A stretch of 33,395 bases of DNA from assembly GCA_023663225.1 (NCBI GenBank), contig JAMPHU010000033.1, positions 1-33,395 of the forward strand, given 5' to 3'. Positions 1 through 33,395 of this stretch are shown here, piece by piece. Position 1 is the first letter of the stretch, and the number at the start of each line of letters is the position of its first letter. The notes under the pieces are model-generated. The model was not told the DNA's origin. It searched no databases and saw nothing but the letters and a program-made list of their open reading frames with translations. A program made the position numbers and the translations under genes. Source of the stretch: Candidatus Gastranaerophilales bacterium (GTDB lineage: Bacteria; Bacillota; Clostridia; Lachnospirales; Lachnospiraceae).

Positions 1-80
1 GGCAGATATATACGGATACCGAAGAAAAAGGGAAGGATAGAGGTTATCTGCCCAAAGAAAAAAATATGACGATCAGGTAG
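1..80 (+). other. left edge; possible 3' end of an upstream gene, unresolved
   Basis: Two frames run in from the left edge for about 22 to 26 codons before stopping, one at 67-69 (TGA) and one at 78-80 (TAG). Either could be the C-terminal tail of an upstream gene, and both would be lysine-rich. I cannot choose between them or recognise a family. From 81 to about 200 I see no gene. A short inverted repeat (GGAGA ... TCTCC, near 135-155) has no T-tract behind it. Confidence 0.2.
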
Positions 81-206
81 ATTGTTATTTCAGCGCTTAT
101 AATTTGAATGTACTGTTAAACCATCAGGATAGCTAGGGAGAGCCGCTGTTTCTCCTGTAAGAACGCCTCTTATAGGAAATTCGTTGCAAAAAATACGTTC
201 TTTCCC

Positions 207-233
207 TAAAGTATTCTGAAAAGCCGCCGATAA
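207..233 (+). promoter_or_regulatory. sigma-28 (FliA/SigD) promoter of the flgM operon
   Basis: The -35 element TAAA is at 207-210 and the -10 element GCCGATAA at 226-233, separated by 15 nt. This matches the Gram-positive sigma-28 consensus (TAAA, about 15 nt, GCCGATAT). It lies about 50 nt upstream of the flgM start. The downstream late flagellar genes, flgM to csrA, are therefore probably class III genes read from here. Confidence 0.88.
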
Positions 234-283
234 GTATTATAAGTAAAGCAATTCAGAACATGAAAAGGAAGGAGGAGTCCGAT

Positions 284-568
284 ATGCGTATTGAGGCTTA
301 TACACAGGTACAGCAGTTATATCAGTCCCAGAAAGTTAAAAAGAGCCAGCAGGCAGGCGGCGTTGCTCATGCGAGTCAAGAGCAGATGGTACAGATCAGC
401 AGTCTCGGAAAGGATATTCAGACAGCAAAGGCGGCCGTTGCGAGCGCTCCCGATATCAGAGAGGAGTTGACGGCTCCTATCAAGGCGAAGATCGACAATG
501 GCACATACCAGGTGTCGGCGGAGAGTTTTGCCGATAAATTATTGCAGAAGTATGAAGAAATGAGGTAA
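284..568 (+). CDS. flgM: FlgM, anti-sigma-28 factor
   Basis: This 94-residue protein is a negative regulator of flagellin synthesis. FlgM holds sigma-28 inactive until the hook-basal body is complete and FlgM is exported. The C-terminal half, with VQISSLGKDIQTAKAAV around residues 38-54 followed by a run ending in FADKLLQKY, is the typical sigma-binding FlgM region. The N-terminus is polar and glutamine-rich, as expected for an exported, partly disordered protein. I choose the ATG at 284 because a strong GGAGG at 271-275 lies 8 nt upstream. An in-frame ATG at 260 lies before this ribosome binding site and is unlikely. The gene is first in the sigma-28 operon, so sigma-28 drives its own inhibitor. 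flgN follows 5 nt after the stop. Confidence 0.9.
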   Translation: MRIEAYTQVQQLYQSQKVKKSQQAGGVAHASQEQMVQISSLGKDIQTAKAAVASAPDIREELTAPIKAKIDNGTYQVSAESFADKLLQKYEEMR

Positions 569-573
569 TTTGA

Positions 574-1092
574 GTGGCGAGTTTGATGGAAGACCTGATT
601 GATGTTTTGAACAGGGAGAGCACGGAATACGAAGCGCTGCTTAAATTATCCGAGAGAAAGACGTCGATTATTGTAAGTGGAAATTTAGAGAATTTACAGA
701 AAATCACGGATGAGGAACAGGAATTGGTAGGCAGGATCAGCCACCTTGAGAAGAAGCGGGTGGAGGTTACTGCGGATATCGCCAATGTATTGAACAAGGA
801 CGTTGCGACTTTAAAACTCACGAATCTGATCGACATGGTTTCTACCAGACCGGCGGATGCCGCCGCGCTGGCAGATGTACATGACAGACTGCAGGGCACA
901 GTGATGCTGTTGCAGAGAGTCAATGAACAGAACAGGGAGCTGTTGGCGGACGCGCTGGAGATGGTGGAATTTGAGATGAACCTGATGCAGGCGACGAAGG
1001 CGGCGCCGGAGACGGCAGATTACAACAGAGGCGCATACAATGTCGGGAATACCATGGGCATCAGCGCCCGGGGGTTCGATGCCAAACAGTAA
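574..1092 (+). CDS. flgN: FlgN-type flagellar export chaperone
   Basis: This 172-residue, largely helical protein starts with MASLMEDLIDVLNRESTEYE, the usual style of FlgN N-termini. FlgN is the cytosolic chaperone that binds the C-termini of FlgK and FlgL and delivers them to the export gate. Its position directly before flgK and flgL supports this. The start used is GTG at 574, with GAGG at 562-565 as a weak ribosome binding site overlapping the end of flgM. An ATG at 586 (codon 5) is the alternative. The C-terminus is rich in Gly and Asn and looks flexible. FlgN proteins are poorly conserved, so the call leans on context. Confidence 0.78.
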   Translation: MASLMEDLIDVLNRESTEYEALLKLSERKTSIIVSGNLENLQKITDEEQELVGRISHLEKKRVEVTADIANVLNKDVATLKLTNLIDMVSTRPADAAALADVHDRLQGTVMLLQRVNEQNRELLADALEMVEFEMNLMQATKAAPETADYNRGAYNVGNTMGISARGFDAKQ

Positions 1093-1125
1093 AAGCGGTT
1101 CTTGTGAAATGTAGAGGTGAATATT

Positions 1126-2883
1126 ATGCCATTGATGGGAAGTTTATATATTGGAGCATCCGGATTACAGACAAGTCAAAATGCGCTGAACACTACAGCG
1201 CATAATCTTTCTAATGTGGATACTGTTGGATATACCAGACAGCAGGTTCAGTTGTCCAGCAAGAGTTATATCACTCTTGCTGTCAAACCCAAATCCGTTG
1301 CAAATCAACAATATGGTCTGGGCGTAAATTATGCCAGGACAAAATATGTGAGAGATTATTTTCTGGATAAGACTTATCGCAAGGAGTCCGGGCGCAGTAT
1401 GTTCTACCAGGTGTCCAGCGAAGTGCTGGAGGAAGTGGAGAACTACTTGGGAGAGTTTCATGGCGCGGCGTTTCAGGATACCATGAAGAATTTCAAGGAT
1501 TCCGTGCAGGAATTGTCCAAGGATCCCTGTAGCTCCGTGACGGAAGGGGTGTTCGTTCAGCGGGCCTCCGAGCTGATCACGCGGGCCACTGCGATATACG
1601 ATGGACTGTGCAATTATCAGGATAATCTCAATACGCAGATCAGGCAGCGCGTGGAAAAGATCAATGATTACGGGAATCAGCTTCTTGTGCTTAACGACCA
1701 GATTCGGGCGATTGAGTGCGGCGGCGTGGAGCGCGCCAACGATCTACAGGATATGCGCAACCAGATATTGGATGAACTGGCGGAATTGACCAACATGACC
1801 TGGAAAGAAGACGCGTGGGGCAATGTTTCCGTGCAGATAGAAGGCGTGGACTTTGTAAAGGGAGACAAGTGCTTTGAGATGGCGCTGGATGTGGACAACA
1901 CCACCGGATTTTACACGCCCTTCTGGCCGCAGAACGCGTCTTATACCGTGAAACCGGACGGCAGCAAGGAGTATAATATCGACGGCGCGAAGGTGTTTAA
2001 ACTGGATATTGAAATTTCGTCTGATCTGAATACAGATATCGGCGGGTTGAAGGCTATGCTGTTGGCCAGAGGCGACCACAGAGCGGATTACACAGATGTC
2101 ACCCCTGAAAAGTATGACGGCGTCTCTCAGTCCGTGCTTATGAATATTCAGGCGGAGTTTGATCAACTGATCCATGAAGTTGCGACCACGGTCAACGATA
2201 TTCTGGCGAGCGCGGCGGGCGTGATGGAGGTGCCTGCGGGCGGCGCGTTCACGATTCAGACCAATACCGGCGAGACGATACAGTTAAATGAGGGTGATCA
2301 TTATGCGATGGAGTCGGAGGACGGTTATCTGCGCGGCGCGGACGGCAGTCCGATCCAGTTGTTTACCAAAGTGAGTACGCAGGGATATGAAAAGGTGACT
2401 GCCACGGACGGCACGGTCTACTGGATTTATAATGAAGAAAATGCTTCCAGGCCGGACAGCCTGTACTCTTTGAAAAATCTGCAGGTCAATCAGGAATTGA
2501 TGCAGAACCCTTCTACATTGGGTTTTCGTCTGCGGGAGAATTCAGAGGACCTGAAAGTGACCATGTCAGCTTTGAAGGAAGCTTTTACAGAGGAAAATTA
2601 CACCCTGAACCCCAACGTGCAGAAAAGGGTCAATTTTATGGACTATTACGACGACCTGGTGGCGCAGGTGGGCAATTCCGGCTATGTGTACCGCAGTATT
2701 TTTGCCAATCAGGAGGTCACGGTAGAGTCCGCGTTCAATGCCAGGGAGCAGGTGGTAGGCGTCTCCTCCGACGAGGAGTTGTCCAACATGATCAAGTTCC
2801 AGAACGCTTTCAATGCGGCGAGTCGATATATCAATGTGGTCAGCGAGATGCTGGAGCATATTATCACCACACTTGGGCACTGA
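1126..2883 (+). CDS. flgK: FlgK, hook-filament junction protein 1 (first of two)
   Basis: The product has 585 residues. It has the FlgK rod/hook N-terminus (GSLYIGASGLQTSQNALNTT then HNLSNVDTVGYTRQ) and the matching C-terminal helix (SNMIKFQNAFNAASRYINVV). These two ends pack together in the assembled hook-filament junction. The centre is a long coiled region followed by a beta-rich domain. The start is ATG at 1126, because AGAGG at 1113-1117 lies 8 nt upstream; an earlier in-frame start at 1117 overlaps this site. The next gene is a second, divergent FlgK, so the window holds a tandem pair. This copy is somewhat shorter than the second. Exported through the flagellar type III apparatus. Confidence 0.92.
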   Translation: MPLMGSLYIGASGLQTSQNALNTTAHNLSNVDTVGYTRQQVQLSSKSYITLAVKPKSVANQQYGLGVNYARTKYVRDYFLDKTYRKESGRSMFYQVSSEVLEEVENYLGEFHGAAFQDTMKNFKDSVQELSKDPCSSVTEGVFVQRASELITRATAIYDGLCNYQDNLNTQIRQRVEKINDYGNQLLVLNDQIRAIECGGVERANDLQDMRNQILDELAELTNMTWKEDAWGNVSVQIEGVDFVKGDKCFEMALDVDNTTGFYTPFWPQNASYTVKPDGSKEYNIDGAKVFKLDIEISSDLNTDIGGLKAMLLARGDHRADYTDVTPEKYDGVSQSVLMNIQAEFDQLIHEVATTVNDILASAAGVMEVPAGGAFTIQTNTGETIQLNEGDHYAMESEDGYLRGADGSPIQLFTKVSTQGYEKVTATDGTVYWIYNEENASRPDSLYSLKNLQVNQELMQNPSTLGFRLRENSEDLKVTMSALKEAFTEENYTLNPNVQKRVNFMDYYDDLVAQVGNSGYVYRSIFANQEVTVESAFNAREQVVGVSSDEELSNMIKFQNAFNAASRYINVVSEMLEHIITTLGH

Positions 2884-2898
2884 TAGGGAGGTAGCAAA

Positions 2899-4803
2899 AT
2901 GCCATCACAATTTTTTGGATTAAATATTGCATATAAGGGTCTGTTGGCGTCCAATGCAGCGCTCAATACCACGGCGAACAATATTGCCAATGTCCAGACG
3001 GACGGTTATAGCAGGCAGCGAGTGGTGCAGCAGGCGAGCGATGCCCTCCGCGTATTTCAGACTTATGGCTGTGCGGGCGCGGGCGTTGAGACACTGGCGA
3101 TCGAGCGTGTCAGAGATGAGTTTTATGATGCGAAGTATTGGGATAACAATGCCAGCGTGGGCGAGTTCTCCATGAAGCAGTATTACATGCGGCAGATGGA
3201 GGATTATTTCAAAGACACAGAGAAGAATGCTGGTTTTAAGACCCTTTTTGATCAAATGATGATAACGGGCGTGCAGGAAGTTTTAAAGAACCCCAGCGAC
3301 TCCACCACACGGGCGCAGTTTATCGGTTACGCGGATTCCCTGGTCACCTATTTCAACGGCATGGCGGGCAATCTAAAGGCGATGCAGAAGGATGTCAACC
3401 AGGAGATCAAGTTGAAAGTGGATGAGATCAATTCTCTGGCGGCGGAGATCGCCAATTTGAACAAGCAGATCAACACGGTTGAGCTCTCAAGAACCAATGC
3501 CAATGAGCTTCGCGACAGGCGGACGCTGCTTTTGGATCAGCTTTCTCAGATCGTAGACATTCAGACCAAAGAGGTTCCGATCGTGGATCCCACCAATCCG
3601 AATTGGGAGACCGGCGCCAACCGTTTCGTAGTCACGATCGCCGGAGGACAGATGTTGGTGGATGACAGTGAGTACCGCAGTCTGGAATGTGTGGCGAGAA
3701 AAGATTATGAGAAGATGAACCAGACGGATATCGATGGCCTCTATGACGTGTACTGGGAGGATGGCCAGAAGTTCAAGCTTGAGAATGCGACGATGGGCGG
3801 CAACTTAAGAGGACTGGTGGAACTGCGGGACGGCAAGAACGGAGAGTATTTTCACGGCACCGTCACCGAGACGGACACCGTAAACAACACCGTTACAATC
3901 CAGGTTACCAGCGATTATTTGCAGGATTTGAATAAGTGTAATCTGTCAGACCAAGGAGGCATCATCAATCTGGGCAACAGAGAGTTTTACTACGACTCCT
4001 GGGAGTATCATTGTGAGTCCGACTACGATGCGGCGTCAGACACGTATTCGTACACCTATTCCTATACCTTTACTTTGTCGGGCAGCGAGAAAAACGGCAC
4101 GAATCGTTTGACCAATGACCGTGAGGGCATGGAAGCCAGCATCGGCACCAGCATCGATTATCAGGGTATTCCTTATTATATGGGACAGATGAATGAATGG
4201 GTGAGAACGTTTTCCCAGAAAGTGAATGATATTCTGGTGAGCGGTTACACTGCGGAAGACATGGCCGGCATGTATATGTTTACCGGCAATCATCCGGTGG
4301 AGGATGCACAGTTTCTCTTTTTGAAGCAGTATCATAATCTCGACCCGAGCGACAGTGTGACGGTCGGGTGTGCGGAGGACAGCTATTATCGTTTGACTGC
4401 TGAGAATTTCTCGATCCTGTCCGCTATGTTGCATGACCCTACGCTGTTGGCGACCAAGAGACCCGCGGGCGAGGGAGTAGAGCAGAATAAGCTGTTTGAA
4501 GATCTCAAGAACATGGGGTACGACAAGACGAAGATGAGTTTCCGCGGGGCGTCTGCTTCCGAATTTTTACAGTGCGTTTTGTCGGACGTGGCGCTGAACG
4601 CGTCCAGCGCGAATCTGTTCTACCAGAGTTACAGTGATATTTCGGGCAGTATAGACACGCAGAGGATATCGATTTCCGGCGTGGATGAGGATGAAGAGGC
4701 GGTCAGCCTTGTGAAATATCAAAATGCGTACAATCTGGCTGCCAAGATGGTTCAGACCTTGACGGAGATATACGATAAGCTGATATTGGATACCGGAGTG
4801 TAA
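2899..4803 (+). CDS. flgK: FlgK, hook-filament junction protein 1 (second paralogue)
   Basis: The product has 634 residues and again shows both FlgK ends: SQFFGLNIAYKGLLASNAAL with TTANNIANVQTDGYSRQR at the N-terminus, and AVSLVKYQNAYNLAAKMVQT at the C-terminus. The middle (about residues 230-470) carries a long variable beta-rich section with a Tyr/Ser/Thr-rich stretch near residues 375-395. The ribosome binding site GGGAGG at 2886-2891 lies 7 nt before the ATG, 15 nt after the first flgK. The two paralogues are clearly diverged outside their termini. They may form a hetero-oligomeric junction or serve as separate FlgK and FlgK-like rings; the sequence does not decide this. Confidence 0.88.
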   Translation: MPSQFFGLNIAYKGLLASNAALNTTANNIANVQTDGYSRQRVVQQASDALRVFQTYGCAGAGVETLAIERVRDEFYDAKYWDNNASVGEFSMKQYYMRQMEDYFKDTEKNAGFKTLFDQMMITGVQEVLKNPSDSTTRAQFIGYADSLVTYFNGMAGNLKAMQKDVNQEIKLKVDEINSLAAEIANLNKQINTVELSRTNANELRDRRTLLLDQLSQIVDIQTKEVPIVDPTNPNWETGANRFVVTIAGGQMLVDDSEYRSLECVARKDYEKMNQTDIDGLYDVYWEDGQKFKLENATMGGNLRGLVELRDGKNGEYFHGTVTETDTVNNTVTIQVTSDYLQDLNKCNLSDQGGIINLGNREFYYDSWEYHCESDYDAASDTYSYTYSYTFTLSGSEKNGTNRLTNDREGMEASIGTSIDYQGIPYYMGQMNEWVRTFSQKVNDILVSGYTAEDMAGMYMFTGNHPVEDAQFLFLKQYHNLDPSDSVTVGCAEDSYYRLTAENFSILSAMLHDPTLLATKRPAGEGVEQNKLFEDLKNMGYDKTKMSFRGASASEFLQCVLSDVALNASSANLFYQSYSDISGSIDTQRISISGVDEDEEAVSLVKYQNAYNLAAKMVQTLTEIYDKLILDTGV

Positions 4804-4835
4804 GGCGAAACATATAGAAGATGAGGTGACATAGA

Positions 4836-6440
4836 ATGAGAATTACCAACAAGATCATGCAGAAAAATAATCTCTCCAACATCAATACCAACAAGATCTA
4901 TCAGGATAAGTTGACCAATCAGATGTCCACACAGAAAAAGGTCAGCCGCCCTTCGGATGATCCGGTGGTGGCGATCAGGGCGCTTCGTCTGCGGAGCAAT
5001 GTGAATGATATCACACAGGTATACACGAAGAACATACCGGACGCGGAGAGCTGGATCGAAGTGACAGAGGGCGCGCTGCAGAATTTGACAGAGGTCATCA
5101 AGGCCGCGATCGGTCAGTGCACCAAGGGCGCCAACGGCGATCTGGAGGCAAAGGACAGACAGGTCATATTGGAGCAGTTGAAAGCGTTGGCGGATGAGGT
5201 GTATGTCACTGGCGACTCGGACTATGCGGGACGTTATGTGTTTACCGGTTATCGGACCAACACCTCTCTTCGGTTTGCCGATGATATACAAAAGCATTAC
5301 ACGATCACGGAACAGTTGGACAACAGTGTACTCGACAAGGTGACGCATGTTGTGACGCACAAGAGCACTACAGATATTCTGGATTGGAATGAGACGAACT
5401 TTTTCGATGATGCGGATATGAAGTCTTTCACGGAACAGGATATCGAAGAGGTGGAGTGCTACCGCATCAGACTGGCTTATAGCGACTGCATGGCGGAAGC
5501 GGGATATGTTCCGACCATTTCTCTGTGGGATCAAGACGCGACTCCTCAGCCGGCGTATACACCATGGCATGAAGCCGACGGCACGCCGGTGCAGATTCAG
5601 TCGATACATTCCTATGAGGATCCCTATTCTGAGGCGGCCAATGACCCTGACGCCGTCATATATGTTCCCGATACGGGGGAGATCTTGTTAGGCACCAACC
5701 GTTACAACACTTTGGCTGCGATCAAGGACGACTATACCACCAAGAGTGTGGATGAGGGAGAGATCCGCATCACTTACGAAAAAGAAAAATGGGTGGACGG
5801 CGATCTGCGTCCGGAGCATTACTTTGCGTGTGAGGCCACAGAAGTGAGGGACGGAGAGGATGTGACGATCAAATACAATGAGGCCTATCTGGAGGGCAAT
5901 GACGAGAAGCAGGTGATCGAATACGATGTAGGTTACAATCAGAAGATTCAGATCAATTCTACTGCGGACGAGTGTTTTGTGCACGGCATAGGCAGAGACA
6001 TGGAAGATCTGGCGGCGGCTATGCAGGAGGTGTTAGATATCGAGGCGGTTCAGACCAAGATCGACACGGCCCTGAAGAACGAGACGGACGAGGAGAAAAA
6101 GAAGGTCTTACAGGATCAACTGGATGCCGTGGGAAAGGCTTATACTTACGCAAAGAATAAGTGTCAGAGAATGTTTGAGAGCGGGATCACTGCCATGCAG
6201 GGGTATTTGGATCTGACCAACTTAGCGATCACGAACAACGGCACGCGGGGGAGAAAGCTCGAGCTGATCGAGAACCGTATGCAGGATCAAAAGACTACTT
6301 TTGAGACTTTGAAGAGCGAGAACGAGGATATTGATATCACGGAGGTAGCGATTCAGTTGAGCAGCGCGGAGCTCACCTATGAGGCAGCGCTGATGGCCTC
6401 CGGTAAGGTCATGCAGACGACTCTGCTCAACTTCATCTGA
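4836..6440 (+). CDS. flgL: FlgL, hook-filament junction protein 2 (enlarged)
   Basis: The N-terminus (MRITNKIMQKNNLSNINTNK, then KKVSRPSDDPVVAIRALRLR) is the flagellin-like FlgL/D0-D1 region, and the C-terminus ends in the matching helix (LTYEAALMASGKVMQTTLLN). FlgL sits between FlgK and the first flagellin subunits. At 534 residues it is well above the roughly 300 residues usual for FlgL. The extra length is a central acidic beta-rich insert of about 250 residues (roughly 150-400) containing several Asp/Glu-rich stretches. GAGGTG at 4823-4828 is the ribosome binding site. Confidence 0.9.
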   Translation: MRITNKIMQKNNLSNINTNKIYQDKLTNQMSTQKKVSRPSDDPVVAIRALRLRSNVNDITQVYTKNIPDAESWIEVTEGALQNLTEVIKAAIGQCTKGANGDLEAKDRQVILEQLKALADEVYVTGDSDYAGRYVFTGYRTNTSLRFADDIQKHYTITEQLDNSVLDKVTHVVTHKSTTDILDWNETNFFDDADMKSFTEQDIEEVECYRIRLAYSDCMAEAGYVPTISLWDQDATPQPAYTPWHEADGTPVQIQSIHSYEDPYSEAANDPDAVIYVPDTGEILLGTNRYNTLAAIKDDYTTKSVDEGEIRITYEKEKWVDGDLRPEHYFACEATEVRDGEDVTIKYNEAYLEGNDEKQVIEYDVGYNQKIQINSTADECFVHGIGRDMEDLAAAMQEVLDIEAVQTKIDTALKNETDEEKKKVLQDQLDAVGKAYTYAKNKCQRMFESGITAMQGYLDLTNLAITNNGTRGRKLELIENRMQDQKTTFETLKSENEDIDITEVAIQLSSAELTYEAALMASGKVMQTTLLNFI

Positions 6441-6486
6441 TACTGATACAACACAGCAAAGGCGCGGCGGCGCAGATAGGAGCTCT

Positions 6487-6945
6487 ATGAAACTTAACAC
6501 AAAGATTTTTGGAGAGATTGAAATTTCAGACGACAAGATCATCACTTTTGAAAACGGTATTATCGGATTCCCTGATCTGAAGCGTTTTGCGCTTCTCCAT
6601 GATGAGGATCAGGGGGAGGAAGCGGGGATTCGGTTTTTGCAGTCCTTTGACGAGCCGGCGTTTGCGATGCCGGTGATGGAACCCCTGGTGGTTGCGCCGG
6701 ACTATGATCCCGAAGTGGAGGATGAATTGCTCGCCTGTGTGGGGAATCTGACGCCGGATAATCTGGTGGTGCTGGTCACGGTGACGGTGCCTTCGGACTT
6801 GAAAAAGATGAGCGTGAATCTGCAGGGACCTATCATTATCAATGCCGAGGAGCACAAAGGCTGTCAGATCATTGTGGAAGGCAGCAAGTATCCGGTAAAG
6901 TTTCCTATTTATGATATCCTTCAGGCGAGAAAGGAAGGTGAGTAG
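6487..6945 (+). CDS. fliW: FliW, flagellar assembly factor and CsrA antagonist
   Basis: This 152-residue protein matches FliW along its length, with the ENGIIGFPDLKRFAL motif near residues 22-36 and the KMSVNLQGPIIIN strand near residues 101-113. In Bacillus subtilis FliW binds either free flagellin or CsrA. When flagellin is exported, FliW is released, binds CsrA and relieves repression of flagellin translation. Here fliW is followed after one base by csrA, whose ribosome binding site lies inside the last fliW codons, so the two are very likely translationally coupled at a fixed ratio. The ribosome binding site of fliW is AGGAG at 6478-6482, close to the ATG. Confidence 0.93.
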   Translation: MKLNTKIFGEIEISDDKIITFENGIIGFPDLKRFALLHDEDQGEEAGIRFLQSFDEPAFAMPVMEPLVVAPDYDPEVEDELLACVGNLTPDNLVVLVTVTVPSDLKKMSVNLQGPIIINAEEHKGCQIIVEGSKYPVKFPIYDILQARKEGE

Positions 6946-6946
6946 G

Positions 6947-7165
6947 ATGCTGGCGTTATCCAGGAAGAAAAATGAGGCTATCATTATCAACAACAATGTG
7001 GAAGTGACAATCCTGGAAGTGAAGGGCGACCAGGTAAAGATCGGTATCGCGGCGCCCAAGGAAGTCTCCATCTACCGAAAAGAAGTGTATCTCCAGATTC
7101 AGGAGGCCAATCAAGAAGCTGTCAATGTGGAAGGAATGAACGCATTGAAAAATTTGTTAGGGTAG
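6947..7165 (+). CDS. csrA: CsrA, translational repressor
   Basis: This 72-residue RNA-binding protein begins MLALSRKKNEAIIINNNVEV and has the APKEVSIYRKEVY segment, with Leu4 and Arg44 at the positions known to contact GGA motifs in RNA. It continues past the 61-residue length of the E. coli protein with a C-terminal extension (EANQEAVNVEGMNALKNLLG). Such extensions carry the FliW-binding surface in FliW-containing bacteria. The ATG at 6947 is chosen because it gives the exact CsrA start and follows AAGGAAGG at 6931-6938. The stop codon lies inside the first arm of a hairpin at 7159-7180. Likely targets in this window are listed separately. Confidence 0.95.
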   Translation: MLALSRKKNEAIIINNNVEVTILEVKGDQVKIGIAAPKEVSIYRKEVYLQIQEANQEAVNVEGMNALKNLLG

Positions 7166-7190
7166 TTTTGCGGCTACCCTATAAATTTTT
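7159..7190 (+). terminator. hairpin overlapping the csrA stop codon, probable weak terminator
   Basis: AGGGTAG at 7159-7165 pairs perfectly with CTACCCT at 7174-7180 around an 8-nt loop, and is followed by ATAAATTTTT. The 5' arm contains the csrA stop codon TAG. The U-tract is interrupted, so some readthrough into flaG is likely. The same T-rich segment carries the -35 element of the next promoter. Confidence 0.6.
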
Positions 7191-7209
7191 AGGGGAAGTC
7201 TGCCGATAA
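7182..7209 (+). promoter_or_regulatory. sigma-28 promoter of flaG-fliD-fliS-fliT
   Basis: The -35 element TAAA is at 7182-7185 and the -10 element GCCGATAA at 7202-7209, with a 16-nt spacer. The -10 element is identical to that of the flgM promoter. Transcription would start near 7215, giving a leader of about 80 nt before flaG. Confidence 0.85.
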
Positions 7210-7253
7210 AAACAATAGAAACCAGATTTATCTTTTGCGGGTGCGCAATAGAG

Positions 7254-7290
7254 GCGTCGAAGGAAGACGCGAAGATTCACACGGAGGTGA
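7254..7290 (+). promoter_or_regulatory. candidate double CsrA site in the flaG leader
   Basis: The first hairpin is GCGTC 7254-7258 with GACGC 7266-7270, loop GAAGGAA, presenting GGA at 7262-7264. The second hairpin is TCAC 7277-7280 with GTGA 7287-7290, hexaloop ACGGAG, presenting GGA at 7283-7285 within the ribosome binding site of flaG. The two GGA motifs start 21 nt apart, which suits one CsrA dimer bridging both. CsrA binding to GGA in hairpin loops over ribosome binding sites is well established; binding here is inferred. Confidence 0.6.
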
Positions 7291-7295
7291 CAGAG

Positions 7296-7727
7296 ATGGC
7301 AATCGAACCATTAGGAAGTGTAATGACAGTGCAGGCGCAGGGATCTGCGACGCAGAAACCGGCGGTACAGGAAAAAAGCGCGGAGAATTACACCGCGGCG
7401 AATGTCGAGCCTGTAGAGAAGCTTGACAAGACTACGAACGTGGTGGAAAATTCTCAGGGAAAGGGCTCGGCCGACGCTTCTCAGCAGGGTAATGACAAGC
7501 AGGCGAGCACAGAGCAGATCAAGAAGGCGGTCGAGCAGTTGAACAAGAGTATGGCAGCGCACTCTGAGGCTATATTCGGCATCCATGAGGACACGAACCG
7601 CGTGATGATCAAGATTGTGGATAAGGATACGAAGAAAGTTTTGAAGGAGCTTCCCCCCGAGAAGACGTTGGATATGATAGCCAAGGTGTGGGAGATGGCA
7701 GGTATCCTTATAGACGAGAAGAGATAG
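7296..7727 (+). CDS. flaG: FlaG family flagellar protein
   Basis: The product has 143 residues. The first half is low-complexity, Gln/Ala/Glu-rich and probably disordered. The second half (about residues 70-143) is the conserved FlaG domain, with VEQLNKSMAAHSEAIFGIHE and then RVMIKIVDKDTKKVLKELPP and a C-terminal helix. FlaG is a small protein of uncertain mechanism that affects filament length in some bacteria. It is usually found just before fliD, as here. The ATG at 7296 is preceded by GGAGGTGA at 7283-7290; an in-frame ATG at 7287 lies inside that site and is rejected. fliD follows 12 nt after the stop. Confidence 0.9.
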   Translation: MAIEPLGSVMTVQAQGSATQKPAVQEKSAENYTAANVEPVEKLDKTTNVVENSQGKGSADASQQGNDKQASTEQIKKAVEQLNKSMAAHSEAIFGIHEDTNRVMIKIVDKDTKKVLKELPPEKTLDMIAKVWEMAGILIDEKR

Positions 7728-7740
7728 GAGGATAAGGATA
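7703..7740 (+). promoter_or_regulatory. 9-bp stem enclosing the fliD ribosome binding site
   Basis: TATCCTTAT at 7703-7711, inside the end of flaG, is perfectly complementary to ATAAGGATA at 7732-7740, which ends at the first base of the fliD ATG. The 20-nt loop holds the ribosome binding site GGAGG (7727-7731). Such a fold would be opened by ribosomes finishing flaG and could couple fliD translation to flaG. Function is inferred. Confidence 0.45.
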
Positions 7741-9602
7741 TGGCGATGAGATTATCCGGTCTGATATCCGGCATGGATACGGACAGTGTGATCCAGCAGT
7801 TGGTGCAGGCCAAAAGCACCAAAGTAAATAAGGCGAAGAAGGAGCAGACCAAGCTGGAGTGGAAGACCGATGCTTGGAAAGAATTAAATAAGAAGCTTAA
7901 GAGCTTTCAGAGCAAGTATCTCAACAATATGCGTTTTGCTTCCGACTATGCGAAGAAGACGACCAAGGCGTCCAATTCCAACGCGGTGAGTGTGATCACG
8001 GGGAGCGGCGCGATGGACAGCGTGCAAAGCCTGGATATCAACGAGCTGGCTAAGACCGCTTATATGACCGGCGGCAAGATCGAGATGCCGTACGGTCAGG
8101 GGGGCGATGTGACCGCCCTGACTACCATGAGCCAGTTGGGGATCACAGAGGGAGCGGCTTTCCAGGTGAAAAAGGGCGGCGAGACCACGATGATCAACGT
8201 AGACGCCAGCACCACGATCTCGGATGTGTTGAACCAGTTGAAAGAGGCCGGATTGAACGCAAGCTTTGACGCCAACCAGAAGAGACTGTTTATCAGCGGC
8301 AAGGAATCCGGAGCGGCGGAGAATTTCTCGATCACTGCGGCCAATGGCGCTGGAGCGAGGGCTATGGGAGTTCTGGGACTTAGCACGGGCAGCAGCAGGG
8401 TGACAGGCGCTTCTATTACCAAGACAGGCGGAGGCATCGCAGACAAAACGACTACTCTACGTGATTTGGGGATTACGGCTGCGACTACCTTCATGGCTGC
8501 CAATAATGCAGGCAATTCAGGGGATTCGCTTGGAATTATACATCTCGATCCGGATGAAACGATTGAGAACGTGTTAGAAAAGCTGAAGGAAAACGGTTTC
8601 GAGGCACAATTTGATGAAACTACAGGTCGGATTTCCATGTCCGGCGTGAATGGTTTTGTTATTGGCAGGGATGCGACAGTCGGCTCCCAAGACGCACTGG
8701 AGAAGCTTGGACTTGCGGAGAATCAGACCACCAGAGTAGACGACAGCGGAGAGCGCTACGCCGTTATGATAAAGGGTCAGGATGCGCGGATCACTTTGAA
8801 CGGCGCCACCTTCACCAGCAAGAACAATGTCTTTGAGGTCAACGGCCTGACCATCACCGCCCAGGAGGTGGCCAGCAATATCACCCTTACCACAGAGACG
8901 GATACCGACGGCATCTACGACATGGTCAAGAACTTCATCAAGGATTACAGCGAGCTTGTGAACGAGATGGATAAGCTGTACAACGCGGATTCCACCAAGG
9001 GATATGAGCCTTTGACCGACGAGGAGAAGGAGAGCATGTCCGAGGCGGAGATCGAGAAGTGGGAGACCAAGATCAAAGATTCTCTGCTTCGCCGCGATGA
9101 CAACCTGTACAAGGTGAACAATTCGCTGCAGACGATCATGGCCGAAGGGTTCAATGTCAATGGCAAGCAGATGTATCTGAGTAATTTCGGCATCAACACT
9201 TTGGGTTACTTTGCAGCGGAAGACAATGAGCGCCATGCTTACCACATCGACGGCAATGCGGATGACGAGGATACATCCGCCAATGAAGATAAACTCAGAC
9301 AGATGATTACCGCCGATCCGGATGCTGTGGTGTCCTTCTTCACCCAATTGACACAGAAAATGTACACCAAGATGAACGAGCTGTCAACGTCGGTAGAGGA
9401 TTACAGATCCTTCGGCAATTTCTACGACGACAAGAAGATGAAAACGGACTACAGGGAATACACCAGCAAGATCTCTGACCTGGAGAAAAAGCTGGCGGAT
9501 TATGAGGATAAGTGGTATTCCAAGTTTGCGGCTATGGAGACGGCCATGGCGAAGCTGCAGGAGAGTACCAGCGCCATCACCAGTCTGCTGGGCGGTTCAT
9601 AA
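7740..9602 (+). CDS. fliD: FliD, filament cap protein (HAP2)
   Basis: This 620-residue protein has a typical FliD N-terminus (MRLSGLISGMDTDSVIQQLV) and a C-terminal helical domain ending in DLEKKLADYEDKWYSKFAAM and a Ser/Thr-Gly tail. FliD forms the cap at the filament tip and directs flagellin folding; it is exported with the FliT-type chaperone. The centre holds two similar modules of about 65 residues (about 122-186 and 237-301), each with the pattern LGIT ... TI..VL..LKE.G..A.FD ... SG. This resembles the flagellin-IN repeat found in FliD and some flagellins. The ATG at 7740 follows GGAGG with 8 nt spacing. Confidence 0.93.
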   Translation: MAMRLSGLISGMDTDSVIQQLVQAKSTKVNKAKKEQTKLEWKTDAWKELNKKLKSFQSKYLNNMRFASDYAKKTTKASNSNAVSVITGSGAMDSVQSLDINELAKTAYMTGGKIEMPYGQGGDVTALTTMSQLGITEGAAFQVKKGGETTMINVDASTTISDVLNQLKEAGLNASFDANQKRLFISGKESGAAENFSITAANGAGARAMGVLGLSTGSSRVTGASITKTGGGIADKTTTLRDLGITAATTFMAANNAGNSGDSLGIIHLDPDETIENVLEKLKENGFEAQFDETTGRISMSGVNGFVIGRDATVGSQDALEKLGLAENQTTRVDDSGERYAVMIKGQDARITLNGATFTSKNNVFEVNGLTITAQEVASNITLTTETDTDGIYDMVKNFIKDYSELVNEMDKLYNADSTKGYEPLTDEEKESMSEAEIEKWETKIKDSLLRRDDNLYKVNNSLQTIMAEGFNVNGKQMYLSNFGINTLGYFAAEDNERHAYHIDGNADDEDTSANEDKLRQMITADPDAVVSFFTQLTQKMYTKMNELSTSVEDYRSFGNFYDDKKMKTDYREYTSKISDLEKKLADYEDKWYSKFAAMETAMAKLQESTSAITSLLGGS

Positions 9603-9615
9603 AACGCGTTACCAT

Positions 9616-9654
9616 TCAGCCATGCTGAAGTGATAGTAGGCATGGCTGACTTTT
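9616..9654 (+). terminator. hairpin after fliD, possible attenuator
   Basis: TCAGCCATGC at 9616-9625 pairs perfectly with GCATGGCTGA at 9640-9649 (10 bp, 14-nt loop), followed by C then TTTT. The short T-tract suggests partial termination between fliD and fliS, or a stabilising 3' end for the flaG-fliD message. Confidence 0.5.
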
Positions 9655-9659
9655 ATTCT

Positions 9660-9699
9660 ATGCATGAGATATTTTGCGAAATGCGCTATCTCATGGCAT
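9660..9699 (+). other. second hairpin in the fliD-fliS gap
   Basis: CATGAGATA at 9663-9671 pairs perfectly with TATCTCATG at 9687-9695. Outer bases ATG at 9660-9662 can extend the stem with nearby bases after a bulged G. No T-tract follows, so it is not a terminator. It may be an mRNA processing or stability element in front of fliS. Confidence 0.45.
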
Positions 9700-9710
9700 G
9701 TAGACGGAGA

Positions 9711-9724
9711 CAACATGGAGGTTG
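9711..9724 (+). promoter_or_regulatory. candidate CsrA hairpin over the fliS ribosome binding site
   Basis: CAAC at 9711-9714 pairs with GTTG at 9721-9724 around the hexaloop ATGGAG (9715-9720). The loop contains most of the ribosome binding site GGAGG (9717-9721). Another GGA lies at 9706-9708. The loop is of the same A-N-GGAG type as those of flaG, flagellin and the glycosyltransferase. Confidence 0.5.
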
Positions 9725-9727
9725 AAT

Positions 9728-10114
9728 ATGCCGTTACCGAATGCCTATACACAATACAATAAGAACAAAGTGCTGACTGCAAGTCCTGCGGAGCTGACTC
9801 TGATGCTTTATGACGGGGCGATCAAATTCTGCAATATTGCGATTATGGCGATAGAGCAGAAAGATATCCAGAAATCCCATGAAAACATTATCAAAGCACA
9901 AAAGATCGTAGACTATTTCAGGCAGACATTGGATATGCAGTACGCTGTTGCGGAAGATTTTGACAGAGTCTACGAGTATATCGGGCGGCGGCTGGTGGAG
10001 GCAAACGTGAAGAAAGATGCGGAGATCCTTATGGAAGCCAAGGAACATCTGACTTCCATGCGCGACACCTGGAAAGAAGTTATGAAGAAAAACAGAGAGC
10101 AGGGTAATATATAA
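9728..10114 (+). CDS. fliS: FliS, flagellin export chaperone
   Basis: This 128-residue helical protein has the FliS signature, with NAYTQYNKNKVLTASPAELT then LMLYDGAIKFCNIA near the N-terminus. FliS binds the C-terminal D0 helix of flagellin in the cytosol and prevents early polymerisation. In B. subtilis it also helps flagellin compete for FliW. The ATG at 9728 is preceded by GGAGG at 9717-9721 with 6 nt spacing; the TTG at 9722 is too close to this site. The stop overlaps the start of the next gene as TAATG (10112-10116). Confidence 0.93.
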   Translation: MPLPNAYTQYNKNKVLTASPAELTLMLYDGAIKFCNIAIMAIEQKDIQKSHENIIKAQKIVDYFRQTLDMQYAVAEDFDRVYEYIGRRLVEANVKKDAEILMEAKEHLTSMRDTWKEVMKKNREQGNI

Positions 10115-10587
10115 TGGAGAATTATCTGAACGTGCTGGAGGAAAGCCTTCATAAGAAAATACATGTGCTGGGCAAGATACAGGAGTACAACGCCAGGCAG
10201 CAGCAAATCTTCCAGTCGGACATGGTAGATATGGATGAATTTGATCAGTCCGTGGAGGAGAAAGGCAAACTGATCGAGGAAGTGGAGCAGCTCGACAATG
10301 GCTTTGAACTTCTGTACGCCAATCTGGCCAGACAACTACAGGAGGACAAGACCCGCTACGCCGCTCAGATTCACACCCTGCAGGAATTGATCAAGCAGAT
10401 CACGGACATGGGAGTGACCGTGCAGGCGCAGGAGGCCCGCAACAAGAGGCTGATCGAGGAATACTTCCGCAAGAGTAGGCAAAACTTGAATCAGGACAAG
10501 AAAACTTCCAAGGCGGCCTTTGACTATTATAAGAACATGAACAACAGCCATTTTGTCCCGCCACAGTTTATGGACAGCAAGCAATGA
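10114..10587 (+). CDS. FliT/FlgN-like coiled-coil flagellar chaperone
   Basis: This 157-residue protein is almost entirely charged helix (Gln/Glu/Lys-rich, residues 1-135), with the C-terminal stretch AAFDYYKNMNNSHFVPPQFM. It overlaps fliS by one base, so it is translationally coupled to it, and it ends the flaG-fliD-fliS unit. FliT, the FliD export chaperone, occupies this position in many genomes. Sequence similarity to classical FliT is not obvious by eye, so the name rests on size, helical character and context. No signal peptide or membrane segment is visible. Confidence 0.65.
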   Translation: MENYLNVLEESLHKKIHVLGKIQEYNARQQQIFQSDMVDMDEFDQSVEEKGKLIEEVEQLDNGFELLYANLARQLQEDKTRYAAQIHTLQELIKQITDMGVTVQAQEARNKRLIEEYFRKSRQNLNQDKKTSKAAFDYYKNMNNSHFVPPQFMDSKQ

Positions 10588-10607
10588 AAAAAATCAATAA
10601 TTTTTTT
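10587..10607 (+). terminator. weak A/U-only hairpin and T-tract after the FliT-like gene
   Basis: Seven A then T (10587-10594) can pair with A and seven T (10600-10607) around a 5-nt loop. The stem has no GC pairs, so termination would be weak. The A/T-rich stretch may act equally as an upstream element for the flagellin promoter. Confidence 0.35.
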
Positions 10608-10618
10608 AAATTATCCTC

Positions 10619-10645
10619 TAAAGTAATTTAAAATCTTTCCGATAT
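10619..10645 (+). promoter_or_regulatory. sigma-28 promoter of flagellin
   Basis: The -35 element TAAA is at 10619-10622 and the -10 element TCCGATAT at 10638-10645, with a 15-nt spacer. An A/T-rich block lies just upstream. The start would fall near 10651, giving an unusually long leader of about 190 nt before the flagellin ATG. Confidence 0.87.
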
Positions 10646-10701
10646 ACTTAACAAGTAAAGCAGATAGAACAAGTAAGTTTAAAGTTCAAGCTTTCTTAGA
10701 G

Positions 10702-10786
10702 GCAGCTCCAAGCCAATACGCACAATTGGCGTAAGGTTGTCGATACCAACGCTGTGAGCCCGATAGGTGCGAATCGGAGGAGCAGC
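10702..10786 (+). ncRNA. cloverleaf-like structured leader of flagellin, unrecognised family
   Basis: A closing stem pairs GC-A-GCTCC (10702-10709) with GGAGC-A-GC (10779-10786), seven pairs with one A-A mismatch. Inside are three hairpins: GCCAAT/ATTGGC (10712-10730, loop ACGCACA), GTTG/CAAC (10736-10750, 7-nt loop) and CCGAT/ATCGG (10760-10777, loop AGGTGCGA). CGCAC in the first loop (10719-10723) is complementary to GTGCG in the third (10767-10771), suggesting a kissing contact. The plan resembles a tRNA cloverleaf with joined D and T loops, but CCA, U33 and a standard T-loop are missing. The fold is read by eye. It may be a regulatory RNA domain. Confidence 0.5.
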
Positions 10787-10800
10787 AAAACAACAAGTTG

Positions 10801-10838
10801 GCCGCATGGAAGCGGCTGTATATTCAAGGAGGAATATA
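10801..10838 (+). promoter_or_regulatory. candidate double CsrA site in the flagellin leader
   Basis: The first hairpin is GCCGC (10801-10805) with GCGGC (10812-10816), hexaloop ATGGAA. The second is TATATTC (10819-10825) with GAATATA (10832-10838), hexaloop AAGGAG, which is the flagellin ribosome binding site. The GGA motifs start at 10808 and 10828, 20 nt apart. In B. subtilis CsrA represses hag by binding one site over the ribosome binding site and one hairpin upstream; this is the same layout. Binding here is inferred. Confidence 0.72.
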
Positions 10839-10840
10839 GT

Positions 10841-12319
10841 ATGGTAGTACAACACAATTTAACTGCGATGAACTCTAACAGAATGTTAGGCCTGACCACA
10901 TCTTCTCTTTCCAAGTCTACAGAGAAGTTGTCTTCCGGATACAAGATCAACCGTGCGGCTGACGATGCAGCAGGTCTGGCTATTTCCGAGAAGATGAGAA
11001 AGCAGATCAGAGGTCTTACACAGGCTTCTGCAAACGCTGAGGATGGCATCAGTGCAGTACAGACCGCTGAAGGCGCTCTGACTGAAGTACAGGATATGCT
11101 CCAGAGAATGAACGAGCTGGCTGTAAAGGCGGCTAACGGCACCAACTCTGAGTCCGACAGAACTTCCATCCAGGCTGAGATCAATCAGTTGAGCACTGAG
11201 ATCGATCGTGTCGCTGAGACCACAAAATTCAACGAGACCTATCTGTTGAAAGGTGACAGCGCAGCGCCTAAGACCTACAGCTACAAGTACAACACGATCT
11301 CTACTTCTACCACGACTGCAAGCGTATCCATGGGTGGTACTGCTAAGGCTGGTAAGATCACAGATGTTACCACCGGCATGACCGTTACCGTAACCTTCAG
11401 TGGAAGCGCATCTTCTGCTGATCAGAACGCGATCGCTAAGTCTCTGGTAAATCAAGGTATCAACGTATCCTTGTACAGCAACTTCGTTGGTTCCGCTGCT
11501 ACCACTGGTTACAGTGTACAGTTGAACGGCGACGCTGCTAAGAACTACTCCGTGGTGGCTGGATCTGCTTCCGGCAAGTTTGAGATTTTGAACTCCGCTG
11601 GTAAGCTGGTTGCAACCTTCTCCGTGAGCGGCGGTACTGTGGCGAAGGCTACAAGCGACGTTCCTAAGCAGGTGACAAGCGCAGTGATCACTGCAGCTAG
11701 CGCAAAGGCAGCTACGGTTAAGGGCGAAGTGAACGCTTACTATGACAAGGATGGCAACAAGATTTCGGCTAACGCTCTGAATCGGTACTTCTCGACCAAT
11801 ACTTCCGGCAGCGCAGTAGCTAGAGTGGATGCTCCCGCAGTGTATGACGCACTCGGCAACTTGACCTCTCTCACTGCAAGCGCAGTTTCCAGCCAGAAGG
11901 TTCTGACCGGTGCTCTGAAGCTGACACTCCATGTTGGCGCAGATGCTACTTCCAACAACCAGATCACTCTGAACCTTGACGCTATGAGCGCTAAGGGATT
12001 GGGTGTAAACGGTCTGAGAATTGACGGAACTGATGACACCAATGCTCGCGCAGCAATCGAGACCATCAGCGAAGCGCTCGCTAAGGTTTCCGCACAGAGA
12101 GCTGACCTGGGTGCTGTTCAGAACAGACTTGAGCACACCATCAACAACCTGGATAACGTTGTTGAGAATACCACCAGCGCTGAGTCCGCTATCCGCGATA
12201 CGGATATGGCTTCTGAGATGGTTAAGTACTCCAACAGCAACATCCTTTCTCAGGCAGGTCAGGCTATGCTTGCACAGGCTAACCAGTCCAACCAGGGTGT
12301 TCTGTCCTTACTTGGCTAA
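10841..12319 (+). CDS. fliC: flagellin, filament subunit
   Basis: This 492-residue flagellin has conserved D0/D1 ends: [20 protein letters not shown] through about residue 140, and [20 protein letters not shown] to the terminal LLG. The central 230 residues are variable, rich in Ser, Thr, Ala and Val, and are the surface-exposed D2/D3 part with many possible O-glycosylation sites. The D1 segment [20 protein letters not shown] corresponds to the TLR5-contact region of Salmonella flagellin. The ATG at 10841 follows AAGGAGG with 8 nt spacing; an upstream in-frame ATG at 10754 lies within the structured leader and is rejected. Regulation: sigma-28 promoter, long leader, two CsrA-type hairpins. 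A strong terminator follows. Confidence 0.95.
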
Positions 12320-12354
12320 TAAGTGGTTGATATCACAGTTAAGTGTAGAACCCT

Positions 12355-12397
12355 ACAAAAGCGGGGAGTCGGCTCTGCCGACTCCCCGTTGTTTTGT
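12355..12397 (+). terminator. rho-independent terminator of flagellin
   Basis: CGGGGAGTCGGC (12362-12373) pairs perfectly with GCCGACTCCCCG (12377-12388) around the loop TCT. Flanking ACAAAA (12355-12360) and TTTTGT (12392-12397) extend the structure. The T-tract is TTGTTTTG. This is a very stable terminator, so the glycosyltransferase downstream should be expressed at a small fraction of flagellin. No clear promoter is visible from 12398 to 12437. Confidence 0.88.
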
Positions 12398-12437
12398 AAA
12401 GATACCAGTATATGACGTAACTCACAAATAGTTTGAT

Positions 12438-12453
12438 TTAGCATGGAGGCTAA
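12438..12453 (+). promoter_or_regulatory. candidate CsrA hairpin over the glycosyltransferase ribosome binding site
   Basis: TTAGC (12438-12442) pairs perfectly with GCTAA (12449-12453) around the hexaloop ATGGAG (12443-12448), which holds most of the ribosome binding site GGAGG (12445-12449). The loop is identical to that before fliS while the stem is unrelated, as expected if the structure rather than the sequence is under selection. Confidence 0.52.
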
Positions 12454-12455
12454 CA

Positions 12456-14600
12456 ATGAAACCAATCTTATCCATTTCCCTTCTCTGTTCCGGCAGGAAG
12501 GATACTACCAAAAAGTGCCTGGATTCTCTGAAAAAGATCATGGATCAAGTGGAGAGTGAACTGATTATCGTAGACACCGGATGCGACGAGGCGACGCGAG
12601 AGCTTTTGGAAGAGTATACTGACCACATTGTCCCCTTTACTTGGTGTAATGATTTCGGGGCGGCCAGAAATGCAGGATTGCAGGAAGCAAAGGGAGAATG
12701 GTTTCTTTATATAGATGACGATGAATGGTTCGAGGAAGTGGGAGAGATCGTGGATTTCTTCCGCACGGGCGAGTATAAAAAGTACGGTCAGGCGTGCTAT
12801 ATCCAGAGGAATTACCGAGATTTTGAGGGAGTTCATTTTCAGGATATGTGGGTGTCCCGCATGATCAAGCTGCGTTCGGACACGCACTTTATAGACCGAA
12901 TCCATGAGTACTTGCACCCCATTCACGGCCAGAATAAATTGCTTTACTGCTGGGCGAATCATTACGGCTATATCTATCACAACGCGGAAGATAAAAAGAA
13001 GCACGACGAGAGAAACGTGTCCATTATGAAGGAAATTTTGATAAAACAGCCGGGACACTTGCGGGTTCGCGCCCATCTCGCCCAGGAGTATATGGGAGTC
13101 CCCAATCACAAGGAGATGCGGGAACTGTGTCTGGGCGGTATCGATCAACTGCGGAAGAAGGATGATGAGCTGTCCAATTCCTACAGACAGACTTTTTATT
13201 TGGGCGCGCTGTTGGCTAAGGAATGTCTGGATGACAAGGACTCGTTGGAGTTTTTTGAGGAAGCGGTCAAGGACAAGCGCAACGACAGTCTGGGAAGAGC
13301 CGGTCTCTGTCAGTTGGCTTCGGAGCTTTATTACAAAAAGAAAGACTATGAGGCCTGTGATAAGTGCTGTGAGTACTATATCAAAGTCTACAACAAGGAG
13401 GCTGGAGCGCAGGGAGAATTGCGGAAACTTCCCATGAGTCCGATCTTTACCCAACATATTTTCTATACGCAGAACCGCAATAATCTGTTTTGTATTTATA
13501 TCGCCAACAAACTGGCGCAGGATGACACCTCTGTTTTGAAGGAGTACTTTTGGAAATTGGGTTGGGACGAGGCGAATTTCAGCATCCATGAGAGCATGGT
13601 CATAGAGGCGGTGGCAGCCATGGCCAGGCTGCCCTACGAGGAGGAGTTTGTAGAGATTGTCCGCAAGATGCTGCAGCAGGAGCAGATTCGTGATTTTACC
13701 ATTGATACGGCGAAAAAAGTGGCGGAGAAGAGCGAGGCGGCGCTCTATGCCTTGGCAAAGATTTTCGGCCAGATGGATTCTCCTCATTATTACATTTGGT
13801 ATATGAAGCTGTTTTATGCGGCCGATGAGCATAGGGAGGCGGACGTGAAGGAGGCTTTCTGTCAGTTGTTCAAGAAGGTGCTGGACGCTTTGGCGCTGGA
13901 TGACAAGGTGTTTGCCGTTGCCGACGAATACGTGCTGGATATGGAAGAGGTCATTGCCGGAGTTGCCTTTGATCAGTGGAAGCAATGTGTGGACTCTCTC
14001 TGTGAGAAGAATCCCATGGATGTGGTGTGGAAGAGAGAAGCGTTCATGGAGAGACGCTGCCAAGGGGAGGGCAGTCGCTATGGGTATTTTAAATGGAAAG
14101 TGTCCGAAGTGGAGACGGTAGTTACCGTGGAGGCGACGGATTATAAGATGATTCGGGATAGAATGAAGCAGTTTTCCGACACCACGTATTCTTTCTATGG
14201 GAATTACTATCTGCCGGAGGCGTTTGAGGGAGAGATGGAGATGCTGCCGCCCTCTGCCCGGGTAGGGGCGTGCTTACGGCGTGTCTTACAGGCGGAAGAG
14301 GCCGGAGATATCGCGTTGTTCCGCCAGGAGTTGACGGCTGCTATAGGAATATTCCGGCCTTTGGACGAGGGCCTCAAAAAGTTCGGAAAATTGTATGCGG
14401 CTTACAGAGAGGAACAACTCAAGGAAAGCCAGCAAGTCAGCGATGAGATGCGGATGCTCGCCCGTCAGGTGAAGCAGCAGTTGTACCGCTTTATCTTAAA
14501 GGGAGATAAGCAGACGGCATATGGTATTTTGCAGCAGCTCAAAGCGCTCACGCCGGATGACCCCGAATTGGCACAGTTGGAGGCGCAGTGCAAAGAATAA
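12456..14600 (+). CDS. GT2-family glycosyltransferase with long helical repeat region, probable flagellin-modifying enzyme
   Basis: This 714-residue protein starts with a GT-A glycosyltransferase domain of about 220 residues. ISLLCSGRKDTTKKCLDSLK opens the fold, NDFGAARNAGL (65-75) matches the donor-binding region and YIDDDEW (85-91) is the DXD-type metal and nucleotide-sugar site. From about residue 200 on it is helical, with TPR-like stretches (for example YYKKKDYEACDKCCEYYIKV), ending near residue 714. No signal peptide or membrane segment is seen, so it is cytosolic. Placement directly after flagellin, and before a second glycosyltransferase, suggests it adds sugars to flagellin Ser/Thr before export. 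The donor sugar cannot be told. The ATG follows GGAGG with 6 nt spacing. Confidence 0.83.
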   Translation: MKPILSISLLCSGRKDTTKKCLDSLKKIMDQVESELIIVDTGCDEATRELLEEYTDHIVPFTWCNDFGAARNAGLQEAKGEWFLYIDDDEWFEEVGEIVDFFRTGEYKKYGQACYIQRNYRDFEGVHFQDMWVSRMIKLRSDTHFIDRIHEYLHPIHGQNKLLYCWANHYGYIYHNAEDKKKHDERNVSIMKEILIKQPGHLRVRAHLAQEYMGVPNHKEMRELCLGGIDQLRKKDDELSNSYRQTFYLGALLAKECLDDKDSLEFFEEAVKDKRNDSLGRAGLCQLASELYYKKKDYEACDKCCEYYIKVYNKEAGAQGELRKLPMSPIFTQHIFYTQNRNNLFCIYIANKLAQDDTSVLKEYFWKLGWDEANFSIHESMVIEAVAAMARLPYEEEFVEIVRKMLQQEQIRDFTIDTAKKVAEKSEAALYALAKIFGQMDSPHYYIWYMKLFYAADEHREADVKEAFCQLFKKVLDALALDDKVFAVADEYVLDMEEVIAGVAFDQWKQCVDSLCEKNPMDVVWKREAFMERRCQGEGSRYGYFKWKVSEVETVVTVEATDYKMIRDRMKQFSDTTYSFYGNYYLPEAFEGEMEMLPPSARVGACLRRVLQAEEAGDIALFRQELTAAIGIFRPLDEGLKKFGKLYAAYREEQLKESQQVSDEMRMLARQVKQQLYRFILKGDKQTAYGILQQLKALTPDDPELAQLEAQCKE

Positions 14601-14674
14601 GCAAAGGTATGAAAGGCGTCTGCAATGAAGAAGGCATCGTTTCAATGTAAATTTCAGGAGGATGTGGACTTAAC

Positions 14675-15559
14675 ATGAGGATACAGTTTTTGAATGGAGG
14701 TCTTGCAAATCAGGCGTTTCAGTATATTTTTGCGCGATATTATGAATTGTCCACAGGGGAAAAGATGTATTTGGACGATTCCTATTTTGCGTTGAACACG
14801 GTGCACAATGGGTATGAACTGGAGAAGGTGTTTGGGATCAAAGCTCCTATGTTGAGCGAATGTTTTGACGAGGAAGTGTGGGGATTTATTCTGGACGAGC
14901 GCAGAAAGGGAAAGAGCGTCCCCACAATTCTGTGTGAAAATCAGATTCCTTTTTATATGTTGTCTGAGGTGGGGCCGGGACATCAGGAATTTAATCCTTT
15001 TGAGGGTGAAGTAGTCTCTATCCAATGCAACGAGTATCATCCGGAGATCTTGAGGTTCCCGGATGATGTCTATTATCATGGTTACTGGATCAACAAAAAT
15101 TGGTTCGCCAAATATAAAGATACTTTTTTGAAAGAATTTTCCTTTCCGGAGATCACGGATCCTGTGAATAAAAGACATTTGGAGCGGATCCAAAAGACCA
15201 ACTCGGTCTCCATCCATATCCGCAGAGGAGATTATGTGACAGTGGGTTGGGCTTTTCAGGAAGACGTATATTCCAAGCTGGTAGAGGGGTACGTTTCCGC
15301 CGCGCCGGGGAAATGGGAGCTTTTTGTGTTTTCCGACGATATCCCCTGGTGCAGAGAGCATTGGAAGGAATTGGGTTTCGGCGCGTTTGAGGATGTGACT
15401 TACATTGAAGGGAATGTGCAGGGGAAGAATTATATAGATATGCAGTTGATGAGCAGGTGTAAAGGCATGATCATGTCCAACAGTGCGTTTTGTTATCTGG
15501 CGGCTTTGTTGAACACCACAAAGCGCTATTGGCTGAATCCTACGACGCGGGAAGTGTAA
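14675..15559 (+). CDS. GT11-family alpha-1,2-fucosyltransferase-like protein
   Basis: The product has 294 residues. It begins with FLNGGLANQAFQYIFARYYE, the GT11 N-terminal motif, and has HIRRGDY at residues 181-187, the HxRRxD-type GDP-fucose binding motif of alpha-1,2 and alpha-1,6 fucosyltransferases. VFSDDIPWC and YIDMQLMSRCKGMIMSNSAF near the C-terminus are further GT11 motifs. No membrane segment is visible. It would move fucose from GDP-fucose onto an acceptor glycan. The neighbouring glycosyltransferase and flagellin genes suggest a filament glycan, though a cell-surface polysaccharide is possible. The ribosome binding site GGAGG (14657-14661) is 13 nt before the ATG, longer than usual; a four-codon frame ATG-TGG-ACT-TAA lies between them. 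Confidence 0.85.
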   Translation: MRIQFLNGGLANQAFQYIFARYYELSTGEKMYLDDSYFALNTVHNGYELEKVFGIKAPMLSECFDEEVWGFILDERRKGKSVPTILCENQIPFYMLSEVGPGHQEFNPFEGEVVSIQCNEYHPEILRFPDDVYYHGYWINKNWFAKYKDTFLKEFSFPEITDPVNKRHLERIQKTNSVSIHIRRGDYVTVGWAFQEDVYSKLVEGYVSAAPGKWELFVFSDDIPWCREHWKELGFGAFEDVTYIEGNVQGKNYIDMQLMSRCKGMIMSNSAFCYLAALLNTTKRYWLNPTTREV

Positions 15560-15573
15560 ATGCGAAAAAACAG

Positions 15574-15602
15574 TTGACTCTCCCGCCTACTTGTGATAAA
15601 CT
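15574..15602 (+). promoter_or_regulatory. sigma-A promoter of rpmG-secE-nusG
   Basis: The -35 element TTGACT is at 15574-15579 and the -10 element TAAACT at 15597-15602, with a 17-nt spacer and an extended TG at 15594-15595. It lies 15 nt after the fucosyltransferase stop and opens the translation and transcription gene block. Confidence 0.82.
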
Positions 15603-15610
15603 AGTCAGGC

Positions 15611-15634
15611 AAGACAAAGTTTAGGTCTTTTTTT
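15611..15634 (+). terminator. small hairpin and T-tract in the rpmG leader
   Basis: AAGAC (15611-15615) pairs with GTCTT (15625-15629) around a 9-nt loop and runs into seven T (15628-15634). It sits a few bases after the expected transcription start. The stem is short, so it may be a weak attenuator or chance. Confidence 0.3.
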
Positions 15635-15661
15635 AATGCGAAAATACGTGGAGGTAGAAAG

Positions 15662-15811
15662 ATGCGTACAAAAATTACATTGGCATGTACCGAGTGCAAG
15701 CAGCGTAACTACAATACTACCAAGGAGAAGAAAAACCATCCCGACAGAATGGAGATCAAGAAGTATTGCCGTTTCTGTAAGAGACACACGGTACACAAGG
15801 AGACAAAATAA
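15662..15811 (+). CDS. rpmG: 50S ribosomal protein L33 (zinc-binding form)
   Basis: This 49-residue protein has two CxxC pairs (Cys9/Cys12 and Cys36/Cys39), marking the zinc-binding C+ form of L33. [20 protein letters not shown] and the [13 protein letters not shown] end are characteristic. The order rpmG-secE-nusG is the common bacterial order. The ribosome binding site is GGAGG within GTGGAGGTAG just upstream. secE starts 20 nt after the stop. Confidence 0.96.
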
Positions 15812-15831
15812 CGGTATTTAGGAGGGTCAAA

Positions 15832-16035
15832 ATGGGAGATTCCGCTGAAAAGCAGGCGCGCCCGAATTTCTTTAAGGGCGTGAAGGCAGAATTTAAGAAA
15901 ATTTCATGGCCGGACCGACAATCTACATTGAGGCAATCCGTCGCGGTTGTTGCAATATCAGTCGTAGTTGGAGCGATCATTGCCATATTGGATTATGTGA
16001 TCCAGTATGGTGTGAATTTCTTGACATCATTATAG
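15832..16035 (+). CDS. secE: SecE, preprotein translocase subunit
   Basis: This short Gram-positive-type SecE has 67 residues. A cytosolic amphipathic segment (FFKGVKAEFKKISWPDRQST, with the SWP motif) is followed by one transmembrane helix (about residues 36-60, SVAVVAISVVVGAIIAILDY). It pairs with SecY in the membrane channel. The ribosome binding site is GGAGGG. nusG follows 15 nt after the stop. Confidence 0.95.
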   Translation: MGDSAEKQARPNFFKGVKAEFKKISWPDRQSTLRQSVAVVAISVVVGAIIAILDYVIQYGVNFLTSL

Positions 16036-16050
16036 AGTGAGGTTGATTGT

Positions 16051-16569
16051 ATGGCAGAGGCAAAGTGGTATGTAGTTCATACTTATTCAGGTTATGAAAA
16101 TAAAGTCAAAGCCAATATTGAGAAGACGATTGAGAACAACAAGGGCCTTGCGGAGCAGATCTTGGAAGTGCGCGTACCCATGGAAGATGTCGTGGAGATT
16201 AAAAACGGCGTCAGAAAGACGGTTCCCCGCAAAATGTTTCCCGGATATGTGCTTCTCAATATGGAGATGAACGACGACACATGGTACGTTGTGCGCAATA
16301 CCCGCGGTGTGACTGGATTTGTAGGTCCCGGAAGTAAGCCGGTGCCCCTGACGGAGGCTGAGATGAAGCCGCTGGGCATCAAGACGGAGAATGTTTCCAT
16401 TGATTTTGCCGAGGGAGACAGCATAGCCGTAGTTGCCGGTGTCTGGAAGGACACGGTGGGCGTTGTACAGAAGTTGGATTTCGGCAAGCAGACGGCTACC
16501 ATCAATGTGGAGCTGTTTGGCCGGGAGACCCCGGTGGAGATCAGTTTTGCAGAAGTTCGGAAACTTTGA
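16051..16569 (+). CDS. nusG: NusG, transcription elongation and termination factor
   Basis: This 172-residue protein has the NGN domain at the N-terminus (KWYVVHTYSGYENKVKANIE, then RKMFPGYVLLNMEM) and a C-terminal KOW domain (EGDSIAVVAGVWKDTVGVVQ). It binds the RNA polymerase clamp and links it to ribosomes or other factors. The length is normal for the family. The gene sits in the conserved secE-nusG-rplK order. Confidence 0.97.
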   Translation: MAEAKWYVVHTYSGYENKVKANIEKTIENNKGLAEQILEVRVPMEDVVEIKNGVRKTVPRKMFPGYVLLNMEMNDDTWYVVRNTRGVTGFVGPGSKPVPLTEAEMKPLGIKTENVSIDFAEGDSIAVVAGVWKDTVGVVQKLDFGKQTATINVELFGRETPVEISFAEVRKL

Positions 16570-16652
16570 TATTTTTTCGGAGTGCGCTCCGATGAAATAT
16601 AGGACAGTGGGAGCAGAGATATAAGTGATGTCTCTGCGCCGGATTACCACAT
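16569..16652 (+). promoter_or_regulatory. structured nusG-rplK leader with candidate L1 autoregulatory site
   Basis: Two hairpins lie here. The first pairs TCGGAG (16577-16582) with CTCCGA (16587-16592), with outer A/T pairs. The second pairs GCAGAGA (16613-16619) with TCTCTGC (16631-16637), extended by three more pairs. GTGG (16607-16610) can close it with CCAC (16647-16650), leaving an asymmetric internal loop. That plan, GTGGGAG facing a purine-rich loop, resembles the L1 binding site known before rplK-rplA in other bacteria, where L1 represses its own operon. The comparison is from memory. Confidence 0.45.
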
Positions 16653-16668
16653 TATAGGAGGTGCCACA

Positions 16669-17094
16669 ATGGCAAAGAAAGTAGAAGGTTATATTAAGTT
16701 ACAGATTCCTGCCGGCAAAGCAACACCGGCTCCACCAGTTGGTCCTGCACTTGGACAGCATGGTGTGAACATCGTCGAGTTCACCAAGCAGTTCAACGCT
16801 AAGACGGCTGACCAGGGAGATGTCATCATCCCTGTTGTCATCACTGTGTACGCGGACAGAAGCTTTAGTTTCATTACCAAGACTCCGCCTGCAGCAGTGC
16901 TGCTAAAGAAAGCATGTAATATCAAGTCCGGTTCGGGTGTTCCCAACAAGACGAAGGTTGCAACCATTTCCAAGGCAAAGCTTCAGGAGATTGCGGAGAA
17001 GAAAATGCCGGATCTGAACGCAGCCAGCCTTGAGGCGGCTATGAGTATGATCGCCGGCACGGCGCGAAGTATGGGCATTACTGTTGAAGATTAA
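16669..17094 (+). CDS. rplK: 50S ribosomal protein L11
   Basis: This 141-residue protein is full length. [20 protein letters not shown] and [19 protein letters not shown] are the conserved N-terminal domain (thiostrepton and release-factor region), and the C-terminal RNA-binding domain ends [14 protein letters not shown]11 binds the GTPase-associated region of 23S rRNA. The ribosome binding site GGAGG lies 8 nt before the ATG. Confidence 0.97.
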
Positions 17095-17109
17095 AAATCA
17101 AGATTGGGA

Positions 17110-17127
17110 GACAATCTGGAGATTGTC
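17110..17127 (+). other. short hairpin in the rplK-rplA gap
   Basis: GACAAT (17110-17115) pairs perfectly with ATTGTC (17122-17127) around the loop CTGGAG. It is preceded by TTGGGA and followed by TCGCTGGAACC. It could be a second L1 contact or only a spacer structure. The loop has GGA but is not at the ribosome binding site, which is at 17139-17143. Confidence 0.35.
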
Positions 17128-17150
17128 GCTGGAACCTAGGAGGTAAAATA

Positions 17151-17840
17151 ATGAAACATGGTAAGAAATATACCGAGGCTGCGAAGCTTGTAGACCGCGC
17201 AATGTTGTATGAGCCCGGCGATGCGATCGCACTGGTAAAAAAGACTGCAACCGCTAAATTTGATGAGACGGTGGAGGTTCATATCAGAACCGGATGTGAC
17301 GGACGTCATGCGGATCAGCAGATCCGTGGCGCTGTGGTGCTGCCCAACGGAACCGGTAAGGAAGTAAAGGTTTTGGTATTTGCCAAGGGGGCTAAGCTGG
17401 ACGAGGCACAGGCAGCGGGCGCTGACTATGTAGGCGGCGAGGAGTTGATCCCCAAGATTCAGAATGATGGATGGCTGGATTTTGATGTGGTAGTGGCTAC
17501 CCCAGATATGATGGGCGTGGTAGGACGTCTCGGTAAGGTTTTGGGACCTAAGGGTCTGATGCCCAATCCGAAGGCGGGCACAGTAACGATGGATGTAGCG
17601 AAGGCGATCAGCGACATCAAAGCTGGTAAGATCGAGTACAGACTGGACAAGAGCAATATCATCCATGTACCTGTAGGCAAGGTTTCCTTTACGGAGGAGG
17701 CGTTGCAGCAGAACTTTAACGCGTTGTTAGAGGCGATCATAAAGGCGAGACCCAGCGCTGTGAAGGGACAGTTCTTAAAGAGCATCACACTTACAAGCAC
17801 CATGGGCCCTGGCGTGAGAGTCAGTGTCGCAAAATTCTGA
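17151..17840 (+). CDS. rplA: 50S ribosomal protein L1
   Basis: This 229-residue protein is full length. The signature [20 protein letters not shown] is present near residues 124-143, and the C-terminus ends in [18 protein letters not shown]1 forms the mobile stalk at the ribosomal E site and is the usual repressor of the rplK-rplA operon. After it the sequence switches to a separate promoter for rplJ-rplL. Confidence 0.97.
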
Positions 17841-17852
17841 AAAGATTCATGG

Positions 17853-17889
17853 CAGGGGGTTGACAGCGGTCTACCCCCTGTGTTATGAT
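17853..17889 (+). promoter_or_regulatory. sigma-A promoter of rplJ-rplL, overlapped by an inverted repeat
   Basis: The -35 element TTGACA is at 17860-17865 and the -10 element TATGAT at 17884-17889, with an 18-nt spacer. A perfect 8-bp inverted repeat, CAGGGGGT (17853-17860) and ACCCCCTG (17873-17880), spans the -35 element and most of the spacer. It begins 13 nt after the rplA stop and has no T-tract. Confidence 0.8.
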
Positions 17890-17899
17890 AACCAAGGTT

Positions 17900-18024
17900 G
17901 TGAAACCAAGCCGAAGACAGTAGGTGCCGGACCGCGTATAAGCTGAGATGGCGTAAGTCCTACCGAGGAGAAGAATTTACATTGATTACTTCATCTCTCT
18001 GTCTTCAGGGAGATTTTTTCGGCT
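17900..18024 (+). ncRNA. L10 leader RNA with switchable terminator
   Basis: This is the ribosomal L10 leader, bound by the L10-L12 complex. The core includes AAGCCGAAGACAG and the paired GTAGG (17920-17924) with CCTAC (near 17959-17963). A terminator stem pairs ATCTCTCTG (17993-18001) with CAGGGAGAT (18006-18014) and runs into six T (18014-18019). A competing antiterminator pairs GAAGACAG (17913-17920) with CTGTCTTC (17999-18006), and AGCCGAA (17909-17915) can also pair with TTCGGCT (18018-18024). These alternatives exclude each other, so excess L10-L12 can favour termination. Confidence 0.85.
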
Positions 18025-18047
18025 CCAAATCTATAAGGAGGTAAAAG

Positions 18048-18647
18048 ATGGCTAAGATTGAATTGAAAAAGCCCATTGTAGACGAGATTTCCGCAAGTAT
18101 CAAGGATGCGCAGTCAGTGGTGGTAGTCGATTACCGTGGACTTACCGTTGAACAGGACACGCAGCTTCGCAAGAATTTGCGTGAAGCGGGAGTTACCTAC
18201 AAGGTGTACAAGAACACGTTCCTGAATTTTGCATTCAAGGGGACAGAGTTCGAGGGTCTTACTCCCTATTTGGAGGGACCTACCGCTGTTGCGATTTCCA
18301 CAGAAGACGCAACGGCGCCTGCCAGAGTGCTGGCGGCATTTGCTAAGACGGCAGATAAGCTTGAGATCAAAGCCGGCGTGGTAGAGGGAAGTGTGTATGA
18401 CGCAAAGGGAATGGCGTCGATCGCCAGTATTCCTTCCAGAGAAGTACTTATTTCCAGACTGCTTGGAAGTATGCAGAGCCCGATCGCTAATTTCGCCCGT
18501 GTTATGAATCAGTTGGCTGAAAAAGGCGGAGCGTCTGCGACGGCGAGCGAGACTCCCGCTAAGGAAGCACCGGCAGCAGAGGCTCCCGCCGAGGAAACGC
18601 CAGCAGCGGCAGAAGCTCCTGCTGGGGAAGCACCCGCAGCAGAGTGA
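18048..18647 (+). CDS. rplJ: 50S ribosomal protein L10, with Ala/Pro/Glu-rich tail
   Basis: This 199-residue protein anchors the L7/L12 stalk. The N-terminal rRNA-binding domain includes AQSVVVVDYRGLTVEQDTQL and the body ends in the helix that binds L12 dimers (RVMNQLAEK). After residue 163 a low-complexity tail of about 35 residues rich in Ala, Pro and Glu follows, longer than the usual 165-175 residues for L10. The ribosome binding site is AAGGAGG. Expression is controlled by the leader RNA upstream. Confidence 0.96.
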   Translation: MAKIELKKPIVDEISASIKDAQSVVVVDYRGLTVEQDTQLRKNLREAGVTYKVYKNTFLNFAFKGTEFEGLTPYLEGPTAVAISTEDATAPARVLAAFAKTADKLEIKAGVVEGSVYDAKGMASIASIPSREVLISRLLGSMQSPIANFARVMNQLAEKGGASATASETPAKEAPAAEAPAEETPAAAEAPAGEAPAAE

Positions 18648-18697
18648 TCGAGACCAAGAAACAATAATTTTAATTTAAGAAAACGGAGGAAATTGAA

Positions 18698-19075
18698 ATG
18701 GCTAAATTAACAGCTCAAGAATTGATTGATGCAATCAAAGAGTTAACCGTATTAGAGTTGAATGATCTTGTAAAAGCCTGTGAGGAGGAGTTCGGTGTAT
18801 CCGCATCCGCAGGCGTTGTAGTAGCACAGGGCGCAGGCGCAGGTGCCGCACCTGAGGAAGAGAAGACCGAGTTCGATGTGGAGTTGACTGAGGTTGGCGC
18901 TGAGAAGGTTAAGGTCATCAAGGCTGTCCGCGAGCTTACCGGCTTGGGCCTGAAGGAAGCTAAGGAAGCTGTCGAGAGCGCTCCCAAGGTTGTCAAGGAA
19001 GGCGTTTCCAAGGAGGAAGCTGAGGAAGCTAAGAAGAAACTCGAGGAAGTTGGTGCTAAGGTTACCCTTAAGTAA
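18698..19075 (+). CDS. rplL: 50S ribosomal protein L7/L12
   Basis: This 125-residue protein has the N-terminal dimerisation domain ([20 protein letters not shown]), an Ala/Gly-rich hinge (residues 34-50) and the C-terminal factor-binding domain ([20 protein letters not shown]). It recruits EF-Tu, EF-G and other GTPases to the ribosome, and present here with tuf and fusA nearby. The gene is followed by a strong terminator. Confidence 0.98.
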
Positions 19076-19100
19076 TGACAGATGTTGTCAATGTAGAGTA

Positions 19101-19149
19101 GGGGCCGTCGCATTGTAGCAGAATTGCTACGATGCGGCAGCCTCTTTTT
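19101..19149 (+). terminator. rho-independent terminator after rplL
   Basis: A long arm at 19101-19120 (GGGGCCGTCGCATTGTAGCA) pairs, with a few wobbles and one mismatch, with 19125-19144 and is followed by TTTTT at 19145-19149. It separates rplJ-rplL from rpoB, which has its own promoter. Confidence 0.85.
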
Positions 19150-19189
19150 CTACAGTCGGTAAAGCTCACATGACATTGCCGGATACTAA

Positions 19190-19329
19190 GCTCCAGTGGG
19201 GTAATTGTTCCCATGAGGAACCGTTGAAACACGTCGGTACTTAGCTGACGTACTTTGTCAGCTTATGTACCGCTACGTGTTTCATCGAGTGAAAACGTGT
19301 CCGAATGGGAATGATTACCCTGCTGGAGC
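19190..19329 (+). other. 140-nt near-continuous hairpin between rplL and rpoB
   Basis: The basal stem pairs 19190-19214 with 19305-19329 over 25 consecutive positions (Watson-Crick with four G-U pairs). After an asymmetric internal loop the structure continues: TGAAACACGT (19225-19234) with ACGTGTTTCA (19275-19284), CGGTAC (19235-19240) with GTACCG (19267-19272), and AGCTGAC (19243-19249) with GTCAGCT (19257-19263) around a 7-nt loop. It lies after the rplL terminator and before the rpoB promoter, with no reading frame of note. An RNase III-type processing site for readthrough transcripts, as in the E. coli rplL-rpoB gap, is one possibility; a small RNA or mobile remnant are others. Confidence 0.6.
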
Positions 19330-19358
19330 GTAACTTTCCGTAACTTTCTGGTAACTTC
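19329..19358. repeat. three 10-nt tandem repeats
   Basis: CGTAACTTTC occurs twice in direct succession (19329-19338, 19339-19348), followed by the degenerate copy TGGTAACTTC (19349-19358). The 10-nt period equals about one helical turn. The array lies between the long hairpin and the rpoB promoter. Confidence 0.6.
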
Positions 19359-19405
19359 AAAAGTCTGAATAGCTGAAAATTTCTTAAATTTTCAAAAAAT
19401 TATTC

Positions 19406-19434
19406 TTGACCTATTTTCCATTTTGTGCTAGTAT
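19406..19434 (+). promoter_or_regulatory. sigma-A promoter of rpoB-rpoC
   Basis: The -35 element TTGACC is at 19406-19411 and the -10 element TAGTAT at 19429-19434, with a 17-nt spacer and an extended TG at 19426-19427. The A/T-rich stretch upstream (19375-19405) could serve as an UP element. The start should be near 19441. Confidence 0.78.
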
Positions 19435-19436
19435 GG

Positions 19437-19497
19437 ATAGTGCACTATTGTGCGGTGTTAGGCTTATTTTTTGTGTTCTAGGTAGTTTGAAATAAGC
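19437..19497 (+). promoter_or_regulatory. palindrome at the rpoB start site and leader hairpin
   Basis: ATAGTGCACTAT (19437-19448) is a perfect 12-bp palindrome at the expected start of transcription. Downstream, GCTTATTT (19462-19469) pairs with AAATAAGC (19490-19497) in the rpoB leader. The first may be a protein-binding site or a 5'-end hairpin; the second leaves the ribosome binding site free. Confidence 0.4.
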
Positions 19498-19527
19498 TTT
19501 AAATCTGAAAGAACGGGGTAAATGTCA

Positions 19528-22500
19528 ATGGAAAAGAACAGGATACGCCCAGTGGCAGACAGTAAGGTTATGCGTATGAGTTACGCGAGGCAGAAAGAAG
19601 TATTGGAAATGCCCAACCTGATCGAGGTTCAGAAGGATTCCTACCAGTGGTTTCTGGACGAGGGGTTGAAAGAAGCCTTCGATGATATCTCTCCGATCGC
19701 TGACTACAGCGGCTCACTTAGTTTGGAATTTGTGGACTTTAAATTGTGTAGGGACGAAGTGAAGTATTCTATCGAGGAGTGCAAGGAGCGGGATGCCAAT
19801 TATGCAGCGCCTTTGAAAGTCAAGGTGCGTCTTTACAATAAGGAGAAAGAAGAGATCAGTGAGCATGAGATTTTTATGGGCGATCTTCCTCTGATGACAG
19901 ATACGGGCACATTCATTATCAATGGCGCTGAACGTGTCATTGTCAGCCAATTAGTCCGTTCCCCCGGCATATATTATGCGATCAGCCATGACAAGATCGG
20001 AAAGAGACTGTTTTCCTGTACTGTCATTCCGAACCGAGGAGCATGGCTGGAGTATGAGACGGATTCCAACGACGTGTTCTATGTTCGTGTGGACAGAACC
20101 CGTAAGGTTCCGATCACGGTATTGATCCGTGCACTGGGCATCGGCACCAACGAGGAAATCCGTGATTTATTTGGCGATGAACCCAAGATTGAAGCGAGTT
20201 TTGGAAAGGATACTGCTGAGAACTATCAGGAGGGTCTGTTAGAGTTGTACAAAAAGATCCGTCCGGGTGAGCCTTTGAGCGTTGAGAGCGCGGAAAGTCT
20301 GATCAACGCAATGTTCTTTGACCCCCGCAGATATGATCTGGCGAAAGTCGGAAGATATAAATTCAACAAAAAGCTGGCATTGCGCAACCGTATCCGGCAC
20401 CAGATCCTGGCGGCCGATGTGGTGGACCCCTCTACCGGAGAGATTATTGCCTCTGCCGGAGATAAGGTGAGTGCGGAGCTTGCCGATCAGATTCAGGATT
20501 CCGCCGTGCCTTTCGTCTATATCCAGACGGAGGAGCGCAATGTGAAAGTGCTGTCCAATATGATGGTGGATTTGACGCATTACGTGGATTGCAATCCCAG
20601 AGATTACGGTATCCGCGACAGAGTGTACTACCCTGTGTTGGCGCAGATCTTGGAAGAGTTTGGCGACGAACCAGAGAAGTTGGCTGAGGCGCTCAAGAAA
20701 AATGTTTATGAGTTGATCCCCAAACATGTGACGAAAGAAGATATCATTGCTTCTATTAATTATAATATGCATCTGGAATATGGCCTGGGAAATGATGATG
20801 ATATTGACCATCTGGGCAATAGACGTATCCGCGCTGTGGGCGAACTACTGCAGAACCAGTACCGGATCGGATTGTCCAGGATGGAGCGTGTCGTCAGAGA
20901 GCGTATGACCACACATGACGCGGAAGAGATTTCTCCGCAATCCCTGATCAATATTAAGCCTGTGACTGCGGCTGTCAAGGAGTTTTTTGGTTCCTCTCAG
21001 TTGTCGCAGTTCATGGATCAGAATAACCCTTTGGGCGAGTTGACGCACAAGAGACGTCTGTCCGCGCTGGGACCCGGCGGTTTGTCCAGAGACAGGGCAG
21101 GTTTTGAGGTCCGAGACGTGCACTATTCTCATTATGGCAGAATGTGTCCCATTGAGACGCCCGAGGGCCCGAACATTGGTCTGATCAACTCCCTTGCGAG
21201 CTATGCAAGAATCAATGAGTATGGCTTTGTGGAGGCGCCTTACCGCAAGATCGACAAGTCCGATTCGGTCAATCCGCGTGTCACGGACGAGGTGGTCTAT
21301 ATGACCGCAGATGAAGAGGACAATTATCATGTGGCGCAGGCCAGCGAGCAGTTGGATGCGGAGGGACATTTTGTCCGCAACAGCGTATCAGGACGTTTCC
21401 GCAAGGAGACGCAGGAGTATCCTAAGGCGATGTTTGACTATATGGATGTCTCTCCCAGGATGGTGTTCTCCGTGGCGACGGCTTTGATCCCTTTCCTGCA
21501 GAACGATGACGCGAACCGCGCGCTGATGGGTTCCAACATGCAGCGTCAGGCAGTGCCTTTGCTCACTACGGAGGCGCCGGTGGTAGGTACGGGAATGGAG
21601 CCAAAGGCTGCGGTAGACTCTGGAGTCTGTGTCGTTGCCAAGAAATCCGGAGAGGTAACGTATGTTGCAGCCGATCTGATTCGGATTGCATGCGACGACG
21701 GAGAGAAGATGGAATACAAGCTGACAAAGTTTTCGAGAAGCAACCAGTCCAACTGCTACAATCAGAAGCCTATCGTGTTTAAGGGCGATCATGTGGAAGA
21801 AGGACAGGTGATCGCGGATGGTCCGTCCACATCTATGGGAGAGCTTGCACTTGGCAAGAACCCGTTGATTGGTTTTATGACCTGGGAGGGTTACAATTAT
21901 GAAGATGCGGTTCTTTTGAGTGAGCGTCTGGTACAGGAGGATATCTATACTTCTGTCCATATTGAGGAGTATGAGGCGGAGGCGCGCGACACCAAGCTGG
22001 GACCGGAGGAGATCACGAGAGATGTGCCCGGCGTCGGAGACGATGCTTTGAAGGATCTGGATGACAGAGGGATTATCCGCATTGGCGCAGAGGTTCGCGC
22101 GGGTGATATTCTGGTGGGCAAGGTCACTCCCAAGGGAGAGACTGAGTTGACCGCAGAGGAAAGGCTATTGCGGGCTATTTTCGGTGAGAAGGCGCGCGAA
22201 GTGAGAGATACATCCCTGAAAGTGCCTCACGGCGAGTACGGCATCGTGGTGGATGCAAAGGTATTTACCCGTGAAAACAGTGACGAGCTGGCTCCCGGAG
22301 TCAATCAGTCAGTCCGCATTTACATTGCACAAAAGAGAAAAATCTCGGTAGGTGACAAGATGGCAGGCCGCCATGGTAATAAGGGTGTGGTATCCCGCGT
22401 GCTTCCCGTGGAGGATATGCCGTATCTTCCGAACGGGCGTCCTTTGGATATCGTGCTGAATCCGCTGGGTGTGCCCTCTCGTATGAACATTGGACAGGTA

Positions 22501-23463
22501 TTGGAGATCCACCTCTCCCTTGCGGCGAAAGCGTTGGGATTCAATGTGGCTACGCCTGTGTTTGACGGGGCAAATGAGCGAGATATCATGGATACTCTGG
22601 AGTTGGCAAATGATTATGTCAACCTGCCTTTCGATGAGGAAGAAGCGAAAGAGCGGGCAGAGAGGGATGGTGTGGAGTTTGATAAAGAAGCGCCTACCTT
22701 CTCTGGAAAGCATAAAGAGGAACTGCTGCCGGAGGTTATGGACTATCTGTCCAAGAATCGGGAGCATCGAAAAATATGGGAAGGCGTGCCGATCACCAGA
22801 GATGGCAAGGTGCGTTTGAGAGATGGCAGGACAGGAGAATATTTTGACAGTGCTGTCACAATTGGCCACATGCATTATCTGAAACTGCATCATTTGGTGG
22901 ACGATAAGATACACGCGCGTTCTACGGGACCGTATTCCCTGGTGACACAGCAGCCTTTGGGCGGAAAAGCGCAGTTTGGCGGACAGCGTTTCGGTGAGAT
23001 GGAAGTGTGGGCCCTGGAGGCATACGGCGCATCCTACACGCTGCAGGAGATTTTGACAGTGAAATCCGACGATATTGTGGGCCGTGTCAAGACTTACGAG
23101 GCTATCATCAAGGGAGACAATATCCCAGATCCCGGTATTCCGGAGTCGTTCAAGGTGCTTTTGAAGGAGTTACAGGCTCTTGGACTGGATGTGAGGGTAT
23201 TGCGTGAGGATCGAACCGAGGTGGAGCTGAAAGAGAATATCGACTACGGCGATACCGATTATCGCTATGAGATTGAGGGTGATCGCAAATATGATGATCA
23301 GATGGATGGCAGCTCTCTGGGCAGGATGGGATATCAGGAACAGGAGTTTGAGGAGAGCGGCGAACTGGTAAGCGTGGAGGAGGAACCTGAGGAGCCGGAA
23401 GATCTTGACGAGGATTTCAAAGATGTTCTGGAGGATGATTTTGCAGGCGACGATGAGTTCTAA
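19528..23463 (+). CDS. rpoB: RNA polymerase beta subunit
   Basis: This 1311-residue protein is full length. The rifampicin-binding region (from about residue 489, [20 protein letters not shown] and then [10 protein letters not shown]) carries the wild-type Asp, His and Ser at the main resistance positions. The C-terminus includes [20 protein letters not shown] and ends in a long acidic tail. I choose the ATG at 19528 (MEKNRIRPV): its GGGG at 19515-19518 is 9 nt away, against 3 nt for the ATG at 19522. rpoC follows 29 nt after the stop. The start region has its own promoter and leader structures. Confidence 0.97.
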
Positions 23464-23492
23464 ACACGAATAATGGAAAGGGAGTGCCATAA

Positions 23493-26400
23493 ATGTCAGA
23501 AACAACAAATGAAACCTATCAGCCCATTACGTTTGATGCCATTAAGATTGGCCTGGCATCACCGGAAAAGATCCGTGAGTGGTCCCATGGCGAGGTGTTG
23601 AAGCCGGAGACGATAAATTACAGAACGTTGAAACCGGAGAGGGACGGTTTGTTCTGTGAGAAGATTTTCGGACCCAGCAAGGACTGGGAATGTCATTGTG
23701 GTAAATATAAGAAGATTCGTTATAAGGGTGTCGTCTGCGACCGATGCGGCGTGGAGGTCACGAAGTCCAGCGTCAGGAGAGAGCGCATGGGGCATATCGA
23801 GCTTGCGGCGCCGGTATCCCATATTTGGTATTTTAAGGGGATCCCCAGCCGTATGGGGTTGATACTTGATCTGTCTCCCCGTGTGCTGGAGAAAGTTCTG
23901 TATTTTGCTTCCTATATCGTCCTGGATCCTGCGGATTCCAATCTGGATTACAAGCAGATCTTGTCGGAGAAGGAGTACCAGGATGCCCGTGAAGCTTATG
24001 GCAACAAATTCCGTGTGGGAATGGGAGCCGAGGCGATCAAGGAATTGCTTCAGGCGATCGATCTGAACAAGGAAGCGGAGGAACTCAGAGCAGAGTTGAA
24101 CGCTTCTTCCGGTCAGAAGCGCGCGCGTATTATCAAGCGTCTGGATGTGGTAGAGGCATTCCATGAGTCCGGCAATATGCCGGAGTGGATGGTTCTGGAT
24201 GTGCTGCCGGTGATTCCGCCCGATCTGCGGGCTATGGTACAGTTGGATGGCGGACGTTTTGCCACTTCCGACCTGAATGATCTCTACAGAAGGATCATCA
24301 ACCGCAACAACCGTCTCAAGAGGCTGTTGGAGTTGGGCGCGCCGGATATTATCGTCCGCAACGAGAAGCGTATGCTGCAGGAGGCGGTGGACGCATTGAT
24401 TGACAATGGCCGACGCGGGCGTCCCGTCACAGGCCCCGGGAACAGACCGCTGAAATCCCTGTCCGATATGTTGAAAGGGAAAAACGGGCGCTTCCGTCAA
24501 AATCTGTTGGGTAAGCGTGTGGATTATTCCGGACGTTCCGTTATCGTGGTGGGGCCGGAACTCAAGATTTATCAGTGCGGTCTGCCCAAGGAGATGGCGA
24601 TCGAGCTGTTCAAACCTTTTGTGATGAAAGAGCTGGTGGCAAAAGGCATCAGCCAGAATATCAAAAACGCCAAGAAATTGGTAGAGCGTCTCGACACGCA
24701 GGTGTGGGACATTCTGGAGGAGGTTATCAAGGAGCATCCGGTTATGTTAAACCGCGCCCCCACTCTTCACAGGCTGGGTATTCAGGCGTTTGAGCCTATT
24801 TTGGTAGAGGGTAAGGCGATCAAGCTGCATCCCTTGGTTTGTACCGCTTTCAACGCCGATTTCGACGGCGACCAGATGGCAGTACACCTTCCGCTGTCTG
24901 TGGAGGCGCAGTCGGAGTGCAGATTTATGCTGTTGTCCCCGAACAATCTGTTAAAGCCTTCCGATGGAGGGCCAGTGGCGGTTCCTTCTCAGGACATGGT
25001 GCTTGGCATCTATTATTTGACGCAGGAAAGACCTGGCGCGTTGGGAGAGGGCAAATTTTTTAAGAATGTGAATGAAGCTATTTTGGCATATGAAAATCAG
25101 GAGTGCACGCTACATTCCAGAATTAACGTGCGTGTCACCAAGGTCAACGCTGACGGTGAGACAGTGAGCGGGAATGTGGAGTCTACGCTGGGACGTTTTC
25201 TCTTTAATGAGATATTGCCCCAGGATTTGGGTTTTGTGGACAGAAGCGATCCTGAGAATTTCCTAAAGCTGGAAGTTGACTTCCACGTGGGCAAAAAAGG
25301 ATTGACTCAGATTTTGGAGAAGGTCATCAATACGCATGGTGCTTCCAGAACTGCGGAAGTGCTTGACGATGTGAAGTCCATTGGCTATAAGTACTCCACC
25401 AAGGCGGCTATGACGGTGTCTATCTCCGATATGACCGTTCCGGAGCAGAAGGCAGATATGCTTGCTGCGGCGCAGGAGACGGTAGACCGGATCGCCGCCA
25501 ACTACAGGCGAGGTCTGATCACCGACGAGGAGAGATACCGCGCGGTTGTGGAGACTTGGAACGAAACGGATAAGGAATTGACAGACGTGCTGTTGTCGGG
25601 GTTGGATAAGTATAACAACATCTTTATGATGGCCGATTCCGGCGCCCGTGGTTCCAACCAGCAGATCAAGCAGTTGGCCGGTATGCGTGGATTGATGGCA
25701 GATACCACCGGCAGGACGATTGAGCTGCCTATCAAATCCAATTTCCGTGAGGGTCTGGATGTACTGGAGTACTTCATGTCTGCGCACGGCGCCCGCAAGG
25801 GATTGTCTGATACCGCTCTGCGTACTGCGGACTCCGGTTATCTGACCAGACGAATGGTGGATGTGTCTCAGGAGTTGATCATTCACGATATCGACTGCTC
25901 GGAAGGGAAGGATGAAATCCCCGGAATGGTAGTCAAGGCGTTTATGGACGGCAAGGAGACCATTGAAAATCTGAAAGACAGGATCACAGGTAGATTTTCC
26001 TGTGAGGATATCAAGGATAAGGACAGCAATGTCCTTGTGAAGCGCAATCATATGATCACGCCCGGACGTGCGGCCAAGATCCTGAGCGTTGGCGTGGATG
26101 AGAAGGGTCAGCCTATCGAGGCTGTGAAGATCCGTACCATTTTGACGTGCCGCTCCAAGAACGGAATCTGTGCAAAGTGCTACGGTGCGAATATGGCTAC
26201 CGGAGAAGCGGTTCAGGAAGGTGAGGCAGTCGGCATCATCGCCGCGCAGTCCATCGGTGAACCCGGTACGCAGTTGACCATGAGAACATTCCACACCGGC
26301 GGTGTGGCGGGCGACGATATCACCCAAGGTCTTCCCCGTGTGGAGGAGTTGTTTGAGGCGAGAAAACCCAAGGGACTTGCGATTATTGCGGAGTTTGGCG

Positions 26401-27230
26401 GTATGGCTGAGGTCCGCGATACCAAGAAAAAGAGAGAAGTGATCGTCTCCAATCAGGAGACGGGTGAGTCCAAGGCGTACTTGATCCCGTACGGTTCCCG
26501 TGTGAAGGTCGTGGACGGTCAGGAATTGGAAGCGGGAGACGAGTTGACAGAGGGAAGCGTGAATCCGCATGATCTGTTGAAGATTAAGGGAATCCGCGCC
26601 GTTCAGGACTATCTGCTCAGAGAGGTGCAGAGAGTGTATCGTCTGCAAGGCGTGGATATTGCAGATAAGCATATCGAAGTGCTGGTGCGTCAGATGTTGA
26701 AGAAAGTGCGCATTGAGGACAGCGGCGATTCAGAGTATCTGCCCGGTTCGTTGGTAGATGTGTTAGATTATGAGGAGTTGAATGAACAGCTTCTCGCAGA
26801 AGGCAAACAGCCTGCGGATGGTAAACAGATCATTCTGGGTATCACGAAGGCGGCGCTGGCTACCAATTCCTTCTTGTCGGCAGCTTCCTTCCAGGAGACT
26901 ACCAAGGTTTTGACGGAAGCTGCTATCAAGGGCAAGATCGATCCGTTGATCGGCCTGAAGGAGAATGTGATCATCGGCAAACTGATTCCCGCCGGCACCG
27001 GTATGAGGCGATATCGTGATATCAAGCTGAGTACGGACAACACCGGAGTCATCTCTTTTGACGAGGATCTGTTTGGAGGAGAAGATCCGGAAGAAATCTT
27101 TGGAGAGGATACCCTGCCGGAGGAGAGTTTGGATGGCACGGGGCTGGATGAAGAAGTTGACATGAACGAGGATGCAGATTCCACTCTGGAGACGGAAGAG
27201 GCAATGGAAGGCGAAACGGTTGAGGTTTAA
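23493..27230 (+). CDS. rpoC: RNA polymerase beta' subunit
   Basis: This 1245-residue protein carries the catalytic motif [12 protein letters not shown] from residue 454, with Asp456, Asp458 and Asp460 holding the active-site magnesium. The N-terminal zinc-binding segment ([20 protein letters not shown]) and the trigger-loop and bridge-helix region ([20 protein letters not shown] then [20 protein letters not shown]) are intact. The last 50 residues are strongly acidic, like the tail of RpoB. The ribosome binding site is within GGAAAGGGAG. A very strong terminator follows. Confidence 0.98.
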
Positions 27231-27251
27231 ACGGTCGCCTTTAGGATGATC

Positions 27252-27312
27252 AAGGAGCGCTGCAAAATGACAAACCTGCGGGTCGAGATTCATTTTGCGG
27301 CGCTCCTTTTTT
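27252..27312 (+). terminator. rho-independent terminator of rpoB-rpoC
   Basis: A 19-nt arm at 27252-27270 pairs with 27290-27308, with one G-U wobble, and ends in TTTTTT (27307-27312). It is one of the strongest hairpins in the window and separates rpoC from the rmlD-like gene. Confidence 0.92.
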
Positions 27313-27332
27313 AGCGGAGGAAACATTATAAT

Positions 27333-28175
27333 ATGAAGGTATTGGTGACGGGCGTAGGCGGGCAGTTGGGATATGACGTGGTAAGAGAACTCGGCGGACG
27401 GGGGATCGAAACTGTAGGCACAAGCAGTCGGGACATGGATATCACGGATGCGCGGCAAGTGGAAAAGGTGATAAAAGAAGCGGCTTGTGACGCTGTGATC
27501 CATTGTGCCGCTTATACGGCGGTGGACGCGGCGCAAGATGATGAAGAAAACTGTAGAAAAGTCAATGTGGACGGTCCGCAGAATATTGCGAATGTCTGTA
27601 AAAGCCTGGATATTAAAATGCTTTATGTGAGTACGGATTACGTCTTTGGAGGACAGGGGGAGACTCCTTGGGAACCGGAGGATCCGAAGGAACCTCAGAG
27701 CGTGTATGGACGGACCAAGTATGAAGGGGAATTGGCTGTACAGAATACGCTGGAAAAATATTTTATTGTGCGGGTGGCATGGACTTACGGCATCAACGGA
27801 AAGAATTTTGTCAAGACCATGTTAAAGTTGGCGGAAAATCATAAGCGCATAACTGTAGTAAATGATCAGTTCGGCTCTCCGACTTATACCCGCGATCTGG
27901 CGATCCTTTTGGCGGATATGATCCAGACGGAGAAATATGGCGTTTACCATGCATCCAACGAGGGGTTTTGCTCCTGGTATGAATTTGCCTGTGCGATCTT
28001 TGAAAAGGCAGGTATTGAGATGGAGGTGGCGCCGGTGACGACCGCGGAGTACGGGGCGAAAGCGCCTCGTCCGCAAAACAGCCGTCTCAGCAAACGGCGG
28101 CTTACGGAGAATGGATTTGACAGACTGCCGCCCTGGGAGGATGCGCTGGACAGATATTTGGAAGAATTGTTATAA
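27333..28175 (+). CDS. rfbD: dTDP-4-dehydrorhamnose reductase (RmlD/RfbD family)
   Basis: This 280-residue protein has an N-terminal NAD(P)-binding GVGGQLG motif (residues 7-13), CAAYTAVDAAQDD, and the YGRTK catalytic pair (Tyr125, Lys129). Length and order match RmlD, which reduces dTDP-4-keto-L-rhamnose to dTDP-L-rhamnose with NAD(P)H in the cytosol. The product is a sugar donor for cell-wall polysaccharides or glycans. The other rml genes are not in the window. The gene sits alone between rpoC and rpsL. GGAGG at 27316-27320 is 12 nt before the ATG. No clear promoter is visible; the preceding terminator suggests weak expression by readthrough or an unseen promoter. Confidence 0.88.
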   Translation: MKVLVTGVGGQLGYDVVRELGGRGIETVGTSSRDMDITDARQVEKVIKEAACDAVIHCAAYTAVDAAQDDEENCRKVNVDGPQNIANVCKSLDIKMLYVSTDYVFGGQGETPWEPEDPKEPQSVYGRTKYEGELAVQNTLEKYFIVRVAWTYGINGKNFVKTMLKLAENHKRITVVNDQFGSPTYTRDLAILLADMIQTEKYGVYHASNEGFCSWYEFACAIFEKAGIEMEVAPVTTAEYGAKAPRPQNSRLSKRRLTENGFDRLPPWEDALDRYLEELL

Positions 28176-28202
28176 TTTTCGTGTTTGCAGGAAAAAATTA
28201 GA

Positions 28203-28231
28203 TTGACAATGCATCAGCAAAGAAGTATACT
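28203..28231 (+). promoter_or_regulatory. sigma-A promoter of rpsL-rpsG-fusA
   Basis: The -35 element TTGACA is at 28203-28208 and the -10 element TATACT at 28226-28231, with a 17-nt spacer. This is near consensus and opens the str operon after the rmlD-like gene, with a leader of about 70 nt. Confidence 0.87.
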
Positions 28232-28306
28232 GTTTTAGTGTGCACGCGAGTGTCCTATTTTGTGTGTCACAAAAATAATATATTATTATGAAAGAGGTGA
28301 AACAGA

Positions 28307-28729
28307 ATGCCAACATTTAACCAGTTAGTAAGAAAGGGACGTCAGACTTCTGTAAAGAAGTCAACAGCACCGGCTCTCCAGAAGGGTTACAACTCTCTTC
28401 ACAAGAAAGCGACCGATACTTCCGCTCCTCAGAAGAGAGGTGTGTGTACTGCTGTCAAGACAGCTACTCCTAAGAAGCCTAACTCAGCGCTGAGAAAGAT
28501 CGCCAGAGTACGTCTTTCCAACGGTATCGAGGTTACCAGCTATATTCCTGGCGAGGGACACAACCTTCAGGAGCATAGTGTCGTGCTGATCCGTGGCGGC
28601 AGGGTGAAGGATCTTCCCGGTACCAGATATCACATTATCCGTGGTACGCTCGATACTGCAGGGGTTGCCAACAGAAAGCAGGCTCGTTCCAAATACGGCG
28701 CTAAAAGGCCTAAAGAAGCCAAGAAGTAA
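28307..28729 (+). CDS. rpsL: 30S ribosomal protein S12
   Basis: This 140-residue protein is in the decoding centre of the ribosome. [20 protein letters not shown] and [20 protein letters not shown] are intact, with lysines at the two positions where changes commonly give streptomycin resistance, so the allele looks wild-type. A short insertion after residue 24 ([17 protein letters not shown]) is of the longer kind found in many Firmicutes. First gene of the str operon. Confidence 0.97.
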
Positions 28730-28764
28730 AGCCGTTGTCTTGTACCACTAAACGAACTAAGAAC

Positions 28765-28805
28765 AGTGTTGGAATTCTGTAATACAGATATACAGCGCGA
28801 ACACT
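28765..28805 (+). promoter_or_regulatory. hairpin in the rpsL-rpsG gap, candidate S7 site
   Basis: AGTGTT (28765-28770) pairs with AACACT (28800-28805), enclosing the hairpin TCTGT (28776-28780) with ACAGA (28784-28788). The 131-nt gap contains no gene. In E. coli S7 binds the rpsL-rpsG gap to repress its own synthesis. Position and size are compatible, but no sequence match to that site is claimed. Confidence 0.3.
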
Positions 28806-28860
28806 TGGGGAAACACATGTGAGTACCGATGATTTATTGACTAATAAGGAGGGAAGAACC

Positions 28861-29331
28861 GTGCCAAGAAAAGGTCATGTTCAGAAAAGAGATGTATTAG
28901 CGGATCCTTTGTATAACAACAAGGTGGTCACCAAGCTGATCAACAACATTATGTTGGATGGTAAGAAAGGGGTGGCCCAGAAGATCGTATACGGGGCATT
29001 TGCCAGAGTAGAGCAAAAATCCGGTAAACCGGCTCTTGAAGTATTTGAAGAGGCTATGAATAATATCATGCCTGTATTGGAAGTAAAGGCAAGACGTATC
29101 GGCGGAGCTACCTATCAGGTGCCCATCGAGGTCAGAGCAGACAGACGCCAGGCTTTGGCACTGCGCTGGTTGACCATGTTCTCTCGCAAGAGAAGCGAGA
29201 AGACTATGGAGGAGAGACTTGCCAATGAAATCCTCGACGCATCCAACAGCACCGGCGCTGCGGTCAAGAGGAAAGAGGACATGCACAAGATGGCAGAGGC
29301 GAACAAGGCGTTTGCGCACTATCGCTTCTAA
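28861..29331 (+). CDS. rpsG: 30S ribosomal protein S7
   Basis: This 156-residue protein is the standard length. [20 protein letters not shown] at the start and [20 protein letters not shown] at the end are typical. S7 starts assembly of the 30S head. The start is GTG at 28861, with AAGGAGGG at 28847-28854 spaced correctly. An in-frame GTG at 28819 would add 14 residues not found in S7 and is rejected. Confidence 0.97.
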
Positions 29332-29385
29332 GATTGCTTGTGATCATGTCAAGAGTTCTGAAAATAACTATAGGAGGAGAGAACC

Positions 29386-31548
29386 TTGGCTGGACGAGAA
29401 TATCCACTTGAGAGAACCAGAAATATCGGGATTATGGCTCACATCGATGCAGGTAAGACTACATTGACTGAGCGTATACTGTACTATACTGGTGTGAACT
29501 ATAAGATCGGTGATACTCACGAAGGTACTGCCACCATGGACTGGATGGAGCAGGAACAAGAGAGAGGCATCACCATCACATCCGCTGCTACGACCTGCCA
29601 TTGGACTTTGGAAAAAGAGGCCAAACCCATGCCCGGCGCGTTGGAGCACAGGATCAATATTATTGACACTCCTGGTCACGTTGACTTCACAGTAGAGGTC
29701 GAGCGTTCCCTTCGTGTGTTGGACGGCGCGGTGGGCGTCTTCTGCGCAAAGGGCGGCGTTGAACCCCAATCCGAGAACGTATGGCGTCAGGCTGACACTT
29801 ACAATGTACCTCGTATGGCGTTTATCAACAAGATGGACATCATGGGTGCGGACTTTTACGGAGCAGTAGAGCAGATTAAGACCAGGCTTGGAAAAAATGC
29901 GATCATTCTTCAGTTGCCGATTGGCAAGGAGGATGAATTTAAGGGCATCATCGATCTGTTTGAGATGAAAGCCTATATCTATAATGATGACAAGGGCGAT
30001 GATATAGCGGTAACGGACGATCTTGGAGATATGAAGGACGACGCAGAGCTGTATCGCAGCGAGCTGATCGAGAAAATCTGTGAGTTGGACGACGATCTGA
30101 TGATGCAGTATTTGGATGGGGAGGAACCTTCCACCGAGGACTTGAAGAGAGTGCTCCGCAAGGCTACCTGCGAGTGTACTGCGATTCCGGTCTGTTGTGG
30201 TTCCGCATACCGCAATAAGGGCGTGCAAAAGCTTCTGGATGCAATCCTGGAGTTTATGCCTGCTCCCACAGACGTGCCCGACATCAAGGGTGTGGATCTG
30301 GAAGGCAATGAGGTGGAGAGACATTCTTCTGATGAAGAGCCTTTCTCAGCGCTTGCTTTCAAGATCATGGCAGATCCCTTTGTGGGCAAGCTTGCATTTA
30401 TCCGTGTTTATTCGGGAACCTTAAATTCCGGTTCCTATGTACTCAATGCTTCCAAGGACAGAAAGGAGCGCGTGGGCCGTATCCTTCAGATGCATGCTAA
30501 TAAGCGTGCGGAGCTGGACAAGGTATATTCCGGCGATATCGCTGCAGCGGTTGGTCTGAAAGAGACTGCCACAGGAGATACGCTCTGTGACGAGCAGCAT
30601 CCCGTGATCCTGGAGTCCATGGAGTTCCCAGAGCCCGTTATCGAGCTGGCGATCGAGCCCAAGACCAAGGCGAGCCAGGGCAAGATGGGCGAAGCGCTTG
30701 CAAAGCTGGCGGAGGAAGATCCCACTTTCCGTGCACACACCGATTCCGAGACCGGTCAGACAATCATTGCCGGTATGGGCGAGCTGCATCTGGAGATCAT
30801 TGTGGACCGTCTGCTGCGTGAGTTCCACGTGGAGGCAAACGTGGGCGCACCTCAGGTGGCGTACAAAGAGGCGTTTACCAAAGCAGTCGAGGTGGATTCC
30901 AAGTATGCAAAGCAATCCGGTGGACGAGGACAGTATGGTCATTGTAAAGTTAAATTTGAGCCCATGGAAGCTAACTGCGAGAAGTTTGAGTTTGATCCGA
31001 AGGCCAACGTCCTGATCAATGAGCCGCCCGTGCTTTTGTACGAATCAACCGTTGTCGGAGGCGCGATCCCCAAGGAGTATATCCCTGCGGTCGGCGAAGG
31101 TATCAAGGAAGCGGCGCAGGCAGGTATTTTGGGCGGTTTCCCCGTGCTTGGCGTTCATGCTACCGTGTATGATGGATCCTATCACGAGGTTGACTCTTCC
31201 GAGATGGCATTCCATATTGCCGGTTCCATGGCATTTAAGGAGGCAATGCAGAAGGCCAATCCCGTGCTGCTTGAGCCGATTATGAAGGTGGAGGTCACTA
31301 TGCCCGAAGAGTATATGGGCGACGTGATCGGTGATCTAAATTCCCGTCGTGGACGCGTCGAAGGAATGGAGGATATCGGAGGAGGCAAGATGGTGAAAGC
31401 CTTTGTGCCTCTCGCTGAGATGTTTGGCTATTCAACGGATCTGCGTTCCAAGACACAGGGTCGCGGTAACTACTCTATGTTCTTTGAGTTGTACGAGCAG
31501 GTGCCCAAGAGTGTACAGGAAAAGGTATTGGCAGCAAAAACCAAGTAA
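29386..31548 (+). CDS. fusA: elongation factor G
   Basis: This 720-residue translocation GTPase starts at TTG (29386), with AGGAGG at 29372-29377 and 8 nt spacing. The GTPase motifs are AHIDAGKT (residues 18-25), DTPGHVD (94-100) and NKMD (148-151). The later domains include [15 protein letters not shown] (domain IV) and [12 protein letters not shown] short insertion before the G3 motif ([13 protein letters not shown], about residues 75-90) makes the protein longer than the roughly 690-700 residues of many EF-Gs. It is the third gene of the str operon. Confidence 0.96.
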
Positions 31549-31572
31549 TACCTGCAATTTATTAAAAATAGC

Positions 31573-31601
31573 TTGAAAAACCAAAGATTATCTAATATAA
31601 T
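31573..31601 (+). promoter_or_regulatory. sigma-A promoter of tuf
   Basis: The -35 element TTGAAA is at 31573-31578 and the -10 element TATAAT at 31596-31601, with a 17-nt spacer. It lies between fusA and tuf, so tuf has its own strong promoter in addition to any readthrough. Confidence 0.85.
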
Positions 31602-31660
31602 CAAAAGTAGCCGAGTTATGAGAAAAAACCATTTATTTCATTTTAAGGAGGATTATAGTA

Positions 31661-32851
31661 ATGGCTAAAGCTAAATTTGAGAGAACTAAGCCCCATTGTA
31701 ACATTGGTACGATCGGACACGTTGACCATGGTAAGACAACCCTGACTGCTGCAATCACCAAGACTCTGAATGCAAGACTTGGTACCGGTGAGGCCGTTGC
31801 TTTTGATATGATCGACAAAGCTCCCGAGGAGAGAGAGCGTGGAATTACCATTTCTACCGCACATGTGGAGTATGAGACCGAGAAGAGACACTATGCGCAC
31901 GTTGACTGCCCGGGCCACGCTGACTATGTAAAGAACATGATCACCGGCGCTGCTCAGATGGACGGTGCGATCCTGGTTGTTGCTGCTACCGACGGCGTTA
32001 TGGCTCAGACCAAGGAGCATATCCTGTTGGCTCGTCAGGTGGGCGTGCCCAACATCGTTGTGTTCCTGAACAAGTGCGACAGCGACGACGTTGACGACGA
32101 TATCCTTGAGCTGGTTGAGATGGAAGTTACCGAGCAGTTGGAAGCATATGGCTTCAATGACTGCCCGATCATCAAGGGTTCTGCTCTGAAGGCTCTGGAA
32201 GATCCTTCTGGAGAGTGGGGCGACAAGATTCTTGAGCTGATGTCCACAGTTGACGAGTATATTCCTGATCCTGTTCGTGACACGGATAAGCCTTTCTTGA
32301 TGCCTGTCGAGGACGTGTTCACCATTACCGGTCGTGGTACCGTTGCTACCGGCCGTGTAGAGCGTGGTACTCTGCATATCAACGAGGAAGTTGAGATCAT
32401 CGGTATCAAGGAGGAGACCAAGAAGACGGTTGTAACCGGTATCGAGATGTTCCGTAAGATGTTGGATGAGGCACAGGCTGGCGATAACATCGGTGCGCTG
32501 CTTCGTGGCGTTCAGAGAACTGAGATCGAGAGAGGCCAGGTTGTGGCTAAGCCCGGTTCCGTTACTTGCCACACCAAGTTTACTGCTCAGGTATACGTTC
32601 TGACCAAGGACGAGGGCGGCCGCCATACACCTTTCTTCAACAACTATCGTCCTCAGTTCTATTTCAGAACAACCGACGTTACCGGTGTATGTAACCTCCC
32701 CGATGGCACTGAGATGTGCATGCCTGGCGACAATGTGGAGATGACTATCGAGTTGATCCATCCCATCGCTATGGAGCAAGGTTTGACTTTCGCTATCCGT
32801 GAGGGTGGGCGTACAGTTGGATCCGGCAGGGTTGCTTCTATTATTGAGTAA
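31661..32851 (+). CDS. tuf: elongation factor Tu
   Basis: This 396-residue protein delivers aminoacyl-tRNA to the ribosome. GTPase motifs are GHVDHGKT (residues 19-26), DCPGHAD (around 81-87) and NKCD (around 136-139). Domains 2 and 3 are complete, ending [14 protein letters not shown]. The ribosome binding site AAGGAGG lies 8 or so nt before the ATG. The gene closes the housekeeping block and has its own promoter and terminator. Confidence 0.98.
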
Positions 32852-32873
32852 TTGAAAAAAGCTAGATTTTATG

Positions 32874-32904
32874 GGGCTTTCCGAGATTTCGGAGAGCCCT
32901 TTTT
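32874..32904 (+). terminator. rho-independent terminator of tuf
   Basis: GGGCTTTCCGA (32874-32884) pairs with TCGGAGAGCCC (32889-32899), one wobble, loop GATT, followed by TTTTT (32900-32904). Confidence 0.92.
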
Positions 32905-32953
32905 GAGATTTTCGATTAATGAAAAAATTGTGAGCGGTGCCAAAACGGTGCCG

Positions 32954-32999
32954 AAAAATGAAACTCCGACGAAATTTGGCACCATTTTCATCGGAGTTT
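32954..32999 (-). terminator. terminator of the convergent XRE-like gene
   Basis: On the minus strand AAACTCCGA (32999-32991) pairs with TCGGAGTTT (32969-32961) and then runs to five T (32958-32954). Inner bases extend the stem. It begins just after the stop of the minus-strand gene. A GGTGCCAAA / TTTGGCACC pairing (32936-32944 with 32975-32983) offers an alternative fold. Confidence 0.7.
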
Positions 33000-33003
33000 A
33001 CCT

Positions 33004-33395
33004 TTACCAACCTTTTATTTGTTTCACCTGTTCCGCTCGTTCTGGATCACGATGGTACTGCAGCTTGAATCTTATCGTTTCTACCACTTCTTTTCTTGCT
33101 TCATCATCCAACTGATAAAATGAAGTTAATAAGTTATCCACATCGGGCATACTGTTTTTCCCGAACAGGTACATAAGTGGATATAAGGAATTTTTCAGAT
33201 ATGTCTTTACCCGGCTGCTATCGAGAGCGCCGTGCAATCCGTCTGGGAGTGTGGGATATATTTCTTCTTCAGTAATGGTACCGGAAAACGGGCTGGCGGC
33301 GCATATTTCATTCACATCAATTTCTAATTCGTTTGCCAATCGCAGGGCAAAGTCAAATCGGATATTGGAATCCTTTTGTATAATAGAATACAGTG
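33004..33395 (-). CDS. XRE-type helix-turn-helix regulator, 5' part missing
   Basis: The frame stays open from the right edge to a stop at 33004, giving about 130 residues of the C-terminal part. The first visible residues (LYSIIQKDSNIRFDFALRLA then NELEIDVNEIC) match the end of a Cro/C1-type HTH domain: the recognition-helix end, a turn and the last two helices. The HTH start is outside the window. The rest is a helical domain with no recognised family. The gene runs towards tuf and is the only minus-strand gene seen. Its target cannot be told. Confidence 0.75.
   Translation of the reverse strand, partial: LYSIIQKDSNIRFDFALRLANELEIDVNEICAASPFSGTITEEEIYPTLPDGLHGALDSSRVKTYLKNSLYPLMYLFGKNSMPDVDNLLTSFYQLDDEARKEVVETIRFKLQYHRDPERAEQVKQIKGW

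Follow-up and report, generated by a model that had tools for sequence, protein, structure and literature searches.

The 33,395-nucleotide stretch of gut-bacterial DNA analyzed here (the window) carries flagellar genes next to csrA and fliW, which raises the question of which of these genes are controlled by CsrA through hairpins in their leaders. Placing CsrA on the loops where ribosomes land is a known way of holding flagellin back until it is needed. CsrA–FliW control of flagellin has been described in Bacillus subtilis and Campylobacter jejuni (PMC6529632, PMC8523840, PMC4894983). For the window, a sequence-only reading had proposed a four-gene regulon, in which the Shine-Dalgarno (SD) sequences of flaG, fliS, flagellin and a glycosyltransferase are presented in CsrA-type hexaloops and both CsrA and FliW are encoded immediately upstream. 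The latter part was borne out by Pfam matches and by the match of both proteins to the solved complex 5dmb. The features concerned are as follows.

6487-6945, + strand: fliW, encoding the CsrA antagonist (Pfam PF02623, E 5.7e-38; matches 5dmb chain A)
6947-7165, + strand: csrA, 72 aa (Pfam PF02599; matches 5dmb chain D and RsmE 2jpp; Arg44 present)
7182-7209, + strand: sigma-28-like promoter before flaG, TAAA then GCCGATAA (pattern match)
7277-7290, + strand: flaG SD hairpin, TCAC-ACGGAG-GTGA (start codon 7296; kept in relatives)
9711-9724, + strand: fliS SD hairpin, CAAC-ATGGAG-GTTG (start codon 9728; restricted to the window's clade)
10819-10838, + strand: flagellin SD hairpin, TATATTC-AAGGAG-GAATATA (start codon 10841; conserved)
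10841-12319, + strand: flagellin, 492 aa (Pfam Flagellin_N, Flagellin_C)
12438-12453, + strand: glycosyltransferase SD hairpin, TTAGC-ATGGAG-GCTAA (start codon 12456; near relatives only)
12456-14600, + strand: family 2 glycosyltransferase, 3' of flagellin (Pfam PF00535), presumed from its position to modify flagellin

A sequence scan located all four SD hairpins exactly at the positions claimed, and in all four genes the SD sequence lies inside an ANGGAN hexaloop closed by C-G. In minimum-energy folds, three of the hairpins (flaG, fliS and flagellin) are complete and that of the glycosyltransferase retains its four inner pairs; taken whole, the glycosyltransferase leader folds less well than its own shuffles (z +2.18). 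A comparison of positions 6400-15000 with Rfam 15 gave nothing at gathering score; the four matches with E values up to 5 score far lower, and no Rfam family fits the hairpins.

Such stems are rare at ribosome binding sites of the same genome. The background sample comprised 40 stretches (613,177 of 3,293,098 bases), in which GGAG before an ATG-initiated open reading frame of at least 100 codons was taken as a site and Watson-Crick pairs around the hexaloop were counted. At least three pairs were present at 8 of the 611 sites and at least four at a single one, which excludes an equal frequency of such hairpins at unrelated genes genome-wide; among the ANGGAG sites, 1/199 had at least four pairs, closed by A-T. 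Of the SD-like sites covered in the window, those preceding other likely genes have 0 or 1 pair; two that lie within genes have 2 and 3 pairs, respectively.

A scan of the leaders revealed two further hairpins, which the sequence-only reading had not listed.

7254-7270, + strand: flaG upstream hairpin, GCGTC-GAAGGAA-GACGC (7-nt loop; stems differ among the clade's four members)
10799-10818, + strand: flagellin upstream hairpin, TGGCCGC-ATGGAA-GCGGCTG (two G-T pairs; abuts the SD hairpin; covariation)

A second GGA loop at about 18-25 nt upstream is thus found in two leaders: the upstream GGA precedes the SD GGA by 20 nt in the flagellin leader and by 21 nt in the flaG leader, but the upstream loop of the latter has 7 nt. 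GGA pairs 20-21 nt apart are the layout of known CsrA targets. For fliS and the glycosyltransferase, the same scan found no second GGA hairpin upstream of the SD hairpin; the fliS leader contains an unpaired ACGGAG 12 nt upstream.

Comparison with relatives gave strong support to the flagellin hairpin pair. The upstream hairpin was found in 57 of 71 flagellin leaders, with 20 different stem pairings, C-G closure in 53/57 and a GGA-to-GGA spacing of 20 in 31/57, and in 30 leaders picked solely for a GGA 20 nt upstream the inner pairs were formed in 149 of 150 cases. Its stem varies freely while the C-ANGGAN-G loop stays fixed (covariation 0.297 vs 0.142 shuffled). The SD hairpin has at least three Watson-Crick pairs in 63/72 leaders, but its inner three pairs hardly vary; the strong covariation in the flagellin leader lies in the previously unlisted upstream hairpin. 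Control leaders (flgK in two copies, flgL, fliW, csrA, fliD and flgN) had at least four pairs in 2 of 438. The control hairpin in locus L123 precedes an open reading frame of 150 aa, and in L109 a C-ATGGAG-G hairpin stands before one of 420 aa; neither protein has a Pfam match.

R1, a model of the flagellin hairpin pair that was tuned to one spacing and applied with strict filters, matches 79 of the 149 family genomes with FliW (leaving 70 without a match) and 0/150 of those without, a contrast that is weaker than it looks because 142 of the 150 FliW-less genomes have no flagellin. Genomes devoid of csrA show the expected trend, but they number five, their flagellins are divergent and 2/5 leaders carry a 4-bp ANGGAN hairpin at some distance; loci that were truncated or resembled FlgL (L196, L197, L198 and L203) were excluded. 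In the window's own genome, the two best of five model matches included no convincing second copy of the two-hairpin operator; the second-best (E 0.32) lies in sequence that looks unrelated and coding.

The flaG SD hairpin is likewise kept in relatives: of 119 leaders, 109-114 form pairs 1-4, and covariation is seen at pair 4. The fliS stem shows no covariation, because the hairpin is identical in the window and its three nearest relatives and the sole other case, L053, is unrelated; among fliS leaders with GGA, at least four pairs occur in 3/68 and 3/61 (two overlapping sets). For the glycosyltransferase, the window and L285 share a stem and G022 has another with the loop kept, and the hairpin is retained although the neighboring spacer has diverged; this single stem exchange is what the covariation check yielded in a hairpin restricted to near relatives and missing from two G310 copies and from a paralogue in the same genome.

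As the flagellin and flaG hairpins are supported and conserved in relatives, it is likely that both genes are under CsrA/FliW control. The four-gene regulon is plausible as a local extension, since only the window's closest relatives share the hairpins of fliS and the glycosyltransferase; the regulon as first proposed is partly supported, in its conserved flagellin and flaG part, and the other two hairpins are missing from nearly all relatives. We propose that a CsrA dimer would grip the upstream ANGGA loop in the leader of flagellin (within the window's clade, also in that of flaG) and bridge to the second ANGGAG loop 20-21 nt downstream, which holds the SD sequence, keeping the ribosome out. 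At low cytoplasmic flagellin, FliW, whose gene adjoins csrA, would remove CsrA, and translation would therefore follow export. The fliS and glycosyltransferase hairpins, apparently gained in a small clade as single, SD-only sites, would bring two further proteins, the chaperone of flagellin and an enzyme that putatively modifies it, under this switch, probably with lower affinity for CsrA. We consider this explanation as a whole, with the hairpins as CsrA operators, to be highly probable.

By comparison, the loop, the pair that closes it and the arrangement of two sites agree with CsrA/RsmE targets described as solved or footprinted (PMC4894983, PMC4005645, PMC7652899). The C. jejuni flaA leader is reported to contain, like that of the window, two adjacent ANGGA-hexaloop stem-loops, the second on the ribosome binding site, with a GGA spacing of 21 nt, near the 20-21 nt observed here; flaG is among the other CsrA-bound flagellar leaders described, and FliW is the antagonist, as proposed here (PMC4894983). 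In contrast to the window, fliW is not beside csrA in that account, fliS is given as unenriched with CsrA and one flagellin-modification mRNA as unbound, whereas fliS and the glycosyltransferase carry SD hairpins here; pseB is listed as enriched (PMC4894983). In B. subtilis, as described, fliW and csrA are adjacent, as in the window, the hag leader has a pair of CsrA sites, of which one lies on the SD sequence, and flagellin is autoregulated through CsrA–FliW–Hag partner switching; the account gives one known flagellar CsrA target, whereas the flaG of the window has the same kind of site (PMC6529632, PMC8523840). The fliC leader of Clostridioides difficile is of the same class as these leaders, with two predicted sites, CAAGGATG in the upstream position and AAGGAGG on the SD sequence, a prediction for one species and without cross-genome comparison (PMC8523840). 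The RsmE-hcnA and RsmZ stem-loops share the ANGGAN hexaloop and C-G closure, but are presented as gammaproteobacterial targets with small-RNA antagonists in place of FliW (PMC4005645, PMC7652899).

The most serious alternative is that CsrA targets only flagellin and flaG, and that the hairpins of fliS and the glycosyltransferase are chance or hitch-hiking sequence. Their absence from nearly all relatives would agree with this, as would the unchanged fliS hairpin in its four carriers and the likeness of the G022 glycosyltransferase hairpin to the flagellin SD hairpin, of which it may be a copy. However, SD stems of at least four pairs occur at a rate of 1/611 in the own genome, and 12 of the 83 such stems among 1872 SD-like sites of relatives belong to neither flagellin nor flaG. 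Moreover, four genomes share an unchanged fliS block although the preceding spacer can no longer be aligned, and the glycosyltransferase loop survives stem exchange. We regard this restriction to two targets as less likely than not.

RNA structure alone might instead hold or expose the SD sequence, as a thermometer or as an SD-presenting or mRNA-stabilizing stem; several of the stems are short, and a structured ribosome binding site can act by itself. A thermometer or SD-masking hairpin was rejected because the SD sequence sits unpaired in the loop, and conservation covers exactly A-GGA and the closing C-G pair, with stem sequences that vary. With R1 matches restricted to genomes with FliW, control without CsrA appears very unlikely. 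That FliW or another protein is the main reader of the loop is suggested by the reported binding of FliW to the B. subtilis hag leader, for reasons given as unknown (PMC6529632), but the loop is the CsrA/RsmE consensus as described (PMC4005645, PMC7652899), and ANGGAN hairpins occur in 4/6 flagellin leaders of genomes with CsrA and no FliW match, which makes such a reader extremely improbable.

A divergent second CsrA without FliW (CsrA2) was found in 16 of 299 genomes, directly 5' of a flagellin gene at 18/19 loci. In raw counts, loop closure is A-U in 13/14 of these flagellin leaders vs C-G in 80/86 leaders of FliW loci, and positions 6, 29 and 46 of CsrA2, which are stem-side contacts in RsmE, are altered in 19/19, with Arg44 kept. 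Some Lachnospiraceae, the window's included, may thus have two parallel CsrA–flagellin circuits separated by the closing pair, C-G for CsrA with FliW and A-U, mostly ANGGAT, for the deeply separate CsrA2; we offer this tentatively, with somewhat less than even confidence. If real, these CsrA2–flagellin pairs are a natural experiment on the determinants of CsrA specificity.

These leaders show that the CsrA–FliW flagellin switch can be read straight from the sequence, in Lachnospiraceae as well as in eight further families of its class; the model R1 finds it in raw sequence. The flagellin switch is widely conserved, and the fliS and glycosyltransferase targets look like recent local additions; these clade-limited cases would illustrate the growth of a CsrA regulon by single ribosome binding sites.

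Reading of the window and a scan of every GGA site in it (loops of 5–8 nt) recovered all four of the hairpins that the sequence-only reading had placed over the Shine-Dalgarno (SD) sequences of flaG, fliS, flagellin and a glycosyltransferase gene. In addition, two of the four leaders, those of flagellin and flaG, carry a further hairpin of the same type immediately upstream, with the GGA motifs 20 nt apart in flagellin and 21 nt apart in flaG.

Hairpins in the window
7254–7270, flaG upstream hairpin GCGTC-GAAGGAA-GACGC (7-nt loop), 5′ of the flaG SD hairpin
7277–7290, flaG SD hairpin
9711–9724, fliS SD hairpin
10799–10818, flagellin upstream hairpin TGGCCGC-ATGGAA-GCGGCTG, abutting the flagellin SD hairpin
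10819–10838, flagellin SD hairpin
12438–12453, glycosyltransferase SD hairpin

Minimum-energy folds contain the SD hairpins of flaG, fliS and flagellin complete, as well as both upstream hairpins, the flagellin one with six of its seven pairs; the glycosyltransferase hairpin is present only in its four inner pairs, and its leader as a whole folds more poorly than its shuffles. Pfam families in the window comprise FliW, CsrA, FlaG, FliD, FliS, FlgN, flagellin and family 2 and family 11 glycosyltransferases, and both CsrA and FliW, whose genes had been noted earlier, match the solved complex 5dmb. A sigma-28-like promoter lies 5′ of flaG and the sequence TAAA ... CCGATAT 5′ of flagellin, and no sigma-28-like site was seen 5′ of the glycosyltransferase gene. 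A strong terminator-like hairpin occupies 12361–12389 between flagellin and glycosyltransferase, and the fliD–fliS spacer folds into two long inverted repeats (9616–9700) that are missing from the shorter spacer of a near relative, G022.

An equal frequency of such hairpins at SDs genome-wide is excluded. Control sites came from 40 stretches of this genome, covering 613,177 of its 3,293,098 bases; 611 were defined by GGAG followed within 7–16 nt by an ATG opening at least 100 codons, and at least four Watson-Crick pairs enclosed the hexaloop at one of them and at least three at eight. The same rule, with 60 codons, found at least four pairs in the window at precisely the four reported sites. 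C-ANGGAG-G occurred at 18/611 control sites, CAC at the flaG position in 0/13 GGAGGTG sites and TTC at the flagellin position in 1/43 GGAGGAA sites.

FliW was matched in 149/299 family genomes and 50/61 genus genomes, and of the 196 other genomes among these, 80 supplied fliW regions; 72 flagellin leaders, including that of the window, were accepted by an N-terminal match of at least 45% identity. The SD hairpin has at least three Watson-Crick pairs in 63 of the 72 and at least four in 37, and an upstream ANGGAN hairpin of at least four pairs was observed in 57 of the 71 leaders scored, with C-G closure in 53 and 20 distinct inner 4-bp pairings. The GGA-to-GGA spacing is 20 in 31 of these 57 leaders, 19–27 in 54 and 44–52 in three. 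With an upstream GGA at exactly 20 nt as the sole criterion, each of the 30 leaders picked forms at least four of the five inner pairs, giving 149 of 150 overall. Across 70 leaders of 110 nt, ANGGAN hairpins are present in 61, vs a mean of 0.65 after shuffling. Covariation was scored on a gap-free alignment of 29 leaders selected for spacing 20 and at least four pairs. The stem covariation anticipated in relatives was found for the upstream helix, where both sides changed at six of seven pairs (score 0.297 vs 0.142 shuffled and at most 0.105 slid); the SD helix is invariant in its inner three pairs and little informative. At one locus of another genus (L111, genome G273), identity to the window is 91% for the flagellin N terminus and 61% for the glycosyltransferase; this flagellin locus was perhaps horizontally transferred.

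A covariance model of the two-hairpin flagellin operator, R1, has the window flagellin as its sole convincing match in the same genome (E 9e-11; next, 0.32). Comparison of lists placed all 79 matching family genomes (of 299) within the 149 with FliW and none within the 150 without. A script placed 27 of the 30 fetched matches no more than 60 nt from the start of a flagellin; the remaining three are on clipped loci. Across the class, R1 matched 19/291 genomes, of which 11 belong to eight other families, and all 17 newly fetched loci lie 5′ of a flagellin. Eight of the 150 FliW-less family genomes have a flagellin match, five also without a CsrA match and three with CsrA. In the five csrA-less leaders, a small set of divergent flagellins, both the SD and the surroundings of the usual upstream position lack hairpins, and the 4-bp ANGGAN hairpins of two of them lie further out, 94 and 112 nt upstream; an ANGGAN hairpin is present in 4/6 leaders from CsrA-only genomes, likewise few and divergent.

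The 3′ arm of the flaG SD hairpin is also the extended Shine-Dalgarno sequence, so the 5′ arm holds the information. Among 119 distinct flaG leaders pooled from both sets of relatives, stem pairs 1, 2, 3 and 4 form in 113, 114, 109 and 109, respectively, vs 18–46% of cells in shifted registers; pair 4 is UA in 64, UG in 29, AU in 11 and GU in 4, and the loop is ANGGAG in 117. The upstream flaG hairpin (7-nt loop, five pairs) is not family-wide, being found in 11/119 leaders, including all four members of the clade of the window and its three nearest relatives, with differing stems.

Conservation of the other leaders is narrower. At least four pairs occur in 3/68 and 3/61 GGA-bearing fliS leaders (two sets with overlapping genomes), the carriers being the four members of the window's clade and L053. 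The covariation sought for fliS failed to appear, as the hairpin block CGGAGACAACATGGAGGTTGAA is identical in all four clade carriers, and the preceding spacer is barely alignable. The glycosyltransferase hairpin is the same in near relative L285, is replaced by GATTC-AAGGAG-GAATC in G022, and is missing from two copies in G310 and from a paralogue in the window's own genome; leaders at L111 and L094 have 4-bp stems with loops lacking the leading A. Pooled leaders of flgK (two copies), flgL, fliW, csrA, fliD and flgN have at least four pairs in 2/438 GGA-bearing cases. Throughout the 80 regions, such stems occur at 83/1872 SD-like sites (37 flagellin, 34 flaG, 2 fliS, 2 glycosyltransferase, 2 flgL, 1 flgK and 5 other). 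The window flgM has no such hairpin; in named relatives, 20/71 flgM leaders have at least three pairs and 7/71 at least four (loci L287–L348, e.g., L319, L335 and L344; TCC-ANGGAA-GGA, AAGG-AGGGAT-CCTT), and C. jejuni CsrA bound flgM too (PMC4894983).

RsmE targets of solved structure present an ANGGAN hexaloop on a C-G closed stem (PMC7652899, PMC4005645), C. jejuni flaA has two ANGGAN-type loops, the second over the ribosome binding site, at a spacing of 21 nt that is close to the 18-nt optimum cited there (PMC4894983), and two sites are known or predicted in the leaders of B. subtilis and C. difficile (PMC8523840). The flagellin leader here thus has the anatomy of such operators. Weaker CsrA binding would be expected at single-loop leaders by analogy with C. 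jejuni flaG, flaB and flgI, which were bound more loosely than flaA and whose translation was unaltered by csrA deletion alone (PMC4894983). In the same study, fliS was not enriched and one flagellin-modification mRNA was unbound, which count against a wider regulon; pseB was enriched. Open full-text literature, searched by title or abstract opening (subscription papers outside scope) for CsrA/FliW with Lachnospiraceae, Roseburia, flaG/fliS/glycosyltransferase, conserved Firmicutes leaders and CsrA paralogues with flagellin, yielded no report of these leaders or of the second CsrA described below; the accessible part of PMC3720852 contains a description of the locus and names CsrA, with no leader hairpins.

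Contig C107 of the same genome encodes a second, divergent CsrA of 103 aa (CsrA2) directly upstream of a second flagellin, with a glycosyltransferase paralogue further downstream and no FliW match on that contig.

Features at L257 (G000:C107)
5574–5882, minus strand, csrA2
5020–5436, minus strand, second flagellin N terminus
3232–3972, minus strand, glycosyltransferase paralogue

csrA2 occurs in 16/299 family genomes (19 loci), and at 18 of the 19 a flagellin starts 355–614 nt downstream of the csrA2 start. The cassette may be mobile. A tyrosine recombinase-like ORF, its translation judged by eye, is a divergent neighbour of csrA2 at L256 (1695–2381), also in this genome.

The 19 CsrA2 and 81 CsrA proteins fall on opposite sides of a fully supported branch in a short alignment. 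Arg44 is retained in all of them, and Arg6, Gln29 and Glu46, each present in 81/81 CsrA, are lost in 19/19 CsrA2. In RsmE, contacts run from Thr5 to the closing-pair G, from Gln29 to the pair after it, and from Arg6 and Glu46 to a looped-out base next to the stem (PMC4005645). The L257 flagellin leader has an ACGGAT hairpin closed by A-U; similarly, 14/18 CsrA2-linked leaders have an ANGGAN hairpin, closed by A-U in 13 and C-G in one, vs 86/111 at FliW loci, closed by C-G in 80, A-U in five and G-C in one (Fisher 1.6e-11, ignoring relatedness). From these sequence comparisons, we infer that the specificity of CsrA2 may have shifted.
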